From: Natronococcus sp. A-GB7
Lineage (GTDB): Archaea > Halobacteriota > Halobacteria > Halobacteriales > Natrialbaceae
Assembly: GCF_029688865.1 (NCBI RefSeq)
Contig: NZ_JARUKV010000011.1
Location: 1 to 64,000 of the forward strand
Direction of reading: 5' to 3'
Length of the DNA stretch: 64,000 nucleotides
A program made the position numbers and the translations under genes. Under the pieces are notes generated by a model. The model did no database searches. It was not told where the DNA came from and worked only from the letters and a program-made list of their open reading frames with translations. Positions 1-64,000 of the stretch are shown here, one piece after another (within the stretch, counting starts at the first letter, position 1; every line of letters begins with the position of its first letter).

Positions 1-1554
1 GTTCTCGCGCTCGACACCACCGACGGCTCGACGATCTGGGAGAACGCCGAGATCGACGCGAACGCGCCGTCGGTCGTCGACGACACCGTCTACGTCACCG
101 GCGACGAACTGTTCGCACTCGACGTCGCCGACGGCTCGATTCGCTGGCAGACCGAGTTCGAACCGGAGGACTCGATCCAGAGCCAGACCGTCGCCTACGA
201 TACCGTCTTCGTCGTCGTCGACGGGACGCTGTACGCCCTCGAGACGGCAGACGGGTCGGTTCGGTGGGAGATCGAGTCGATCGCCGTCGAACCACTTGGC
301 GAGGGGGACGAGGAGGAACACGACTTCCTCCCTACGACCGCAGCGGCGAACGGGGTTGTCTACGCCGGCGCAGGAGAAGAGTTCCAAGAAGGAGCGACGC
401 TGGCGCTCGATCCCGAAACCGGTGACGAGGTGTGGCGGGGTCGTTCGAACTACGACAGAGAACCGCAGGCTCGAGCGACGACTGCCGCGGTCACCGTCGG
501 CAGGGTCGACTACTACGCACGAGTCCTCCTCGATGCGCAAACGGGCGACGATCTCCGGAAGGTGTCAGCCGAGGGAATCAACGTCACGCTCGGCGAGGAG
601 ATCTACGTCGCCGGCTACAACGCCGACGCGCTGGTCGGACACTCGATCGACGGCGACGAGTACAGTTGGGAGGTAGACGCGGGTCGAAACGTCAGAAGCG
701 CCGTGATCGCCGGCGACACCGTCTACGCCTACTTCCACGAGACGCCGGACACGTCCGGGGAGTACAACGGCGAACTCGTCGCGCTCGACAAGTACGACGG
801 AAGTGAGCGGTGGGCGATTTCGGTCGACGACCTCCCGGTCGGCGAGGTACTGGCCGTCAGTGGCGATACGCTCTACGCCAATCACGAGGGGGACCTCGTG
901 GCGCTCCGGGCAGAGCCCGATGACGGAGACGATAGCGATGAAGGCGAAGACGACGAGGAACCCGGCGACGGTGACGAAGACGAGCAAGACGACAGCGGGG
1001 ACGAACAGGATGAAGACGGCGGGGATCCGGATGATGACGACCAAGGAGAGCCGGAAGACGATGACGAGGACGAGGGTGAAGCGGACGACGAGGAAGAGCC
1101 GGACGGCGACGACCCGGAGGACGACGACGAAGAGAGCAGTGACGGTGAAGACGAGGAAGACGACGGTGACGAGCAGTACGGCGTGGAAGAGGAAGACGAC
1201 GACGAAGCCGAGGGCGACGACGAGAACGACGGTATCGGCGAGGACGACGATCCGAACGGAGACGACGATCCGAACGGAGACGACGATCCGAACGGAGACG
1301 ACGATCCGAACGGAGACGACGGGACCGAAAGTGAGGACGAGCCGGACGCCGACGACGAAGACGACGATACGGACGAGGGAGACGGAACGGACGCCGAAAC
1401 CGCTGACGACGACGCCGTTCCCGGGTTCACCACCGGTGCAGGTATCGCCGGCGGTGCGTTAGGACTCGAGTGGCTGCGCCGACGGGCCGCAGCCGACACG
1501 TCGACGGAGTCGGTGAACGAAAAGGCAGAATCCGCGGACGAACCCGCGAACTAG
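1..1554 (+). CDS. PQQ-like beta-propeller protein with long acidic tail (5' end outside window)
   Basis: The reading frame is open from the first base, so the N-terminus lies upstream. The first ~300 visible residues hold repeated propeller blades of the type 'LxALDxxDGSxxW...VVDDTVYV', typical of PQQ-like/Trp-rich quinoprotein repeats. A tail of about 160 residues of almost pure Asp/Glu/Gly follows, including four exact DDPNGD units. The C-terminus carries PGF, a short glycine-rich hydrophobic segment and RRR, which resembles a degenerate PGF-CTERM archaeosortase signal, but about 20 residues follow the arginines. I infer an exported or surface-anchored protein whose propeller may bind partners; enzymatic activity is not shown. 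The signal peptide cannot be checked because the start is missing. Confidence 0.8.
   Translation, partial: VLALDTTDGSTIWENAEIDANAPSVVDDTVYVTGDELFALDVADGSIRWQTEFEPEDSIQSQTVAYDTVFVVVDGTLYALETADGSVRWEIESIAVEPLGEGDEEEHDFLPTTAAANGVVYAGAGEEFQEGATLALDPETGDEVWRGRSNYDREPQARATTAAVTVGRVDYYARVLLDAQTGDDLRKVSAEGINVTLGEEIYVAGYNADALVGHSIDGDEYSWEVDAGRNVRSAVIAGDTVYAYFHETPDTSGEYNGELVALDKYDGSERWAISVDDLPVGEVLAVSGDTLYANHEGDLVALRAEPDDGDDSDEGEDDEEPGDGDEDEQDDSGDEQDEDGGDPDDDDQGEPEDDDEDEGEADDEEEPDGDDPEDDDEESSDGEDEEDDGDEQYGVEEEDDDEAEGDDENDGIGEDDDPNGDDDPNGDDDPNGDDDPNGDDGTESEDEPDADDEDDDTDEGDGTDAETADDDAVPGFTTGAGIAGGALGLEWLRRRAAADTSTESVNEKAESADEPAN
1243..1314 (+). repeat. Four exact 18-bp tandem repeats (codons for DDPNGD)
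   Basis: The 18-base unit gacgacgatccgaacgga occurs four times without a mismatch, followed by a partial copy (gacgac). It lies in frame inside the acidic tail of the PQQ protein and encodes DDPNGD. Perfect identity down to third codon positions suggests recent slippage expansion. Confidence 0.95.
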
Positions 1555-1624
1555 CGGTCCGTCGCGGCACCGTCAACGACGCTCTTTCGACGATTCGATC
1601 GGTAGAAATCGAGACGTTGCCGTG

Positions 1625-2260
1625 CTACTCCGGCGCGCCCTCGAGGATCTCGACCCCGCTCGAGGCGCCGATGCGCTCGGCGCCGGCCTCGAGCATCGCC
1701 ATTGCCTCGTCGTAGCTGCCGACGCCGCCGCTCGCTTTGACTGGAAGGAACTCGCTCATGAGTTCGACGTCCGCGACCGTCGCGCCGCCGTCGGCGAAGC
1801 CCGTCGAGGTCTTGACCATCGCGGCGTCGGCCTCGCGGGCGGCCTCGCAGGCGTCGCGTTTCTCGTCGTCGGTCAGCAGGGCCGTCTCGAGGATCACCTT
1901 CACCGGGATCGGGACGGCCGCGACGAGTTCCGCGAGCTCGGCCTCGACGGCCTCGAGCCGGCCCGTTTTGACGTTGGCGACGTTGAGCACGACGTCGAGC
2001 TCGTCGGCGCCGGCCTTCCAGGCGAGGACCCCCTCGCGGCGTTTCACGTCGGGGCCGTTCTGGCCGTGGGGGAAGCCGATCACGGTCGCGACGGTGACCT
2101 CGGGCGCGTAGTCGGCAGCGTGTTCGACGGCGTAGGGCGGGATGCAGGCGTTCATCCCGTGGTCGGCGGCGGCGTCGAGGACGTCCTCGACGTCGGCGAT
2201 AGCGGTCTCGGGGCCGAGGACGGTGTGGTCGATCAGGGGAGCGAGTTCGTCGCGATCCAT
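1625..2260 (-). CDS. deoC: Deoxyribose-phosphate aldolase (DeoC)
   Basis: A class I (Schiff-base) aldolase of 211 residues, close to the normal family length, expected to cleave deoxyribose 5-phosphate to glyceraldehyde 3-phosphate and acetaldehyde in the cytoplasm. Visible active-site elements are Asp89 in ELDVVLN, Schiff-base Lys150 in VKTSTGF, and Lys175 in PVKASGGVG. It is divergent from the ribose-1,5-bisphosphate isomerase gene with a 71-bp shared promoter. The neighbours all act on nucleoside-derived pentose phosphates, so it probably feeds deoxynucleoside sugar into glycolysis. It could alternatively act on ribulose 1-phosphate in this context; that is inference. Confidence 0.93.
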
Positions 2261-2282
2261 ACCGGGTCGACTCGCCGAACGG

Positions 2283-2308
2283 TCAAAAATCCGTCCGATC
2301 CCTTATTT
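2283..2308. promoter_or_regulatory. Divergent promoter pair between deoC and R15P isomerase
   Basis: Two TATA-like boxes point in opposite directions. On the + strand, ttattt at 2303-2308 is 24-29 bp before the ATG at 2332. On the - strand, atttttga (complement of 2283-2290) is 23-30 bp before the deoC ATG at 2260. Both spacings fit leaderless haloarchaeal transcripts, so the two genes can be co-regulated from one short region. Confidence 0.6.
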
Positions 2309-2331
2309 GGGTTCGGTGGGTACTGGGCGCC

Positions 2332-3312
2332 ATGGACGAGGAGCAACCCAGTGTCGCCCCCGTCGTCGAGGCGACGGCCGACGATATCGCGACGATGGAG
2401 ATCCGCGGCGCAGCGGCGATCGGGGACGCTGCAGCGGAGGCGCTCGCCACACAGGCCGAACACTCCGACGCTGCGACACCCGACGCGTTCCGCGATCAGC
2501 TACGCGCCGCCGCCAGGGAACTGTACGAGACCCGTCCGACCGCCGTGAGCCTCCCGAACGCGCTCCGGTACGTGCTCAGGGGAATCGAGGGCGGGACCGT
2601 CTCGGAGCTTCGGGAGTCGACGATCGCCCAAGCACGGGAGTTCCAGGCGGACCTCGAGCAGGCCCAGGAACGGCTCGGCGAGGTCGGGGCGAATCGCTTA
2701 CGTGACGGCGACGTGGTGATGACTCACTGTCACTCGACCGACGCACTGTCCTGCGTCGAGGCGGCGCTGGATGCGGGCAAACACGTCGAGGCGATCGTCA
2801 AGGAGACCCGACCGCGAAAGCAGGGCCACATCACGGCCGAACAGCTCCGCGAGTGGGACGTTCCCGTGACGCTGGTCGTCGACAACGCGGCTCGCCGCTA
2901 CCTCGACGACGCGGACCACGTCCTGGTCGGGGCCGACAGCATCGCCGCCGACGGCAGCGTCATCAACAAGATCGGGACCAGCGGACTGGCGGTCAACGCC
3001 CGCGAGCGTGGCGTCCCGGTGATGGTCGCCGCCCAGACGATCAAGCTCCACCCCGACACGATGACGGGTCACACCGTCGAGATCGAGATGCGCGACGAGT
3101 CGGAGGTGCTCTCGGAGACGGAGTACGCCGACATCACCGGCGGCGACCGCGCGGACGACGGCCTCTCGGTAGAGAACCCCGCGTTCGACGTCACCCCCCC
3201 AAGACACGTCGACGCGATCGTCACCGAACGGGGCCAGTTCCCGCCCGAGAGCATCGTCACGCTCATGCGGGAGCTGTTCGGCGAGACGACCGGCGAACCC
3301 TGGGAGATGTAG
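2332..3312 (+). CDS. Ribose-1,5-bisphosphate isomerase
   Basis: A 326-residue member of the eIF2B-alpha/ribose-1,5-bisphosphate isomerase family that converts ribose 1,5-bisphosphate to ribulose 1,5-bisphosphate. Cys133 (THCHSTDAL) and Asp202 (GADSIAADG) fall at the same numbers as the catalytic Cys and Asp known for the Thermococcus kodakarensis enzyme. RGAAAIGDAAA near residue 25 and VINKIGTSGL near 210 are also typical. The PfkB kinase and nucleoside phosphorylase downstream could supply ribose 1,5-bisphosphate from nucleosides. No Rubisco is present in the window, which matches the non-carboxylating route described for haloarchaea. Translation initiation factor function is unlikely given the catalytic residues. 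Confidence 0.9.
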   Translation: MDEEQPSVAPVVEATADDIATMEIRGAAAIGDAAAEALATQAEHSDAATPDAFRDQLRAAARELYETRPTAVSLPNALRYVLRGIEGGTVSELRESTIAQAREFQADLEQAQERLGEVGANRLRDGDVVMTHCHSTDALSCVEAALDAGKHVEAIVKETRPRKQGHITAEQLREWDVPVTLVVDNAARRYLDDADHVLVGADSIAADGSVINKIGTSGLAVNARERGVPVMVAAQTIKLHPDTMTGHTVEIEMRDESEVLSETEYADITGGDRADDGLSVENPAFDVTPPRHVDAIVTERGQFPPESIVTLMRELFGETTGEPWEM

Positions 3313-3380
3313 CTGCGGGGTGGCGACTCGAGGCGGTTCGGATCGGAAACGGTTAGTCGCTGCTGTGTTCCAACTCGAGT

Positions 3381-4193
3381 ATGGTGCTTCCCGAGGGGTT
3401 CGCGCTCCCGCCCGCGCAGTTTCTCGTCCCGCTCGCGGTGGCAGCCGTCGCCGTCGCCGCGGCGCTGTGGTCGGCCGACCCACCCGTGACCGATCGGACG
3501 GTGCTCGCTTTCGTCCCCTGGATGGTGTTCGGCTCGAGCCTGCACGTCCTCCACCGGCTCGGGGCCTACCCCGACGACCTCGCCGTGCTCTTTGGCACGC
3601 CGAGCGTCTACGTCATAACGGGGATCGTCGCCGGCGCCGTCTGGCTCGCCGGGATCGCCCTCGAGCGAGCCGGAACCGTCTCGAGCGAGCCCCCGGTCGC
3701 CGCCGTCGGCACGCTCGGGTTCGGCGGCGCCGCAGCGACCGCCGTCGGCGTCCAGGGCGGGTTCGGCGACGTCTTCTGGCCCGTCCTCTCGGTCGTCCTG
3801 ACGGTGCTGGTCACGGCCGGCGTCTGGGTCGTCTTCGGGCGACGCTACGGGGACGTCGTCGCCGTCACGGGTACGACGGGAGCGCTGGTCGTCTTCGGCC
3901 ACACCTTGGACGGGATCTCGACGGCGATCGGCTTCGACGTCCTCGGAGCCAGCGAGGAGGTTCCGCTCTCGCTTGTGATCCTCGAGGCGGGCCACGCTCT
4001 CCCGACGGCAGAGTACGTCGGGGGCGGCTGGCTGTTCGTGGTCGTCAAGATCGCGCTGGCGCTGGTCATCGTCGGCCTGTTCCGAGAGTACGTCGAGGAC
4101 GCTCCGCGACAGGGTCGGGCGCTGCTCGCCCTCCTCGCTGCGGTCGGGCTCGGACCGGGCGCGCACAACGTACTCCTGTTTCTCGTCACCTAG
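3381..4193 (+). CDS. DUF63 family integral membrane protein
   Basis: 270 residues with about seven hydrophobic segments, an N-terminal PEGFALPPAQF region and conserved-looking HTLDGISTAIGFD and EAGHALPTAE motifs in the second half, as in archaeal DUF63 proteins. The function of the family is unknown. The gene sits between the R15P isomerase and PfkB genes in the same direction with 68 and 37 bp gaps. It may simply be embedded in the pathway cluster or be a membrane partner such as a transporter; nothing in the sequence decides this. Confidence 0.8.
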   Translation: MVLPEGFALPPAQFLVPLAVAAVAVAAALWSADPPVTDRTVLAFVPWMVFGSSLHVLHRLGAYPDDLAVLFGTPSVYVITGIVAGAVWLAGIALERAGTVSSEPPVAAVGTLGFGGAAATAVGVQGGFGDVFWPVLSVVLTVLVTAGVWVVFGRRYGDVVAVTGTTGALVVFGHTLDGISTAIGFDVLGASEEVPLSLVILEAGHALPTAEYVGGGWLFVVVKIALALVIVGLFREYVEDAPRQGRALLALLAAVGLGPGAHNVLLFLVT

Positions 4194-4230
4194 ACTTTTT
4201 GCCCCCCGCGCCCTCTGTTGATAATCTGCT

Positions 4231-5118
4231 ATGGTTACCGTCCTCACTGCGGGTCACGTCAACTGGGACGTGACGCTTCGTATCGATCGACTCCCGGTCG
4301 CCGACGGCGAGGCCTCGATCCGCTCTCAGCAGCAGTCCGGCGGCGGCAGCGCGGCGAACGTCGCCGCGACGCTGGCCGGCCTCGAGGTCGACGTCGGACT
4401 CGTCGGCAGCGTCGGCGACGACGACAACGGACTGCTCGCCCGTCACGAACTCGAGGAGACCGGAGTCTCGATCGACGGCGTTCGAATCGTCGAGGACGCC
4501 GAGACGGCCGTCAAGTACCTGCTGGTCGAAGACAGCGGCGAGGTCGCCGTCCTCGGCAACGACGGCGTCAACGAGGCCGTCGAGCCGGCCGACCTCGAGC
4601 CCGAGCGGATCCGGGCGGCGAGTCACGTCCACCTGACGAGCCAGCGCCCCGACACCGCCGCCGAGATCGCGTCGATCGCCAGCGAGGCCGGTGTCACCGT
4701 CAGCTTCGATCCCGGCCGTCGTCTGGGCGAGCGGGACTTCGGCGACGCCCTCGCACTCGCGGACGTGATCTTCGTCAACGATCGCGAGGCCGAGGCGATG
4801 CTCGAGGCCGAGTACAACGACTCGGCGTTCGACGATCGGTTCGTCGTCGTCAAACACGGCGCCGACGGGGCGTTGCTCCACACGCCCGACGGCGACCACG
4901 TCCACCCCGGGTTCGAAGTCGAGACGGTCGACACCGCGGGCGCCGGCGACGCCTTCGCCGCCGGCTTCCTCGCGACGATGGTCGCCGACGACGAGTTCGA
5001 TCCCGACCGAGCGCTCGAGTACGCCAACGCCTGCGGCGCGCTGACTGCCGGACGGAAGGGGGCACGGAGCGTTCCGTCGGCTGCCGAGGTCGAGGCGTTT
5101 CTCAGTGATCGCCACTGA
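4231..5118 (+). CDS. PfkB-family sugar kinase, probable ribose-1-phosphate kinase
   Basis: A 295-residue ribokinase-type kinase. The N-terminal substrate region is GHVNWDVTLRIDRLP followed by GGGSAANVA; the C-terminal signature DTAGAGDAFAAGF contains the catalytic base at about Asp240. The family phosphorylates sugars or nucleosides with ATP. Because it lies between R15P isomerase and a nucleoside phosphorylase, I infer that it phosphorylates ribose 1-phosphate to ribose 1,5-bisphosphate, as reported for haloarchaeal PfkB enzymes. Ribokinase or another PfkB specificity remains possible. A T-rich TATA-like stretch precedes the ATG by roughly 30 bp. Confidence 0.85.
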   Translation: MVTVLTAGHVNWDVTLRIDRLPVADGEASIRSQQQSGGGSAANVAATLAGLEVDVGLVGSVGDDDNGLLARHELEETGVSIDGVRIVEDAETAVKYLLVEDSGEVAVLGNDGVNEAVEPADLEPERIRAASHVHLTSQRPDTAAEIASIASEAGVTVSFDPGRRLGERDFGDALALADVIFVNDREAEAMLEAEYNDSAFDDRFVVVKHGADGALLHTPDGDHVHPGFEVETVDTAGAGDAFAAGFLATMVADDEFDPDRALEYANACGALTAGRKGARSVPSAAEVEAFLSDRH

Positions 5119-5306
5119 CGGATTATTTTATATGATCAGCTATGATAGAACGCGGATAGGTGTCTGACACACGAACGACGAGTGCATGACGAACGGATGA
5201 GAGCGTCCGCGTCCGGCGGTTCTCATCGGATGTTTCCCGGCGGTACCTATTTGTCGAGTGCCGTTGGCCAGTCCGTTAGGGAGTCACGGCGACGTGACTG
5301 AGAGAC

Positions 5307-5603
5307 ATGAACGAACGAACGACACCTAACACCCCTGGATGTGGGTTCGGTCAGCGCGTCCAGTACGACCGAGACGACAACGAACCGCCGAGTATCGCCG
5401 TCGCGACGGCGCTCGCGACGTACCACGGTGAAGACGTTACCGACTCCAGCATCCGGCTGTACGACTACATCGACCCCGAGGCGCTCGACTCGCTGTTCGT
5501 CCGCACCTACGGCGGCGGCGATCGGTCGACCGGAACGGTCGTCTTCGACGTCGACGACGTAACCGTCACCGTCAGCCCGGAGCAAGTAGAGGTAACCGGG
5601 TAG
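5307..5603 (+). CDS. Stand-alone HalOD1 output-domain protein
   Basis: A 98-residue protein made almost only of a HalOD1 domain (PSIAVATALATYHGEDVTD ... LYDYIDPEALDSLF ... TVVFDVDDVTVTV). HalOD1 is an output domain usually found downstream of haloarchaeal response-regulator or bacterio-opsin activator modules; its biochemical role is not known. No DNA-binding or receiver domain is present. It lies between the kinase and phosphorylase genes, preceded by a 188-bp spacer with an AT-rich stretch (about 5121-5150). A regulatory role for the surrounding ribose pathway is only a guess. Confidence 0.75.
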   Translation: MNERTTPNTPGCGFGQRVQYDRDDNEPPSIAVATALATYHGEDVTDSSIRLYDYIDPEALDSLFVRTYGGGDRSTGTVVFDVDDVTVTVSPEQVEVTG

Positions 5604-5702
5604 GCCGACTGCGCGCTCGAGCGTCGACGACGGCTCCGGGGGTGCTCTCGAGGCCGGCACGGCCTCGAACCTTTTTTCTCGTCGCCCGCGGAACGCGAGG
5701 CT

Positions 5703-6431
5703 ATGGCAACGCAGCCACACCTGCTGGTCGAGGAGGGAGACCTGACGGATATCGCGCTGATCCCGGGCGATCCGGGTCGCGTCGATCGGATCGCCGATCA
5801 CTGCGACGAGTCCGAGACCGTCGCCCAGAACCGCGAGTACAAGGTCGTCAACGCCACCTACGGCGACCGCGAGCTGACGATCTGTTCGACGGGGATCGGC
5901 TGTCCCTCGGCGGCGATCGCGCTCGAGGAGTTAGCCAACGTCGGCGTCGAGACGTTCATCCGCGTCGGGACGACGGGCGCGCTCCAGTCCGACATCGAGA
6001 TCGGCGACATGATCGTCGCGACCGGCGCCGCGAAAAACGAGGGGACCTCGAAGCGCTACGAGGACGTCGAGTACCCCGCCGTTCCCGACTACGAGGTGCT
6101 GTCCTCGCTGGTCGACTCCGCCGAAGCGAACGACGAGGAGGTCCATGTCGGCCCGATCGCCTCCGACGACGCCTACTACGCCGAGACGGACGAACACGTC
6201 ACCGACTGGGAGGACGCGGGCCTGCTGTCGGTCGAGATGGAGGCTGCTGCGGTCTTTACGCTGGCTCGTCGACGCGGACTCAGCGCGGGCGCGATCTGTA
6301 CCGTCGACGGCAACCTCGTCGAGGGCACCCAGAAGGGGACCGACACCGAGGACGACGAACTCCCGGAGAAGGCGAAGAACAACGTCGGCCGGGCGATCGA
6401 CATCGCGCTCGAGGCGACGACCCAGCTCTAA
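5703..6431 (+). CDS. Nucleoside phosphorylase (uridine/guanosine phosphorylase family)
   Basis: A 242-residue PNP/UDP phosphorylase-family enzyme that releases ribose 1-phosphate from a nucleoside with inorganic phosphate. Visible features are the phosphate-binding region GDPGRVDRIADHCDES near the N-terminus, CSTGIGCPSAAIALEEL, the GTTGALQ loop and the ribose-binding SVEMEAAAVF near residue 180. Annotation by similarity would give uridine phosphorylase, but the haloarchaeal enzyme of the pentose bisphosphate route prefers guanosine, so the base specificity is open. A T-run about 30 bp before the ATG is the likely TATA element. Confidence 0.88.
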   Translation: MATQPHLLVEEGDLTDIALIPGDPGRVDRIADHCDESETVAQNREYKVVNATYGDRELTICSTGIGCPSAAIALEELANVGVETFIRVGTTGALQSDIEIGDMIVATGAAKNEGTSKRYEDVEYPAVPDYEVLSSLVDSAEANDEEVHVGPIASDDAYYAETDEHVTDWEDAGLLSVEMEAAAVFTLARRRGLSAGAICTVDGNLVEGTQKGTDTEDDELPEKAKNNVGRAIDIALEATTQL

Positions 6432-6477
6432 GCCGTTCCTGGTGAAACCCTAACCCGTCATGGGTTGTACCGGACAT

Positions 6478-7026
6478 ATGGGAGAACCACTGTTCGAACT
6501 CGAGCACGCCTACGATCGCGACGAACTGGCAGCTATCTTTCGGGAGTTCGCCGTCGCCCTCGAGGCCGAAACCCCCGTCGAACTGCACAGCGGCGAGCGC
6601 CGGCTCACGATCGACGTCCCCGCGGACGTCGTCGCCGAACTCGAGGGCGAACACGAGGACGGGCGGACCGAACTCGAGTTCGAGCTGGAGTGGGACGATT
6701 CCGACGGAACCGGCATCCGCGTCACGGACGCCGGGCCAGGGGAGGGTGTCGAAGACGCCGAGACGACCGCCGGCGACGAGAGCGCGAGTACGGACGCCGA
6801 CGAGGCGAGCGATCGCGTCGAGACGAGCGAGTCGCCAGGCCGGCGAAGCCGCTTCGAGGTGTACGAGGACCGCGCCGAGGAGTGGCGTTGGCGACTCGTC
6901 CACTGGAACGGCAACGTGATCGCCGACAGCGGCGAGGGGTACGCCTCCCGGTCGAACGCCGAGCGGGCCGCGCGAGGCGTCATGCGGAACGCGCCGAGCG
7001 CACGGATCGAGCGCCGCGACGAGTAG
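6478..7026 (+). CDS. Amphi-Trp domain plus YegP/HVO_2922-type domain protein
   Basis: About 182 residues in two modules joined by an acidic Glu/Asp/Ser linker. The N-terminal ~75 residues (LFELEHAYDRDELAAIFREF ... RRLTIDVP) match the haloarchaeal amphi-Trp pattern. The C-terminal ~60 residues (RFEVYEDRAEEWRWRLVHWN ... ADSGEGYASRSNAERAARGV) match the DUF1508/YegP family. The ATG at 6478 is preferred because family members begin directly with the amphi-Trp strand; an in-frame ATG at 6460 would add MGCTGH. The function of both domains is unclear. The gene starts about 45 bp after the phosphorylase. Confidence 0.75.
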   Translation: MGEPLFELEHAYDRDELAAIFREFAVALEAETPVELHSGERRLTIDVPADVVAELEGEHEDGRTELEFELEWDDSDGTGIRVTDAGPGEGVEDAETTAGDESASTDADEASDRVETSESPGRRSRFEVYEDRAEEWRWRLVHWNGNVIADSGEGYASRSNAERAARGVMRNAPSARIERRDE

Positions 7027-7038
7027 TTCGGTGACGGC

Positions 7039-7764
7039 TCAGCGCTCGAGGGTCGCCTCGAGCTCGAGGGTTTCCCGACGGGTGACACGCTCGTACTCGA
7101 GGGTCGGCGACGCGGTCTCCGGAATCGCTTCGTACTCCCGCAGGAAGCCGAGGATGCCGCGCTTGCCGCCGAAGTCGCCTCGGTACCGCCAGAAGAGCCG
7201 CGGCACGGTCGCGACGCCGTCGTCGGAGTCGTAGCCGACGGTCTCCTCCAGGTACCAGCGGATCGCGATATCCAGGTCCTCGTCGACGTCGGCCCCCGAG
7301 TAGACGGCGATCGGCGGACAGTGATCGCCGCCGCGACTCAGCGCGAAGTGGATCCGCGGATCGCACTCCTCGAGGCGGAAGCGGCGCTCGAACCGGGAGG
7401 GGAACGGCCGTGGAACGTAGCCGAAGCCCCAGGGGTGTTTCGACTGGCGGAGCATCCCGTGTTGGATATCGTTGAGACTCAGCCAGACGCCGCCGACGGG
7501 GATCCGATCGCGGCCGAAGAACGTCCAGCGGTCGACGAGCCCGCCCTCGAGGAGTTCGGGCGACTCCTCGAGCAACAGCTGGGCGTAGGCGTTGTAACAG
7601 TTGAGCCAGAACGCCAGCCGTCGCTCGCGGCTCGAGAGCGCTCGCTCGAGGCGGGGGCGCTCGAGCGTCGCCAGGTGCGTTCGCAACCCGTCGTGGTCGC
7701 CCTCGGTCTTGACCGTGTAGAGAAGATCGGCCGACAGCGAGAGGGGATCGAGCTGGGTCGACAT
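7039..7764 (-). CDS. DUF547 domain protein
   Basis: 241 residues matching DUF547: LAFWLNCYNAYAQLLLEESP near residue 48, the GVWLSLNDIQHGMLR segment and DPRIHFALSRGGDHCPPIAVYS near residue 140, which carries conserved His and Cys residues. DUF547 resembles papain-like or transglutaminase-type folds, but no activity is established. No signal peptide is visible, so it is probably cytoplasmic. It converges with the amphi-Trp gene (12 bp apart). Confidence 0.8.
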   Translation of the reverse strand: MSTQLDPLSLSADLLYTVKTEGDHDGLRTHLATLERPRLERALSSRERRLAFWLNCYNAYAQLLLEESPELLEGGLVDRWTFFGRDRIPVGGVWLSLNDIQHGMLRQSKHPWGFGYVPRPFPSRFERRFRLEECDPRIHFALSRGGDHCPPIAVYSGADVDEDLDIAIRWYLEETVGYDSDDGVATVPRLFWRYRGDFGGKRGILGFLREYEAIPETASPTLEYERVTRRETLELEATLER

Positions 7765-7878
7765 CCGAACTAAGCTAGGCGAACCAGCTTCTTGAAGGCG
7801 TGTTGCGACTGGCTACGACACTCCGGTCGTGGAACATGTCGGGTCCGCTTTTATCGTTGCGCCGACGGATGCCTAGTC

Positions 7879-8898
7879 GTGAACCGCAGCAAAGGGTATC
7901 TACTCGTTCTCGTCACGATATTCGCCTACCTCTCCTGGCAGCTCGTCGTGCCGTTCTTCCAGTACGTGTTGCTCGCGTTGCTGCTCGGGTTCGTGCTCTT
8001 TCCGCTCCAGCAGCGACTCGAGGAGTACGTCCCGCCGGCGCTCGCCGCGCTCTCGCTCGTCTTACTGGCGATCGTCGGCTTCATCGTTCCGTTCGTGCTC
8101 GTCGCCGCGGTCGTCGCCGAGGACGCGGCGGAGCTGATTCAGGAGACCGATCCGGACGATCTCCAGATCGCCGAGATCGAGGCGCTGATCGAGGAGGAGA
8201 CCGGCTTCGAGGTCGACATCGTCGGGACGGTCGCCGACTCCGCCCAGCAGATCGGCTCGATCGCTCTCGAGCAGGCGACGGACTGGTTCAGCGCGCTCAC
8301 CAGCGCGCTGATCGGGTTCGGACTGGCGCTGTTCCTGCTGTTTTACCTGCTCAAGAGCGGGGACGACCTCATGGACTGGATCCGCGCGCGGACGCCCCTT
8401 CCCGACGACGTCCAGGACGACCTCTACGGCGATCTCAACGAGGTCACGTGGGCCGTCCTCGCGGGCCACGTTCTGATCGCGATCATCGAGGGTGTCATCG
8501 CCGGCCTGGGGCTGTTCGCGGTCGGCATCCCCAACGCCGCGTTCTGGACGTTCATCATGGTGATCCTCTCGCTGGTGCCGCTGATCGGCGCGCCGTTCGT
8601 CTGGGTTCCTGCCTCACTGTACCTCTTTGCGACCGGCGAGCCCGTCCTCGCCGCGGCGCTCGCGATCTACAGCGCGATCGTCGTCGGAATCGCCGACGAC
8701 TACCTCCGTCCCGTCGTCGTCGATCGCTACGCCGAGATCAGCCCCGCCGTGATCATCCTCGGCGTGCTCGGGGGGATCTACGCCTTCGGCATCATGGGCG
8801 TGTTCTTCGGTCCCGTCGTCGTCGGCGCGTTCATCGCCGCCGTCAACGTCCTCGACGAGAACTACGATCGGCTCGAGGAGGAGACGGGAACGACGTAG
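7879..8898 (+). CDS. AI-2E family transporter-like membrane protein
   Basis: About 339 residues with the AI-2E/PerM arrangement: two N-terminal hydrophobic pairs, a soluble acidic region (~residues 85-130), then a C-terminal set of membrane helices containing NAAFWTFIMVILSLVPLIG and the PVVVDRYAEISPAVIILGVL motif typical of the family. I choose the GTG at 7879 because a TTTTATC box lies about 25 bp upstream and family homology starts there; an ATG at 7792 would add an unlikely Cys/Arg-rich stretch. Family members export small molecules or act as antiporters; the substrate here is unknown. Confidence 0.82.
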   Translation: MNRSKGYLLVLVTIFAYLSWQLVVPFFQYVLLALLLGFVLFPLQQRLEEYVPPALAALSLVLLAIVGFIVPFVLVAAVVAEDAAELIQETDPDDLQIAEIEALIEEETGFEVDIVGTVADSAQQIGSIALEQATDWFSALTSALIGFGLALFLLFYLLKSGDDLMDWIRARTPLPDDVQDDLYGDLNEVTWAVLAGHVLIAIIEGVIAGLGLFAVGIPNAAFWTFIMVILSLVPLIGAPFVWVPASLYLFATGEPVLAAALAIYSAIVVGIADDYLRPVVVDRYAEISPAVIILGVLGGIYAFGIMGVFFGPVVVGAFIAAVNVLDENYDRLEEETGTT

Positions 8899-8922
8899 GC
8901 GACGTCCTGTTTCGCCGACCGT

Positions 8923-8934
8923 ACGGCGCGCCGT
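8923..8934. terminator. Perfect 12-bp palindrome after the AI-2E gene
   Basis: acggcgcgccgt at 8923-8934 is a perfect palindrome beginning 24 bp after the stop codon. It could help stop transcription, but no T-run follows, so the role is uncertain. Confidence 0.3.
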
Positions 8935-8989
8935 GACGTCCTCCCACGAGTGAACGCGCGGGCTTCCGCTAGTATTGTGTCATCGTACC
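8935..8989 (+). mobile_element. IS605/IS1341 right-end-like relic (TnpB omega-RNA-like end)
   Basis: The stretch 8935-8969 reads gacgtcctcccacg, a short loop, then cgcgcgggcttccgc. This closely resembles the conserved right-end hairpin that follows tnpB in haloarchaeal IS200/IS605 elements, which is also the 3' scaffold of the TnpB guide RNA. The stem is decayed (cccacg against cgcggg), and no tnpA or tnpB reading frame is nearby, so this looks like a solo end left after deletion. The next ~20 bases (8970-8989) occupy the place where the guide would lie. The identification rests on remembered consensus, not on a search. Confidence 0.45.
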
Positions 8990-9110
8990 GCTCTCGAACG
9001 AACACTGCCCGGTCTGGTGAACGCATCCTCTGTGTGAACTGGCGGAAATACCCGTGAATGATGAAGGCAACTGATTTCGGAGCTGGAAACCTACCCTATA
9101 TAGGCCCATC

Positions 9111-9890
9111 ATGGATGGTGCGATCGTCGACCTCGACGGAACCGTATACAGATCTCACACCGCCGTTCCCGGGGCAACTGAAGGGATCGAACTGCTCCGT
9201 GATGCTGGCGTCGACATCGTCTTTGTCACGAACTCCTCGACGAAGACGCGAGAGGAGTGCCGGGACCGGCTCGCGTCGCTCGGAATCGAAACTGCCGTTT
9301 CTGACATCTTGACGAGCGCGTCAGTGACCGCGACGTACGTTACGAGGGAGTATCCGACAGCAACGGTGCTGGCTGTCGGGGAGCCAGCGGTAACTGATGA
9401 GCTCACGCGGGCCGGTGCGACACTGACGGACGATCCGGCCGAGGCGGACGTCCTCGTGGTCGGGAAGGACACGGCGTTCGATTTCGATACCCTCACACGC
9501 TGCCTGCGAGCAATCGAATCGGGAGCGGCGTTTATCGGCACCAACGACGACCGAAAGGTGCCGACCGACTCCGGACTCGTTCCCGGGGCCGGAGCGTTGC
9601 TCGCAGCGGTCAGCTACGCTTCGGACCGTGACCCCGACGTCGTCTGTGGCAAGCCGAACGATCCGATTATCGAGGTGAGCCTCGACACGCTCGAGACGGA
9701 TCCAGCCGACTGTCTGGTGATCGGCGATAATCCGGAGACGGATATCGAAATGGGACGGCGTGCCGGGCTGACGACGGTCCTCGTCCTCACCGGGCTGGTC
9801 GACGGATCGGATCCGCTGCTCGCCGAGGGACCTGCAGATCACGTGATCGCCTCCTTAGCGGAGGTTTCGACAGTGCTCAGAGAGTCGTAA
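9111..9890 (+). CDS. HAD-IIA (NagD-type) phosphatase, possible sugar-phosphate phosphatase
   Basis: 259 residues of the NagD/p-nitrophenylphosphatase branch of HAD hydrolases. Motif I is VDLDGTVYRSH at residue ~6, motif II is FVTNSSTKTREE near 40, motif III the Lys in GKPNDPI near 184, and motif IV CLVIGDNPETDIEMG near 202. The cap domain between motifs II and III holds FIGTNDDRKVPTDSG. It should dephosphorylate a small phosphate ester. Given the ribose-bisphosphate genes 3 kb upstream, ribulose-bisphosphate phosphatase is a testable guess. A ctatata element sits 12-18 bp before the ATG. Codon use looks more AT-tolerant than the neighbours. Confidence 0.85.
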   Translation: MDGAIVDLDGTVYRSHTAVPGATEGIELLRDAGVDIVFVTNSSTKTREECRDRLASLGIETAVSDILTSASVTATYVTREYPTATVLAVGEPAVTDELTRAGATLTDDPAEADVLVVGKDTAFDFDTLTRCLRAIESGAAFIGTNDDRKVPTDSGLVPGAGALLAAVSYASDRDPDVVCGKPNDPIIEVSLDTLETDPADCLVIGDNPETDIEMGRRAGLTTVLVLTGLVDGSDPLLAEGPADHVIASLAEVSTVLRES

Positions 9891-10011
9891 CCGTATCCAG
9901 AATCGGGGAACCACGCCCGGACGCTCGAAACCGCGCGTATCGTGCTCGGAACGGTGGGCCGATTCAACCGGACTGGCAGACTATTTCAACCAGCCCACGA
10001 AAGCTGATCGT

Positions 10012-10572
10012 ATGCAGCGGCTCGCCGCGCTGAGCCATCGAATCGTCGAGACTTCGGATTCGCTTGCCAGTGGTCGAATGGTCGGCCTCGCGACGGCCAC
10101 GTTCGTCGTGTTTCTCACGGTTATCCTCCCGGAGGAAGCCAGCAGAAACGCGGCATATTTCGGTGATACCCCCACGCCGGATGGCTCGTTCGTTTACTCC
10201 GCGTCGGATCTCTACGAGATGGCGAGCGCCTACGGAGAAGACGGGAGACGGCACTACGTTCGCTCGCGGTTCACGTTCGACGTCGCCTGGCCACTTGCCT
10301 ACGGCTGGTTTCTCTGGGCAGGCATCGCCTATTTCGGGCAAGCAACGGAGAATTCGAGAATCAGATACGCCGTGTTGCTCCCGATACTGGCAGTAGCGCT
10401 GGATTTCCTGGAGAACGTCTCAGCGTCGGTCGTGATGGTTCTCTACCCCGATCAGCTACCCGTGTTACCCCATCTGGTGCCGATATTTACGTTCGGAAAA
10501 TGGGTCGCGATCGGGTCGAGTTTCATCGTTTTTGGAGTGGTAGCGCTCGGCTGGCTCGTAAAGCGAGGATAG
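10012..10572 (+). CDS. Hypothetical four-helix membrane protein
   Basis: 186 residues, not assigned to a family. Hydrophobic segments occur near residues 24-40, 95-108, 120-135 and 162-182, with a polar stretch between the first and second (YFGDTPTPDGSFVYSASDLY). It follows the HAD gene by 121 bp in the same direction and shares that gene's somewhat lower G+C, so the two may form one acquired unit next to the IS605-like relic. Function unknown. Confidence 0.6.
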   Translation: MQRLAALSHRIVETSDSLASGRMVGLATATFVVFLTVILPEEASRNAAYFGDTPTPDGSFVYSASDLYEMASAYGEDGRRHYVRSRFTFDVAWPLAYGWFLWAGIAYFGQATENSRIRYAVLLPILAVALDFLENVSASVVMVLYPDQLPVLPHLVPIFTFGKWVAIGSSFIVFGVVALGWLVKRG

Positions 10573-10646
10573 CGAACCCGGGAGTAGATCCGTTCCTGTA
10601 TCGGCGGGGGTGACCTCCTCCCGAGCGCGGAGCTCATCGACTCCAG

Positions 10647-11689
10647 TCACCGATCCGTAAGAGCTCTGTACCCCGCGTACGCGAGCCCGGCGAAACCGAG
10701 GCCGAACGCCGCTCTGCTCGGCGTCCGTCCGCGCTGTCGCAGCCTGGTGTAGAGGCTCGACTCGGCGACGTGTCCCTCGTAGCCCCCGCGCTCCTCGAGT
10801 TCACCGGCGGGCTCGGAGAGCCCGCTCTCGCCGTCCGGCCGCGGCGGCTCGTCCTTGCGCTGCTGGGGACCGAAGACGGTCTTCATCAGCGTGTCCATCA
10901 GCTTCGGGGCGGACTTGCCGAGTATCGTGAACTGCTTGCCCCCACCCCCGACGATGACCTCCCGCTGGGGGTGTTCCGCCGCGTGGAGCATCGCCCGCGC
11001 GACCGTATCGGGGGCGTACACCGGCGCGGGTATCGTCGCCGCCTCGTCCATGTGGTTCTCCGCGTTCCGGGGATAGGGCGTGTCGATCGCGGCCGGCTTG
11101 ACGAGCGTCACGTTGATCGGCCGTCCCTCGTCCTCGAGTTCCATCCGCAGAGCGTCGGTGAAGGCCTTGACGGCGTGTTTCGACGCCGAGTAGCTCCCCT
11201 GGAGCATGATGGACCGATCCGAGAGGATACTGCCGATGTTGATGATCGTCCCGCCGTCCTCGAGGACCTCGAGGGCCTCGAGCGAGCCGTACAGCACCCC
11301 CCAGACGTTGGTGTCGAACTCTCGCGCAGCTGCTCGACGGGGACCTCCTCGAGGCGACCGTAGATCGAGACCGCGGCGCCGTTGATCCAGGTGTCGACCC
11401 CGCCGTAGGTCTCCTCGGCGACGCGAGCGATCTCGCGGACGTCCTCGCGATCTCCGACGTCGGCGACGACGAAGGTGGCGTCGCCGCCCTCGTCCTCGAT
11501 CCCCTCGACGGCCTCCCGGAGCGCGTCCTCGCTGCGGGCTGCCAGGACGACCCGCGCGCCGCGGTCCGCGGCCATCCGCGCGGTCGTCAGCCCGATCCCC
11601 GAGGACGCGCCGGTGATCACGACGACCTGTTCCGCGAGCGGTTTCGGCTCCGCCTCGACGTTCCGTTCGCCGGTGAGTCGCTGGAGCAT
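10647..11689 (-). pseudogene. Short-chain dehydrogenase/reductase, frameshifted
   Basis: Two overlapping frames together encode one SDR of about 347 residues. The first frame carries VVVITGASSGIGLTTARMA (NAD(P)-binding) and VDTWINGAAVS up to VEQLRE. The second carries FDTNVWGVLYG, the Ser-Tyr-Lys region GSYSASKHAVKAF, and a C-terminal hydrophobic anchor (SRAAFGLGFAGLAYAGYRAL). The shift lies at 11317-11322, and restoring one T (agt[t]tcgac) would repair it. No other lesion is visible. It is either a recent pseudogene or a sequencing error. The start at 11689 is chosen for homology; an ATG at 11746 is also in frame. Confidence 0.75.
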
Positions 11690-11837
11690 CGCTATCGTTC
11701 CAACGGGAACGATGGGTTTGCGCTCGGGGCCTGTATGCGCGTGCATCGCCTGGCGTGAGTACCGTAGTGCGGGCGGACGAGACCGCCCCCGATCCGTCGG
11801 GCTTTTGGCTCGCGGGGCCCGAAGGGTGACAACGACG

Positions 11838-13091
11838 ATGGCCCGGTATCACATCGAGACGTACGGCTGCACGTCCAATCGCGGGGAGAGTCGCGAGATC
11901 GAGCGACGGCTCCGCGACGCGGGCCACCACCGGGTCGACGGCCCCGACGAAGCCGACGTGGCCATCCTCAACACCTGCACCGTCGTCGAGAAGACCGAGC
12001 GCAACATGCTCCGCCGGGCCGAGGAACTGGCCGACGAGACCGCCGACCTCTACATCACGGGCTGTATGGCGCTGGCCCAGGGCGAGGAGTTCGCCGCGGC
12101 CGACGTCGACGGGCGGGTGCTCCACTGGGACGAGGTTCCCGAGGCGGTGACGAACGGCGAGTGTCCGACGACGACCCCCGACGCCGAGCCGATTCTGGAC
12201 GGCGTCGTCGGCATCCTCCCGATCGCGCGGGGTTGCATGTCCGACTGCTCGTACTGCATCACCAAGCGCGCAACGGGCAAGATCGACTCGCCGTCGATCG
12301 AGGAGAACGTCGAGAAGGCCCGCGCGCTGATCCACGCCGGCGCGAAGGAACTGCGGATCACGGGCCAGGACACCGGCGTCTACGGCTGGGACGAGGGCGA
12401 GCGCAAGCTCCACCGCCTGCTCGAGGAGATCTGCGAGTTCGAGGGCGACTTTCGAGTCCGCGTGGGGATGGCCAACCCGAAGGGCGTTCACGGCATCCGC
12501 GAGGAACTTGCCGACGTGTTCGCCGCGAACGACGAGCTGTACGACTTCCTGCACGCCCCAGTCCAGTCCGGCTCGGACGACGTACTCGGCGACATGCGCC
12601 GCCAGCACCAGGTCGAGGAGTACCTCGAGGTGATCGAGACGTTCGACGACCGCCTCGACTACTGGACGCTGTCGACGGACTTCATCGTCGGCTTCCCGAC
12701 CGAGACTGACCACGATCACGCCCAGTCGATGGCGCTGCTCCGCGAGACCCGCCCGGAGAAGATCAACGTCACCCGCTTCTCGAAGCGGCCGGGAACCGAC
12801 GCCGCCGACATGAAGGGACTGGGCGGGACGATCAAGAAGGAGCGCTCGAAGGAGATGAGCGCCGTCAAACGCGAACTCGTCGGCGAGGCCTACGAGGCGA
12901 TGGTCGGCGAGGTCCGCGAGGACTGCCTAGTCGTCGAGGACGGAACCGCCGACTCGGTGAAGTGTCGCGACTCGGCGTACCGCCAGGTCATCGTACAAAA
13001 CGCCGGCGACCACGGCCTCGAGCCCGGTGACTTCGTCGATCTCGAGATTACCGCCCACGAGACGATGTACGCGTTCGGCGAGCCCGTGTAG
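11838..13091 (+). CDS. tRNA t6A37 methylthiotransferase (CDKAL1/e-MtaB type)
   Basis: A 417-residue radical-SAM methylthiotransferase that should convert t6A to ms2t6A at position 37 of tRNAs reading ANN codons. The N-terminal UPF0004 domain has Cys11 (TYGCTSNRGES), Cys47 (NTCTVVEKT) and Cys76 (ITGCMA), which bind one 4Fe-4S cluster. The radical-SAM motif CMSDCSYC supplies Cys133, Cys137 and Cys140. A C-terminal TRAM-type region ends in MYAFGEPV. TYGCTSNRGES places it with the archaeal/eukaryotic branch rather than MiaB. The ATG at 11838 is the first in frame at the conserved MARYHIETYGC. Confidence 0.93.
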   Translation: MARYHIETYGCTSNRGESREIERRLRDAGHHRVDGPDEADVAILNTCTVVEKTERNMLRRAEELADETADLYITGCMALAQGEEFAAADVDGRVLHWDEVPEAVTNGECPTTTPDAEPILDGVVGILPIARGCMSDCSYCITKRATGKIDSPSIEENVEKARALIHAGAKELRITGQDTGVYGWDEGERKLHRLLEEICEFEGDFRVRVGMANPKGVHGIREELADVFAANDELYDFLHAPVQSGSDDVLGDMRRQHQVEEYLEVIETFDDRLDYWTLSTDFIVGFPTETDHDHAQSMALLRETRPEKINVTRFSKRPGTDAADMKGLGGTIKKERSKEMSAVKRELVGEAYEAMVGEVREDCLVVEDGTADSVKCRDSAYRQVIVQNAGDHGLEPGDFVDLEITAHETMYAFGEPV

Positions 13092-13147
13092 TCCGAGCGG
13101 GTCACCGACACCGACACTTTTCCTGTTCCCGTCCGTACTCGCGAGCG

Positions 13148-13384
13148 ATGATCGAACTCTACCAGCTCGAGGGCTGTCCGTACTGCGAGACCGTCGCTGA
13201 CCGTCTCGAGGACCTCGGGGTCGACTACGAGAGCGTCTGGGTCGAGGCGCTTCACTCCGAACGCAACGAGGTAAAACGAGTCTCGGGTCAGCGCGGGGTC
13301 CCTGTGGTCGTCGACGACTCCTACGGCGTGACGATGGCCGAGTCCGAGCGGATCCTGGAGTTTCTCGAGGCCAACTACGCCTAA
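13148..13384 (+). CDS. Glutaredoxin-like thiol protein
   Basis: 78 residues with a thioredoxin fold: YQLEGCPYCETVADRLEDLG holds the CPYC redox pair, GVPVVVDD contains the cis-proline, and the C-terminal helix ends in LEFLEANYA. The length is normal for a minimal glutaredoxin. Haloarchaea mostly use gamma-glutamylcysteine rather than glutathione, so its reductant is probably another thiol system. It lies 56 bp after the methylthiotransferase in the same direction. Confidence 0.88.
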   Translation: MIELYQLEGCPYCETVADRLEDLGVDYESVWVEALHSERNEVKRVSGQRGVPVVVDDSYGVTMAESERILEFLEANYA

Positions 13385-13403
13385 CGCTCCGTCGGGACGA
13401 CCG

Positions 13404-13814
13404 CTACTCGCTCCCGTCGTCGAGTTCGCGGGGATCCCGTCCCGGGTCCTCGACGTTCGGCGCGCCGACCGCGAGGACGATTCCCTCCTCGTCGCCGACG
13501 TTGCGGTGGCCGTGGCCGACCTCGGGTCTGGCCAGCCAGAACGCGCCGGCCTCGACCTCGCGGCGCTCGGTGTCGCCGTCGCGGCCGAGGGTCAGCTCGA
13601 ACTCCCCCTCGAGGGCGAAGTACAGCTCCTCCTGTTCGGCGTGGGCGTGGTACCGGATCTCCTCGCCGGGCTCGAAGTACCAGAGCTTGAGCTGGACGTG
13701 CTCGCTCGGAAGGAAGTCGTCGATCGCCCGCATCTGGAGGTCCGACGGAACCTCGTCGATCTCCGAGAGGTCGGTCAGCGGGACGTCGTCGGTGTGTACC
13801 ACCTCGTACTCCAT
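13404..13814 (-). CDS. Cupin domain protein
   Basis: 136 residues with a single cupin barrel. The metal-binding motif appears as YHAHAEQEELYFALEGEFEL and the second as WLARPEVGHGHRNVG, giving several His and a Glu as likely metal ligands. The start at 13814 (MEYEVVHTDDVP) removes a non-homologous Arg/Ser-rich extension. The enzymatic or binding role cannot be assigned; many such proteins are small-molecule sensors or isomerases. Confidence 0.8.
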   Translation of the reverse strand: MEYEVVHTDDVPLTDLSEIDEVPSDLQMRAIDDFLPSEHVQLKLWYFEPGEEIRYHAHAEQEELYFALEGEFELTLGRDGDTERREVEAGAFWLARPEVGHGHRNVGDEEGIVLAVGAPNVEDPGRDPRELDDGSE

Positions 13815-13896
13815 GTGTACTACGTCGAGGAGACGAGGGGCAAAAAGCGTCCGGTCGAGCGGTCGAGATTGCCGGCTCGGCCGTTCGCAGGAGACG

Positions 13897-14817
13897 TTAG
13901 CGATCGAGCGCACTCTCGTCGGTCGTCGCCGACTTCGATACGACACCGATCTCGCCCGCGATCTCCTGGGGACCGGTCCGTCCGAGATCGACGCCGGCCT
14001 CCTCGAGCCGATCGACGATCTCGCGGGCGTACTCGGACCGGATGCGACCGTACGTGACACGGTCGGGCTCGGCGATCCACATCGAGGCGACGACCTCGAC
14101 GGTCTCGCCGAGATCCGTAACCCGCACGACCGGCTCCGGGTGCTCGAGAACGTCCGGATTGTCGGCTGCCGCCTCCGAGAGGATCCGGACGACGGCGTCG
14201 AGGTCGTCGCCGTAGTCGACTCGCACGGGAACCGTCAGTCGGAGCCGACCGTTGAGCACGGTGTTGGTGACCGCGTTCGCGGTCAGTTCGGAGTTCGGGA
14301 CCGCGATCACCTCGTTGTCGAAGGTTCGAACTCGCGTCGACCGGAACCTGATGTCCTTGATTACGCCCTCCTTGTCGTTCCAGCGGATCCAGTCGCCGAT
14401 GTTGAACGTCGGATCGGTGACGATGAAGACGCCGCTGACGAGGTTGCCGACCACGTTCTGGGCCGCGAACCCGAGCGCGACGGTGAAGGCGGCGACGAGG
14501 ATCGCGGCCCGCTCGAGGATGAAATCGAGGCCGGCCAGTGAGAGGCCGGCGACGAGCGCGGCGACGACCACGCCGAACGCGGCGACCCGCTCGATCCCCT
14601 CTCGGAGGGTGCGCTCGGTCTCCCGGTACTCCAGTCCGAGCCGGAGAACCGGGAGCACGCCGAACCGTCCGACGGCGTAGATCAGCGCGAACGTCACCAG
14701 AAACGTCGCGAAGTTATCGAGCAGCGAGAGGTACGCGCCGAGTAACTCCTCGATCGAACTCAGCTCCGGCACGGCTTCCGGGTTTGGTGCCGAACCATAC
14801 AAGGGTTCGGCCAGCAT
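13897..14817 (-). CDS. MscS-type mechanosensitive channel
   Basis: About 306 residues. Three membrane helices precede the MscS pore-lining segment AAILVAAFTVALGFAAQNVV with its Gly/Ala pattern, followed by the beta domain (GDWIRWNDKEGVIKDIRFR, IAVPNSELTANAV) and a C-terminal alpha/beta region. It should release small solutes on hypo-osmotic shock. The start is uncertain: ATG 14817, or GTG 14847, which begins 3 bases after the HIT stop. The gene is in an operon with the HIT gene. Confidence 0.88.
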   Translation of the reverse strand: MLAEPLYGSAPNPEAVPELSSIEELLGAYLSLLDNFATFLVTFALIYAVGRFGVLPVLRLGLEYRETERTLREGIERVAAFGVVVAALVAGLSLAGLDFILERAAILVAAFTVALGFAAQNVVGNLVSGVFIVTDPTFNIGDWIRWNDKEGVIKDIRFRSTRVRTFDNEVIAVPNSELTANAVTNTVLNGRLRLTVPVRVDYGDDLDAVVRILSEAAADNPDVLEHPEPVVRVTDLGETVEVVASMWIAEPDRVTYGRIRSEYAREIVDRLEEAGVDLGRTGPQEIAGEIGVVSKSATTDESALDR

Positions 14818-14850
14818 CCGCGGCGATGTGGCGGTCGGGGACGTCACGAC

Positions 14851-15390
14851 TCACTCGAAGACGACGGCCCCGCCCTCGTCGGGGACGCTCGCGCCCTCCT
14901 GATCGGCGAAGGCCTCGTGGAGGTGGTCGTAGGTGTCCTCGAGGGCCTCGACGATCACCGACGTGTCGCCGATGACGGGCATGAAGTTGGTGTCGCCCTC
15001 CCAGCGGGGGACGACGTGAGTATGGAGGTGGTCGTCGATCGAACCGCCGGCGCCGTCGCCCAGGTTCAGACCCGCGTTGAACCCGTCGGGCCCGAGTCCC
15101 GTCTCGAGGGCGTCGAAGGTGCGCTGTTTCAGGCGCGCGTGGTCGAGCAGCTGCTCGTCGCTGAGATCGCCGTACTCGCCCGTATGGGCGTACGGAATGA
15201 CCATCACGTGACCGGGGTTGTACGGGTAGTTGTTCAGCAGGACGAACGCGTGCTCGCTGCGCGCGACGAGGCGGTTCTCTCGGTCGTCCTCTCGGTCGGG
15301 AAACTCACAGAAGACACAGGAGTCGACGTCCGGGTTCTTCTTCTCGCGTCTGATCCACTCGATCCGCCAGGGTGCGAACACCTGCTCCAT
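14851..15390 (-). CDS. HIT-family nucleotide hydrolase
   Basis: 179 residues. The catalytic histidine triad is DDHLHTHVVPRW near residue 125, and CVFC near residue 25 may bind zinc. It matches the archaeal HIT/Ap4A-hydrolase-like family, which cleaves nucleotide phosphoanhydride or phosphoramidate bonds. The start at 15390 (MEQVFAPWRIEWI) is supported by a TATA-like TACTATA 24-30 bp upstream on this strand. The MscS gene follows directly. Confidence 0.88.
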   Translation of the reverse strand: MEQVFAPWRIEWIRREKKNPDVDSCVFCEFPDREDDRENRLVARSEHAFVLLNNYPYNPGHVMVIPYAHTGEYGDLSDEQLLDHARLKQRTFDALETGLGPDGFNAGLNLGDGAGGSIDDHLHTHVVPRWEGDTNFMPVIGDTSVIVEALEDTYDHLHEAFADQEGASVPDEGGAVVFE

Positions 15391-15413
15391 ACGTTCGCCA
15401 CTCGAGGGACGCG

Positions 15414-15420
15414 TATAGTA
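15414..15420 (-). promoter_or_regulatory. TATA-like box of the HIT gene
   Basis: On the - strand this reads TACTATA and lies 24-30 bp before the ATG at 15390, the spacing expected for a leaderless transcript. It supports that start over the upstream in-frame codon at 15462. Confidence 0.5.
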
Positions 15421-15642
15421 GAACCGACCGACGACGACGGAACGATTCGAGAGCTGAACCACGGTCCGGCCGTTGTATGACGAATCGATTCGACCGACAA
15501 AGTGGTAGCCACAGCGTGCTCGATAAACTCAATCGGACGCTCTCGGACAGTCGTACGCCTCTCGGACCGATCGTCGAACCAGTCAGTATACTTCTCGAAA
15601 CGATACAGAGGTTTAAGATGGTACTGCGAGAAAGCATAGATA

Positions 15643-15843
15643 ATGGCAACTACAGACGACTCCTTCAACGGGCTGACCGAGCACTGCGAGGACTGCGGCC
15701 TCGACACTCCACACGAGGTGTCGGTGCAACTTCGTACCGAGAGCCGCAAGGAGGAAAACGCGCAGTTCTCCCGGGAGCCCTACCGCGTCGCCGAGTGCAA
15801 GCGCTGCGGGACCCGGACCAGCCAGCGGATGAACAACGCCTAG
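15643..15843 (+). CDS. Small haloarchaeal zinc-ribbon protein
   Basis: 66 residues with two CxxC knuckles (HCEDCGL near residue 15, ECKRCGT near 52) separated by a basic/polar stretch, suggesting one zinc ion. No enzyme motif is present; small proteins of this shape are common in haloarchaea and are mostly uncharacterised. A gtttaag element about 26-32 bp upstream supports a leaderless start at 15643. Confidence 0.75.
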   Translation: MATTDDSFNGLTEHCEDCGLDTPHEVSVQLRTESRKEENAQFSREPYRVAECKRCGTRTSQRMNNA

Positions 15844-15856
15844 CAGTCGGTGGCAA

Positions 15857-16753
15857 TCAGGCCGTCGTCACTTCGCAGCCGTCCTCGGTGACGATGACCG
15901 TATGTTCTTTCTGACTGACGAGACAGCCCTCGTCCTCTTTCAGTACCGGATAGCCATGGACGATGTCGTTTCGCTTGAGTCGGCGCAGCGCCATCTCTGG
16001 CCGGTTCGTCTCGAGCCAGCGCGTCGCGAACGGGAGCGTGCGGAACTCCTCGGTGATCTGCTCCAGGGCCTTGCGGGCGTCCCGGTTCCGAACCGATCCC
16101 TCGCGCTCGAGGGCGAAGATCTCCTCGCTGGCGCCCTCGGTGACCTTCCCGCCGCCGTCGGTCGCGAACGGCTCGATCGCGACCACGTCGCCGATCTCCA
16201 GGGTCGTCCCCTGGGAAACCGCGCGGTTCGGGATCGTCGGGCTGGTGTGTTGTTCCCAGTGACCCAGCCCGTGGCCCGTGAGGTTGACGACGGGGTTGTA
16301 GCCGTAGCTGGTGATGACGTCCTCGATCTCGGCGCCGATCTCGCCGGTCTCGACGCCCGGCTCGATCATGTCGATCGCCGCCTCGAGGGCCTGCTCGGGC
16401 GCCTCGGCCAGTTCGGGGTTGCCCGAGTGGTCGACGGTGATCGCGGTGTCGGCGAGCCAGCCGTCGATGCAGACGCCGATGTCGAGGTTGATCATCTCCT
16501 CGCCGAACGTCGACTCGTCGTCGATCGAGGGGGTCGCGTGGGCCGCCTCCTCGTCGATCGAGATGTTCACCGGAAACGCCGGCTGTCCGCCCAGTTCCCG
16601 GATGCGGTCCTCGGCGTACTCGGCGACCTCGAGGTGGCTCGCGCCGACCTCGACGCGCTCGACGGTCTCTGCACGCACCTGCGAGAGGATCTCCCCCGCT
16701 TCGCGGAGTTTCTCGTACTTCTCGGAGTCGAAGTCCACCTCGGATTCGGCCAT
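15857..16753 (-). CDS. map: Methionine aminopeptidase, type II
   Basis: 298 residues, the usual archaeal length. The enzyme removes the initiator methionine from nascent proteins. Visible elements include INLDIGVCIDGWLADTAITVD, with the first metal-binding Asp residues, VNLTGHGLGHWEQH, with the catalytic and metal His, VVAIEPFATDGG, with a metal Glu, and KEHTVIVTEDGCEVTT, with the last metal Glu nearby. The archaeal type II insertion region is present. A T-rich box about 26-30 bp before the ATG at 16753 suggests its own promoter. Confidence 0.95.
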   Translation of the reverse strand: MAESEVDFDSEKYEKLREAGEILSQVRAETVERVEVGASHLEVAEYAEDRIRELGGQPAFPVNISIDEEAAHATPSIDDESTFGEEMINLDIGVCIDGWLADTAITVDHSGNPELAEAPEQALEAAIDMIEPGVETGEIGAEIEDVITSYGYNPVVNLTGHGLGHWEQHTSPTIPNRAVSQGTTLEIGDVVAIEPFATDGGGKVTEGASEEIFALEREGSVRNRDARKALEQITEEFRTLPFATRWLETNRPEMALRRLKRNDIVHGYPVLKEDEGCLVSQKEHTVIVTEDGCEVTTA

Positions 16754-16809
16754 GTACCGGAGTTACACCGGTCGGCAAAAAGAGGTTCCGTCTCCCGACG
16801 CTCGAGGAG

Positions 16810-16935
16810 CTACCGATCGGACGCCGACGGCGCGATCCAGCGACACGCCGGACAGGTCTCGAGACCCTGGACGTTCGAGAGGGTGGTCTCACAGTCCGGG
16901 CACTGCCGAGCGCCGTGGTGGGGTGGCTTGAGCAT
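16810..16935 (-). CDS. 41-residue zinc-finger microprotein
   Basis: A short ORF on the - strand encodes a 41-residue peptide with CPDC at residues 12-15 and CPAC at 28-31, spaced like a rubredoxin-type or zinc-ribbon knuckle pair, ending in WIAPSASDR. A strong TATA box (TTTTATTTATT, complement of 16957-16967) lies 22-32 bp before the ATG, the clearest promoter in this part of the window. The gene is upstream of map in the same direction with a 56-bp gap. I do not recognise a named family; it fits the class of haloarchaeal mini zinc-finger proteins. Confidence 0.65.
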   Translation of the reverse strand: MLKPPHHGARQCPDCETTLSNVQGLETCPACRWIAPSASDR

Positions 16936-16956
16936 CGATTCGGAACTCGGTACGAC

Positions 16957-16967
16957 AATAAATAAAA
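16957..16967 (-). promoter_or_regulatory. TATA box of the zinc-finger microprotein
   Basis: The - strand reads TTTTATTTATT in an otherwise GC-rich region, 22-32 bp before the ATG at 16935. This fits a leaderless archaeal promoter and is the best evidence that the 41-residue ORF is expressed. Confidence 0.6.
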
Positions 16968-17198
16968 GTACTCACGTCAATCGTCGAACTCGGGGCGGGC
17001 GGATCGGGACCGATGCTGCCGGTGAACGAGCCGTTACTCGGACAAACGACGCACAATCACGCGAAACGGTCGCCGCGGTTTTATCGCTCGAGGGCGTCTT
17101 CGCTCGCGGCGTGAGAGACGCCAGTTCGGGTGCCGCACGCGCCGACCGATCCTCGAGGCCACCGGTCCGTACCCGGCGGAACGCCCCCTCGGGGGTCG

Positions 17199-18116
17199 CT
17201 AGCGGTCGGTCGCTCGAGCGGTTTGCATCCCGTCGCTGTTGTAGGCCGAACCCAATCGCCCTCGAGCGTCGATGGCGATGACGCCGGCGGTCGCACCGGT
17301 GAGCTCGGCGAACTCCTCGATCGCGAGCTCCGCGGCGGCGTCGGCGTCGAGGCCGCGCTCGACGTGGCCGGCGACCCGCCTCGAGAGCGTTGCCCGCGCG
17401 ATGTCCTCGCCGGCGCCGGTCGCGCTGACCGCCGCTGAAGGACAGCAGTAAAAGCCCGAGCCGACCTGCGGGACGTCGCCGACGCGGCCGGCGAGCGCGA
17501 GCCAGCGCCCACCCGTGGACGTCGCCGCGGCGAGGGCCTCGCCGTCGAACGCGACCGCGCCGACGGTGTCGTGATCGAGGTCCGTGGCGTCCGCATCGGT
17601 CTCGGACCGGTCCTCGTCGCGGCCATCGGGATCCGTTCGGCCGTACCGTTCGCGGATCCACTCGAGTTCGCTCTCGGTACCGCCGCTCGGCGGTTCGAGG
17701 GCGGCCCACTTCTCACGCGTACGCTCGGACCAGAGATCGACGTCCGTCTCGACGCCGAAGGCGTCGGCCAGCGAGACGGCGTGGTCGCCCGAGACGAACC
17801 CGTGGGGCGTCTCCTCCATGACGAGTCGAGCGACCTCGACGGCGTGTTCGACGTCGGGCATCGAGCAGGCCGCGCCGACCGAGCGGTCGTCGGTCATGAT
17901 TCCCGCGTCGGTACGAATCTGACCGTCGCTCTGGACCGCGCTGCCGACGCCCGCGTTGAATCGGGGCGAGGACTCGAGGACGCCGACCGCGGCCTCGACG
18001 GCGCCGACCGTGGTCGCTCGCTCGGCGCCGGTTTCGGCCGCCCGCTCGAGTACCTGCCGTCTCTGTTCCGGCTCTTCCGGCGTGCTCCCGGCGCCGCCGT
18101 GGACGAGTAGCTGCAT
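17199..18116 (-). CDS. Isoaspartyl peptidase / L-asparaginase type 2 (Ntn hydrolase)
   Basis: 305 residues. The N-terminal MQLLVHGGAGS and NAGVGSAVQSDG match plant-type asparaginases/isoaspartyl peptidases. Autoproteolysis before Thr184 (HDTVGAVAF) should create the catalytic N-terminal threonine. The oxyanion and substrate elements GRVGDVPQVGSGFY and SATGAGEDIAR follow. An acidic insert (about residues 160-180) precedes the cleavage site. The start at 18116 is used because family homology begins with that Met. The role is removal of isoaspartyl dipeptides or asparagine hydrolysis. Confidence 0.9.
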   Translation of the reverse strand: MQLLVHGGAGSTPEEPEQRRQVLERAAETGAERATTVGAVEAAVGVLESSPRFNAGVGSAVQSDGQIRTDAGIMTDDRSVGAACSMPDVEHAVEVARLVMEETPHGFVSGDHAVSLADAFGVETDVDLWSERTREKWAALEPPSGGTESELEWIRERYGRTDPDGRDEDRSETDADATDLDHDTVGAVAFDGEALAAATSTGGRWLALAGRVGDVPQVGSGFYCCPSAAVSATGAGEDIARATLSRRVAGHVERGLDADAAAELAIEEFAELTGATAGVIAIDARGRLGSAYNSDGMQTARATDR

Positions 18117-18208
18117 ACCGACTTCTGGTGAGGCGAGCACGGTAACGGTTTCGCGACGCCCCGAAACCCTACACACTTACTAGCCGGGGCTGAGTAACAC
18201 CGTGGAGG

Positions 18209-18499
18209 ATGACGTCGGCCCTCCTGCTCGCCGGATTCTGTGCCGCGATGACCGTCCTCGCCGTCAGTCGGCTGCTCGTCAGCGACGAGCCCACCCCGTA
18301 TCAGGGCGGAATCGCACTCCTCGTGTTCGGGATCACGCTGCTAGCCGGGTTCTGGAGCGCGAGCAGACTGGGGTGGTCGACGGCGACGGGACGGCTGCTA
18401 CTCGGAGCGGGCGGCGGCGGTATCGCAGTCGTCGGCGCCGCCCTCCTCGTCCGACACTGGGAGACGGCGACCGACGGAGCGGACGACCCGACACCGTAA
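18209..18499 (+). CDS. Hypothetical small membrane protein
   Basis: 96 residues with three hydrophobic helices (about 4-22, 35-52, 64-80) and a short acidic C-terminus. It is divergent from the isoaspartyl peptidase gene. No family recognised; the compositional pattern and helix spacing are the only evidence besides the clean reading frame. Confidence 0.6.
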   Translation: MTSALLLAGFCAAMTVLAVSRLLVSDEPTPYQGGIALLVFGITLLAGFWSASRLGWSTATGRLLLGAGGGGIAVVGAALLVRHWETATDGADDPTP

Positions 18500-18696
18500 T
18501 CGCCGTTCGTCGCAGGTAGGTTCGACAACCGACGAATCGGAGTGTCACGATCGAAACTGTGTTTTACCGGTATGAGGGGTCCTCGGGCGGATTTTTCGAC
18601 GATCGGCTGCGGTCGGCCGGCTGACGGGGAAAATCCGGCGCAACATCGACGGAAATGGGAGCCCTTTTAGCCCCATCGGAGCACGATACAGACGAG

Positions 18697-19959
<1,263 letters not shown>

Positions 19960-19972
19960 ACAGTTTCGAACG

Positions 19973-20040
19973 ATCAGGTGCCTTCGGCACCTGATGATAT
20001 CGAGACGCTCTCGTAGAGAGCGCTCTGATCTGTCTTTTTT
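19973..20040 (+). terminator. Double-hairpin terminator after icd
   Basis: A perfect hairpin with 10-bp arms (atcaggtgcc / ggcacctgat, loop ttc) occupies 19973-19995. A second one (gctctc / gagagc, loop gta) is at 20007-20021, and a T6 run is at 20035-20040. This resembles an intrinsic terminator, which is uncommon in this clarity in haloarchaea. Confidence 0.65.
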
Positions 20041-20304
20041 GATCTGCCGGTGCTCGAGGAGCAGTTTAGGTGGAGAATAGCCTCGTTTCGGCCGGACCGC
20101 CGGAGTACGCGGTTCCGTTTTAGAGACGACATAGTGACGGGCTTTAAAAATCAGGACGAATTCTTCCTTATAGAAACCGTATTACCCGGGTAGATACGTT
20201 CGACAACTCCGAAGATCGCTCTCGTATCTATCAGTTTCGTCGAGTGTTACGAGAGATATAGAGAAGATTATGAAGTACCATCGAAGAGACGTCGGAACGA
20301 AGAC
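20041..20304. other. Non-coding, AT-richer spacer before the deacetylase pair
   Basis: 264 bases between the icd terminator and the first small upstream ORF. The stretch 20140-20180 (gctttaaaaatcagg, ttccttatagaaacc) is unusually AT-rich and contains two TATA-like candidates. The sequence around 20255-20280 (gagatatagagaagatt) lies 25-50 bp before the small ORF and could be its promoter. I see no gene in it. Confidence 0.4.
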
Positions 20305-20466
20305 ATGATACTCGAGGGAGTACACAATCGAATCTCGACGGGGGGACGCTACCGCTCGGTCGGTGTCGACGAAACCGAGCGAATCGAGGACAGCGCGTAC
20401 GGGCGACGAACGGGCGCGGGGATCGGGGGATCTCCGAGGCGATCGTCGACTCGAGGTAAGCCGTAG
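20305..20466 (+). CDS. 53-residue conserved upstream ORF, copy 1
   Basis: An ATG-started ORF of 53 codons whose TAG stop is followed immediately by the ATG of the deacetylase (TAG|ATG). The peptide is basic and Arg-rich (GRYRS near residues 14-18, TRGKP at the end), unlike the acidic haloarchaeal norm. An ORF of exactly the same length precedes the second deacetylase. By my alignment 26 of 53 residues are identical with no gaps, and at least nine identical residues use different third-position bases, which points to protein-level constraint. It could be a leader peptide for translational coupling or a small partner protein. Family unknown. Confidence 0.5.
   Translation: MILEGVHNRISTGGRYRSVGVDETERIEDSAYGRRTGAGIGGSPRRSSTRGKP
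20353..20381 (+). promoter_or_regulatory. Inverted repeat inside upstream ORF, copy 1
   Basis: cgctcggt (20353-20360) and accgagcg (20374-20381) are perfect 8-bp inverted repeats with a 13-base loop. An equivalent stem with two compensated base pairs occurs at the same place in copy 2 (21747-21775). It may be an RNA structure in the leader. Confidence 0.35.
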
Positions 20467-21567
20467 ATGCGCCGACGGAACCTGCTGGCGGTCGCCGGGG
20501 TCACCGCAGCCGGCGGCGCCGCTACCGCGTACGGAGTCTCACAACGCGATTCGGGTGACGGCGGCGACAGCGACGACAGCCGGAACGAGTCGGACGGAGA
20601 CGGGGACGACGAGTCGGAAAGCGAGGAGTCGAGCGACGAGTCGGCAGACGAGGAAGCCGACGACGAACAGGCCGACGACCTCGAGGAACGGCTCGAGGGC
20701 AGCGAGGGGATGCTCGTGTTCACGTACGACGACAGCCCGATCGAGGACTACACGCTCACCTACCAGGTCCACCAGGAGTACGACGTTCCCGGCTGCGTCG
20801 CGGCCTGTCCTGGCTGGATGCAAGATGACGGCGGCGGCGAGTACCTTTCTCCGGACCAGCTTCGCGAGATGCACGACGACGGCTGGGGGGTCATGTCCCA
20901 CACGTACTACCACCGCGCGCTCGGGAAGATCCAGCTAACCGAGACGGCTCAGGAGGGCGACGACCGCATCTACGTCGAGGCCAACCGCCACGCGGATATC
21001 GAGGATGATCCGCTGGTGATCTTCGACGACGAGAACAGAACGACCGCGACCGTCGCCGGCGGTGGGAGCGACTCCACCGGGGAGTACGTCGAACTCGCCG
21101 AACCGCTCGAGGAGACGATCGACGCCTCGGGCCACGTCAGGTATCCGGAGGAGTTCATGCAGGACATCCTCGACGAGACGGACGCGCAGCTCGAGGAGTG
21201 GGGACTCCCGGTGCTCGGGTTCGTCTACACGTACACGCGATACCACGGGCTCATCGAGGATCTCGTTCGGGACCACTACGAGGCCGTCGCGAACCACCGC
21301 TTCGGCGGCGGCCACAACGAGATCGACGGCCTCGATCCGACGGCGATGCAACGGATGTACGTCGAAACCGATCGCGCGACTGAGGAGGAGATCGAGGAGT
21401 TCATGCAGACCGCCGCCGAGGACGACGTGCTCTCGATCGTCGGCGGCCACTCACACTTCGAGACGATCACCGAGGAGCGACTCCGGTACACGATCGAGAC
21501 CGCTCTCGAACACGACCTCGCGATCGTCACGATGGAGGAGGCGCTCGGCGAACTCGAACTCCGTTAA
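20467..21567 (+). CDS. Tat-exported polysaccharide-deacetylase-like protein, copy 1
   Basis: 366 residues. The N-terminus MRRRNLLAVAGVTAAGG is a twin-arginine-type signal, followed by an acidic linker (residues ~30-78). The catalytic domain shows CE4-like motifs: FTYDDS with Asp88 and Asp89, and SHTYYHR with His145 and His149 (HTxxH), so the metal triad Asp-His-His appears intact. A beta-rich insert of about 70 residues (roughly 155-225), absent from typical deacetylases, separates these motifs from GFVYTYTRYHG. The substrate is unknown; removal of acetyl groups from a surface or extracellular glycan is inferred. Tandem paralogue of the next gene. Confidence 0.75.
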   Translation: MRRRNLLAVAGVTAAGGAATAYGVSQRDSGDGGDSDDSRNESDGDGDDESESEESSDESADEEADDEQADDLEERLEGSEGMLVFTYDDSPIEDYTLTYQVHQEYDVPGCVAACPGWMQDDGGGEYLSPDQLREMHDDGWGVMSHTYYHRALGKIQLTETAQEGDDRIYVEANRHADIEDDPLVIFDDENRTTATVAGGGSDSTGEYVELAEPLEETIDASGHVRYPEEFMQDILDETDAQLEEWGLPVLGFVYTYTRYHGLIEDLVRDHYEAVANHRFGGGHNEIDGLDPTAMQRMYVETDRATEEEIEEFMQTAAEDDVLSIVGGHSHFETITEERLRYTIETALEHDLAIVTMEEALGELELR

Positions 21568-21698
21568 CACCGATTTCGACGATCACTTTGGCTCGGCCGT
21601 GTCGACGGATCAACGTCAGTCCTCTCGGGCTCGACGAACGCCACGAGAGAGATGGAGAGCATTATAACGTCGCGCAGGTGAACTGTCTGAACAAGGAT
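21568..21698. other. Spacer between deacetylase copies
   Basis: 131 bases from the stop of copy 1 to the second small ORF. The frame of the small ORF stays open upstream to an ATG at 21588, but similarity to copy 1 begins only at 21699. AT-rich gcattataacg (about 21659-21669) lies 30-40 bp before 21699 and may be a promoter element. Confidence 0.35.
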
Positions 21699-21860
21699 AT
21701 GACATTCCAGGGGGTGTGCAGTCGGATCTCGAAGGGGGAGCGATACCGTTCGACCAGAACCGACCGGCTCGAACGAACCGAAGACGGCGCGAACGGGCGA
21801 TCAACGGGTACCAGGACCGAAGCCGCCTCGAATCGGTGGCCGACTCGAGGTGAACCGTAG
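21699..21860 (+). CDS. 53-residue conserved upstream ORF, copy 2
   Basis: Same length and position as the ORF before copy 1, again ending TAG directly before the deacetylase ATG. Conserved blocks with copy 1 are GV..RIS.G.RYRS (residues 5-18), ER.ED.A.GR.TG (25-37) and TRG.P (49-53). Synonymous differences at the shared codons (for example GGA/GGG, GTA/GTG, CGC/CGT, GAG/GAA) suggest selection on the peptide rather than only on the DNA. The longer ATG at 21588 is not favoured because copy 1 has no counterpart. Function unknown. Confidence 0.5.
   Translation: MTFQGVCSRISKGERYRSTRTDRLERTEDGANGRSTGTRTEAASNRWPTRGEP
21747..21775 (+). promoter_or_regulatory. Inverted repeat inside upstream ORF, copy 2
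   Basis: cgttcga (21747-21753) pairs with tcgaacg (21769-21775). Relative to copy 1, pairs three and seven of the stem changed on both sides (C-G to T-A and G-C to A-T), so pairing is kept although sequence changed. Two pairs are weak statistical evidence. Confidence 0.35.
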
Positions 21861-22937
21861 ATGCGCCGCCGGAATCTGCTGGCGGTCGCCGGGGTCACCG
21901 CAGCCGGCGGCGCCGCTACCGCGTACGGAGTCTCACAGCGGGATACGGGCGAAGACGGTGACAGCGACGACGGTCGGAACGAGTCGGACGGAGACGGGGA
22001 CGGCGAGTCGGCGGACGAGGAAGCCGACGACGAACGGGCCGACGACCTCGAGGAACGGCTCGAGGGCAGCGAGGGGATGCTCGTCTTCACCTACGACGAC
22101 AGCCCGATCGAGGACTACACGTTCACTTACCAGGTTCACCAGGAGTACGAGGTTCCGGGCTGTCTCGCCGTCTGCCCCGGTCTGATGGAACAGGATTCTG
22201 ACGCGTATCTCGAACCCGATCAGCTGGTCGAGATCTACGAGGCTGGGTGGACCGTCATGTCCCACACCTACGAACACCGGGCGCTGGGACACACGCCTCT
22301 AACCGAAGCTGCAGACGAGGGCGACGACCGGGTCTCCGTCGAGTGGGGTCGACACGGCGAGTTCGAATCGGATCCACTCGTCGTGTTCGACGACGACGGC
22401 GCCTACAACACGACGTCGGTCGCCGGCGGCGGCGGCACTGATTCGACCGATGCGTACGTCGATCTCGAGGAGCCCCTGAGCGAAACGGTCAGCGCCGACG
22501 GCTATCTCAGACATCCGGAGGAGTTCGTACAGGATATCCTCGATCGGACCGACGACCGACTCGCCGAGTGGGGGATCGACGTCACCGGGTTCGTCTATAC
22601 GTACGACCGCTACCACGGCGTCGTCGAGGAGATCGTCCGCGATCAGTACGACGCCGTCGCGAACCATCGGTACGGCGGCGGCCACAACGAGATCGACGGC
22701 CTCGACCCGACGACGATGCAACGGATGTACATCGAGACCGACAAGACGAGCGAGGACGAGATCGACGAGTTCGTGCAAACCGCTGCGGACGAGCGGGTTC
22801 TCTCGATCGTCGGCGCCCACTCCCAGTTCGAAACGTTCACCGAGGAACGCCTCGAGTACACCATCGAAGCCGCCCTCGAGAACGATCTGGCGATCGTCAC
22901 GCTCGACGAGGCGCTCGCGGAGCTGGGGTACCTGTAA
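21861..22937 (+). CDS. Tat-exported polysaccharide-deacetylase-like protein, copy 2
   Basis: 358 residues with the same plan as copy 1: MRRRNLLAVAG Tat-type signal, acidic linker, FTYDDS with Asp79/Asp80, SHTYEHR with His135/His139, a beta-rich insert (roughly 145-215) and GFVYTYDRYHG. The C-terminal half contains NHRYGGGHNEIDGLDPTTMQ, almost identical between copies. The 62 bases coding most of the signal peptide are identical to copy 1, while the mature parts differ at many codons. This suggests conversion or export-signal constraint. Not an exact duplicate, so the two may act on different glycans. Confidence 0.75.
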   Translation: MRRRNLLAVAGVTAAGGAATAYGVSQRDTGEDGDSDDGRNESDGDGDGESADEEADDERADDLEERLEGSEGMLVFTYDDSPIEDYTFTYQVHQEYEVPGCLAVCPGLMEQDSDAYLEPDQLVEIYEAGWTVMSHTYEHRALGHTPLTEAADEGDDRVSVEWGRHGEFESDPLVVFDDDGAYNTTSVAGGGGTDSTDAYVDLEEPLSETVSADGYLRHPEEFVQDILDRTDDRLAEWGIDVTGFVYTYDRYHGVVEEIVRDQYDAVANHRYGGGHNEIDGLDPTTMQRMYIETDKTSEDEIDEFVQTAADERVLSIVGAHSQFETFTEERLEYTIEAALENDLAIVTLDEALAELGYL

Positions 22938-22994
22938 CCTCGTCGCCCGATCGGACCGTAACGCTCTCGAGTCGCCTCGCCGTAGCCGCCTGCC

Positions 22995-23423
22995 ATGATC
23001 GAAACCCGGGTCGTCGACTCGGACACCGAGCGCGAGGACGCCCTCGCCGTTCGCCACGCGGTGTTCGTCGAGGAACAGGGCGTCGACGAGGACCTCGAGT
23101 ACGACGAACACGATTCCGAGGCCGTCCACTTCGTCGCCTACGACGGAGACGAGCCCGTCGGCGCCGCACGGCTCCGGGAGCTCGAGGACGGCGTCGGCAA
23201 GGTCGAGCGGGTGGCCGTCCTCGAACCGCGACGAGGTGAGGGGATCGGTCGGGAGCTGATGGCCGTCCTCGAGGGGCGGGCTCGAGCGGACGGGTTCGAC
23301 GAGCTGAAGCTCCACTCCCAGACGCACGCGGCCGACTTCTACGCGGAGCTGGAGTACGACCGATACGGCGAGCCGTTCGAGGAGGCCGGCATTCCCCACG
23401 TGAAGATGCGAACGGAGCTGTAG
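22995..23423 (+). CDS. GNAT N-acetyltransferase, ElaA-like
   Basis: 142 residues. VRHAVFVEEQGVDEDLEYD near the N-terminus is typical of ElaA-type GNAT proteins. The acetyl-CoA binding motif A is VERVAVLEPRRGEGIGREL (R-R-G-E-G-I-G, residues ~75-82), and LHSQTHAADFYAELEYDRYG is the C-terminal strand-helix. Cytoplasmic acetyltransferase with unknown acceptor. It follows the second deacetylase by 57 bp but has no evident functional link. Confidence 0.85.
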   Translation: MIETRVVDSDTEREDALAVRHAVFVEEQGVDEDLEYDEHDSEAVHFVAYDGDEPVGAARLRELEDGVGKVERVAVLEPRRGEGIGRELMAVLEGRARADGFDELKLHSQTHAADFYAELEYDRYGEPFEEAGIPHVKMRTEL

Positions 23424-23441
23424 CTGCGAGCGGAGCCGTCG

Positions 23442-24821
23442 CTACCCCGAACGGGCGCGAAGCCGATCCCGACTCGCAGTCCAGAGGATCCCGACGATCG
23501 CGAGCGCCATCGCCGCGGCGAAGGCGACAACGAACACCGCGGTCGGGTCGCCCGCCGACGCCGCCGGCAGCTCCTCGAGGACGAACTCGCCCGCCAGCAC
23601 GGCCGCCACCGCGAATAGGACGAGGCCGCCGACGTTCTCGAGGCGGGAGTTCGTCTCGCCGACGACGTCGGCGTCGTTCAACAGGACAAGGATCACCGCG
23701 AGCGCGAAGGGGGTCCCGACGAGGCCGAAGGCGAGCACGAGCACGAGCAGCTCGAAGAAAGCGCCCTCGAGGAAGGCGCCGATCGCCGAGGCGAGCGCGA
23801 CGACGACGAGCGCGGTCCGGTAGCGCGGGTCCTCGACGGACTGGTCCCAGCCGAGCTTATCGGCCAGCAGGTACGGTGGCACGATCGTGTTACCCCCGAG
23901 CGTCGAGACCGCGGCACCCCACAATCCCAGCAGGAACAGCCAGGTCGCGTATTCGCCGGCGACCGGGCCGAGCGCCTGGGCGGCCTGGATCTCGTCGAGA
24001 GTCGCGGGATCGACGACCCCCGGTAACACGCTCGCCGCGACCAGAAAGACCGCGAGACTGAAGATCCCGAAGGCGACGAGCATCGAGCTGACGACGTCGA
24101 AGCGGGCGATCCCGCGGTCGCGCTCGGTCCAGCCGCGGGCGCGCATCGTGTAGCTTTGCATCGTCAGCAGCGTGATGTGGACCGCGCCGCCGAGGACGCC
24201 CGCGGCGACGACCGCCCCGCCGACGCCGGCCGGCATCGAGGGGACGAGCCCGGTCGCGGCCTCGGTCGGATCGATCGGCACGACGAACGCCGAGACGACG
24301 AACGCGAGCACCACGAGTGAGACGAGCAGCTTCGCGCCGAGTTCCGCGACCCTGTAACCCCCACCCGCGAGTCCAAGTGCGAGAATCACCGCCCAGGTCA
24401 CGCCCCAGAGTCGAGGATCGGCCAGTGCGGCGACGCCCGCCGTGCCGACGATCGTCGCGCTGACGTCGGCCAGCGTCTTCATGATCACCAGCTGTGCGAG
24501 TCCCGCCGCGAGCACGACGTCGATCACGAGCACCCAGGCCCAGACGGAGCCGAGGTGGTCCTCGACGACGGCGACGATTCCCGCCTCAGTGAGCAGACCG
24601 AGCCGCATCGCCAGGTACTGGCCGACGGTTCCCAGGATCGCCGAGAGAACGACGACCCACAGCAGGGTGTAGCCGAAGCTCGCGCCCGCGACGAGCAAAC
24701 TGACCATCGTCGCCGGCCCCGCGGCGATCGCGCCCGCGAGCCAGGTCGGCCCCAGTCGCTCGAGATAGCCCGTCACGCGCCCGATTCCCCAGCGATCCGA
24801 CGATCGCGTCTCCGTTCCCAT
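23442..24821 (-). CDS. NRAMP-related membrane carrier lacking the canonical metal motifs
   Basis: 459 residues with about eleven hydrophobic helices and clear NRAMP-type context around helix 1 (LGPTWLAGAIAAGPATMVSL, then SFGYTLLWVV). The canonical helix-1 DPGN is GPAT here. In helix 6 the canonical A-x-M-P-H region reads GGAVHITLL, so the metal-coordinating Asp, Asn and Met are missing while the His is kept. The start at 24821 (MGTETRSSDRWG) is chosen at the beginning of homology. It may transport Mg, another cation, or an organic solute; Mn/Fe transport is not supported. Confidence 0.75.
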   Translation of the reverse strand: MGTETRSSDRWGIGRVTGYLERLGPTWLAGAIAAGPATMVSLLVAGASFGYTLLWVVVLSAILGTVGQYLAMRLGLLTEAGIVAVVEDHLGSVWAWVLVIDVVLAAGLAQLVIMKTLADVSATIVGTAGVAALADPRLWGVTWAVILALGLAGGGYRVAELGAKLLVSLVVLAFVVSAFVVPIDPTEAATGLVPSMPAGVGGAVVAAGVLGGAVHITLLTMQSYTMRARGWTERDRGIARFDVVSSMLVAFGIFSLAVFLVAASVLPGVVDPATLDEIQAAQALGPVAGEYATWLFLLGLWGAAVSTLGGNTIVPPYLLADKLGWDQSVEDPRYRTALVVVALASAIGAFLEGAFFELLVLVLAFGLVGTPFALAVILVLLNDADVVGETNSRLENVGGLVLFAVAAVLAGEFVLEELPAASAGDPTAVFVVAFAAAMALAIVGILWTASRDRLRARSG

Positions 24822-24891
24822 CGGTGTCCCTTTCGGCGAGACCGATATAACTCCGTGGTATTCTCCTGTGAAGAGGCGACGGAGACGCCCG

Positions 24892-26280
24892 TCAGTCGTC
24901 GCTCGGAACGCGGTCCGTCGCGGACGCATCCGACGCGAACGCCGCGGACGGCCGCGAGACGAACGCGAGCGCGAGGAGGCCGAAGGCGAGCAGCACCAGC
25001 GCGACCGGGCCGGCGACCTCGCCGTAGCCGGCTTCTGGATCGATGCCGATCGCAGCGGCGCCACTCAGAAACGCGACGGCGACGGCCGCGGCTGGAAGGG
25101 AGGCTCGAGCCGGAATCGCGGGCGGGCGAGGGACGCGTCCGGCGACGGCGTCCAGGCTCGCGTGACGGCCGGCGAGGGTGGCGGCGACGATGGCGCTCGC
25201 GAAGACGAGTGGGGCGAGGCGAACGAGGCCGAGCGCCGTCAGCAGTGTCAGGTAGCCGACGGCAGCGGCTCCCGCGACTCGCGTCCGATAGCCCACGAGC
25301 AGGGCGATTCCGACGGCGGTCTGGACGGCGGCGAACGCGAGAACCCACGCGCTCATCGCCGGCAGCACGGCCAGTTCGATGAACGCGCTCACCGGGGCGA
25401 CGTGCGACGCGGCGATCGCCTCGAACACCTCGGCCTGGGCCTCGGCGCTCGCCCAGCCCGGCAGGGCGTTCGCACCCGGTTCCGATCGGACGACGATCTC
25501 CTGGAGGAACCGGTAGCCGACGAAGACCCGGAGCGCGTCGGCGGCGACCGACGTCGGGTTCGCTCCGCGGTAGACGTACGAGAGGCCGCCGGCGGCGAGC
25601 CCGGCGAAGACGGTCAGCTCGAGGCTCGTGAGGTGGACGCGGGTCCCGACGGTTTCGGGAATCGAGAGCAGGTAGTACGCGCCGACGACGGCGATCGCCG
25701 CGGCCAGCGGCGGATACCAGGCCCGTCGGATCGGCAGCGGCGCGTTGACGGCCCGGGTGAGTCGACCGATCGCGTCAGGACGGTTCCAGAGGAGCCCATC
25801 GAAGCCGTAGTAGCGGCCGGCGTTCGCGACGAAGGCGAACGCGATCGGGACGGTAAACAGCGGCGACGTCCGGATCATCCCGAGTTGAAACACCGGGAGG
25901 AAGTAGACGATCCCGAGTAGGGCCGCCGGGCGCGTCCAGAGACCGAGTATCAGCCCGAGTGCGGTCGCGATCTGTGCGGCAAGCGCCAGGGCCGTCCAGA
26001 GTTCGGGAGCCGGAAGGACGACGGCCTCGAGTAGCGCCGCGAACCAGCCGAACGTCCCCTCCTCGATCGCCTGCTCGGAGACCCCGTACACCTCCGCGCC
26101 GGCGTCGGCGCCGACCCACTCGGGGTTCGGCCCGGTGGTGATCCAGCCGAGTTTCCACCAGCCGCCGAGCGTCAGTTCGTACAACACCAGGAGTCCGGCG
26201 AAGATCCGCGCGAACGCGATCCAGGGTCCCGCATGGTCGTCGACGAGCGGTTCGGCCACGTCGTTCGTACTGTTTAACAT
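24892..26280 (-). CDS. Duplicated DoxX/TQO-type membrane protein
   Basis: 462 residues with about ten membrane helices. Two DoxX-like units can be seen: one near residues 18-160 (FARIFAGLLVLYELTLGGWWKLGW ... FVANAGRYYGFD) and one near 255-390 (LRVFVGYRFLQEIVV ... YLTLLTALG). DoxX/DoxD proteins relate to thiosulfate:quinone oxidoreductase subunits and to other quinone- or thiol-linked membrane proteins. Which activity applies is unknown. The ATG at 26280 has a strong AT-rich promoter with TTATTAATA-type sequence about 25 bp upstream. Confidence 0.65.
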   Translation of the reverse strand: MLNSTNDVAEPLVDDHAGPWIAFARIFAGLLVLYELTLGGWWKLGWITTGPNPEWVGADAGAEVYGVSEQAIEEGTFGWFAALLEAVVLPAPELWTALALAAQIATALGLILGLWTRPAALLGIVYFLPVFQLGMIRTSPLFTVPIAFAFVANAGRYYGFDGLLWNRPDAIGRLTRAVNAPLPIRRAWYPPLAAAIAVVGAYYLLSIPETVGTRVHLTSLELTVFAGLAAGGLSYVYRGANPTSVAADALRVFVGYRFLQEIVVRSEPGANALPGWASAEAQAEVFEAIAASHVAPVSAFIELAVLPAMSAWVLAFAAVQTAVGIALLVGYRTRVAGAAAVGYLTLLTALGLVRLAPLVFASAIVAATLAGRHASLDAVAGRVPRPPAIPARASLPAAAVAVAFLSGAAAIGIDPEAGYGEVAGPVALVLLAFGLLALAFVSRPSAAFASDASATDRVPSDD

Positions 26281-26301
26281 CTACTTGTCTAATTTTAGTA
26301 C

Positions 26302-26310
26302 TTATTAATA
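26302..26310 (-). promoter_or_regulatory. TATA box of the DoxX-type gene
   Basis: ttattaata lies 22-30 bp before the ATG at 26280 inside an AT-rich island (26281-26340) that contrasts with the surrounding GC-rich DNA. The spacing fits a leaderless transcript on the - strand. Confidence 0.55.
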
Positions 26311-26415
26311 ACTTAATCGATTTGGTTATTATATTCGGCGATCGGGTGCCGTCGCTGGTAGACGGAACAGCGACCACTCCGCTCGCAGATCCGCTCGAGA
26401 AAACGGCTTCGTCCG

Positions 26416-26754
26416 TCAGTCCTGCCAGGTCGGGTTCTCGCGGGGCGGGCTGAAGATGTCGACGCCCCGAACCGTCTCGTCGCCGCGGTTCTCGGCGGCG
26501 TGGGCCTGTTCCCCGGGAATCGCGTACGAGTCACCGGGACCGCAGACGAGTTCCTCGCCGTCGCTGCGGAAGGTCAACTCGCCCTCGTAAATGAATCCCG
26601 TCTGCTCGTGGGGGTGGCTGTGCTCCTCGACGGTCGCGCCGGGTTCGATCTCGAAGTGCTGGACGTTCATCTCCTCCGCGCCAGCCATGATCGCGAGGTG
26701 GACGCCGTCGGCTGCCTCCGAAGAGTCGGTATCGGAGAGGGAAACGCGTTCCAT
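26416..26754 (-). CDS. Cupin domain protein
   Basis: 112 residues, a one-domain cupin. Motif 1 is GATVEEHSHPHEQTGFIYEG with three His and a Glu as likely metal ligands, motif 2 is PGDSYAIPGEQAHAAENRG. The C-terminus ends FSPPRENPTWQD. Such proteins are often dioxygenase-like or ligand sensors; no substrate can be inferred from neighbours. Confidence 0.82.
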   Translation of the reverse strand: MERVSLSDTDSSEAADGVHLAIMAGAEEMNVQHFEIEPGATVEEHSHPHEQTGFIYEGELTFRSDGEELVCGPGDSYAIPGEQAHAAENRGDETVRGVDIFSPPRENPTWQD

Positions 26755-26859
26755 ACGTTCCGAGACGCGGGGCCGGTGCTAATAGTAGTACGCCTCGGTG
26801 ACCACTTTCACCGCGCGTGCCCAACCTTGAACTGCGGTGGCGTCCCACCTCGACGTAGC

Positions 26860-27384
26860 ATGTACGCCGTCGTCGGCTGCAGCGAGTGCTCGCACCTCTG
26901 GATGATCGAGGGTCGCTCGGAGACCACGCAGTGTCCTCGCTGTGGTTCCAGAAAGGCCTACGAGAAGCGAAAGAAGTTCGTCGAGACCGAGGACCCGGAC
27001 CACGCCCGCGACGTCCGCGCGTCGATGCTTGCGAACCGCCAGGGCGAGGGCGAGAGCTTCGCGAAGCTGGATTCCTTCTCGGATCTCGAGGAAGACGTCG
27101 CCGACGGCGTCGTCAGCGACGAGGAGTACCTCGAGGCATCGGGGCTGGACACCGACGAACTCGCAGCGGCGGGCGAGCGCGATCCACGCGGCTCGACCGA
27201 CAGCGGCAGCAAGAAGGAGATCGTCGAGCGGGCCCTCGAGGAACTCGAGCGACCGACCGAGGCGGAGGTCGCCGACTACGCGGGCGAGCGCGGCGTGTCG
27301 GCCGGCTACGTCGAGGACGCCCTCGAGAAGCTGACCAGACGCGGCGAGGTCAGCGAGAGTCGGGGACGGTATCGACGGCTCTGA
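26860..27384 (+). CDS. Zinc-ribbon/wHTH-like haloarchaeal protein (DUF5817-type)
   Basis: 174 residues. An N-terminal zinc ribbon, CSECSHLWMIE then CPRCGSRKAYEKRKKF (residues ~7-40), resembles those of transcription or rRNA-binding proteins. The C-terminal ~60 residues (KEIVERALEELERPTEAEVA ... YVEDALEKLTRRGEVSESRG) look like a small winged helix. Together they suggest a nucleic-acid-binding protein. The family number is from memory and less certain than the domain description. The ATG at 26860 starts exactly at the zinc ribbon. Confidence 0.7.
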   Translation: MYAVVGCSECSHLWMIEGRSETTQCPRCGSRKAYEKRKKFVETEDPDHARDVRASMLANRQGEGESFAKLDSFSDLEEDVADGVVSDEEYLEASGLDTDELAAAGERDPRGSTDSGSKKEIVERALEELERPTEAEVADYAGERGVSAGYVEDALEKLTRRGEVSESRGRYRRL

Positions 27385-27462
27385 GCGCGGCGCCGCTTCC
27401 GAGGTCGAATCGAAGGCCCTCGAGCGGCAGTTCTTTGCACCCCCGTACGGTACGAAACGACA

Positions 27463-27819
27463 ATGGACGAGACGGTCGACGTGCAGGCGGTGACGATCGG
27501 CGTCGGGACAGTAGTCGCGATCGCGGCGCTGGTCTACGGCGCCGCCGTCGGCGACTCGCTGCTCGGCGTCGACACCACGACGCTTTCGATCGGCGCGTTC
27601 GCCCTGACGTTCGGCGCCCTCGCGGTTCTCCACGGCGCGTACGGACGACGAGACTTCGCCGTCGCCTACGGCGTCGCCGGGATCGGATTGGGAGTCGTCG
27701 CCGTCGCCTCGAGCGGCCTCGGGGTGCTCGGCGGCTACCTCCTGCTCGCCGTCGGCGGAGGGTACGTCGCGGTCGCGACGGTCCGCGCTCGAGACGACGC
27801 CCGGACGCTGCCGCAGTAG
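27463..27819 (+). CDS. Hypothetical membrane protein
   Basis: 118 residues with four hydrophobic helices (about 8-28, 38-58, 64-82, 84-103) and short loops rich in Gly/Ala/Val. No family recognised. It follows the zinc-ribbon gene by 78 bp in the same direction and is convergent with the TrkA-like gene. Confidence 0.6.
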   Translation: MDETVDVQAVTIGVGTVVAIAALVYGAAVGDSLLGVDTTTLSIGAFALTFGALAVLHGAYGRRDFAVAYGVAGIGLGVVAVASSGLGVLGGYLLLAVGGGYVAVATVRARDDARTLPQ

Positions 27820-27853
27820 CACGATCGGGACGAGTCTCGACGACGGCTACCGA

Positions 27854-28534
27854 TCAGGGTCCGGTTCCGACCGTCCTGACGGTTCCCGAGAGGAGCGTTG
27901 CTACTTCGTCTAGGTCGTCGGGATCGACCGCGACGATGTACTGGTGGTTCGCCTCGAGGATCGTATTGGCCCTGGCGACGTGGCTCGCGTCTGCGTCCGT
28001 GATGACGAGACAGCCGTCGGGGAGAGGGGCGTCGGCGAGGGTCTCGCCGACGAGCGGGGCGTCCTCGCCCACCTTCACGCGAACGATCTCGATGTCCCCG
28101 GTCAACGCGTTGAACACGCGGGGCGCGTTGCCGACGATCTCGTTCGCGATGAGCCTCGCCCCGGCCGCTTCAGGGTAGACGACGCTGTCGACCAGTTCGC
28201 CGTACTCGTGTCTGGACTCGGTGTCGGTTCGCAGGATCGTGTAGATCGACTCGTTCATTCGCTGGGCCGCCAGGCAAACGGCCAGGTTCGTCGCGCCGTC
28301 CTCCGTGAGCGCGGCGATCGTCTCGCTCGCCGCCGGGTTAGCCTCCCGAAGCACGGGTGGCAGCGTCGCGTCGGCCTCGATCACGGTTGGGAAGTGCTCG
28401 TCGATCTCCTCGCAGCGGAGGGGATCCCGCTCGATGACGACGACCTCGTGACCGTAGCCGTCGAGCAGTCGGCCCGCGCGGTAGCCGACGCGTCCGCCGC
28501 CGACGATGATTACGCGTAGCGAATCTGTAGACAT
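27854..28534 (-). CDS. TrkA-like NAD-binding protein with RCK C-domain
   Basis: 226 residues. The N-terminal Rossmann domain begins IIVGGGRVGYRAGRLL and continues HEVVVIERDPLRCEEI with an acidic residue for the NAD ribose. The C-terminal ~70 residues (IEIVRVKVGEDAPLVGETLA ... GCLVITDADAS) match the TrkA-C/RCK ligand-binding fold. Such cytoplasmic subunits gate K+ channels or K+ transporters. No transporter gene is adjacent, so the partner is elsewhere. Confidence 0.85.
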   Translation of the reverse strand: MSTDSLRVIIVGGGRVGYRAGRLLDGYGHEVVVIERDPLRCEEIDEHFPTVIEADATLPPVLREANPAASETIAALTEDGATNLAVCLAAQRMNESIYTILRTDTESRHEYGELVDSVVYPEAAGARLIANEIVGNAPRVFNALTGDIEIVRVKVGEDAPLVGETLADAPLPDGCLVITDADASHVARANTILEANHQYIVAVDPDDLDEVATLLSGTVRTVGTGP

Positions 28535-28680
28535 GCGATCGATCGTGTCTTCCCTTCGCGTTCGGTTTTCTTAGTGGTATGCCAACACATAACGTAGCCG
28601 ATACGCTCTCCGCCGGGAGACCGGAGTCGAGAGAGATGTCTCACGACTCGCAGGTGGATCGAGCGTAGCTTCCGTCGACG

Positions 28681-29907
28681 CTATCGCCCGAGATCCTCGT
28701 GAGCGCTCGCGAGGTGGTTCGACGCCAGCGCCGCGAGAAGCGAAAGTTCGCCCGCCAGCGCGCCGACGGCGATGATTTCGGCCAGGGCGTCGGCGTTCGA
28801 GCCCGCGGGATCGCCCCCGCCCCGGAGCCCGAGCACGTCGAGGGCCTCCGACTGCGTGGGGAGTTTGGTGCCGCCGCCGACGGTGCCGACCTCGAGCGAG
28901 GCCATCGAAACCGACGCGTAGAGGTCCGTGGCGCCGTCTTCTGCGTTCCGAGTGTCCATCGTCGTGATCGCGTTCGCGCCCTCGACGACCTGGGCCTCGT
29001 CCTGTCCGGTCGCGAGGAACGCGGCGCCGACGACGTTGGCGGCGTGGGCGTTGAAGCCCAGGCTGCCGGCCTTCGCGCTCCCGACGAGGTTCTTCCGGGT
29101 GTTTGCCTCGACGATCGCTTCGGCGGTGGTGTGCAGGCGATCCTCGACGAGGTCGCCGGGGATCACGACGTCGGCGGTAACCGATCGGCCCCGCCCTTCG
29201 ACGGCGTTGATCGCCGCGGGCTTCTTATCGGAGCAGAGGTTCCCCGACAGGGCGACCAGCGAGGCCGGCGTCTCGCCCTCGACGACCTCGCAGGCTGCCT
29301 CGGTCGCGATCGTGGCCATGTTCATCCCCATCGCGTCCTTCGTGTCGTAGGCGAAGCGCAGGTAGACCGAGTCGCCGACGACGTACGGTTCGACCCCGAG
29401 CAACTCACCGTGGCTCGTCGTCGATTCGGCCGCCTCGCGAAGCGCCTCGAGGTTGTCCTCGACCCACTCGACGGTCTCGGCGGCTTCGGCGACGCCGTCG
29501 ACCCGAAACACGGGGGCGCGGGTCATTCCGTTCTTTGTGACCCGGGCGTCGGCGCCGTCCGCCGAGCGAATCACCGAGAGCCCGCGGTTGACCGACGCCA
29601 AAAGCGCGCCCTCGGTCGTCGCCAGCGGCAGGTAGTGCTCGCCGTCGGCGGCGCCGCCGGAGACGGCGACGGGGCCGACGACTCCCAGGGGGACCTGGGC
29701 CGCGCCGATCATGTTCTCGATGTTCGGCTCCGCCCGCTCGGCCGGGAACGCGTAGTCGCCGATCGTCTCGAGATCGGCGTCGGTCTCGCGCTCGACGAGC
29801 AGGCGGCGGGCCTCGGCTGCGGTGTCGAAGTCGGCCTCGGCCTCGAGTTCGTGGATGCGAAGCTCCCCCTCTTGGACCCTGTCGGCGAGGGACGCGGGAT
29901 CTGTCAT
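28681..29907 (-). CDS. hmgA: HMG-CoA reductase, class I (mevalonate pathway)
   Basis: 408 residues, standard haloarchaeal length. It reduces HMG-CoA to mevalonate, the committed step to the isoprenoid chains of archaeal lipids. The catalytic set is visible: Glu in IENMIGAAQVPLGVVGP, Lys in CSDKKPAAINAVEGRG, Asp in GANAITTMDTRNAEDGATDL, and His in LAALASNHLASAH near the C-terminus. The nucleotide region DAMGMNMATIATEA is also present. Neighbours are unrelated. Confidence 0.97.
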   Translation of the reverse strand: MTDPASLADRVQEGELRIHELEAEADFDTAAEARRLLVERETDADLETIGDYAFPAERAEPNIENMIGAAQVPLGVVGPVAVSGGAADGEHYLPLATTEGALLASVNRGLSVIRSADGADARVTKNGMTRAPVFRVDGVAEAAETVEWVEDNLEALREAAESTTSHGELLGVEPYVVGDSVYLRFAYDTKDAMGMNMATIATEAACEVVEGETPASLVALSGNLCSDKKPAAINAVEGRGRSVTADVVIPGDLVEDRLHTTAEAIVEANTRKNLVGSAKAGSLGFNAHAANVVGAAFLATGQDEAQVVEGANAITTMDTRNAEDGATDLYASVSMASLEVGTVGGGTKLPTQSEALDVLGLRGGGDPAGSNADALAEIIAVGALAGELSLLAALASNHLASAHEDLGR

Positions 29908-29949
29908 GGTGGGGCCAACACGCGGGCCCGCCCTAAGGATTGCTGATCG

Positions 29950-30354
29950 TCACGGCGCCTCCACTCTCGAAGCGTCGACCGCGTCCTCGTCGCTGACCGA
30001 CGCCCGGTAGGCCGCGCGGGCCTCGTACCAGAACGCCAGGGCGAGCGTGGCTCCGGCTATTCCCAGTACGAGCAGATCCTGAGAGCGACCCGCGACGCTC
30101 CCGGCCTGGAGCGCGTACAGCCCAGAGACACCCGCGACGAGCCAGAGTCGGATCCGGGACGGGATCTCGTCGTCGGTCCGTGCGAGGTACAGCTGTGGGA
30201 GGACGATCGGGATCCCGACCAGCACGACAAACCCCACGACGGGCGACTCCGTCGCGGCGCGTCCCCATCTCCCCTCGAGAACCGCGAGTCCGGCGAGGGC
30301 GAGCACGAACACGCCGAAGGAGGCCAGGATCGCACGGTTCTCGCGGCTCGGCAT
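29950..30354 (-). CDS. Hypothetical four-helix membrane protein
   Basis: 134 residues; hydrophobic helices at about 8-26, 38-55, 72-88 and 93-112, with an acidic C-terminus (SDEDAVDASRVEAP). Located upstream of hmgA in the same direction with a 42-bp gap, so it may be co-transcribed, but no function can be read from the sequence. Confidence 0.6.
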   Translation of the reverse strand: MPSRENRAILASFGVFVLALAGLAVLEGRWGRAATESPVVGFVVLVGIPIVLPQLYLARTDDEIPSRIRLWLVAGVSGLYALQAGSVAGRSQDLLVLGIAGATLALAFWYEARAAYRASVSDEDAVDASRVEAP

Positions 30355-30473
30355 GCAGGCCCCTTCGTTTCGGGGAACCTACTATTTTATGGCCTGAGAC
30401 GACTGGCTCGAAACTGGACGCCCTCGAGACGGCGACCACTACCGTTTTGCTCCTCGCGTGTGGGATCTTACCT

Positions 30474-32048
30474 ATGACCGAGGCTGCCGATCTGGTGGTG
30501 ACGAACGCGCGGATCTACACGCTCGCGGGCGACGGCGACGACGAGGCCGAACCCGACCCCGAGGAGGCGCTGGCCGTCCGGGACGGCGAGGTCGTCCGCG
30601 TCGGGGATACGTACGAGATCGAGTTCCTCGAGGGCGTCGAGACCGAGCGGATCGACTGCGAGGGACGGGTCGTGCTCCCGGGCTTCGTCGACGCTCACAC
30701 GCACATCGAAAACGCGGGCCGCTACCTGGTCCACGCCGACCTCTCGGACGCCGACGACGCCGCGGACTGTCTGGATCGCCTCGCCGAACGAGCCGCGGAG
30801 ACGGAGTCGGGATGGATCCAGGGCTTTGGCTACGACGAGAGCGAGTGGGACGGCGACCACGGCTACCTCACCCGAGACCAGCTCGATCGGGTAAGCGAGG
30901 ACCGACCGGTCGTCGCCCTGCGGATCGACATGCACGCCGCGTCGCTGAACTCGGCCGCCCTCGAGGCCCTCGAGGGGAAGCTGCCCGAGAGCGACGTCCG
31001 CCGCGCGGGCGGGGAGCCGACCGGGGTCGTCGTCGAGGACGCCGCCGAGCGGGTCCGCGAGCACATCGCCCCCGGCTACGACGAGACCCGGGAGCTGGTC
31101 ACCGCGGGCCTCGAGCGAGCGGCCTCAAAAGGCGTGACGGCCGTCCACGACATGGTTCGTAACTCCCGGTCGCCCCAGGTCTACCGCGACCTCGAGGCCA
31201 CCGGCGAGCTGCCGATCCGGGTGCGGATCAACTACTGGGCCGACCACCTCGAGAGCGCGATCGAGCTCGGGCTCGCGACGAACGCGGGCAGCGACCGGGT
31301 GCGGACGGGCGCGATCAAGACCTACACCGACGGCAGCATCGGCGCGCGGACGGCGAAGCTGTTCGAACCCTACGAGCCCGACGAGAGCGAGGCCGAACCC
31401 GATTCCGGGGACGACGGGGAGTGGGTCATCACTCCCGACGAGCTCGAGGAAATCGTCGAGCGAGCCGACGGCGCGGGCTTTCAGGTGACCGCCCACGCGA
31501 TCGGCGACGAGGCGATCGAGGAGGCGCTGGCGGCCCTCGAGACTACCGGCGACCCAGCCAGCAGGCGCCACCGGATCGAACACCTCGAGCTGGCGACCGA
31601 CGACCAACTCGAGCGACTCGCCGAGGCGGGGATCGTCGCCTCGATGCAGCCGAACTTCCACCAGTGGGCCGGCGACGGCGGGCTCTACGACCAGCGACTC
31701 GGCGTCGAGCGACGCGAGCGGACGAATCGTCTTCGGGAGGTGCTCGAGCACGGGATTCCGCTCGCGTTCGGCTCGGACTGCATGCCGCTGGACCCACTGT
31801 TAGGAATCCACCACGCGGTGAACGCGCCGACCGAGCCCCAGCGGCTCTCGGTCACCGAGGCGATCCGGGCGTACACCTCTGGAGCGGCCTACGCCGGCTT
31901 CGACGAGGATCGGCTGGGAACGCTCGAGGTCGGCAAACGAGCCGACATCGTCGTCCTCGAGGACTCGCCGTGGGCCCAGCCGGAGCGGATCGACGGAATC
32001 GACGTGGCGACGACGATGGTCGACGGCGAGGTCGTCTTCGAGCGCTAG
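30474..32048 (+). CDS. Amidohydrolase, YtcJ-like
   Basis: 524 residues of the amidohydrolase superfamily. The metal-binding HxH is DAHTHIENAGRYL near residue 80; GAIKTYTDGSIGARTAKL provides the conserved Lys; VTAHAIGDEAIEEAL the next His; RIEHLELAT another His; and FGSDCMPLDPLLG the catalytic Asp. YtcJ-type enzymes hydrolyse amide bonds of exogenous compounds, substrate unknown here. The start at 30474 (MTEAADLVVTNARIYTL) is at the beginning of homology. An acidic insertion near residue 310 is typical of halophilic adaptation. Confidence 0.87.
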   Translation: MTEAADLVVTNARIYTLAGDGDDEAEPDPEEALAVRDGEVVRVGDTYEIEFLEGVETERIDCEGRVVLPGFVDAHTHIENAGRYLVHADLSDADDAADCLDRLAERAAETESGWIQGFGYDESEWDGDHGYLTRDQLDRVSEDRPVVALRIDMHAASLNSAALEALEGKLPESDVRRAGGEPTGVVVEDAAERVREHIAPGYDETRELVTAGLERAASKGVTAVHDMVRNSRSPQVYRDLEATGELPIRVRINYWADHLESAIELGLATNAGSDRVRTGAIKTYTDGSIGARTAKLFEPYEPDESEAEPDSGDDGEWVITPDELEEIVERADGAGFQVTAHAIGDEAIEEALAALETTGDPASRRHRIEHLELATDDQLERLAEAGIVASMQPNFHQWAGDGGLYDQRLGVERRERTNRLREVLEHGIPLAFGSDCMPLDPLLGIHHAVNAPTEPQRLSVTEAIRAYTSGAAYAGFDEDRLGTLEVGKRADIVVLEDSPWAQPERIDGIDVATTMVDGEVVFER

Positions 32049-32194
32049 CGGAGACCGATCCGACGCCACCGCTACGGGAGCCGTTAGGAGTCGACGACGC
32101 GTCGCCGATCGATTTCGTCGGGAACCATCGAACACATAGAAACGTTGTTGTGTTGTAAGGATTAAGACGACAAGTCGTGTACACCCAATGACAG

Positions 32195-32980
32195 ATGGTG
32201 GCATACGACACTGGTCCGGGGGCGGCCGCGGTAACGGCCGAGAGCGTCCGCCGAACGTACCACCTCGCCGAGCCGATTCACGCCGTCGACGGCGTCTCGC
32301 TGTCGCTGGGTGAGGGTTCGTTCACGGCCGTTATGGGGCCGAGCGGCTCCGGGAAGTCGACGCTGATGAACCTCGTCGGCTGTCTCGATACGCCCGACGA
32401 GGGGCGGATCGAGGTCGACGGACGCTCGGTCGGGGAACTGTCCGATACCGAACGGGCGCGGCTGCGGGGCACCGAAATCGGGTTCGTCTTCCAGACGTTC
32501 AACCTGATGCCGCGGCTGACCGCCGTCGAGAACGTACGGCTGCCGATGGTGTTTCACGACGGCGTCGACGCCGATCGACAGGAGCGGGCACAAACTCTGC
32601 TCGAGCGAGTCGGTCTCGGCGACCGCCTCGAGCACGAGCCAAGCGAGCTCTCGGGCGGCCAGCGCCAACGCGTCGCCCTCGCGCGGGCACTGGCGAACGA
32701 GCCGACGCTGGTGCTGGCCGACGAGCCGACGGGGAACCTCGACACGGAGACCGAAGCCGAGATCATGGAGCTGCTGGTCGAACTCAACGAGGCGGGCGCG
32801 ACGATCCTGCTGGTCACCCACGAGCGGGCGGTCGCCGAGTACGCCGACCACGTCGTTCACCTGCTCGACGGGAAGATCGAGGACCTCGAGCACCTGAGCG
32901 ACGCCCGCGACGTGACGGCTCGCGAGCAAGCGACGGAAGGGGCGGGGAACCGACGACCGACGGGGGAGGGTGAGGCGTGA
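32195..32980 (+). CDS. ABC transporter ATP-binding protein, MacB/LolD type
   Basis: 261 residues. Walker A GPSGSGKST near residue 50, Q-loop FVFQTFNLMPRL, signature LSGGQRQRVALARAL, Walker B LVLADEPTGNLDTET and the H-loop VTHER are all intact. The subfamily pattern (TFNLMPRLTAVENVRLP) fits MacB/LolD ATPases, which drive mechanotransmission-type permeases rather than import. It overlaps the permease gene by four bases (GTGA), indicating translational coupling. Confidence 0.93.
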   Translation: MVAYDTGPGAAAVTAESVRRTYHLAEPIHAVDGVSLSLGEGSFTAVMGPSGSGKSTLMNLVGCLDTPDEGRIEVDGRSVGELSDTERARLRGTEIGFVFQTFNLMPRLTAVENVRLPMVFHDGVDADRQERAQTLLERVGLGDRLEHEPSELSGGQRQRVALARALANEPTLVLADEPTGNLDTETEAEIMELLVELNEAGATILLVTHERAVAEYADHVVHLLDGKIEDLEHLSDARDVTAREQATEGAGNRRPTGEGEA

Positions 32981-34200
32981 ACCTCCGAGAGAGCCTGCGG
33001 ATCAGCTGGCGCTCGATCAGGGCCCACAAGCTGCGTTCGGCGCTGACGACGCTGGGCGTCATCATCGGTATCGCCGCCGTCATCACGTTCATGGTGCTCG
33101 GCGGTGGGTTCTCCGAGGATATCGTCGGCGACATCGAGGCCGAGCAGGAGCCCTCGATGACGGTCCAGACCCAGACCACGCCGGAGGACGGGTTCGGCGT
33201 CATGCTGGTCGAGACGCCGATCTACACCGAGAGCGACGTCGACGCGCTCGAGCAGCGGGAGGGAGTCGAGTACGTCGCGCCACAGGGATCGCTCGACGTG
33301 GTCCAGACGACGGCCGACGACGAGCAACTGACCGGCGCCGTCGACGCCCAGGCGACCACGGCCGACCGGTTCGAGCACGCGACGTTCGTCGACGGCGAAC
33401 CGTTCGACGGCGCGGACGAGGCGGTCGTCAACGAGCAGGCCGGCCAGGCCTTCGAGGCGAACCTCTCGGCGGGCGACGAGCTCGAACTCACCTTCGAGGA
33501 CGGCGAGACGACGACCGTGACGGTTGCCGGCGTCGTCGAGAGCGAACTCGGCGACCAGACGCCGCCACAGGTGTTCGTTCCCGCCGACGAACACTACACG
33601 ACGACCGTCGAGACGCCCGACGGCGACGAGGAACGGGCATACCCGACCCTGCAGATCGGTGCCGAGGGGCTCGACGACGTCGACCCGGTTCAGGAGACCG
33701 CCGTCGACTACCTCGAGGACGAGTCCCACGCGGCCGAGCTGAAAGAGGACGACGACGAGATCGCCGTCCAGACCGTCGAGGACGCTATCGAGCAGTTCGA
33801 CGACCTCGTCGGACAGCTCACGGTCTTCATCGGTGCCGTCGCCGGGATTGCCCTCGTCGTCGGCTCGATCGGAATCGCCAACATCATGATCGTCAGCGTC
33901 ACCGAGCGAACCCGGGAGATCGGGATCATGAAGGCCGTCGGCGCCACGAAACGCGATATCATGCAGCTGTTTCTCGTCGAGTCGGTCGTGCTGGGCGTGA
34001 TCGGCGCGGTCGTCGGCGTCGCCGCCGGACTCGGCTTCGGCTACCTCGGCGTGTGGCTGCTCGGCTGGCCGATGGTGTACCCCCTCGAGTGGGTCGCCGT
34101 CGCGGTCGCCGTCGGAATCGGCGTCGGAGTCGTCTCCGGACTCTACCCCGCCTGGCGGGGCGCTCGCGTGGATCCGATCGAGGCGTTGCGCCACGAGTAG
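32977..34200 (+). CDS. ABC transporter permease, MacB-like
   Basis: 407 residues. One N-terminal helix (RSIRAHKLRSALTTLGVIIG) is followed by a large extracytoplasmic MacB-type domain (~residues 45-265) and three C-terminal helices with the FtsX core (IMIVSVTERTREIGIMKAVG). GTG start in the overlap with the ATPase stop codon. The pair probably exports or releases a lipid, peptide or lipoprotein; no cargo gene is adjacent. The extracytoplasmic domain is highly acidic. Confidence 0.92.
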   Translation: MNLRESLRISWRSIRAHKLRSALTTLGVIIGIAAVITFMVLGGGFSEDIVGDIEAEQEPSMTVQTQTTPEDGFGVMLVETPIYTESDVDALEQREGVEYVAPQGSLDVVQTTADDEQLTGAVDAQATTADRFEHATFVDGEPFDGADEAVVNEQAGQAFEANLSAGDELELTFEDGETTTVTVAGVVESELGDQTPPQVFVPADEHYTTTVETPDGDEERAYPTLQIGAEGLDDVDPVQETAVDYLEDESHAAELKEDDDEIAVQTVEDAIEQFDDLVGQLTVFIGAVAGIALVVGSIGIANIMIVSVTERTREIGIMKAVGATKRDIMQLFLVESVVLGVIGAVVGVAAGLGFGYLGVWLLGWPMVYPLEWVAVAVAVGIGVGVVSGLYPAWRGARVDPIEALRHE

Positions 34201-34281
34201 CGACGTCCGGAGACATCCCGACACCGACGTATCGGATTTCGCACCAGTATCGTTATTGTCATCTCGCGACGATACGGACGT

Positions 34282-35043
34282 ATGTTCGGTCCACTGCTCA
34301 TCCTCGGTGGGCTCGTCGCCCTCGCGATCGGCTGCCTGAAACTGCGGCCGGCTTACTACGTCTACCGCGGCGAAACGGACGACGTCGTCGCGGTCGAGCG
34401 CGCCGAGGGGCCGGTCGAACTCGAGGGGACCGCGAGTCCGATCGACGATCCGCTCCAGGCGCCGATCACGGGGACGGACACCCTCGCCTACGAGTACGAG
34501 GTCGAGGAGTACCGCTCGAGCGGGAAGAACTCCTCCTGGAAGACCGTCGACGAGGGACGGGCGGCGACGGCGTTCCGGCTCGAGGACGCGACCGCGAGCG
34601 TCCGGGTCGAGCCCGCGGGCGCCGAGTTGGCGCTGTCGACCGACACGACGATCGAGGTCGACGGCGGCGAGCCCGAGCCCGAACCGATCCGGGAGTTTCT
34701 CGCCCACGAGTCCGACCTCGAGTCCGAGAACACCTCGCTCGACCTGAAGGTGGTCGAGCTCGCGACCGGGAACGACCGCCGGTACCACGAGCGCCGGCTC
34801 GAGCCCGGCGGCGAGGCGTACGTGTTCGGTCAGTCGAGCTACGACGTCGACGCCCGCGAGACGATGCGGGACGTTAGCGCGGTCGTGAGCGACGGTGACG
34901 GAACGCCGGCGTTCGTCGTCTCGGACGCCAGCCAGGACGGGACCGCCCGACTCCTCGCGACGCGACAGCTGCCCTGGCTGGTCGGCGGTCTGCTCGCGAT
35001 CGGCGTCGGGGTCTGGCTGTTGCCCTCGTCGGCGCTGTTCTGA
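34282..35043 (+). CDS. GIDE-domain membrane protein (MUL1-like)
   Basis: 253 residues. An N-terminal helix (LLILGGLVALAIGCLKL) leads into a domain resembling the GIDE domain of mitochondrial MUL1/MAPL: VELEGTASPIDDPLQAPITG, then TLAYEYEVEEY, then ATAFRLEDATASVRVEPAGAEL. A second helix (WLVGGLLAIGVGVWLLP) ends the protein. No RING finger is present, so no ubiquitin-ligase function is implied. It follows the MacB-like permease by 81 bp in the same direction and may belong to the same system. Confidence 0.65.
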   Translation: MFGPLLILGGLVALAIGCLKLRPAYYVYRGETDDVVAVERAEGPVELEGTASPIDDPLQAPITGTDTLAYEYEVEEYRSSGKNSSWKTVDEGRAATAFRLEDATASVRVEPAGAELALSTDTTIEVDGGEPEPEPIREFLAHESDLESENTSLDLKVVELATGNDRRYHERRLEPGGEAYVFGQSSYDVDARETMRDVSAVVSDGDGTPAFVVSDASQDGTARLLATRQLPWLVGGLLAIGVGVWLLPSSALF

Positions 35044-35116
35044 GCCCGAGAAGACGCCGTCGATTCCTCGAGCGACGGCACCGACGCTTTTGTCCCCGCC
35101 TGTCGTCGGCACATCC

Positions 35117-36091
35117 ATGGACACGGGACTGTTGACGACAAGCACCGACGAGCTCTCGGAAGCCGGGGTCGCCGTTCGCGCCGAGGAGCTGGGATACGAC
35201 GACGTCTGGCTGCCCGAGCTGTGGGGCGAGAGCGGGGTCGTCCGAGCGACCGAGATCGCGACCCGGACCGACGAGCTCGGGATCGGGTCGGCGATCCTGA
35301 ACGTCTACTCGCGCTCGCCGGCCGTCCTCGCGATGACCGCGGCCTCGTTGCAGCGGGTCTCGGACGGTCGGTTCGTCCTCGGAGTCGGCACGAGCACGAA
35401 GAAGTCGATCGAGGACCTCCACGGCGAACGCTTCGACCGTCCCGTGCGGCGCGCCCACGAGACGATCGAGCTCGTCCGCGCGTTCACCGCGGGAGAGGGC
35501 CGGGTCGACTACGACGGCGAGTTGCTCGAGGCGAAAGACTTCCCGTCGCTCGAGGTCCCAACGCCGATCTACCACGCCGGACTGGGCCCCGCGAACCGCC
35601 GGGTCGTCGGCCGGCTCGCCGACGGCTGGATTCCGCACAACATCCCCTTCTCGAGACTCGAGGACGCCTTCGAGGAGGTCGCGGCGGCGGCCCGGGAGCG
35701 GGACCGGGATCCCGAGGAGATCGCCGTCGCGCCGTACGTCCCGGCGGCCGTCAGCGAGGACCTCGAGGCGGCCCGGGACGCGATCCGCGGCCACGTCGCC
35801 TACTACGTCGGCAGCGGTGAGGGGTACCGACGGGCCGTCGGCGCGGCGTACCCCGACGAGGCCGACCGGATCGCCGAGGCGTGGCGGGAGGGGGAGCGGG
35901 GAGCGGCTGCGGACGCCGTCACCGACGAGCTGGTCGACGACCTCGGCGTGGCGGGAACGCCCGAGGACGCCCGCGATCGGCTCGAATCCCTGGTCGCCGA
36001 CACCGGGATCGACCACCCGATCGTGGTGGTTCCCGATCCCGCCTCGGACGAGATCGCCGAGCTGACGATCGAGTCGCTCGCACCGGAATAA
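35117..36091 (+). CDS. F420-dependent LLM-class oxidoreductase
   Basis: 324 residues of the luciferase-like monooxygenase superfamily (TIM barrel). Characteristic stretches are DTGLLTTSTDELSEAG at the start, YDDVWLPELWGES, RVSDGRFVLGVGTSTKKSIE, and PIYHAGLGPANRRVVGRLAD. It resembles the haloarchaeal 'NP1902A-type' group of coenzyme F420 oxidoreductases. The substrate is unknown. A leaderless start at 35117 is suggested by ttttgtc about 25 bp upstream. Confidence 0.82.
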   Translation: MDTGLLTTSTDELSEAGVAVRAEELGYDDVWLPELWGESGVVRATEIATRTDELGIGSAILNVYSRSPAVLAMTAASLQRVSDGRFVLGVGTSTKKSIEDLHGERFDRPVRRAHETIELVRAFTAGEGRVDYDGELLEAKDFPSLEVPTPIYHAGLGPANRRVVGRLADGWIPHNIPFSRLEDAFEEVAAAARERDRDPEEIAVAPYVPAAVSEDLEAARDAIRGHVAYYVGSGEGYRRAVGAAYPDEADRIAEAWREGERGAAADAVTDELVDDLGVAGTPEDARDRLESLVADTGIDHPIVVVPDPASDEIAELTIESLAPE

Positions 36092-36167
36092 AAGCGGATT
36101 GCAGCGTCCGGACCGAAGGCTTTGACCCGCGTCAAACCTGTTTCGAACGGAGCGATCGGGCACGCCA

Positions 36168-36617
36168 AGGAAATATGCAGACTTCATTGGCGAGGTACAG
36201 CACCGTATCGATGCTGGGACCCAGGCCGAGGCTGTCAGGACAACTCGCGCCGTCCTCGAGACCCTCGGCGAGCGTGTCGGCGAAGGCGGAGCGACGGATA
36301 TCGCGAGCCCGCTCCCCCTGGAGATCGACCGCTACCTCCTGCAGGTCGAACACGGCCAGACGTCCGACCTCGACGAATTCGTCGAACGGGTCCACGAGCG
36401 GCTCAACGACGAGGACCTCGAACTCGAGACCGACTACTCTCGTCCGTCGGGCGTCGATCGAGCCGACGCCACCTACCGGACGAAGGCCGTCCTCGCGCTG
36501 CTGAGTGAGGTCGTCCCCGGTGGCGAGATCGCGAACGTCGAGAGCCAGCTCCACGAGGAGTTCGAGGAGCTGTTCGAGCTGGTCGACGCCGAGACCCAGC
36601 CCTGGGAAGCACAGTAG
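36168..36617 (+). CDS. DUF2267 protein without a recognisable start codon
   Basis: A clean frame runs from the stop at 36123-36125 to TAG at 36615-36617 and encodes a DUF2267 protein (KYADFIGEVQHRIDAGT, TRAVLETLGERVGEGGA, EIDRYLLQVEHGQ, ALLSEVVPGGEIANVES). The frame contains no ATG or GTG and no TTG that could start the full domain. Homology begins where family members usually have M-x-Y; here the codon at 36168-36170 is AGG, one base from ATG. CTG at 36138 is the only near-start upstream. The ATG at 36175 is out of frame. Start loss, a rare start or a sequence error are all possible. Function of DUF2267 is unknown. Confidence 0.75.
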   Translation, partial: RKYADFIGEVQHRIDAGTQAEAVRTTRAVLETLGERVGEGGATDIASPLPLEIDRYLLQVEHGQTSDLDEFVERVHERLNDEDLELETDYSRPSGVDRADATYRTKAVLALLSEVVPGGEIANVESQLHEEFEELFELVDAETQPWEAQ

Positions 36618-36731
36618 CCGCGACGGAGCCATCGAACCTGGACGCTCCCGATACGCCGCTCTCGGAGTCGAGTTCGTAAAACCGGTCGTCGAGCCTTGCT
36701 GAGTGGTTTTTTCCTACCAGCTCGTGACTAC

Positions 36732-36744
36732 CAGGTGGTACCTG
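36732..36744. promoter_or_regulatory. Inverted repeat upstream of nadABC
   Basis: caggt-ggt-acctg is a short perfect inverted repeat about 85 bp before nadA and about 30 bp before the TATA-like aagttattc (36769-36777). It could be a repressor or activator site for the NAD operon; a 5-bp arm can easily occur by chance. Confidence 0.25.
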
Positions 36745-36806
36745 TACATGGCCCACTACCGAATGGAAAAGTTATTCAATAGTGGTTGGTGTGTGCTACT
36801 AGCCAC

Positions 36807-36812
36807 AGGAGA
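36807..36812 (+). promoter_or_regulatory. Shine-Dalgarno-like AGGAGA before nadA
   Basis: aggaga ends 5 bases before the ATG at 36818. With a TATA-like element 40-50 bp upstream, nadA probably has a short leader, unlike most genes here which look leaderless. The site supports 36818 over the in-frame ATG at 36827. Confidence 0.5.
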
Positions 36813-36817
36813 TCCGA

Positions 36818-37951
36818 ATGGCACGAATGGAAACAACGGAGTTCGAAACCGACCTGAGCCTGTTCAAATACGATCATCTCGAACAACTTCCATCGGAGTA
36901 TCGGGAGCTCGAAGAGGACGAACGAACGGAGCGAATCGAGGACACGCTCGAGATCCTCGGCGACGACGTCGTCGTCCTCGGGCACAACTACCAGCGCCGG
37001 GAGATCGTCGAGCACGCCGACTTCGTCGGGGATTCCTACGGGCTCTCGAGGGAGGCGGCTGCGGCCGACGCCGAGTACGTGATCTTCGGCGGCGTGACGT
37101 TCATGGCCGAGAGCGCCGACATCATCACCGACGACGACCAGACGGTGATCCTCCCGTCGATGGAGGCCTCCTGCCCGATGGCCGGGATGGCCGAGGCACT
37201 GCAGGTCGACGACGCCTGGGCGGAGATCACGGCGGCCGCGCCCGACGCCGAAATCGTCCCGATCACGTACATGAACTCCTATGCGGACCTGAAGGCGTTC
37301 TGTGCGAGCCAGGGTGGGCTGGTCTGTACGTCCTCGAACGCCCACGAGGCCTTCGAGTGGGCCCTCGAGCGCGGCGACAAGGTCCTCTTTCTCCCCGACA
37401 AACACCTCGGGGAGAACACGGCCCACCGCCTGGGGATGGCCGACGAGACCGTCACGTGGGATCCGTGGGACCCCGAAGGAAAGGACGCCCAGGAGGTCGC
37501 CGAGCGGGACCTCATTCTCTGGAACGGCTACTGCCAGGTCCACGAGCGGTTCAGCGAGGCTCACGTCGAGCAGGTTCGCGAGGAGCACCCGGAGGCAAAC
37601 GTGGTCGTCCACCCCGAGTGTCGCCGCGAGGTCGTCGAGGCCGCCGACGTCGTCGGCTCGACGGCGACGATCCGCGAGACGGTCGCGACCGCCGCGCCCG
37701 GCGAGACGTGGGCGATCGGCACGGAGATCCACCTCGCCGAGCACCTGCAGCGCTGGCACCCCGAGGTCGACGTCGTCCCGCTGTGTGGCGACGCCTGCAT
37801 GGACTGCAACGCCATGCGCCAGATCGACCCTAACTACCTCGCGTGGGTCCTCGAGGAGCTCGTCGCGGGCCGGGAGCGCAACGTGATCGAGGTCGCCCCC
37901 GAGGAGAAGGAACTCGCCGAACTGGCCCTCGAGCGCATGCTGGAGCTCTGA
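36818..37951 (+). CDS. nadA: Quinolinate synthase
   Basis: 377 residues; condenses iminoaspartate with dihydroxyacetone phosphate to quinolinate in de novo NAD synthesis. The three cluster cysteines are in SCPMAGMA (~residue 118), VVHPECRREV and CGDACMDCNAM. HNYQRREIVEHADFVGDSYG near residue 50 and FLPDKHLGENTA are family hallmarks. First gene of a compact operon with nadB (6-bp gap) and nadC (ATGA overlap). An oxygen-labile 4Fe-4S cluster is expected. Confidence 0.97.
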   Translation: MARMETTEFETDLSLFKYDHLEQLPSEYRELEEDERTERIEDTLEILGDDVVVLGHNYQRREIVEHADFVGDSYGLSREAAAADAEYVIFGGVTFMAESADIITDDDQTVILPSMEASCPMAGMAEALQVDDAWAEITAAAPDAEIVPITYMNSYADLKAFCASQGGLVCTSSNAHEAFEWALERGDKVLFLPDKHLGENTAHRLGMADETVTWDPWDPEGKDAQEVAERDLILWNGYCQVHERFSEAHVEQVREEHPEANVVVHPECRREVVEAADVVGSTATIRETVATAAPGETWAIGTEIHLAEHLQRWHPEVDVVPLCGDACMDCNAMRQIDPNYLAWVLEELVAGRERNVIEVAPEEKELAELALERMLEL

Positions 37952-37957
37952 TCCACG

Positions 37958-39484
37958 ATGCCCGAGACACCACCCCACGACACCGCGGACGTCCTCGTCG
38001 TCGGCAGCGGCATCGCGGGCTGTGCGGCCGCCCTGCAGGCCGCACGCGAGGACGCGGAGGTACTGCTGGTAACGAAGGCCGAGCGACCCGCCGACGCGAG
38101 CACCGACTGGGCCCAGGGCGGCATCACGACCGCTCGCGGCGACCCCGAGGCGCTGAAACGCGACGTCCTCGCGGCCAGCGACGGGACCGCCGATCCCGAC
38201 GCCGTCGACGTCCTCGTCCGCGAGGCCGACGCGGCCGTCGAGGACGTGCTCCTCGAGACCCTCGGGATCGGCTTCGACGAGCGCGAGGACGGCGCGTTCG
38301 ACTACGCCCGCGAGGCGGCCCACTCCGAGCGACGCATCCTTCACGTCGACGCCGCGACGGGGACGCACATCCTGCGCCCGTTCCTGAACTACGTCGACGA
38401 CCACGAGCGCATCGAGGTCCGGCAGGACACCGCCGCGCTCGAGCTGATTACCCACGAGGGCGGCGTCCATGGCGTCCTCACCGACGAGGATCCGACCGGC
38501 CACCCCGTCTACGCCGGGGCGACGGTGCTGGCGACCGGCGGGATCGGCGCGCTCTACCCGCGCTCGACGAACCCGGACGGCGCCACCGGCGACGGGATCG
38601 CGATGGCCGCGCTCGCGGGTGCCGACGTCGCGGACCTGGAGTACGTGCAGTTCCATCCGACCGCGTACGCCGGCGACGACCCGTTCCTCCTCTCGGAGGC
38701 GCTTCGCGGTGAGGGCGCCGTCCTTCGGAACGCGGACGGAGACCGCTTCATGGACGACTACCACCCCGACGCCGAACTCGCACCCCGGGACGTCGTCGCC
38801 CGTGCGGTCGAAACCGAACGCGAGGAGACCGGCGAGGTCGTCCTGGACGTACGGACGATCGAGGGCGAGTTCGAGGACGAGTTCCCCGGCATCGCCGAGA
38901 ACTGCCGCGACCGCGGGCTCGAGGGCGAGGAGATCCCGGTCGCTCCCTGTGAGCACTTCCTCTGTGGCGGGATCGACGTCGACGATCGCGGGCGAGCGAG
39001 CCTCGAGGGACTGTACGCCGTCGGCGAGTGTACCCGAACGGGCGTCCACGGCGCGAACCGCCTGGCGAGTACGAGCCTGCTCGAGGGATTAGTCTGGGGA
39101 TTGCGGGCGGGCGAGGCTGCGGTCGACCGCGAAGCGAAACTCCGGATCGTCGACGCGCCCGAACTCCGCGACGGCGATCCCGCCCTTCCCGAGCGCTTCT
39201 CTGCCGAGAAGTTTACCCGACTGCAGCGGACGATGGACGACTCCCTGGGGCTCGAGCGCGACCCCGACGGGATCGCCCGCGCGAGCGCCGTCCTCCGGCG
39301 GCTCAAGGGCGAGGTCGACGCCTACACCCGCACCAGGACCTCCCGCGAGCTCTACGAGCTCCGGAACGCCTGCGTCACCGCCCTGCTGATCGCGCGGGCC
39401 GCGGGCGAGAACACGGAATCGCGAGGCTGTCACCACCTCGTCCGCGAGGACTCGCCGACCGCCGAGCCGGAGGCACCCCGATGA
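37958..39484 (+). CDS. nadB: L-aspartate oxidase
   Basis: 508 residues; FAD enzyme oxidising L-aspartate to iminoaspartate for NadA. The FAD-binding GSGIAGCAAALQA is at residue ~15, STDWAQGGITTARGD near 48 is the family signature, and HFLCGGIDVDDRGRASLEGL and GVHGANRLASTSLLEGLVWG are typical of the succinate dehydrogenase/aspartate oxidase superfamily. Succinate dehydrogenase is excluded by the operon and by the DWAQGG segment. Its stop overlaps the nadC start. Confidence 0.97.
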   Translation: MPETPPHDTADVLVVGSGIAGCAAALQAAREDAEVLLVTKAERPADASTDWAQGGITTARGDPEALKRDVLAASDGTADPDAVDVLVREADAAVEDVLLETLGIGFDEREDGAFDYAREAAHSERRILHVDAATGTHILRPFLNYVDDHERIEVRQDTAALELITHEGGVHGVLTDEDPTGHPVYAGATVLATGGIGALYPRSTNPDGATGDGIAMAALAGADVADLEYVQFHPTAYAGDDPFLLSEALRGEGAVLRNADGDRFMDDYHPDAELAPRDVVARAVETEREETGEVVLDVRTIEGEFEDEFPGIAENCRDRGLEGEEIPVAPCEHFLCGGIDVDDRGRASLEGLYAVGECTRTGVHGANRLASTSLLEGLVWGLRAGEAAVDREAKLRIVDAPELRDGDPALPERFSAEKFTRLQRTMDDSLGLERDPDGIARASAVLRRLKGEVDAYTRTRTSRELYELRNACVTALLIARAAGENTESRGCHHLVREDSPTAEPEAPR

Positions 39485-40302
39485 TCACCGACGCGCAGGT
39501 CGAGCGCTGGCTCCGCGAGGACGTCGGTCACCACGACGTCACGAACCAGGTTCCCGGCGAGACGACGGGCCGACTCGTCGCGAAAGAGCAGGGAACCGTC
39601 GCGGGGCTCGAGGCCGCCCGCGCCGTCTTCGAGTATCTCGGTGTCGACGTTCGCGAGTCACTCGAGGACGGAGCCAGAATCGAGTCCGGCGACGAGGTCC
39701 TCCGCGTCGCGGGGGCCACGCGCGAGGTCCTTCGGGGCGAGCGCCTTGCGGTGAATCTGGTCGGGCACGCCTCAGGCATCGCGACACGGACCCGCAGGGC
39801 GGTCGACGAGGCGCGAACGGAGGCCGACGACGTCCGGATCGCCGCGACCCGGAAGACGACGCCCGGGCTACGGGGCCTCGAGAAACGGGCCGTCGTCGCC
39901 GGCGGGGGCGACACCCACCGCCTCGACTGCTCCCATATGGTGATGGTCAAGGACAACCACGTCGCCGAGCTGGGTCTCGAGGACGCTGTCTCGCGGTTCC
40001 GGGAGCGGGCGTCGTTTGCGACGCAGATCGAGGTCGAGGTCGAGTCGCCGGGGGACTCCCCACGGGCCGTGGAGGCCGGTGCGGACGTCGTCCTGCTCGA
40101 CAACATGTCTCCGGCAGAGACCCGAACGGGGGTCGAGCTGCTCGCCGAGACTGACACACTGACGGAGGCGAGCGGCGGGATCGGGCTCGAGGACGTCCCC
40201 GAGTACGCCGCGACGGGCGTCGACGTGATCTCGATGGGATCGCTGACCCACTCGGCGCCCGCGCTGGATCTGTCCTTCCGAACCGGCGATCAGGACGCGT
40301 AG
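39481..40302 (+). CDS. nadC: Nicotinate-nucleotide pyrophosphorylase (carboxylating)
   Basis: 273 residues; converts quinolinate and PRPP to nicotinate mononucleotide. Visible are RLAVNLVGHASGIATRTR, ATRKTTPGLRGLEKRAVVAG with the PRPP/quinolinate-binding Arg and Lys, the DCSHMVMVKDNHV loop, EVEVESPGD and the C-terminal EASGGIGLEDVPEYA. The ATGA overlap with nadB indicates coupled translation, completing nadABC. Confidence 0.97.
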   Translation: MITDAQVERWLREDVGHHDVTNQVPGETTGRLVAKEQGTVAGLEAARAVFEYLGVDVRESLEDGARIESGDEVLRVAGATREVLRGERLAVNLVGHASGIATRTRRAVDEARTEADDVRIAATRKTTPGLRGLEKRAVVAGGGDTHRLDCSHMVMVKDNHVAELGLEDAVSRFRERASFATQIEVEVESPGDSPRAVEAGADVVLLDNMSPAETRTGVELLAETDTLTEASGGIGLEDVPEYAATGVDVISMGSLTHSAPALDLSFRTGDQDA

Positions 40303-40324
40303 GGCGCGCAGCTCCGCGCACGAC

Positions 40325-40330
40325 CTTTTT
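40325..40330 (+). promoter_or_regulatory. TATA-like box of kptA
   Basis: cttttt lies 26-31 bp before the GTG at 40356, which supports that start for a leaderless transcript rather than the TTG at 40329 that lies within the box itself. Confidence 0.45.
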
Positions 40331-40355
40331 GTCCTCGAGCGTCCATCGCTCTCTC

Positions 40356-41036
40356 GTGGCGGAGCCAGTTCGAACCTGTGCGGAGCACGGTCCGTTCGCG
40401 ACCGACGATGGGACCTGTCCGCGCTGTGGCGCCCGAGGGACGGAGCTACTTTCGGGGGAGCGACGGCGTCGCCTCTCGAAGTTCGCGAGCGGTGCCCTAC
40501 GACACTTCGCCGATGACGTCGGCCTCGACCTCGACGAGCGAGGGTGGACGACCCTCGAGGGACTTGTCGACGCCGTCGAGCGGAAGTACGACTGGGCAGA
40601 ACCCGACCATATCACGGCCGTGATCGCGACCGATCCAAAGGGGCGGTTCGAGCGAACCGGCGGGGTCGACGACGGGAGCGGCGACCGGGTCCGCGCGGCC
40701 TACGGTCACTCCGTCGACGTCGACCTCGAGCCGACCGACGCCCCGGTACCCGACGAGCTCTACCACGGCACCGCCCCGGAGAACCTCGCGTCGATCCGCG
40801 AGTCGGGGCTACAACCGATGTCTCGCCAGTACGTCCAACTCTCGGAGAGCTCCGAGGCCGCCCGCCGCGTCGGGAACCGCCACGCGAGCGATCCCGTCGT
40901 CCTCGTCGTCGACGCCGCGGGGATGGTCGCCGACGGCCACCGGATCACGAAACGCGGCCGCGAGACGTATACGGCGGATCGAGTTCCCACGAGATATCTC
41001 GAGGAATCCGCCTCGAGCGACGATTCCCGTCGCTAG
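40356..41036 (+). CDS. kptA: RNA 2'-phosphotransferase (KptA/Tpt1) with N-terminal zinc ribbon
   Basis: 226 residues. The first ~30 form a zinc ribbon (CAEHGPFATDDGTCPRCGARG). The Tpt1 core follows: RRLSKFASGALRHF, RVRAAYGHSVDVDLEPTD, LYHGTAPENLASIRESGL, VQLSESSEAARRVGNRH and PVVLVVDAAGMVADGH. Tpt1 transfers the 2'-phosphate left by some RNA ligations to NAD+. The position directly after nadABC links an NAD consumer to NAD synthesis, though the 53-bp gap and its own promoter suggest separate transcription. Confidence 0.9.
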   Translation: MAEPVRTCAEHGPFATDDGTCPRCGARGTELLSGERRRRLSKFASGALRHFADDVGLDLDERGWTTLEGLVDAVERKYDWAEPDHITAVIATDPKGRFERTGGVDDGSGDRVRAAYGHSVDVDLEPTDAPVPDELYHGTAPENLASIRESGLQPMSRQYVQLSESSEAARRVGNRHASDPVVLVVDAAGMVADGHRITKRGRETYTADRVPTRYLEESASSDDSRR

Positions 41037-41278
41037 AGCGGGCGCGACGGTGCAGATACGGGTCGGCGCTCGTTTTCCGTCGCGGATCGGGGCCGCCCGT
41101 GAGCCGATCAGCGACGAACGTCACGTCCCCCTCGGCGGCGTGAACCAGTCGGGACCGAAGCGGTACAACGGGGAGTCGATCCTCGATTCGCGGCTCGCCC
41201 GCTCGACGGTTTACTGATTGCGGACTGTTACCGTGAATCGACAGGGAGTTTATCCGTTTCGATAGCCATTGCGCGGAC

Positions 41279-44200
41279 ATGAGGACGGGAGCGAGTCCCG
41301 AGAAGGGGGACGGACGGCTCTGGGGGAGCGCCGCCGACGACGACGCGGCACTCGAGCGGTATCGGACGCTCGTCGGTGCGATCGACGACGGCGTCTATCA
41401 ACTCGATGCGGACGGGACCTTCGTCGCCGTCAACGACGGTCTCGTCGAGATAACGGGCTACGAACGGACCGATCTCCTGGGGGAACACGTCTCGCTAATT
41501 CTGGACGACGACGACGTTTCAGCCATCGAGGAGGGGGTGTCGGCCCGTCTCGAGGGAACGAGCGAGGGGAACGAAACGTTCGAACTGGGTGTTCGAACCG
41601 CCACCGACGAGGTCGTCCCGTGCGGACTCCGGGTCAATCCGCTCGCGGACGACGGCGAGCTTCGGGCCACGATCGGCGTGGTGCGGGACCGCACCGAGCC
41701 GAACCGACGGCTGGACACGTTCGAGTCCCCGGACGCGCCGTCGGGATCCGTCACCGACGTCCTCGACGAGGCCGACATCGGGGTGTTCGTCCTCGACGAC
41801 GCGTTCGAGGTCGCATGGGCCGACGAGACCGTCGAACAGTACTTCGGACTTGAGCGGGACGCGATCGTCGGCCGCGACAAACGAGCGCTGGTGGAGGAAA
41901 CGGTAAAACACGAACTCGAGGATCCGGAGCGGTTCGCCGAAACCGTACTGGCCACCTACGACGACAACAGCTACATCGAGCGCTTCGAGTGTCGCGTCAC
42001 GGCGGGTGACGGTCGCGACGGTCGGTGGCTCGAGCACTACAGCAAGCCGATCGAGTCGGGCCGCTACGCCGGCGGGCGGATCGAGTTCTACTACGATATC
42101 ACCGACCGGAAACGCTCGGAGAGTGCCCTCCGGGAGAGCAGGGAGGAGTTTCGGTCCCTGGTCGACGCGATCGAGGAGTACGCCATCTTCCGACTGGATC
42201 CGTCGGGTCGTGTCACCAGCTGGAACACGGGCGCCGAGCGAATCAAAGGGTACGACCGCGAGGAGATCCTCGGCGAGGAGTTCTCGGCCTTCTACACGCC
42301 CGAGGACCGCGCCGCGGGCGTTCCGGAGCGGAACCTCGAGCGAGCGACCGAGCACGGCTCGGTCGAGGACGAGGGGTGGCGCGTCCGCGCGGACGGATCA
42401 CGGTTCTGGGCGAACGTCACCATCACGGCGGTCCGGGACGCCGACGGCACCCACCGGGGCTACCTGAAAGTGACCCGAGACGTGACCGAGCGACGCCAGC
42501 GCGAGCAACGACTCGAGAGCGAACTCGAGGAGCTCTTCGGACGGATCTCCGACGCGTTCTACGCGGTCGACGAGGAGTTCCGGTTTACCCACGTCAACGA
42601 TCGCGCCGAGGAACTCCTCCAACATCCCGAGGACGAACTGCTCGGCGAACGCCTCTGGGACGTCTTTCCGTCCGCCGCCGAGATCGACGAGGTCTGGGAC
42701 GCGTTCCACACGGCGCGGGAGACCCAGGAGGCGACCAGTTACGAGCTCTACTACGACACGCTCGGGTTCTGGGTCGAGGCGAACCTCTATCCCTCGGAAA
42801 CCGGGATCTCGGTCTACTTCCGGGATATCACCGACCGCAAGGAACGCGAGCAGTACCTGGAGGACGCCAAGGAACAGCTCGAGGCCGCGACCGAGGCCGG
42901 TGCGGTCGGAACCTGGGAGTGGAACGTCGCCGAGGACGCGTTCGTTACCGGCGCCACCTTCGCGCAAACGTTCGGGCTCGACCCGGAGCAGGCACGAGAG
43001 GGGGTCCCCCTCGAGCGGGTGCTGTCGTCGATCCACGAGGACGACCGCGAGCGCGTCGCCGCGCGGATCGATGATGCCCTCGAGACCGGGGGCGAGTACG
43101 AAGCGGAGTACCGGGTCCGAAACGCCGACGGCGAGATCCGCTGGGTCTTCGCCCGCGGCCACGTCGAGTGCGACGAGGCAGGCAACGCCGAGGCGTTCCC
43201 CGGTGCACTCACCGACATCACGGAACGCAAACGGGCCGAACTCGAGGCCCGGAAGCAACGCAGGCAGCTCGAGACGCTGTTCCGAGTGTTGCCCGTCGGT
43301 GCCGTGGTCGCGGACAAGGAGGGGTCGCTGATCAGAGCGAACGCCACGGCCAAGGAGACCTGGGGCGGCGACGTCTTCGATGCCGACTCCGTCGCCGAGT
43401 ACGAGAAGTACACCGCCGTCTGGGCCGACTCCGGTGAGCCGGTCGAACTCGAGGAGCGGACGATGTCCCAGGTGCTTCGCGGGGAGGAGGTGACCGAACC
43501 GAACATTTACGAGATTCGGACGTTCGACGGCGAACGGCGGATCGTTATGGAACACGGGATGCCGGTCAGAGACGAACGCGGCGACGTGCGTCGTGCGGTC
43601 GTTACGGTCACGGATATCACCGAACGCCGCGAGTACCAGCGACGACTCGAGGAGACGATCGAACAGCTCGAGACCTCGAACGAACGGCTCGAGCAGTTCG
43701 CCTACGCGGCCTCCCACGACCTGCAAGAGCCCCTGCGGATGGTCTCGAGCTATCTACAGCTGATCGAGAGCCGCTACGGCGACCTGTTCGACGACGACGG
43801 CGAGGAGTTCCTGCAGTTCGCTATCGACGGCGCGGAGCGGATGCGAAGCATGATCGACCGCCTGCTCGCGTACTCTCGCGTCGAAACGGGCGGGAGCTCC
43901 TTCGAACCGACCGATCTCGAGCGGCTCCTCGACGACGTTCTCGACGACGTTCAGCTCCGGCTCGAGGAGAGCGGTGCCGACGTGACGGTCGAACCCCTAC
44001 CCCGGGTGAACGGCGACGCCGATCAACTCCGGCAGGTGTTCCAGAACCTGCTCGAGAACGCGATCGAGTACAGCGGCGACGAACCGCCGACGATCCACGT
44101 CGACGCCGAACGGCTGGACGGGACGTGGAAGATCGCGGTCCGCGACGAGGGGATCGGGATCGATCCCAACGATCAGGAGCGCGTGTTCGAGGTCTTCCAG

Positions 44201-44356
44201 CGCCTCCACGGCCGCGGCGAGCACGGAGGAATGGGGATCGGGCTGGCGCTCTGTCAGCGGATCGTCGAGCGCCACGACGGCGAGATCTGGATCGACTCCG
44301 ATCCCGGTGAGGGGACGACGGTCTTCGTTACGCTACCGGCGGTCGACGGGTCGTAG
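41279..44356 (+). CDS. Six-PAS cytoplasmic sensor histidine kinase
   Basis: 1025 residues without membrane helices. Six PAS/PAC repeats follow one another from about residue 20 to 785, each closed by a DITDRK/DVTERR/DITERR-type end. The dimerisation domain has phospho-acceptor His in AASHDLQEPLRMVSSYLQL (~residue 814). The ATPase domain has N box QNLLENAIEYSG, G1 DEGIGIDP and G2 GGMGIGLALC. It should sense internal redox, light or ligand signals. No response regulator is adjacent (orphan kinase). Confidence 0.93.
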   Translation: MRTGASPEKGDGRLWGSAADDDAALERYRTLVGAIDDGVYQLDADGTFVAVNDGLVEITGYERTDLLGEHVSLILDDDDVSAIEEGVSARLEGTSEGNETFELGVRTATDEVVPCGLRVNPLADDGELRATIGVVRDRTEPNRRLDTFESPDAPSGSVTDVLDEADIGVFVLDDAFEVAWADETVEQYFGLERDAIVGRDKRALVEETVKHELEDPERFAETVLATYDDNSYIERFECRVTAGDGRDGRWLEHYSKPIESGRYAGGRIEFYYDITDRKRSESALRESREEFRSLVDAIEEYAIFRLDPSGRVTSWNTGAERIKGYDREEILGEEFSAFYTPEDRAAGVPERNLERATEHGSVEDEGWRVRADGSRFWANVTITAVRDADGTHRGYLKVTRDVTERRQREQRLESELEELFGRISDAFYAVDEEFRFTHVNDRAEELLQHPEDELLGERLWDVFPSAAEIDEVWDAFHTARETQEATSYELYYDTLGFWVEANLYPSETGISVYFRDITDRKEREQYLEDAKEQLEAATEAGAVGTWEWNVAEDAFVTGATFAQTFGLDPEQAREGVPLERVLSSIHEDDRERVAARIDDALETGGEYEAEYRVRNADGEIRWVFARGHVECDEAGNAEAFPGALTDITERKRAELEARKQRRQLETLFRVLPVGAVVADKEGSLIRANATAKETWGGDVFDADSVAEYEKYTAVWADSGEPVELEERTMSQVLRGEEVTEPNIYEIRTFDGERRIVMEHGMPVRDERGDVRRAVVTVTDITERREYQRRLEETIEQLETSNERLEQFAYAASHDLQEPLRMVSSYLQLIESRYGDLFDDDGEEFLQFAIDGAERMRSMIDRLLAYSRVETGGSSFEPTDLERLLDDVLDDVQLRLEESGADVTVEPLPRVNGDADQLRQVFQNLLENAIEYSGDEPPTIHVDAERLDGTWKIAVRDEGIGIDPNDQERVFEVFQRLHGRGEHGGMGIGLALCQRIVERHDGEIWIDSDPGEGTTVFVTLPAVDGS

Positions 44357-44503
44357 CGGTCGGTCGATCCCCAAGGGGAATCGCATCGACGGACGTTCTC
44401 GAGTCGAGTCACGGGAAGCGCCACTCCGGCGTCTCGCGTGTCTCGCTCGGCGACGACGGAGTAGCCGGTTCGCTCGAGGTGGGGTTCGTCGGCTCTTCTG
44501 AAC
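44357..44503. other. Spacer downstream of the kinase
   Basis: 147 bases from the kinase stop to the first tRNA-end-like repeat. A short - strand frame (ADEPHLERTGYSVVAERD) is open here and looks protein-like, but it has no credible start and runs into kinase antisense. It may be a gene fragment left by an integration event. I see no complete gene. Confidence 0.3.
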
Positions 44504-44532
44504 TGCGAGGGAGGAGGATTCGAATCCTTCAG
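44504..44532 (-). repeat. tRNA 3'-end-like remnant
   Basis: The + strand tgcgagggaggaggattcga resembles the complement of an acceptor and T arm with the GGATTCGAATCC core. No D arm or anticodon arm follows, so it is not a tRNA. It matches the style of an old attachment-site copy. Confidence 0.45.
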
Positions 44533-44569
44533 TTCGATCGCTGCCGCTCGAGCGTCGTTGGAATCGGTG

Positions 44570-44656
44570 TGCGAGGGAAGGGATTTGAACCACGCCCGAG
44601 AGCCTGCTCGCTCCGCTCGCAGAACCTCGGTCTGATTCAAATCCCCTCGTCTCGCA
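44570..44656. repeat. Palindromic element with tRNA-Leu 3'-end arms
   Basis: The left arm (44570-44591, ending gatttgaacc) is identical over 22 bases to the 3' end of the tRNA-Leu gene at 44686. The right arm (44634-44656, gattcaaatcccctcg...) is an inverted, diverged copy. The 42-base core holds a smaller inverted repeat (ctgctcgctccgctcgcag). The whole 87-bp unit can fold into one hairpin and looks like a small non-autonomous or attachment-derived element beside its tRNA. Confidence 0.6.
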
Positions 44657-44685
44657 GCTACCGCTCACGGATGTTCGCGGTAGCA

Positions 44686-44769
44686 TGCGAGGGAAGGGAT
44701 TTGAACCCTCGGACCCCTACGGGAGCGGGTCTTAAGCCCACCGCCGTTGGCCTGCTTGGCTACCCTCGC
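44686..44769 (-). tRNA. tRNA-Leu (anticodon TAA)
   Basis: On the - strand an 84-nt cloverleaf starts GCGAGGGTAGCC and ends CCTTCCCTCGCA. The 7-bp acceptor stem (GCGAGGG/CCCTCGC) is perfect, the anticodon loop CTTAAGA gives anticodon TAA, the long variable arm (GCTCCCGTAGGGGTCC) is typical of class II tRNA-Leu, and the T loop is GGTTCAAATCC. Discriminator A fits leucine. No intron, and CCA is not encoded. Confidence 0.93.
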
Positions 44770-44895
44770 ACAGAAGCGCGCTCGAGGGTAGTCGCTGTGC
44801 TGGAATGTGTGTTTCGGTGTTCGCCCGGACCTCCGCGTCGGTCGACCGACGTCCGGAGCGTAGTTATTTGAGGAGCGACCGAATATCGAGGACGT

Positions 44896-45429
44896 ATGAG
44901 TGAGAGTAACTTGCAAGAGGAGCAGGAACCGCTGAAGGCCGAGTACGAGGAAAACCCCGAAGCGGCCCAGATTACACTGACCGCGACCGGCGAGGAGCAG
45001 GACGACGGCCGGAGCTGTAACGTAGACATCGGCCGGGCGATCTACGAGGCCGAACTCCACGAGGGCGCCGGCGGTCCCGGAACCGGGGCCTGCTCGGGCG
45101 ACCTGTTGCTGGGCGCGCTGGCGGCGTGCTCGCAGCTCACCGCCCAGGCCGTCGCGGAGAACTTCGGCCTCGAGGTCGATATCGGCGTCGAGGCCAGCGG
45201 CGACCTCGATCTCCGCGGGACGATGGGCGTCGACGAGGACGCGCCCGTTGGCTTCCAGGATATCCGTCTCGAGGTGACCGTCGACGGCGACGTCGACGCC
45301 GATACGAAGGCCGCGCTGCAGAAGTACACCGAGCGGTACTGCGTCGTCTACCAGACCCTCGCGGAACCGTCGGCCCTCGAGACCGAGTGGACGTTCCGGA
45401 ACGGGACGAACGGCGACGAGACGAACTGA
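44896..45429 (+). CDS. OsmC-family protein
   Basis: 177 residues. The two OsmC/Ohr-type cysteines are in LLGALAACSQLTAQAVAENF (~residue 75) and ERYCVVYQTL (~150). Family members reduce organic hydroperoxides, though some lack activity; the spacing of the cysteines fits the redox-active type. Acidic N-terminal ~30 residues precede the domain. The start codon at 44896 is followed by MSESNLQEEQEPLKAEYEEN. Confidence 0.85.
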   Translation: MSESNLQEEQEPLKAEYEENPEAAQITLTATGEEQDDGRSCNVDIGRAIYEAELHEGAGGPGTGACSGDLLLGALAACSQLTAQAVAENFGLEVDIGVEASGDLDLRGTMGVDEDAPVGFQDIRLEVTVDGDVDADTKAALQKYTERYCVVYQTLAEPSALETEWTFRNGTNGDETN

Positions 45430-45465
45430 TCGAGCGGAACGCCGGGTGCGTCGGCCGCGCCGACG

Positions 45466-45804
45466 CTACCAGTCGACGCTCAACGTGCCGTCGCCGTGGG
45501 GGTCCGGCGCGATCTCCTCGTCCGTGCGGCGGTCGATCACGTGGATGCAGCCGTCGCCCTTCTTCGCAGGGCAGACCTCCGCGGCTCGGACGTTGTGCTC
45601 GAGGTCCTCCTCGTCGAAGAAGTAGGTCTTCGGCTGAGCGATCCCCGACTCGATGGACAGCTCCCAGTTGTCGCTGACCTCGGCGCACTTGCCCGCGCCG
45701 AAGCACTTGTTGGCCTCGAAGACGATCTTGTACGGCTTCTCCGAGACCGGCGGCGCGTCCGCGGAGCCGACGTCGCTCGCGCGTGTGATCTCCTCGTTGC
45801 TCAT
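45466..45804 (-). CDS. Ferredoxin with a 3Fe-4S-type single cluster
   Basis: 112 residues. Cluster ligands appear as CFGAGKC (residues ~34-40, middle Cys replaced by Ala) and CPAKKGDGC (~79-87). The C-x5-C plus CP pattern resembles [3Fe-4S] ferredoxins that serve cytochrome P450 and related oxygenases. About 25 N-terminal residues are disordered. No P450 gene is nearby. It lies downstream of, and convergent with, the OsmC gene. Confidence 0.8.
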   Translation of the reverse strand: MSNEEITRASDVGSADAPPVSEKPYKIVFEANKCFGAGKCAEVSDNWELSIESGIAQPKTYFFDEEDLEHNVRAAEVCPAKKGDGCIHVIDRRTDEEIAPDPHGDGTLSVDW

Positions 45805-45862
45805 TGCGTAGGGGTTCGGCCGAACCGCCTTTCGCGTTACGGTCGGCTCGAGGGACGACCGG

Positions 45863-46819
45863 TCAGCTCCGCGCCGGCACGCCGGCTTTCGGCTTCGGGA
45901 GGTCGTACGTCACGCCGGTCAGATCCCTCGAGACCGCCCACAGCCAGCGGGCCGTCTCCTCGTCGTAGGATCGCTCCGAGGAAGCCTGGCGTTCGGGCGT
46001 TCCGCGTATGCTCGCGAGCCCACTGGGTCCGTAGTAGGCACCGCCCTCGGCTTCGGGCGCGGTCGCGGCGTACAGCGTCGGTAGCGCGCCCGTCGCGGAC
46101 GGCTGGGCGATTATCTCGTTCGTGAGTTTCATCGCCGCCATCCGGAGCCGACTGCCCCGCTGCTCGGGGCCTCGGTACTGCAGGTTCGTGTTCGCGTAGC
46201 CCGGATGGACCGCCATACTGTCGGCGTTCAGGCCGGCAGTGAGGAAGCGTCGCTCGAGTTCGTACGCGAACAGCACGTTCGCCAGCTTCGACTGAGCGTA
46301 GGCCTCCCACTCGTCGTAGGAGCGCTCGCCGTGGAGATCCTCGAATCGGATCTCGCCTCGCTCGTGGACGGCGCTCGAGACCGTGACCACCCGCGCGGGC
46401 TCCTCGCCGTCGGTCGCCAGGTTCCCGAGGAGCAAGCCGGTCAGCGCGAAGTGGCCGAGGTGGTTGACGCCGAACTGGGTCTCGAACCCGTCCGCGGTCT
46501 CCGAACGGGGGATCGCCATGACGCCGGCGTTGTTGATCAGGACGTCGATCTCGTCGTCCTCGAGCCGATCGGCGAAGGCCCGAACCGACTCGAGATCGGC
46601 CAGGTCACAGTCCTCGACGCGGAGGTCGGCGTCGGGCGCGTCCCGGCGGACGTCGCGCGCCGCCTGCTCGCCCCGGTCGGTGCTTCGACAGGCCATGATC
46701 ACTTGAGCGCCGTTGCGAGCGAGTTCGCGGGTTGCCTCGAGGCCGATCCCGCTGTTAGCGCCCGTGACGACGATCGTCCGGTCGCTCTGGTCGGGGACGT
46801 CTGCAGCCGTCCAGTTCAT
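45863..46819 (-). CDS. SDR oxidoreductase, retinol-dehydrogenase-like
   Basis: 318 residues. VVTGANSGIGLEATRELARN binds NAD(P), NNAGVMAIPRSETADGFE and YAQSKLANVLFAYELERRF (catalytic Tyr and Lys) follow. The length and the ACRSTDRGEQAARDV segment place it with retinol dehydrogenase/WWOX-like SDRs; the arginine after the second strand suggests NADP preference. Substrate unknown. Confidence 0.88.
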   Translation of the reverse strand: MNWTAADVPDQSDRTIVVTGANSGIGLEATRELARNGAQVIMACRSTDRGEQAARDVRRDAPDADLRVEDCDLADLESVRAFADRLEDDEIDVLINNAGVMAIPRSETADGFETQFGVNHLGHFALTGLLLGNLATDGEEPARVVTVSSAVHERGEIRFEDLHGERSYDEWEAYAQSKLANVLFAYELERRFLTAGLNADSMAVHPGYANTNLQYRGPEQRGSRLRMAAMKLTNEIIAQPSATGALPTLYAATAPEAEGGAYYGPSGLASIRGTPERQASSERSYDEETARWLWAVSRDLTGVTYDLPKPKAGVPARS

Positions 46820-46901
46820 ACGGCAGCCAGGGGAGCCGTACCCCTAAGCGTAGCCGTTGCATCGTTTGGGCGAGCCGGGGATCGATCCGGCGCCGTCGAC
46901 C

Positions 46902-48965
46902 TCAGTCCGACCCGAGCGACGGTGACGTCGCGTCGATCGTCGCCTTCAGCTTGAACCGATCGTAGGCGGCGGCGACGGGTAACTCGAGGAGTTCGCCGTC
47001 GGTATCGGTGTAGCCGTAGTACTCCTCGTCGGGGTCGAACTCGCCGAAGACCCGCAGCTCCTCGGCGTCGGTGGTAGCGAGGAACTGCTGGAGGTCGTCA
47101 GTCTCGTACCCGACCCAGAGAAGACCGTCCTCGGCCTCGACGGAGACGGGGTCCGGAACCGACTCGTCGGCGTCGGCCGTTACGCCGAAGAACGTTTCCA
47201 CGTCGCCGATCTCGGCTGCCCCCTCGGGGGCGTCGAAACAGAGCAGCGTTCGACCGTCCTCCCGACGGACGCCCCGGTGGCTTCCGACGTCCTCGTCGAC
47301 CCGCAGGATGCGGTTCTCGAGTTCGGGTTCGACGGGGCTGTGCTCCTCGACGTACTCCATTACGGCGGGCCCGAGAACGATTCCGCCTTCCCAGAGCAGC
47401 TCCGCGTCGCTGAAGGGTGCGTAGTCCTCAGCGGTGTTCTTGAGGTAGTCGGTCGTCGAGACGACGTACGTCTCGTCGGGCTCGAGGGGTTCGCCCTCGA
47501 CGTAGACGTCGCCGACCTCGGGCACCTCGTGGCCGGTCCACTCGTACTGGAGGCCGCCGACCTGCTGGCCCTGCTGGGCGCCGAAGGCATTGTCCGGGAG
47601 CGTGTCGATACGGTTCTCGAGTACCTGCAGGATCTCCTCGCCGGTCGCCTCGAAGACGACGGCCTCGTTGCCGAACGGGAGGATCCCCAGCACGTCGCCC
47701 GCGGTGAGCTCGCCCGGGCCGTACGTCGTGTTGGTTCGGATCCCGCCGCCGTTCTGGAAGGCGACCTGCGCGTCGGGGTGCAGGTCGAGCATCGTGTCCG
47801 TGATGAGGTTGCCGATCAGGGCCTCGCGGCCGTAGGTGATCGAACCGGAGGTGTCGAGTTCGACGGCCGTCTCGCCGATCACCTCCGAGAGCTCCTCGTC
47901 GAGCTCGTCGTACTGGGCCTCGATGCGCTCCTTGAACTCCGGGTCCGGCTCGGTGTCCTCGTCCAAGTCGAGGCGCTCCCAGCTCACGAGGTTCCCTTCC
48001 GAGTCTAGCGTCATCACGCCCAGATGGAAGTAGGCGTAGCCGACCTCGCTGATGACGGTTCCCGCGTGTTCCTCCGCGGTGTCCATCGTGTAGTGGGAGT
48101 GCGAGCCGAAGATGGCGTCGAGCCCGTCGACCTCCTCGGCGAGCTCGAAGTGGGTCTCGTGGGGGGTGTGCGAGGAACAGACGACGACGTCGGCGTCCTC
48201 CTCCTCCCGGAGCAACTGCGTCATCTCCTGGGCCGTCTCGACGGGGTCGCGCTGCTCGTAGTCGTCCGGATAATCCGTGATCCCGTGAAAGCCCCGCAGG
48301 ACGACGTTGAAGAGGCCGACCGTGAGATCGCCGATCTCGAGGGTCGTGTACTCCTCGGTTTCGGGGAACAGCTCGCCGTCGGGCGTGTACAGCGCCGAGT
48401 TCAGCCACGGGAACTCGCTGTCAGCGAACCGTTGCTCGGCGGTTTCGACGCCGTAGTCGAAGTCGTGGTTGCCGACCCCGGCGGCGGTAAGGTCCATATC
48501 GTTCATGAAGTCGATCTTGTGCTCGCCCTCGGTGAAAAACGAGATCGTCGAGGAGCCGAGTTCGTCCCCGTTCGCGAGGAAGACGGCGTCGTCCCGATCC
48601 GCGAGCTGGTCCTGGACCACGTTCCAGTACCGTGCGATGTTCGGCTCGCCGGGCTCGCCGATCTCGCTGTGGGTGTGCAGATCGTGGACGATCGTGACGG
48701 TGTCGCCCTCGGGCTCCTCGGCCGCGACGCCCGAGACCTGCGAGCCGAGCGTCAGCGCACCGGTGGCGGCCGCGGTCGCCCCCATAAACGTTCGTCGCGT
48801 GTGGGTTCGCCCGCAGCCACACTCCTCCGCTACCTCCGAGGGCTCCTTGGGCCGGAGTTCGCCGTCGTCCTCGACGGCGTACACCTGGCTCCGTTCGCTC
48901 GCCGGTTCGCCCCGCTTCGATCGGACGGCCGTGCGCCGCCCGCAGTCCGACTTGTCGGAAGACAT
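46902..48965 (-). CDS. Tat-exported 5'-nucleotidase/metallophosphatase
   Basis: About 687 residues. The twin-arginine motif THTRRTFMGATAAA begins about 60 residues after the start at 48965 (MSSDKSD), an unusually long n-region that includes CGCG. The metallophosphatase domain has HDLHTHSEIG, LANGDELGSS, GNHDFDYG and GSHSHYT with metal ligands. The C-terminal 5_nucleotid_C domain starts near residue 370 (REALIGNLITDTML, FQNGGGIRTN). An extra ~120-residue C-terminal region is of unknown role. It should release nucleosides or phosphate outside the cell. Confidence 0.87.
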   Translation of the reverse strand: MSSDKSDCGRRTAVRSKRGEPASERSQVYAVEDDGELRPKEPSEVAEECGCGRTHTRRTFMGATAAATGALTLGSQVSGVAAEEPEGDTVTIVHDLHTHSEIGEPGEPNIARYWNVVQDQLADRDDAVFLANGDELGSSTISFFTEGEHKIDFMNDMDLTAAGVGNHDFDYGVETAEQRFADSEFPWLNSALYTPDGELFPETEEYTTLEIGDLTVGLFNVVLRGFHGITDYPDDYEQRDPVETAQEMTQLLREEEDADVVVCSSHTPHETHFELAEEVDGLDAIFGSHSHYTMDTAEEHAGTVISEVGYAYFHLGVMTLDSEGNLVSWERLDLDEDTEPDPEFKERIEAQYDELDEELSEVIGETAVELDTSGSITYGREALIGNLITDTMLDLHPDAQVAFQNGGGIRTNTTYGPGELTAGDVLGILPFGNEAVVFEATGEEILQVLENRIDTLPDNAFGAQQGQQVGGLQYEWTGHEVPEVGDVYVEGEPLEPDETYVVSTTDYLKNTAEDYAPFSDAELLWEGGIVLGPAVMEYVEEHSPVEPELENRILRVDEDVGSHRGVRREDGRTLLCFDAPEGAAEIGDVETFFGVTADADESVPDPVSVEAEDGLLWVGYETDDLQQFLATTDAEELRVFGEFDPDEEYYGYTDTDGELLELPVAAAYDRFKLKATIDATSPSLGSD

Positions 48966-49142
48966 CGGTCGATGATTGAAAATCATCCGTGAAAGTAGTT
49001 CTCATACACGGCCTGTTCCTAATCTAATCTGACACGACGGGTGAAGCAACTCGCTCGAGTACCGCACTAAACCGAGCGGAAGGCGACGCTCGAGACGGAA
49101 GAAGCGACGAAACGCGGAGCGACGACCGAAGAACGCGAGTCG

Positions 49143-49661
49143 CTACTCGTAGTCGACGGAGACCGACTCGAGGACGACGTCCTCGCGCGGTCGGTCGTTG
49201 GCGTCGGTCTCGACGTCGCCGATCTCTTCGACGACGTCCATCCCGTCGGTGACCTTGCCGAAGACGGCGTGACGGTCGTCGAGGTGGGGCTGGGCGTCCA
49301 GCGTGATGAAGAACTGCGAGCCGTTGGTGTCGGGTCCGGAGTTAGCCATCGAGAGGATGCCGGCGTCGTCGTGGCGCAGCTCCTCGTGGAACTCGTCGTC
49401 GAACTGGTAGCCGGGGCCGCCACGACCGGTTCCGGTCGGGTCGCCGCCCTGAATCATGAAGTCCTCGATGATCCGGTGGAAGACCACGTCGTCGTACAGC
49501 GGCTCGCCCTCGACCTCCTCGCCCGTCTCGGGGTCGGTCCACTCCTGGCCGCCCGTCGCGAGTCCGACGAAGTTGTCGACGGTTCGCGGCGCGCGCTCGT
49601 CGTAGAGTTCGACGTCGATGTCGCCCTCGCTCGTGTGCAGGGTTGCAGTAACGTTGCCCAT
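49143..49661 (-). CDS. Cyclophilin-type peptidyl-prolyl isomerase
   Basis: 172 residues. The cyclophilin core is complete: VFHRIIEDFMIQGGDPTGTG with the catalytic Arg, GILSMANSGPDTNGSQFFIT with Phe and Gln, and HLDDRHAVFGKVTDGMDVV. Loop insert WTDPETGEEVEGEP is typical of archaeal/bacterial single-domain cyclophilins. The start at 49661 (MGNVTATLHTSEGDI) is favoured by homology; no signal peptide, so cytoplasmic. Confidence 0.94.
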   Translation of the reverse strand: MGNVTATLHTSEGDIDVELYDERAPRTVDNFVGLATGGQEWTDPETGEEVEGEPLYDDVVFHRIIEDFMIQGGDPTGTGRGGPGYQFDDEFHEELRHDDAGILSMANSGPDTNGSQFFITLDAQPHLDDRHAVFGKVTDGMDVVEEIGDVETDANDRPREDVVLESVSVDYE

Positions 49662-49769
49662 ACGTCGGCCGACGGTCGGACGGGTGAAAACGGTAGTGGT
49701 CTCGGAACCGAACCCGACGGTGTAATCGCCTGCCACAAGTACATACTACCCGACGAAGAACGGACGATC

Positions 49770-50741
49770 ATGACCGCCGGTACCCACACGGCCGAAAAGA
49801 TAACGCTCGCACGACTGCCGTCGGGCGTCGAGATCACGACGACGGTACACAGCTACGACGGCGCCGACGACGGACCGACGCTGTACGTCCAGGCCGCCCA
49901 GCACGGCCGCGAGATCAACGGCACCGAAGTGCTGCGTCGGTTCCACGACCGACTTCCGCTCGAGTCGCTGTCGGGACGGATCGTCGCCGTCCCGGTCGCG
50001 AACCCACTGACGTTCGATCGCGTCTCCTACACGACCCCGGAGATCATCGACAGCGTCAACCCGAACATGAATCGGGTGTGGCCCGGCAACGCCGAGGGGA
50101 GCCTCCACGAACGCATGGCCGCCCGGCTCTGGGAGTACGTCGGCGACGCCGACGCCGTCGTCGACCTCCACACCGGGAGTCCGGACATGCTCCCCCACGT
50201 CGTCTTCCTCGAGGGCGACGAGGAGTCCCGCGCGCTGGCCGAGGCGTTCGGCACCGACCTCCTGCTCTCGGAGGAGGCCGACGACGAGGCGAGCGAGGAG
50301 TGGCACCGCCGCGGGTTCGCTGGCAAACTACGGGTCGCGGCCGCCAACGAGGGGATCCCCTCGATCACGCCCGAACTGGCCCACAACAAGCAGATCCTCG
50401 AGGACGCCGTCGAGATCGGCGTCGACGGGCTGCTCGACGTCTGTCGCCAGCTCGGACTGCTTCCCGGCGAGGTTCCCGCACGCGAGCAGACCCTCGCCAG
50501 GAACCACCTCGGGCAGGTCGTTACCGACCACTCGGGGCTGTTCCGACCGGACCCGGCCCTCGAGATCGGCCAGCCCGTCTCGGAGGGAGACGTGCTCGGC
50601 ACGGTGTACGATCCGGCAACCTACGAGGCGCTCGAGGAGGCCGTCGTCGGTCGCGAGGGGCTGTTGTACACGCTCACACAGGAGGCGACCGTCGCGGCAG
50701 GAGCGAAACTCGCCAGTGTCGCGCTGATCCGCGAGGAGTGA
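49770..50741 (+). CDS. Succinylglutamate desuccinylase/aspartoacylase family protein
   Basis: 323 residues of the AstE/AspA zinc hydrolase family (M14-like). Zinc ligands are AAQHGREINGTEVL (His and Glu, ~residue 50) and VVDLHTGSPD (His, ~135); NPNMNRVWPG supplies substrate-binding Asn and Arg. The C-terminal ~90 residues form a beta domain with HSGLFRPDPALEIGQPVSEGD. The exact acyl-amino acid substrate is unknown. Divergent from the cyclophilin gene. Confidence 0.87.
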   Translation: MTAGTHTAEKITLARLPSGVEITTTVHSYDGADDGPTLYVQAAQHGREINGTEVLRRFHDRLPLESLSGRIVAVPVANPLTFDRVSYTTPEIIDSVNPNMNRVWPGNAEGSLHERMAARLWEYVGDADAVVDLHTGSPDMLPHVVFLEGDEESRALAEAFGTDLLLSEEADDEASEEWHRRGFAGKLRVAAANEGIPSITPELAHNKQILEDAVEIGVDGLLDVCRQLGLLPGEVPAREQTLARNHLGQVVTDHSGLFRPDPALEIGQPVSEGDVLGTVYDPATYEALEEAVVGREGLLYTLTQEATVAAGAKLASVALIREE

Positions 50742-50825
50742 GCCGGGCCGCCGTATGCCGTTTCCAGTGCAGCCGCGGGCCAGGAAGCGACCGGTGCTGT
50801 GAGCGACGGCAGGCCACAGGAGCGG

Positions 50826-51325
50826 CTACGACAGTCCGAGGGCGGAGAGGCCGGCCACCGAGCCGACGACGAGCGCGACCGTCCAGGCACCGAGTCCGAT
50901 CGTCAGCCAGACGGCGACGCGGCGCGGACGGCCGTCGACCGTGACTGCGATCAGCGCCGCGAGGTGGATTCCGGCCAGTATCGGTCCGACGAACGCGAAT
51001 CCGACGAGTCCGTATCGCTCCCAGGCGCGTCGCGCGCGTCCGGCTCGGCCGCTCGAGGACGACCCGTCATCGCCGGAACGTCGCCGCTAGAGGGCGATGA
51101 GGCGGTCCTGGAAGGCGACGGGCAGGTAGACACGGTGACGCTACCGGCGAACGCGGCAGCGCCCGTCGCGACGGGGTCGAGCCCGAACCCGATGGCGATC
51201 GGAATCACGGCGAACGGTTCGACGGCCGGCACCATCGCGAGCAGAAAGACGAGCGCGTACCGGAGGAGCCCGCTCGTCTCCTCGAGTGCGGTCCCGACGT
51301 CGACGAGTGCGATCGAGATCGGCAT
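50826..51325 (-). pseudogene. Small multidrug export protein family gene with two lesions
   Basis: The first ~62 residues (YALVFLLAMVPAVEPFAVIP, GFGLDPVATGAAAFAG) match the N-terminal half of the family. After GSVTV the matching frame changes near 51130; inserting one T (gtgt[t]ctacc) would give VFYLPVAFQDRLIAL. That frame then meets an in-frame TAG at 51087-51089, and further on the C-terminal half (WERYGLVGFAFVGPILAGIH ... VALVVGSVAGLSAL) resumes in the same frame to the stop at 50826. Two independent lesions make a real pseudogene more likely than a sequencing error. Confidence 0.72.
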
Positions 51326-51403
51326 ATAGGTGACTCGGTGTAACGACGTCGCTGACGACGTGAGCCGACGAAAAATCGATTTCGGTTCGCCGCCCAGCGG
51401 ATC

Positions 51404-52165
51404 TCAGCAGGTCGAAAAGCCGCCGTCGACGACCAGCCCGTGGCCGCTGACGAACGAGGCCTCGTCACTCGCGAGAAACAGGATGGCGTCGGCGACCTCC
51501 TCGGGTTCGCCGAGGCGCTTGAGCGGGTACTCCTCGGCCATCGCCTCTCGGGCCGCCTCGGGATCGTCCTCCATCGCCAGATACTGCTCGAGCAGTGTCG
51601 TATCGGTAAAGCCCGGACAGACAGTGTTGGCCCGCACACCGTAGGGGCCCGCCTCGGCGGCGATCGCACGCGTGAGGTTGAGGACGGCGCCCTTGCTCAG
51701 CGAGTAGGCCGCCTGCTTGGGTAGCCCGAGAATGCTCGCCAGCGAGCCGACGTTGACGATCGATCCGTCCCCCTGCTCTTTCATGTGCGGCAGGGCGGCG
51801 TGACAGCCGTTCCAGACGCCCTTGACGTTGACGTCGATGACGAAGTCCCGGATCGAGTCGTCGGTCTCCTCGAGCCGCGAGGAGGGGTGGCCCGTCCCGG
51901 CGTTGTTGACGACGATATCGAGGCCGTACTCCTCGGCGACGGCGTCGACGACCGCGTGGAACGCCTCGCTATCGGTGACGTCCAGATCGTGAAACTCCGC
52001 GTCGGCGCCCTCACTGGCGAGTTCGTCCGCGACCGCTTCCCCGCCGTCGCTGTCGATGTCGGTGACGATGACGCGTGCGCCCTCGTCGGCGAAGCGTTCG
52101 GCCGTCGCGCGTCCGATCCCCGACGCCGCGCCCGTGATGAGCGCCGTCTCGTTCTCGAGTCGCAT
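51404..52165 (-). CDS. SDR oxidoreductase
   Basis: 253 residues of classical SDR length. Cofactor motif ITGAASGIGRATAERFA with Asp (VTDIDSDGG) after strand two suggests NAD preference. NNAG, GSIVNVGS and the catalytic YSLSKGAVLNL (Tyr, Lys) are present, as is VCPGFTDTTLLEQY. Close to 3-oxoacyl-ACP reductase/glucose-dehydrogenase-like SDRs; substrate not determined. Confidence 0.88.
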   Translation of the reverse strand: MRLENETALITGAASGIGRATAERFADEGARVIVTDIDSDGGEAVADELASEGADAEFHDLDVTDSEAFHAVVDAVAEEYGLDIVVNNAGTGHPSSRLEETDDSIRDFVIDVNVKGVWNGCHAALPHMKEQGDGSIVNVGSLASILGLPKQAAYSLSKGAVLNLTRAIAAEAGPYGVRANTVCPGFTDTTLLEQYLAMEDDPEAAREAMAEEYPLKRLGEPEEVADAILFLASDEASFVSGHGLVVDGGFSTC

Positions 52166-52282
52166 ACCACGATGGTCGGACGGCTACTATATAAATTCGT
52201 TCGTGGTTTCGACTTATTCTCGAACTTCGTTCGGAGTATCGGCCTAGATGCAAAACGCTGGTAATCGATCTCGAGCCGATCG

Positions 52283-52693
52283 TCAGAACTCGCTCTCGGC
52301 GTAGACGCCGATAACGCCGCCGAGGGCGCTCAGACCGACGGTGTACACCGTCATGAAGAGAAGCGCGACCAGTCCCAGCAGGCCCAGTACCGCCGAGTTT
52401 GCGCCGAACCCGAGGAGAAACAGCAGGAAGAACCCGACGACGCTCAGCGGGAGCAGCGCGACCAGTCCGGCGAGCGCGCCGACCCTCAGTCCGTCGTCGG
52501 TGTCGCCACCCTCGAGGTAGCCCGCGACGGCGCCCCCGAGCACCGGCGACAGCGGAACGAACGAGAGGACGATCCCGACGACGCCGCCGAGGACGGCGTT
52601 GAGCGCGGTACTCGTGCCACGTCCGGGATCCTGTTCGTCGACCGGGGGCGGCGTCGAGTTCTCGAGCGACGGCGGCGGATCGTTCGGAGCCAT
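52283..52693 (-). CDS. DUF5518 family membrane protein
   Basis: 136 residues. A Pro/Asp-rich N-terminus (~25 residues) precedes four hydrophobic segments with the glycine pattern typical of DUF5518: NAVLGGVVGIVLSFVPLSPV, GGAVAGYLEGG, GLVALLPLSVVGFFLLFLLG and LSALGGVIGVY. Function unknown; widespread in haloarchaea. Confidence 0.75.
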   Translation of the reverse strand: MAPNDPPPSLENSTPPPVDEQDPGRGTSTALNAVLGGVVGIVLSFVPLSPVLGGAVAGYLEGGDTDDGLRVGALAGLVALLPLSVVGFFLLFLLGFGANSAVLGLLGLVALLFMTVYTVGLSALGGVIGVYAESEF

Positions 52694-52925
52694 ACGTCAG
52701 CCAGTACACGATAGTTGATATATCTGGCTGTCAGGTCGCCGTAGTGGACGAGACGATCACCGGCGAGGACTCGAACGTCACGTTTCGACCGCCGGCGGGA
52801 CCGACCGTGACGGCTCTTCGCGCGAGTCCGAGGGGGAGCCCCTCGGCTCAGAACTCGCGTAGCGCCTCGAGAACGTGGACAGTTCGGAACGAACGCTTAT
52901 CCGATACTCCATCCTATCGTCGGCT

Positions 52926-53174
52926 ATGACCGCAATCGAAATTCCGGAGGAAGTCTACGACGCGCTTCGGCTTCCGGAAGACGAGCGAGAGGGGGTCATG
53001 CGCGAGGAACTCGCGTGTTCGCTGTACGATCGGGGGGCGCTTTCGTTCGGAAAGGCACGGGAACTCGCGGAGCTGTCGAAACGGGAGTTCGGCGAGTTGC
53101 TCGGGAAACGCGGTATCGAACGCCACTACACCGACGAGGAATTGGCCGAAGATATCGACTATGCCGACCGATGA
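52926..53174 (+). CDS. UPF0175 antitoxin-like protein
   Basis: 82 residues matching UPF0175: EIPEEVYDALRLPEDERE then LYDRGALSFGKARELAELSK and FGELLGKRGIERHYTDEEL. Such small DNA-binding proteins pair with DUF3368/PIN proteins. The start at 52926 is preferred over an upstream ATG at 52875 because homology begins there. It overlaps the toxin gene by 14 bases. Confidence 0.85.
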   Translation: MTAIEIPEEVYDALRLPEDEREGVMREELACSLYDRGALSFGKARELAELSKREFGELLGKRGIERHYTDEELAEDIDYADR

Positions 53175-53667
53175 GGGCGTCGTCGCCGACACGTCACCCC
53201 TGCTCAACCTCGCGCTGATCGATCGACTCGAGTTGCTCCGTTCGCAGTTCTCGTCGATCACTGTTCCCGAGGCGGTTCGCTCGGAACTGCTCGCCGGTGA
53301 GGGCGAGGTCGATCGCCTCGAGTCGCTTCTCGAAAGCGAGTTCGTAACCGTAACCCGGCCACAGCGAACCGATCTCGTTCGAGAGTTTCAAACTGAACTT
53401 GACGAAGGCGAGGCCGCCGCGATCGCGCTGGCGATCGAACACGGAGCCGAACTGGTGTTGATCGACGAGCGGGACGGGCGACAGGTCGCACGTCGTCACG
53501 ATCTCCCGGTAACCGGCGTTATCGGTGTTCTGTTGAAAGCCGCCGAACGCGGCGAACTCGCGATTGAGCCGGCCCTCAATGCGCTTCGCGACGCCGGATT
53601 CTGGATCGACGACGAGTTGTATCAGCAGGCGATCGATGCCGTCGACGACGGTCGAGACGGAACGTGA
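53161..53667 (+). CDS. DUF3368 PIN-domain toxin-like protein
   Basis: 168 residues of the PIN-like nuclease group. Acidic residues expected at the active site are visible: Asp10 in VVADTSPLLNLA, Glu in LDEGEAAAIALA, and Asp in VLIDERDGRQVAR. The fold is expected to cleave RNA with Mg2+. The gene starts inside the antitoxin gene, so the pair is translated together. This is the standard UPF0175-DUF3368 type II arrangement; activity is inferred. Confidence 0.87.
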   Translation: MPTDEGVVADTSPLLNLALIDRLELLRSQFSSITVPEAVRSELLAGEGEVDRLESLLESEFVTVTRPQRTDLVREFQTELDEGEAAAIALAIEHGAELVLIDERDGRQVARRHDLPVTGVIGVLLKAAERGELAIEPALNALRDAGFWIDDELYQQAIDAVDDGRDGT

Positions 53668-53683
53668 TCCGTGAATCTGCGTT

Positions 53684-54766
53684 TCAGAACTCGCGCAGTT
53701 CCTCGAGGACCCCCTGCGCGCTGCCGTCGGCGATCACGTCGCGGGCCCGCTCGAGCCCGTCCTCGAGCGAATCGACGTCCTGGCGGGCGTACATCCGGAA
53801 CGCGCCGTTGAGCGCGATAGCGTCCGCGAACTGGTCCTCGCGCTCGCCAGCGAGCACCGCCTCGGTGATCGTCGCCGAGTCGGCGGCGACGTCGTCAACT
53901 GCGAGATCCTCGTTCTCCATCTCCATGCCGTACTCGGCGGTCTCGATCTCGTAGTCCTCGAAGGATTCCGCCCCGTCGCCGCCGTCGGCATCCCACTCGG
54001 CGACCTTCGTGTACCCCGGTCGAATGTCGTCGTACCCCTCCATCCCCTGGAAGAAGATCGCCCGCGAGTAGTCGAGTTCCTCGCTCCCCTTGATGAGGTC
54101 GGTCAGCTTCTTGGCGAACGCGAGGTGGTAGAAGGAGCCGAGGTGGACGTCGGCCTCGGCGGGGTTGGCGACCGTCTCGATGGTGTTGACGAACGTCCGA
54201 ACGCCCATCTCGTCGCGTCGCTCGAAGAGGTCGTCGATTCCCGAATTGAACGCGGGCTGGTAGTAGAAACCGAAGCCGGTCTCGTCGACCATGTCGGCGC
54301 TCTCGGCCGGCTCGAGTTCGGTTCGAACGTCGAGCTCGTCCAGTACGTGTTTGTAGGCGGTCTCCTTCTGGGTCGGGACGCCGTCGCCGGAGTGGACGAC
54401 GACGGGCGTTCCCGCGGCGGCGGCGACGACGCCGGCGCCGACACCGAGCAGCGCGGAGGTGTGCTTGCCGTCGTAGTTCGCGCCGCAGTCGACCGGGTCG
54501 GCGTCGGGCGCGGCGGTGACGACCGATTCCTCGCGCATGACGTCGGTGTACGCCGCCAGCTCCTCGGGGGTGTTTCGCTTCCAGCGGTTCGCCAGCCAGA
54601 ACGCGCCAAGTGTCGTCTCTCTGGGCTCGCCGGCCAGAATTCGCCGGAACGCCTCGTGGGCCTGCTCGCGGGTCATGTCGTCAGCCGATTTGGGACCGGA
54701 GCCGACGACCTCCGTCAGCAACCGCTTGAGCGGCCACTCGCCGAACGTGCCGGATGACTGAGTCAT
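53684..54766 (-). CDS. Divergent TrpD-like (glycosyltransferase family 3) protein
   Basis: 360 residues. The N-terminal helical domain (GSGPKSADDMTREQAHEAFR ... TLGAFWLANRWKRN) and the following alpha/beta domain resemble anthranilate phosphoribosyltransferase. The canonical GTGGD is replaced by CGANYDGKH, and the second substrate loop reads VVVHSGDGVPTQKETA instead of KHGN-type. No trp genes are adjacent. It therefore belongs to a paralogous branch with unknown substrate rather than to tryptophan synthesis. Confidence 0.75.
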   Translation of the reverse strand: MTQSSGTFGEWPLKRLLTEVVGSGPKSADDMTREQAHEAFRRILAGEPRETTLGAFWLANRWKRNTPEELAAYTDVMREESVVTAAPDADPVDCGANYDGKHTSALLGVGAGVVAAAAGTPVVVHSGDGVPTQKETAYKHVLDELDVRTELEPAESADMVDETGFGFYYQPAFNSGIDDLFERRDEMGVRTFVNTIETVANPAEADVHLGSFYHLAFAKKLTDLIKGSEELDYSRAIFFQGMEGYDDIRPGYTKVAEWDADGGDGAESFEDYEIETAEYGMEMENEDLAVDDVAADSATITEAVLAGEREDQFADAIALNGAFRMYARQDVDSLEDGLERARDVIADGSAQGVLEELREF

Positions 54767-54926
54767 AGGCCGTCGTTGGCGAAGCGGGCGCAAAAGACTC
54801 CCGTTTCCGGCGCTTTTCCGGGCCCGTCTCCGACGCCGGGCGACGCGGTTGGACCCGAAACGGACCTCGCTCTCGAGGCGTCGCTACGGTCGGTGGTCGT
54901 ACCGAGGACCCGCTCCGAAAACCGTC

Positions 54927-55361
54927 TCAGCGGACGATCGTAACGGGCACCGGCGAACGGCGAGTGACGGCCTCGGCGACGCTGCCCAGCAAGATGCGAC
55001 TCGCGCCCGAGCGGCCGTGGCTTCCCATGACGATCCCGTCGACGTCGTGGTCGGTCGCGTAGTTGACGATCGATCGGGCGACCGCACCGGTGACCCACTC
55101 CGTCTCGAGCTCGACGCCGCGCTCGGCGGCCGTCTCCCTGGCTTCCTCGAGCAACTGCTGGGCCTGCTGCTCGTAGTTCTCCCGGATCCGCTCGTAGTCG
55201 GTCGCGATGCTACCCTCGATCCCGGTCGCCGCGTAGAACTTCCGCGGATCGACGACGTGCAACGCCGTGACTGTCGCGTCGGGGTGAACTTCGAAAGCGT
55301 ACTCGAGGGCCTCGCTCGAGCGCTCCGAATCGTCGATCGGGACGAGTACGGTGGAGACCAT
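54927..55361 (-). CDS. Universal stress protein, UspA family
   Basis: 144 residues. VLVPIDDSERSSEALEYAFE begins the fold, and the ATP-binding pattern GIVMGSHGRSGASRILLGSV (G-x2-G-x9-G-S) is complete, with VPVTIVR as the last strand. The start at 55361 (MVSTVLVP) removes a nine-residue extension. ATP-binding UspA proteins are stress-linked; target unknown. Confidence 0.92.
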   Translation of the reverse strand: MVSTVLVPIDDSERSSEALEYAFEVHPDATVTALHVVDPRKFYAATGIEGSIATDYERIRENYEQQAQQLLEEARETAAERGVELETEWVTGAVARSIVNYATDHDVDGIVMGSHGRSGASRILLGSVAEAVTRRSPVPVTIVR

Positions 55362-55585
55362 GGCGGTTCCTACGACAGGCAACGTCATAAACCGACTCCT
55401 CGAGCGCTGGTCGGTCCGGCTCGCTCGAGCCGTCGTGCCGAATCACACTTCGTCCGTCGATGAGGAGCTCTTTTGGTGTTTCTGACGAGTAATATTCGGA
55501 TTAAACGTATATGGTTCACAGAATATATCGATTGGTTGTATCCATAGATTATTTTACACTGTCTTGGTAACGTATCTCGCGACGT

Positions 55586-56464
55586 ATGACACGAAACAGA
55601 TCGCGCCGAGCAGTACTGGCCGGGACGGGCGCTGCGGTCGCCGGACTCGTAGGGATCGGCTCCCAGGCGGCCGCCGACGGACACGACGTACCGGTCGTCA
55701 TCGAGTCGGTGACACCGGATCAGGACCTCATCGTGCTGCGAAACGAGGGGGAGTCGACGGTCGACCTCTCGGGCTACATCGTCGACTGGCTGTACAACAA
55801 TCCGGACTACGACCAGTCCGACTCGCTGCCGAACGGAACCGAGATCGAGGCAGGGGGAGAGCTCCGGATCACGTCGGGGTACTACGATACCGACGCCGAC
55901 GTCACCTACGACTACGAGGGGGGACGGATCGACAACGAGGGCACGAACGTGATCGCCCTGTACACGCCGAGTCGGTCCAACGCGGTCTCGGTTTACGACA
56001 CGTCGACGGGTGAAACCGAGCCCGGCGATCCCGTCGACGACCCGGAGGACGAAGCGCCCGAAGACGAGGAGCCGGGGACTGAGGAGCCCGAGGGCGAGGA
56101 AGAGCCCGAGGGCGAGGAAGAGCCCGAAGACGAGGAGGAAGAGCCCGAAGAGGAACCCGACGAGCCGGAGTCCGAAGGCGAAGAACACGAAGACGAGAGG
56201 GAGGAAACTGAGGAAAAACCGGACGAGTCGGAGCCCGAGGACGAAGAGGCAGCTGGACGGGAGGAAGACGACTGTCCCGAAGAAGAACAGGAGAAGAAAG
56301 AGCCGGAACCCGAAGACGACGACTGTCCGGAGGAAGAAAAGAAGGAACCTGAGCCCGAGGACGACGACTGCCCCGACGAGGAAGAGACGGAGCGATCCGA
56401 AAAGAAAGAAGACGACTCCGAGAAAGAGACGGGCGAATCAGAGCGCGAGGAAGACGACTGCTAA
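55586..56464 (+). CDS. Tat-exported lamin-tail-domain protein with Cys-punctuated acidic tail
   Basis: 292 residues. SRRAVLAGTGAAVAGLVG is a twin-arginine signal. Residues ~37-135 form a lamin-tail (LTD) domain (VVIESVTPDQDLIVLRNEGE, LSGYIVDW, GGELRITSGYYDT, NEGTNVIALYTP). The remaining ~150 residues are a Glu/Asp/Pro tail. The last part repeats EPEDDDCPEEE-like units, with the only four cysteines of the protein preceded by D/ED runs, including the final residue. Surface binding of cations or crosslinking by disulfides is possible. An AT-rich promoter region lies at 55485-55575. Confidence 0.75.
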   Translation: MTRNRSRRAVLAGTGAAVAGLVGIGSQAAADGHDVPVVIESVTPDQDLIVLRNEGESTVDLSGYIVDWLYNNPDYDQSDSLPNGTEIEAGGELRITSGYYDTDADVTYDYEGGRIDNEGTNVIALYTPSRSNAVSVYDTSTGETEPGDPVDDPEDEAPEDEEPGTEEPEGEEEPEGEEEPEDEEEEPEEEPDEPESEGEEHEDEREETEEKPDESEPEDEEAAGREEDDCPEEEQEKKEPEPEDDDCPEEEKKEPEPEDDDCPDEEETERSEKKEDDSEKETGESEREEDDC

Positions 56465-56532
56465 CCCACGGTCGGGTAGCGCGATTCGCTACCGGTCGGT
56501 GATTTTTTTAGCGAGGACGGCTCGAGCGGGAG

Positions 56533-59500
56533 CTACCGAAGCGCGGCGTCGACGAGTTCGATCGGCGTCGGCGGCTCCTCCGTGTCTCCGTCGCGGTTCT
56601 GCAGCTGGGTGCGACAGGAAGCGCCGGGTGCGACCACTCGCTCCCCGGAACTCGAGTCGACCTGGTCGTAGAGGATCGAAGCGATTGCGTCGCTCATCGA
56701 GCCGTGTTCGGCCTCGTACCCGAAGCTGCCGGCCATCCCGCAACAGCCCGAGTCGAGGGGATCGACGGCGTACCCCGCCCGCCGGAGCACGCCGACGGCG
56801 TGGTGGTCCTTCGCCGTCGCCTTCTGGTGGCAGTGGCCGTGGTAGGTCAGCGATTCCCCGGGCGCGTCGAACGCGAGCCGCTCGTCGAGCCGGAACGCAT
56901 CGATGTACTCGCAGATCCCGTAGCTCGAGTCCGCCAGGGTTCGGGCGCCCTCGTCGGAGAGCAGGTCGAGATAGTCCGACTGGAGCATCACCGCGTCGGA
57001 GGGTTCGATCACGACCACGTCCCACCCCTCCTCGACCAGCGGGGCGAGCGCTCGAACGTTCTCGCGGGCGGTCTCGCCGGCCTGCTCGAGGAGGCCCTTC
57101 GAGAACGCGGGTCGGCCCGTGTCGTCCAGATCGTCGGGCACCCTGACGGGGACGCCCGCGGCCTCGAGAACGCGCACCGCAGCCTTCCCCGCCTCGGGGT
57201 GGCTGTAGTTGGTGTAGGTGTCGGGGTAGACGATCGCCTTCCGGTCGGCGCCGCGCTCGGGAACGCGCGAGCCACCTCGCTCCTCGAACCAGTCCCGAAA
57301 CGTCATCGGGCGGAACGACGGCAACGGTCGGCTCGAGTCGATCCCGATCGTCGCCTCGAGGAGTTTGCGGGCGCCGGGAAGCTTCGGGACAACGCTCGAG
57401 AGTAGCGGGAACTTCGACCCCCACCGTGAGAGGGTGGCGACGTTTGCGAAGAGCCGATCCCGAAGCGACGAGCCGTTGCGTTCGTGGTACTCGTGGGTGA
57501 CCTCGGCTTTGAGCTTCGCCATGTCGACCTCGCTGGGACAGTCGATCGCACACCCCTTGCAGCCGATACAGAGGTCCATTACCTCCTCGACGAACTCGTC
57601 GGAGAACGCTTCCCCGGGCTCGAGATCGCCGCTCATCGCCTGGCGAAGCGCGTTCGCCCGGCCGCGGGTGCTCGTGATCTCCTCCTCGCTCGCCCGGAAC
57701 GTCGGACACATCACGCCCCCGGTCGTGGACTGCTCGCCCCGACAGCCGCCACAGCCGTGACAGAGTTCGACCATCCCCTGGAACCCGTTGTCGTTGTCCC
57801 ACTCGAGGGTGGGCTCGAAGTCGGGTTCGAACTCGTAGTCGGGACCGAACCGGTGGTTCTCGGTCATGTCGGTGGGGTCGTCGTCGCGGAAAACGACCTG
57901 ACCAGGGTTCAGGAGCCAGTCGGGGTCGAACGCCGTCTTCAGCTCCTGGAAGGTCTCCCACAGCTCCTCGCCGTACAGCTTGCGGTTCCACTGGGTGCGC
58001 GCGCGCCCGTCGCCGTGCTCGCCCGACACCGAGCCGTCGTACTCGACGACGAGATCCGTGACGGCGTCGGCGATCGACGACATCTCCTCGAGGCCCGCCT
58101 CGGTCTTCGTGTCGATCAGCGGGCGGATGTGGAGGACGCCGGGCCCGGCGTGGGCGTAGAAGCTGGCGTAGGTGTCGTGATCCTCGAGGACCTCCTGGAA
58201 GTCCGCGACGAACGCCGGGAGGTTCTCCGGCGGGATTGCGGTGTCCTCGAGGAAGGCGATGTGTTTCTCGTCGGTCGTCCGCGAGAGCAAAATTGGGAGC
58301 CCGGACTTGCGCAGCTTCCAGATCTGGCTCCGGCTCTCGGCGTCGTGGGCCTCGATCGCGTCGAACGCGTGGACGTCCTCGTCGGCGACGACCCGCTTCT
58401 CGGGAGGGTCGACCTCGCCGACGGGATCGACCGACGGACAGCGGTCTGCGAGCAGGTTCGCGACCCGTCGCTTCCCGTCGGCGTCGTTCTCGGCGTAGAA
58501 CTCGACGATGAGGACGGCGCCGGTCCCCTCGGGCAGCATCTCGGTGACGGGAGCGAACTCGGCGGTCCCCCGCGCGAGGTCGATCAGCACGTCGTCGATG
58601 ACCTCGACCGCGGCCGCGTCGTGATCGACGATCGCCGCCACGTCGTCCATCGCGTCGAGGACGGTGTCGTAGGCGAGCAGCGCCATACTCTTCTCGGCGG
58701 GGATCGGCTCGAGCGAGACGGTCGCCTCGGTGACGATCGCGAGGGACCCTTCGCTCCCGCAGAGCAGCTTCGCGAGGTTGACCGTCCCGCCCTCGGCATC
58801 GGGCTCGCCGACGCCCCGGGTCGCACCTCGAGCGTCCTCGACGAGCCAGTCCAGATTGTACCCCGAGACGTTTCGTTTGAGGTCGGGGTACGTTTCTTCG
58901 ATCAGGTCCCCCCGCTCCTCGAGGATCCGGGCGACCTCGGCGTAGATCGCCGACTCGAGGTCGTTACCGTCGGCGAGCTCGGGCAGCTCCTCTACGGCGA
59001 CCTCGCCGAACCGCGTGCGGGTGCCGTCCGCGAGGACGACCTCCACCTCCTCGACATAGGCGTCTGTTTTCCCGTACTGCAGGGAGTGGGCGCCCGTCGA
59101 GTTGTTCCCGATCGCCCCGCCGAGGGCGCTCTTGTCGCCCCAGGCGGGGTCGGGCGCGAACTTCAGCCCGTGGGGCTCGAGGTCCTCGTTGAGCGTCTCG
59201 AGGTAGATCCCGGGCTGGGCGGTCGCCCGGCGGGCGTCGGGGTCGACGTCGACGACGCCGTCCATGTACAGCGTGAAATCCAGGACGACGGCCTCGTTGA
59301 CCGTCTGTCCGGCGAGGCTCGTCCCGCCGCCTCGGGGGAGCACCGGGATCCCCCGCTCGGCGCAGTAGTCGACGACGGCGGCGACGTCGTCGGTCGAGCG
59401 CGGGAAGACGACGGCGACGGGCGTCACCTCGTAGATGCTCGCGTCGGTCGCGTACAGCTCCCGCGAGTACGAGTCCGCGCGGACGTCGCCGTCGATCAGG

Positions 59501-59610
59501 CGGCCGATATCCTCGATGAGCGCCGGTCGGTCGACGTCGTCGCTCCGGTAGTCGTAGTCCGCCCGTCGGTCGCCAGCAGGGTCGAATCGGGAAGGGGGTG
59601 TCGTAGTCAT
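56533..59610 (-). CDS. FAD- and Fe-S-binding dehydrogenase (D-lactate/2-hydroxyacid type)
   Basis: 1025 residues. The PCMH FAD domain has PRGGGTSLAGQTVNEAVVLD and GNNSTGAHSLQYGKT (~residues 90-180); the FAD-oxidase C domain follows to ~600. Cysteine clusters CHGCGGC (~615) and CIGCKGCAIDCP (~680) bind 4Fe-4S. A C-terminal CCG-type domain has HGHCHQKA and CCGMAGSFGYEAEH (~957). Such fused enzymes oxidise D-lactate or D-2-hydroxyglutarate and pass electrons to the membrane. Divergent from the lut genes across a 297-bp promoter region, which supports a D-lactate role. Confidence 0.87.
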   Translation of the reverse strand: MTTTPPSRFDPAGDRRADYDYRSDDVDRPALIEDIGRLIDGDVRADSYSRELYATDASIYEVTPVAVVFPRSTDDVAAVVDYCAERGIPVLPRGGGTSLAGQTVNEAVVLDFTLYMDGVVDVDPDARRATAQPGIYLETLNEDLEPHGLKFAPDPAWGDKSALGGAIGNNSTGAHSLQYGKTDAYVEEVEVVLADGTRTRFGEVAVEELPELADGNDLESAIYAEVARILEERGDLIEETYPDLKRNVSGYNLDWLVEDARGATRGVGEPDAEGGTVNLAKLLCGSEGSLAIVTEATVSLEPIPAEKSMALLAYDTVLDAMDDVAAIVDHDAAAVEVIDDVLIDLARGTAEFAPVTEMLPEGTGAVLIVEFYAENDADGKRRVANLLADRCPSVDPVGEVDPPEKRVVADEDVHAFDAIEAHDAESRSQIWKLRKSGLPILLSRTTDEKHIAFLEDTAIPPENLPAFVADFQEVLEDHDTYASFYAHAGPGVLHIRPLIDTKTEAGLEEMSSIADAVTDLVVEYDGSVSGEHGDGRARTQWNRKLYGEELWETFQELKTAFDPDWLLNPGQVVFRDDDPTDMTENHRFGPDYEFEPDFEPTLEWDNDNGFQGMVELCHGCGGCRGEQSTTGGVMCPTFRASEEEITSTRGRANALRQAMSGDLEPGEAFSDEFVEEVMDLCIGCKGCAIDCPSEVDMAKLKAEVTHEYHERNGSSLRDRLFANVATLSRWGSKFPLLSSVVPKLPGARKLLEATIGIDSSRPLPSFRPMTFRDWFEERGGSRVPERGADRKAIVYPDTYTNYSHPEAGKAAVRVLEAAGVPVRVPDDLDDTGRPAFSKGLLEQAGETARENVRALAPLVEEGWDVVVIEPSDAVMLQSDYLDLLSDEGARTLADSSYGICEYIDAFRLDERLAFDAPGESLTYHGHCHQKATAKDHHAVGVLRRAGYAVDPLDSGCCGMAGSFGYEAEHGSMSDAIASILYDQVDSSSGERVVAPGASCRTQLQNRDGDTEEPPTPIELVDAALR

Positions 59611-59907
59611 GGGAGCGATCGGTGGGCGTCCGCGATGGAAGTTGCTGTCGCGATACTCGAACCGCTGCCGGGAACCGCAGGGGAACGGTCACCGCCGCGC
59701 TCGAGGGGAGATCGAACGGCCATCGTCCGACCATGAGTGGACTCCGCATATAGTTGCTGGGCTAGAGGACGGTGTTTCGTCCGCGTCTCGCGGTCGACTC
59801 GACTGCGATCCCCGACGGCGCCAGGAGGTCGCCGGTGGTGGGTGAGACAGCCACTCGAGGGAACGGGTTGCACAACAGTAATGTGGATCGGGTCGCAGGG
59901 TCGAGGT

Positions 59908-60429
59908 ATGAGTACCGAATCAGGGTCGCTTCGACGGCGGTTCCAGGACTCGCTCGCCGATCTCGAGGTCGGAGTGAGCCGGACCGAGCCCGCCTCGTTC
60001 GAGGCGACGCTCGAGGACGTCGTCGACGACCCCGTCGTGGGAACGCCCCTCCCGTTCGACGGCGTTTCGCTGCCGACGTGGGTCGACGAGGATCCCTCAC
60101 CGCGGACGCTCGAGGCGGCGACGACGGGTGTCACCGCCGCCTCGTTCGGGATCGCCGACTACGGCAGCGTCGTCCTGCCGTCGACCGAGGACGGCGCCGA
60201 ACAGGTGAGCCTCTTTCCGGATCTCCACGTCGCCGTCCTCCGGGAGGCGGATCTGGTCCCCGACATGCCGACGGCGATCGACCGCCTCGGCCCGACGCTT
60301 CGCGACGGAGGGAGCGCGATCCTCGCGACAGGGCCGAGCGCGACCGCCGACATGGGGTCGCTCGTGAAGGGCGCCCATGGCCCGAAGGCGGTCCACGTCG
60401 TCCTGCTCGAGGAGGGGACCGATGAGTAA
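59908..60429 (+). CDS. lutC: LUD-domain lactate utilisation protein LutC-like
   Basis: 173 residues. The LUD domain shows TTGVTAASFGIADYGSVVLP, SLFPDLHVAVLREADLVPDM and the C-terminal SATADMGSLVKGAHGPKAVH. LutC is one subunit of the LutABC lactate oxidase system. The start at 59908 is chosen because an upstream frame lacks homology. It overlaps the next gene by eight bases, indicating coupling. Confidence 0.9.
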   Translation: MSTESGSLRRRFQDSLADLEVGVSRTEPASFEATLEDVVDDPVVGTPLPFDGVSLPTWVDEDPSPRTLEAATTGVTAASFGIADYGSVVLPSTEDGAEQVSLFPDLHVAVLREADLVPDMPTAIDRLGPTLRDGGSAILATGPSATADMGSLVKGAHGPKAVHVVLLEEGTDE

Positions 60430-62638
60430 GTCCGACGACCGGCGGGCGAAGGCGGCCCGGATCCGTCACCTCCTCGAGACCGAGGGCGACGCCGTCGAGG
60501 CCAACACCGCCGGCTTCAACCGGGGGCGGTACGACGCCGTCGCCGAGCTCGAGGCCTACGAGGAGCTGAAGTCGGAGGCTCGCACGATCAAAGAAGACGC
60601 GATCGAACGGCTGCCGGAGCTGCTCGAGCAGGTGACCGAGACCGTCGAGGAAAACGGCGGAACGGTCTATCTCGCTGACGACGCCGCGGACGCGAACCGC
60701 TACATCCAGGAGGTCGCTGCCGAGAAGGAGGCCGAGCGCGTCGTCAAGTCGAAATCGATGACCAGCGAGGAGCTCGAGGTCAACGACGCGCTCGAGGGCG
60801 ACGGCGTCGACGTCGTCGAAACCGACCTCGGCGAGTGGGTGTTGCAGGTCGCCGACGAGACTCCCTCCCACATCGTCGCGCCGGCGATCCACCGCTCCCG
60901 TGCCGAGATCGCCCGGCTGTTCAACGAGCGATTCGACCTCGAGGAACCGCTCGAAACCGCAGAGGAGCTGACGATGTTCGCCCGGGAGCGACTCGGCGAA
61001 CAGATCCGTGGAGCCGACGTCGGCATGACGGGCGCGAACTTCATCACGGCCGACTCGGGGACGATCATGCTCGTCACCAGCGAGGGCAACGCCCGCAAGA
61101 CGGCCGTCGTACCCGACACCCACGTCGCCGTCGCGGGCATCGAGAAGATCGTCCCCTCGGTCGAGGACCTCTCGCCGTTCATCGAGCTGATCGGGCGGTC
61201 GGGCACCGGCCAGGACATCACCTCCTACATCTCCCTGCTGACGCCGCCGGTCGAGTCGCCGACCGTCGACGTCGACGAGCCGGACGTCGGCTTCGCCGAC
61301 CGCGAGGACGACCGCGACTTTCACCTCGTGTTGATCGACAACGGCCGCACGGCGATGCGCGAGGACGACCAGCTCCGGGAGACGCTGTACTGCATCCGGT
61401 GTTCGGCGTGTGCGAACTCCTGTGCGAACTTCCAGTCGGTCGGCGGCCATGCCTTCGGCGGGGAGACCTACTCGGGCGGGATCGCGACGGGCTGGGAGGC
61501 CGGCGTCCACGGCGCCGACAGCGTCGCCGAGTTCAACGACCTCTGTACGGGCTGTTCGCGCTGCGTCAACGCCTGTCCCGTCGAGATCGACATCCCCTGG
61601 ATCAACACCGTCGTCCGCGATCGGCTCAACCGCGGTGGCGATCCGGACCGGTTCGAGTTCCTCTACGACGAGCTCGTCCCCGACGAGGAGCCGAGCGGGC
61701 TCGACCTCCAGAAACGCCTGTTCGGCAACTACGAGACGCTCGCGAAGCTCGGCAGCGCGACCGCGCCGCTGTCGAACCGGATGGCCGAGTTCGGGCCGGT
61801 TCGGTCGCTGCTCGAGCGAGCCGTCGGCGTCGACAGTCGACGACCGTTGCCGGCGTTCGAGCGCGAGACGCTCCGCGAGTGGTACGGCGAGCGGGGGCCC
61901 CGAGTCGCGGCGAGCGAGGCCGACCGCGAGGTCGTCCTCTACCCGGACACGTACACGAACTACGTCGACGTCGACCGCGGGAAGGCAGCGGTCAGGGTCC
62001 TCGAGGCGCTGGACGTTCACGTCCGCGTTCCGGACGTCGGCGAGAGCGGACGAGCACCGCTCTCCCAGGGGATGATCGCGACCGCCGACGAGCAGGCCAG
62101 CGCGGTGTACGCGGGACTTGCCGAGCATCTCGACGCGGGCCGGGACGTCGTCGTCATCGAGCCCTCGGATCTGGCGATGTTCCACCGGGAGTACGAGAAG
62201 CTGCTGCCCGAGCGCTCGTTCGAACGGCTCCGGGACGGGAGCTACGAGGTCCTCGAGTACGTCTACGGCTGTCTCGAGAACGGCGCCGACCCCACCGCCC
62301 TTCGCACGCCGGAGCAGTCGATCGCCTACCATAGCCACTGCCAGCAGCGAACGCTGGGACTGGAGGCGTACACGACCGCCGTCCTCGAGAAGCTCGGCGC
62401 CGACGTCTTCGAGAGCGACGTCGAGTGTTGCGGGATGGCCGGCAGCTTCGGCTACAAGCAGGAGTACTACGAGCTCAGCATGGACGTCGGTGACCGACTG
62501 CGCGACCAGTTCGAGAGCCCGACCGCCGAGGACCGACTGGTCCTCGCTAGCGGCACCTCCTGTGAGGACCAGCTCGACGACCTGCTCGAGCGCGAGGCGA
62601 GCCATCCGGTCGAAGCGATCGATCCAGGCGGCGTTTAG
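60422..62638 (+). CDS. lutB: LutB-LutA fusion iron-sulfur protein
   Basis: 738 residues. The N-terminal ~310 form the LutB LUD domain (GADVGMTGANFITADSGTIM, VVPDTHVAVAGIEKIVPSVE). Two 4Fe-4S motifs, CIRCSACANSC (~324) and CTGCSRCVNACP (~375), follow. The C-terminal ~250 residues are a LutA-type CCG domain (HSHCQQRT, ECCGMAGSFGYKQEYY). LutA and LutB are usually separate proteins; here they are one chain. The CCG part is clearly homologous to the C-terminus of the dehydrogenase at 56533-59610. Confidence 0.9.
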   Translation: MSKSDDRRAKAARIRHLLETEGDAVEANTAGFNRGRYDAVAELEAYEELKSEARTIKEDAIERLPELLEQVTETVEENGGTVYLADDAADANRYIQEVAAEKEAERVVKSKSMTSEELEVNDALEGDGVDVVETDLGEWVLQVADETPSHIVAPAIHRSRAEIARLFNERFDLEEPLETAEELTMFARERLGEQIRGADVGMTGANFITADSGTIMLVTSEGNARKTAVVPDTHVAVAGIEKIVPSVEDLSPFIELIGRSGTGQDITSYISLLTPPVESPTVDVDEPDVGFADREDDRDFHLVLIDNGRTAMREDDQLRETLYCIRCSACANSCANFQSVGGHAFGGETYSGGIATGWEAGVHGADSVAEFNDLCTGCSRCVNACPVEIDIPWINTVVRDRLNRGGDPDRFEFLYDELVPDEEPSGLDLQKRLFGNYETLAKLGSATAPLSNRMAEFGPVRSLLERAVGVDSRRPLPAFERETLREWYGERGPRVAASEADREVVLYPDTYTNYVDVDRGKAAVRVLEALDVHVRVPDVGESGRAPLSQGMIATADEQASAVYAGLAEHLDAGRDVVVIEPSDLAMFHREYEKLLPERSFERLRDGSYEVLEYVYGCLENGADPTALRTPEQSIAYHSHCQQRTLGLEAYTTAVLEKLGADVFESDVECCGMAGSFGYKQEYYELSMDVGDRLRDQFESPTAEDRLVLASGTSCEDQLDDLLEREASHPVEAIDPGGV

Positions 62639-62998
62639 TCTCGATTAATCAGGTTTGGTATAATCCATTAGGAGAAATAGGTTTGCTCAGTCGCCGTCGT
62701 GAGAGTGTAGCCCGCCGAGCCGTTTCTCGGGGATCAAATCCCGAAGCCAGATGTCGATTTTCACGCCGAAAAGCGCTCTCGGTCGGCAAAATCTCACTTC
62801 TCGAGCGATAGCGTTCCGGCGTGTCCGAGACCGTTCTCGAACGGGGGTTCTCCGACCACCTCGCCTATTCGTTTCCTGATACTGTACGACTTCTCCTCGG
62901 CTCGGTGTCAGTATTTCTATCCGAACAGTAGAAACCGAATCTCCAGCCGCGCGAAGCGACCGGGGTCGTCGACCGAACGTCCCCCGTCCCGGGAGCGA
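62639..62998. other. Intergenic spacer between lut genes and acyl-CoA dehydrogenase
   Basis: 360 bases between convergent genes. It holds an AT-rich patch right after the lut stop (attaatcaggtttggtataa), one possible small - strand ORF (62687-62797), and the short inverted repeat ccgttc-tc-gaacgg (about 62831-62844). No other feature is evident. Confidence 0.5.
62687..62797 (-). CDS. Possible 36-residue ORF or gene fragment
   Basis: A GTG-started frame encodes a 36-residue peptide containing ALFGVKIDIWLRDLIPEK and ending HSHDGD. The amphipathic middle looks protein-like and codon use is normal, but I recognise no family and there is no clear promoter. It could be the end of a decayed gene. 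Confidence 0.25.
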   Translation of the reverse strand: MRFCRPRALFGVKIDIWLRDLIPEKRLGGLHSHDGD

Positions 62999-64000
62999 CT
63001 ACAGCAGTCGGTCGGCGATGATATTCTTCTGGATCTCGCTGGTTCCCTCGTAGATCTTCGTGATCCGGGCGTCGCGGTAGTACCGCTCGGCTGGATAGTC
63101 GGTGACGTAGCCAGAGCCGCCGTGGACCTGGATCGCCTCGTCGGCGACGTCGACCGCGTGCTCGGAGGCGAACAGCTTCGCCATGCTCGAGAAGCGCGCG
63201 GCGATCTCCTGGTTACCCTGCTCGACCTGTGTTGCGGCGCGGTAGGTCAGCGAGCGGGCGGCCTCGGTGTTCGTGGCCATCTCGGCGAGCTTGTGCTCGA
63301 TCGCCTGGAACTCCGCGATCGGCTGATCGAACTGTTCGCGTTCCTGGGCGTACTCGAGGGCGGCGTCCAGCGCGCCCTGGGCCGCGCCGACGGCCTGGGC
63401 GGCGACGCTGGTGCGCCCGGAGGCAAAGAACTCCATCAGCTGGTAGAAGCCCTCGTCGACCTCGCCGATGACGTTCTCCTCGGAAACGCGAACGTCGTCG
63501 ACGACGACCTCCGCGAGGTCCGAGGCGCGGATGCCGAGCTTGTTGTCGATCTTCTCGGTTCGGATGCCGTCGGCGTCCATCTCGACGAGGAAGGCGGTGA
63601 TACCGCGGTGACCCTCTTCGGGACTGGTCTTGGCCATCAGGACGCCGACGTCGGCGACGGTACCGTTGGTGATCCACATCTTGTTCCCGTTAAGAACGTA
63701 GCCGTCGCCGTCTTGTTCTGCGCGGGTCTCGATCCCCGCGACGTTCGAGCCGTGGGCGGGTTCGGAGATCATCGAACAGGAGGCCGTCTCTCCGTTCGCG
63801 ATCTTCGGCAGCCACTCGTCTTTCATCCACTCGTCGCCGAACTCGAGGATCATGTTCGTCCCGAAGCCGGCGCTCCCGACTGCGGAGCCGATCCCGGGAT
63901 CGGCCCGCCACAGCTCCTCGGTGACGATCGTCGAGGAGAGCTTGTCCATCCCCGCACCATCGTACTCGAGTGGGATTCCCGGGGCGACGAAGTCGTACGT
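62999..64000 (-). CDS. Acyl-CoA dehydrogenase (5' end outside window)
   Basis: The frame is open to the last base; about 333 residues of the C-terminal part are visible. FAD/substrate motifs SCSMISEPAHGSNVAGI and MWITNGTVADVGVL are present. KIYEGTSEIQKNIIADRLL at the end carries the family-typical EGTSE motif with the region of the catalytic Glu. It should oxidise acyl-CoA thioesters to enoyl-CoA with electrons going to ETF. Chain-length preference cannot be read from the sequence. Confidence 0.93.
   Translation of the reverse strand, partial: TYDFVAPGIPLEYDGAGMDKLSSTIVTEELWRADPGIGSAVGSAGFGTNMILEFGDEWMKDEWLPKIANGETASCSMISEPAHGSNVAGIETRAEQDGDGYVLNGNKMWITNGTVADVGVLMAKTSPEEGHRGITAFLVEMDADGIRTEKIDNKLGIRASDLAEVVVDDVRVSEENVIGEVDEGFYQLMEFFASGRTSVAAQAVGAAQGALDAALEYAQEREQFDQPIAEFQAIEHKLAEMATNTEAARSLTYRAATQVEQGNQEIAARFSSMAKLFASEHAVDVADEAIQVHGGSGYVTDYPAERYYRDARITKIYEGTSEIQKNIIADRLL

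Follow-up and report, generated by a model that had tools for sequence, protein, structure and literature searches.

In the window (the whole 64,000-nt stretch of DNA analysed here), two tandem deacetylase genes lie between an isocitrate dehydrogenase gene and an acetyltransferase gene, and each is preceded by a 53-codon open reading frame whose stop codon directly adjoins the deacetylase start. We call these short upstream frames uORF A and uORF B. The features of the locus are as follows:

18655..19959, + strand: isocitrate dehydrogenase (NADP), upstream syntenic anchor (TIGR00183; synteny in six genomes)
20260..20271, + strand: predicted promoter of deacetylase A, a purine-rich BRE-like stretch and a TTAT box at 20268-20271
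20305..20466, + strand: uORF A, 53 codons, ending TAG/ATG
20453..20457, + strand: GAGGT, Shine-Dalgarno-like, within the final codons of uORF A
20464..20466, + strand: TAG stop of uORF A, adjoining the ATG of deacetylase A
20467..21567, + strand: deacetylase A, Tat-type N-terminus (MRRRNLL), Polysacc_deac_1 (Pfam PF01522, E 1.2e-09)
21654..21665, + strand: predicted promoter of deacetylase B, TTAT box at 21662-21665
21699..21860, + strand: uORF B, 53 codons, ending TAG/ATG
21847..21853, + strand: GAGGTGA, Shine-Dalgarno-like, within the final codons of uORF B
21861..22937, + strand: deacetylase B, tandem paralogue of A, Tat-type N-terminus (Pfam PF01522, E 2.8e-09)
22995..23423, + strand: GNAT-family acetyltransferase, downstream syntenic anchor (synteny in six genomes)

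Both deacetylases score above the Pfam cut-off for Polysacc_deac_1 (38.6 and 37.4 bits against 23.1). The family is expanded in the genus: a genome may have several copies, either in tandem or dispersed, and copy number varies between close species. Since the stop of each uORF adjoins the deacetylase ATG, uORF and gene inevitably share their phase. The ATG of uORF A is the first and only ATG of its predicted leader, in phase and open as far as the TAG, and the TTAT of the deacetylase A promoter starts 37 nt 5' of it. At the Shine-Dalgarno-like site of uORF A, the orthologs in G001 and G006 read GAGGTGA.

An initial annotation of this DNA had pointed out the two 53-codon ORFs with their TAG stops and TAG/ATG junctions, all of which are present, and had described the peptides as Arg-rich, which holds for both (they are rich in Ser/Gly as well). 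It had also counted 26 identical residues among the 53, a figure that we reproduce in a gap-free alignment (27/54 counting the stop), and had read this as conservation of the peptide itself. The identity is, however, no higher than DNA-level relatedness gives: when A and B are compared in the other two forward frames, each yields 25/53, the three reverse frames yield 24-26, and the 51 bases that differ fall on the three codon positions as 17/16/18. DNA similarity between the A and B units holds at a constant 1394-nt offset from about 100 nt 5' of the ORFs. Promoter, leader and gene have been duplicated together as a tandem unit, and this duplication is the reason why the two uORFs are equal in length. 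There is a caution here for small ORFs in general, as an identity of about 50% between paralogues is no proof of a conserved peptide, and in this instance just reflects related DNA. The deacetylases themselves differ unevenly along their length, dS between A and B being 0.18 in the first 75 codons and 0.70 in the remainder, while A and its G006 ortholog show the reverse pattern (0.49 and 0.19). Judging from these values, gene conversion involving 20467-20690 and 21861-22060 is likely, the 5' end of A apparently having been overwritten by B in this lineage.

The syntenic order icd-deacetylase-GNAT, with one or two deacetylases, occurs in G001 (Natronococcus amylolyticus), G002 (N. jeotgali), G003, G004 (N. 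pandeyae), G005 (a Natrialbaceae MAG) and G006 (Natronococcus sp. A-GB1), and comparison of the orthologs leaves little of the peptide. Over the ten pairs formed by five close copies (A and B of the window, A and B of G006, and G001), dN/dS of the uORFs is 0.78-1.64; it is 0.99 between G003b and N. jeotgali copy 2 and 1.82 between G003a and N. jeotgali copy 1, giving 0.78-1.82 over all ortholog pairs, and there is no excess of third-position changes. Values near 1 are what the initial annotation itself had named as speaking against its proposal. With the same method and genomes, dN/dS of the deacetylases is 0.12-0.31 wherever any synonymous change is seen, and between copy A of the window (G000a) and that of G006 (G006a) the uORF has diverged by 0.20, as much as the deacetylase body has at its synonymous sites (0.19). 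A dN/dS of about 1 combined with a divergence equal to that of deacetylase synonymous sites argues that selection is not on the peptide. Codon use in the uORFs is not coding-like, GC3 being close to GC1 and GC2. In 125 genomes of the family, a peptide profile search recovered the five close copies in three genomes and nothing else convincing; the remaining matches are weak (E at least 3.6e-4) and lie in genomes of other genera, and at the orthologous loci of G002-G005 the profile has no match. The uORF peptides match no Pfam or NCBIfam family. On the combined evidence of the codon-position counts, the control frames, the dN/dS values and the profile search, we rejected a conserved peptide.

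What recurs is the arrangement, which, unlike the peptide identity, exceeds chance. We compared 11 leaders at the icd-dac-GNAT locus from seven genomes of the genus, and these are unalignable between lineages. All 11 have a TTAT box (TTAC in two, G003a and jeo1) followed 33-37 nt on by an ATG, and the position of the box is conserved in orthologs as AAAAGCTTAT, GAAGATTAT and GAGCATTAT. No other ATG separates the predicted transcription start from the uORF ATG in 10/11 leaders, and most leaders have no second ATG at all; in jeo2, an additional ATG lies 11 nt 5' of that of the uORF and out of phase with it. In 11/11 leaders the frame that begins at the uORF ATG runs without interruption to the TAG beside the deacetylase start, while frame 1 is closed in all of them and frame 2 in all but two. 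The uORFs are 53 codons long in five leaders, 30 in two, 48 in two, and 56 and 63 in one each. These five length states are all whole codons, so indels between the lineages respected the phase. The initial annotation had named loss of the frame upstream of orthologous genes, or indels breaking it in relatives, as observations that would refute its proposal, and neither is what we see. The TAG is invariant throughout and forms the sole invariant run of the last 60 nt, where only 5% of the other columns are invariant. The distance from stop to start is 0 nt in 10 leaders and +1 nt in N. jeotgali copy 1, where the junction reads TAG-A-GTG: with one extra base and a GTG start, this copy keeps the open frame and the adjacency and has lost the phase. 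It also carries frameshifts in the gene body and is possibly a pseudogene or an assembly error. A Shine-Dalgarno-like motif lies inside the uORF at about -14 to -8 (GAGGTGA, GGTGATC or a weaker GG-containing form), and the G at -12, at its core, is invariant in 11/11 leaders.

Several observations concern deacetylase copies outside this set. The TAG/ATG junction is mostly missing from copies elsewhere in these genomes and in other genera. In N. jeotgali, another two copies, each on a small contig (L045 and L046), keep TAG/ATG with a 44-codon frame and an AT-rich leader; their promoters are less clear, the spacing differs and one base is an N. The N. jeotgali copies L073:1757-4291, L041, L045 and L046 are broken by frameshifts and are either pseudogenes or draft-assembly errors. 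A plasmid search returned only deacetylases of less than 60% identity. When the genome was scanned for the junction motif GGTGANNNNTAGATG, uORF B and a single further site were the only matches, and the string as such is hence no genome-wide signal.

How much of this could be accident? Phase combined with openness over five lineages would have a chance of about 5e-5 if the lineages count as independent, and shuffled leaders yield a first ATG with an open, in-phase frame of 24 codons or more in only 4-10% of cases each. Both figures overstate the case, since the lineages have common ancestry and the leaders were delimited only once they had been inspected. The deacetylase tree (with row jeo46 left out) is too poorly resolved for counting gains and losses of the uORF. 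The chance figures favour selection on the layout over accident, short of proof. One could still argue that each uORF is an open frame arising by accident in GC-rich 5' leader sequence, that only the promoter, the Shine-Dalgarno motif and the TAGATG context are real, and that the deacetylase is initiated directly. The neutral evolution of the peptide and the flat GC by codon position are what such a frame would show, a Shine-Dalgarno-like motif is present, and a single leader is open by accident in 21-56% of cases. But phase, openness, position of the first ATG and adjoining TAG recur across five leader lengths, direct initiation gives no reason for an invariant TAG, and most deacetylase copies elsewhere in these genomes do without the junction; we therefore regard a chance frame as unlikely, though it deserves to be taken seriously. 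We give much less weight to a functional small protein acting as partner, chaperone or regulator of the exported deacetylase, the partner or chaperone having been one of two suggestions in the initial annotation. The 26/53 identity of the tandem copies and the likely translation of the ORF, as judged from its sequence, point toward such a protein, but neutral dN/dS in every pair, the lack of a peptide homologue at the G002-G005 loci or of a Pfam or NCBIfam match, and a length ranging from 30 to 63 codons make it very improbable.

Two further explanations leave the peptide aside as an independent product. If the TAG were read through, the result would be an N-terminally extended deacetylase, with the TAG kept as an amber decoding signal, and it is true that no other stop occurs at the junction and that in 10/11 leaders the TAG shares the phase of the deacetylase. 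However, the best this genome offers to the pyrrolysyl-tRNA synthetase model TIGR02367 is 29.8 bits against a cut-off of 178, the extra base at the junction of N. jeotgali copy 1 would destroy such a fusion, the sequence of the supposed extension is evolving neutrally, and the Tat n-region begins at the deacetylase ATG, which has its own Shine-Dalgarno motif. With no PylS above the cut-off and the phase lost in one ortholog, we rejected a Pyl or read-through fusion as scarcely credible. Alternatively, the uORF could be one part of a structured leader or attenuator, either riboswitch-like or sensing an amino acid. In most leaders, folding predictions leave the Shine-Dalgarno region largely base-paired (probability of being unpaired 0.15-0.42), and translation of the uORF could unmask it. 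Against this, the leaders cannot be aligned between lineages and keep no run of regulatory codons, and accessibility is not below the leader mean in every case; with no Rfam match, a known RNA family was set aside, and with folds that vary between lineages and accessibility that is only weakly low, so was a conserved RNA structure masking the start. We consider an attenuator highly improbable. A leaderless start of the deacetylase itself was also rejected, as inspection of the leaders by eye revealed no AT-rich promoter near its start (box near -26).

We think it probable, from the way these leaders are built, that each 53-codon ORF is a regulatory uORF, or leader cistron, that feeds the deacetylase by termination-reinitiation and whose peptide is disposable. 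The other suggestion of the initial annotation, a leader that couples translation to the exported enzyme, is thereby retained, and it draws support from the kept start position, the open phase, the adjoining TAG and the internal Shine-Dalgarno-like motif, while the small partner or chaperone is disfavoured by neutral dN/dS and the absence of profile matches at the G002-G005 loci. The usual distance from promoter box to transcription start was used to place the mRNA start, which is predicted to lie about 7-12 nt 5' of the uORF ATG. Ribosomes would load at this short predicted leader, translate the 30-63 codons of the uORF, terminate at the TAG and restart at the adjacent deacetylase start with the help of the internal Shine-Dalgarno motif. 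The peptide would have no function of its own, and what would matter is translating up to the stop. The box itself was recognized by haloarchaeal promoter rules, in which the TATA consensus is TTWT (PMC4983044). Why a uORF should be needed at all may possibly be explained by unmasking of the paired start region, as the predicted folds would allow. Several points weigh against termination-reinitiation. Ribosomes might initiate directly at the deacetylase by way of the Shine-Dalgarno motif, with no need of the uORF. Further such points are the weak TTAC box of G003a and jeo1, the out-of-phase upstream ATG of jeo2, codon use that is not coding-like, and the Arg-rich composition of the peptides, compared with the low-pI uORF peptides listed for Haloferax (PMC4983044).

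A broader reading would be that an exported-enzyme gene has been expressed through a dedicated ribosome-delivery uORF for the depth of the genus, with selection on start, phase and stop only and never on the peptide; to this we assign about even chances. The locus offers a clean natural test of an open question in prokaryotic translation, namely whether short upstream ORFs have ribosome delivery to the following gene as their sole purpose: leader states of 30, 48, 53, 56 and 63 codons, and one start displaced by a single base, allow selection on architecture to be told apart from selection on the peptide.

The initial annotation had known of no described system with this arrangement, but it is already known in kind, from mycobacterial coupled leaderless small ORFs (PMC4633059) and from stop-start coupling in Haloferax (PMC6728339, PMC10666635). 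Mycobacterial leaderless small ORFs show coupling to the following gene at a frequency above chance (Shell et al. 2015, PMC4633059), and sometimes placement and linkage alone are conserved and the sequence is not. There, as predicted here, a small unannotated ORF runs from the transcript end to the start of an annotated gene. The mycobacterial junction is an RTGA overlap in another frame, whereas here TAG/ATG adjoins in phase, and the mycobacterial starts were mapped experimentally, in Bacteria, whereas ours are predicted, in Halobacteria. Closer in organism, being of the same class, are the gene pairs of Haloferax volcanii, which share a near-zero stop-start distance and a Shine-Dalgarno motif inside the upstream frame (PMC6728339, PMC10666635). 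Reinitiation in Haloferax needs that near-zero distance: a gap of 13-14 nt reduces it clearly, and at around 22 nt it no longer occurs (PMC10666635). An SD within the upstream frame usually assists it, to a variable extent (PMC6728339). In the Haloferax pairs both members encode proteins, and most pairs overlap by 1 or 4 nt (ATGA, TGATG), although spacings of 0 to +6 nt also occur; at the present locus the place of the upstream gene is taken by a short ORF whose peptide drifts, and the spacing is 0 nt. Short ORFs in the 150-250 nt leaders of haloarchaeal genes are also on record from Haloferax volcanii dRNA-Seq (PMC4983044), and the portion of that report used here gives them 15-31 residues and low isoelectric points and describes no stop-start junction, in contrast to the 30-63 codons, Arg-rich peptides and adjoining gene found at the present locus. 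The general idea of a short ORF that merely delivers the ribosome has been stated in a 2025 review (PMC12548453), and the locus described here would be an archaeal case of it.

Follow-up and report, generated by a model that had tools for sequence, protein, structure and literature searches.

Small palindromic cassettes ending in copies of the host tRNA tail follow many haloarchaeal tRNA genes: a possible family of gene-free mobile elements

Four described systems come closest to the locus treated here. In the tyrT operon of Escherichia coli, 178-bp repeats (rtT/RttR), a long-known oddity, follow a tRNA gene; behind tyrV of E. coli K-12 we find copies of the tRNA 3′ end 178 nt apart (3 of 22 mismatches), and each repeat also holds an inverted 10-nt piece of the tRNA tail (GGGGAAGGAT), so that the order tail, inverted tail, tail occurs there too. 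Archaeal integrases prefer tRNA 3′ ends, and integrative elements of archaeal tyrosine recombinases such as SNJ2 are flanked by direct repeats of the tRNA 3′ end, leave the tRNA restored and show empty and occupied sites (PMC8371274). Integron cassette arrays have folded palindromic attC sites, fixed cassette orientation and growth next to a fixed anchor (PMC9668308); attC ends follow RYYYAAC / GTTRRRY. The haloarchaeon Haloquadratum walsbyi carries gene-free mobile repeats (SMR, PATE and MITE elements), of which the SMRs, about 80–110 bp, have their own inverted terminal repeats, make no target duplication and insert into transposons (PMC3119063).

We analyzed a window of 64,000 nucleotides from Natronococcus sp. 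A-GB7 (GCF_029688865.1, contig NZ_JARUKV010000011.1, positions 1 to 64,000). A preliminary description had noted that 22 bases of a tRNA-Leu 3′ end recur beside the gene, with an inverted diverged copy, a further remnant and a long imperfect hairpin with its own inner palindrome. That observation is confirmed. ARAGORN finds a single tRNA gene in the window, the 22-nt string at 44686–44707 recurs exactly at 44570–44591, and the inverted, diverged copy lies at 44634–44657. A second palindrome, X, directly on the tRNA end, had been missed. We call the repeated tRNA end S, its inverted copy S′, and the two palindromes X and Y, and read the features as follows.

44685–44770, minus strand: tRNA-Leu(UAA) gene, host of the array (ARAGORN; RF00005 match at 44686–44769).
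44686–44705, minus strand: S, the tRNA's own 3′ end from T54 to the discriminator, TTCAAATCCCTTCCCTCGCA in tRNA sense, the repeated or attachment sequence.
44657–44684, minus strand: X, a hairpin module between S and S′ with a perfect 8-bp stem and loop GAACATCCGTGA (GA..GA motif).
44636–44656, no strand assigned: S′, an inverted, partly decayed copy of S, TGCGAGACGAGGGGATTTGAA in tRNA sense.
44590–44635, minus strand: Y, a 46-nt palindromic core module of type 1 (TCAGACCGAGGTTCTGC..GCAGGCTCTCGGGCGTGG) with loop GAGCGGAGCGA, the inner palindrome of the preliminary description.
44570–44589, minus strand: S copy 1, exact (the exact repeat extends to 44591).
44525–44569, minus strand: remains of a second, older, distal unit.
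44504–44524, minus strand: S copy 2, decayed, TTCGAATCCTCCTCCCTCGCA in tRNA sense.

The locus is one case of a family tied to tRNA genes, and neither chance repeats nor a single-locus curiosity. BLAST of the 88-bp piece against the own genome gave 10 matches at E<1e-6, the window's own included, and all 10 lie just downstream of tRNA genes; the tenth is at an intron-bearing tRNA-Trp. We then took a census by one rule (last 20 nt from the T-loop TTC on, at most 4 mismatches, within 600 nt downstream). Own-tail copies were found behind 24 of 45 tRNA genes of the own genome, 16 of 43 of genome G183 and 22 of 42 of genome G043, the three representing three haloarchaeal families. Tails of other isotypes matched in 27 of 1886, 23 of 1720 and 56 of 1640 trials (1–3%), and the opposite strand gave 1, 6 and 2 genes, G183 thus having more inverted tails than the others. 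tRNAs without TTC[AG][AT] at the expected place were skipped, one false tRNA-Arg with a 374-nt intron was dropped, and a doubtful tRNA-Ser prediction remains in the G183 count. Over five genomes, with at most 5 mismatches, 117 of 219 tRNA genes have at least one copy and 37 have two or more. Some Ala, Gly and Arg tRNA genes (Gly and Ala loci of genome G067, and two loci of the own genome, L029 and L035) are followed by palindromes ending in only the last dozen or so bases of the tRNA tail, below the census threshold.

The hairpin pattern GATTTGAAN{25,55}TTCAAATC occurs in 174 of 194 genomes of the class and the backwards control in none; a stricter TGG form occurs in 25 of 35 class genomes and in 1 of 161 other genomes of the phylum, the latter an A+T-rich match. 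These patterns need exact T-loop letters and undercount: G067 has no pattern match, yet 10 of 30 of its tRNA genes have copies (30 of 40 listed tRNA loci were used). A scan of one genome for each of 84,980 species in GTDB returned at least 119 stretches, of which 80 were used. Of 74 haloarchaeal hits, 68 lie within 500 nt downstream of a tRNA in tRNA sense; five of the other six lie near fragment edges with no tRNA in the fragment, and the sixth is the Haloterrigena salina locus described below. Fourteen of the 80 loci were called non-haloarchaeal by hand, and 2 of their 14 hits also lie next to a tRNA.

The units are cassettes of roughly 90–150 bp (some longer), hold no gene and are built as S-X-S′-Y-S. 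The left edge of the direct repeat is sharp at G53/T54: across 85 first units, copies match their own tRNA upstream of it hardly better than they match other tRNAs. The GA-RC..GY-GA motif of X is found in 87 of 101 unit segments. S′ follows the host tRNA, positions 9–10 pairing in 135 of 168 cells (maximum of 2000 permutations 106) and positions 11–13 in 99 of 252 (maximum 97), while tracking by the acceptor half is modest (own 3.72, others 3.17, permutation maximum 3.43). Y comes in a few recurring types shared between tRNAs, genera and families; the type-1 core occurs behind Ser, Val, Gly and Trp tRNAs. In 269 units from 199 of 346 loci examined, Y is never reversed relative to the tRNA (65, 17, 18, 12 and 26 forward in five partly overlapping types, 0 reversed). 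Triloops of the kind d(GCGNAGC), which form unusually stable DNA hairpins, occur 99 times in 101 segments, against a mean of 8.9 in mononucleotide shuffles. Two loci of the own genome depart from this plan: behind tRNA-Pro(GGG) (L057) a type-3 core sits between arms GTGGGACCA and TGGTCCCAC, taken from the acceptor strand of the tRNA and not from the T-loop, so that there seems to be a second arm class, and tRNA-Leu(CAA) (L051) is followed by a tandem array of a short GCGGTTCGGAGCGAGC-like unit.

Arrays are polar, with older copies distal. The copy next to the tRNA is the better match in 23 cases, the distal one in 5, with 9 ties (sign test p=0.0005), although in multi-unit arrays the mean mismatch rises only slowly with position (1.46, 1.57, 2.31, 3.00) and 5 of 37 arrays run the other way. 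X and Y are replaced separately. Between congeners G004 and G002, X and S′ are identical at Leu(UAG) and Ser(UGA) while Y is of another type, and at Glu(UUC) Y is 98% identical between G000 and G004 while X differs. The argument rests on individual pairs in both directions; mean identity between congeners is about equal for X+S′ (0.72) and Y (0.69; 45 pairs). At tRNA-Leu(UAA) itself X and S′ are conserved in G002, G004 and G005, while Y is of type 1 in G002, as in the window, and of two other types in G005 and G004; a fourth congener, G007, is truncated. In G005 the flank after the single S copy matches the flank after S copy 2 of the window, so the remnant is the end of an older unit.

Clean empty and occupied alleles are seen at tRNA-Leu(CAG), tRNA-Tyr and tRNA-Thr(UGU). 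The tRNA-Leu(CAG) site, next to a conserved gene, was read in 30 genomes: 6 have a unit with a perfect second S, 1 a decayed one and 23 none, all 5 rows outside the family labelled f1 being empty. By our reading CACTTCT follows the tRNA or the second S in 24 of 30. A tree of the linked 1.3 kb needs 5 gains or losses, at least 3 of them forced by well-supported branches; 11 of 27 inner branches are well supported, and 45 of 500 shuffles need as few changes. G000 and G005 are empty inside an otherwise occupied clade, so precise loss or repeated gain has happened.

Compared with these systems one by one, the units share with tyrosine-recombinase elements the flanking repeats of the tRNA 3′ end, the whole tRNA and the occupied and empty alleles at orthologous sites, but are about 100 bp, contain an inverted copy of the attachment sequence, form polar arrays of several units and carry no integrase gene. 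All 10 integrase-domain (PF00589) matches of the own genome lie on other contigs or more than 10 kb from its 44 listed tRNA genes. Fixed orientation and polar growth are as in integron arrays, but the units end GTTCAAATC, with GATTTGAA on the S′ side; the end reads GTTCAAA and not GTTRRRY, there are no coding cassettes, no integrase lies at the arrays of the own genome, and the anchor is a tRNA gene. Like the tyrT repeats they are tandem repeats holding the tRNA 3′ end; those, however, belong to one locus, whereas the haloarchaeal units occur behind about half of the tRNA genes with swappable X and Y, and a covariance-model scan of 15 array loci against Rfam up to E=10 listed no rtT. In the same scan no Rfam family matches the units; it did place the L4-Archaeoglobi ribosomal-protein leader, above its gathering score (72.8 bits against 34.5), at 2307–2406 of locus L034, beside the tRNA-Gly pair of the own genome. 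In contrast to SMRs, the outer repeats are the target tRNA end, about 20 bp, duplicated. Searches of the open-access literature, which leaves out most subscription journals, found no description of these units (PMC3119063, PMC8371274, PMC9668308 and PMC9897764 among the papers considered).

Our preferred reading, to which we give a probability of about 0.5, is that cassettes are inserted at the T-loop/3′-end attachment site used by tRNA-targeting elements, next to the tRNA and pushing older units away, by a recombinase supplied in trans, and are lost by recombination between S copies. The analysis itself establishes the family, its position directly at tRNA 3′ ends in tRNA sense, the bounding direct repeats of about 20–23 bp that keep the tRNA whole, the tracking of the host tRNA by S and S′ while X and Y types recur across tRNAs and genera, the polarity, the separate replacement and fixed orientation of modules, and the precise presence and absence at orthologous sites; the insertion, the excision, the enzyme and its activity are inferred. 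That S is a genuine attachment sequence is supported by locus L310 of H. salina, where about 3 kb of degenerate element with an ORC/CDC6-like AAA ATPase gene lies between tRNA-Val(CAC) and a unit, bounded by S and by a two-mismatch copy of S; two of its reading frames look by eye like an integrase remnant, although Pfam found nothing in them. The sense strand folds more stably than the antisense in 227 of 269 idealized hairpins, which with the fixed orientation of Y suggests that one folded single strand is the substrate, as for attC sites. An equivalent route, in which a staggered cut at both edges of S duplicates it (Cas1/casposase-like), would also explain why both S copies belong to the host.

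Several findings weigh against this reading. No enzyme or active cassette was found, and precise loss can also come from ordinary recombination or slippage between 20-bp repeats; tandem Gly(GCC) units are exact 144-bp duplicates, as unequal crossing-over would give. A whole cassette moving between different tRNAs would bring the wrong S, so that exchange inside the T-loop or in-situ making of S and S′ is needed. We also considered exchange of Y as double-stranded DNA between inverted S sites, but Y should then sometimes be flipped, and it never is. No cassette was seen on a virus: the type-1 core gave no match, and none of 120 pattern stretches (of at least 120 that matched) or 20 short-pattern stretches was recognized as a unit.

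Of the rivals, replicative template switching survives best, though we think it doubtful. In this view the strand ending in the T-loop snaps back twice at stable mini-hairpins at a stalled fork, turning S into S-X-S′-Y-S in place; X and Y are turn points renewed by later switches, tandem copies come from unequal crossing-over, and no mobile element exists. It is favored by S and S′ both being copies of the local tRNA end, which a travelling element would not bring, by stems that are nearly all Watson–Crick (hpA 486 of 495, core 454 of 481), by the abundant triloops and by the exact tandem duplicates. However, the same X and Y types recur behind different tRNAs and in different families, so they are not random turn points; X is alike in four genera at tRNA-Leu(CAG) while outgroups are clean; and nothing in this view explains the restriction to one class or to tRNA 3′ ends with a fixed left edge.

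Somewhat less likely still is a functional RNA, with cassettes transcribed as pre-tRNA trailers whose hairpins act in termination, 3′ processing or as decoys for tRNA-binding enzymes and are kept by selection. Fixed orientation in tRNA sense, the more stable sense strand, the class-wide presence and an excess of G-T over A-C at the first two Y positions (139 to 9) would fit. The inner Y stems show the reverse of an RNA signal (G-T 6, A-C 27; in an earlier set 1 and 10, with hpA 4 and 3), whereas tRNA acceptor stems by the same count give 17 to 0. The earlier set had at first been taken to prove DNA-level hairpins, a reading that the larger set does not sustain, since its pairing signals conflict. 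About half of the tRNA genes lack a unit, which ones differing between species, and alleles differ by precise presence or absence between congeners. Scars of proviruses or plasmids deleted down to their ends are very unlikely, although real elements do integrate at the same S, given the uniform anatomy, the recurring X and Y types, the lack of viral or integrase sequence in the units, and searches with no match in a phage collection and one in a plasmid collection, beside tRNA-Gly genes of a megaplasmid.

The preliminary interpretation was partly supported. Of its two alternatives, a tiny palindromic element living on tRNA ends is close to what the data show, with many units, all at tRNA genes, and occupied and empty alleles, although spread by mimicking tRNA ends is not shown; nested scars of larger elements are not supported. 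It had proposed that a palindrome found only here, with no integrase at orthologous loci, would refute it: the first is clearly not the case, while the second holds for this locus in the four congeners seen, but in H. salina a degenerate element sits between tRNA-Val(CAC) and a unit, with S as its attachment repeat.

The cassettes are a real, class-wide and apparently undescribed family. Since the mechanism is inferred, we place them with gene-free mobile repeats and tRNA-tail repeats; movement through a single strand would make them a new kind. In that more tentative view they would be a new class of mobile element, gene-free nested-palindrome cassettes that use the host's tRNA gene as a fixed docking site, insert through a folded single strand next to it and copy the docking sequence in both orientations, an archaeal counterpart of integron cassette arrays with every tRNA gene as a possible platform and independently exchangeable hairpin modules.

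If our reading is true, a third to a half of the tRNA genes in haloarchaea carry an unannotated, fast-changing array, including in genera that are easy to grow, such as Haloferax and Haloarcula, both among the hits of the species-wide scan. This would give a simple, testable system for how gene-free DNA moves, how tRNA attachment sites evolve and why tRNA 3′ ends are integration hot spots. Annotation pipelines should expect partial tRNA copies there. Units also supply extra copies of the attachment sequence, so they should influence where viruses and plasmids integrate, and the likeness to the E. coli tyrT repeats suggests a common principle in both domains.
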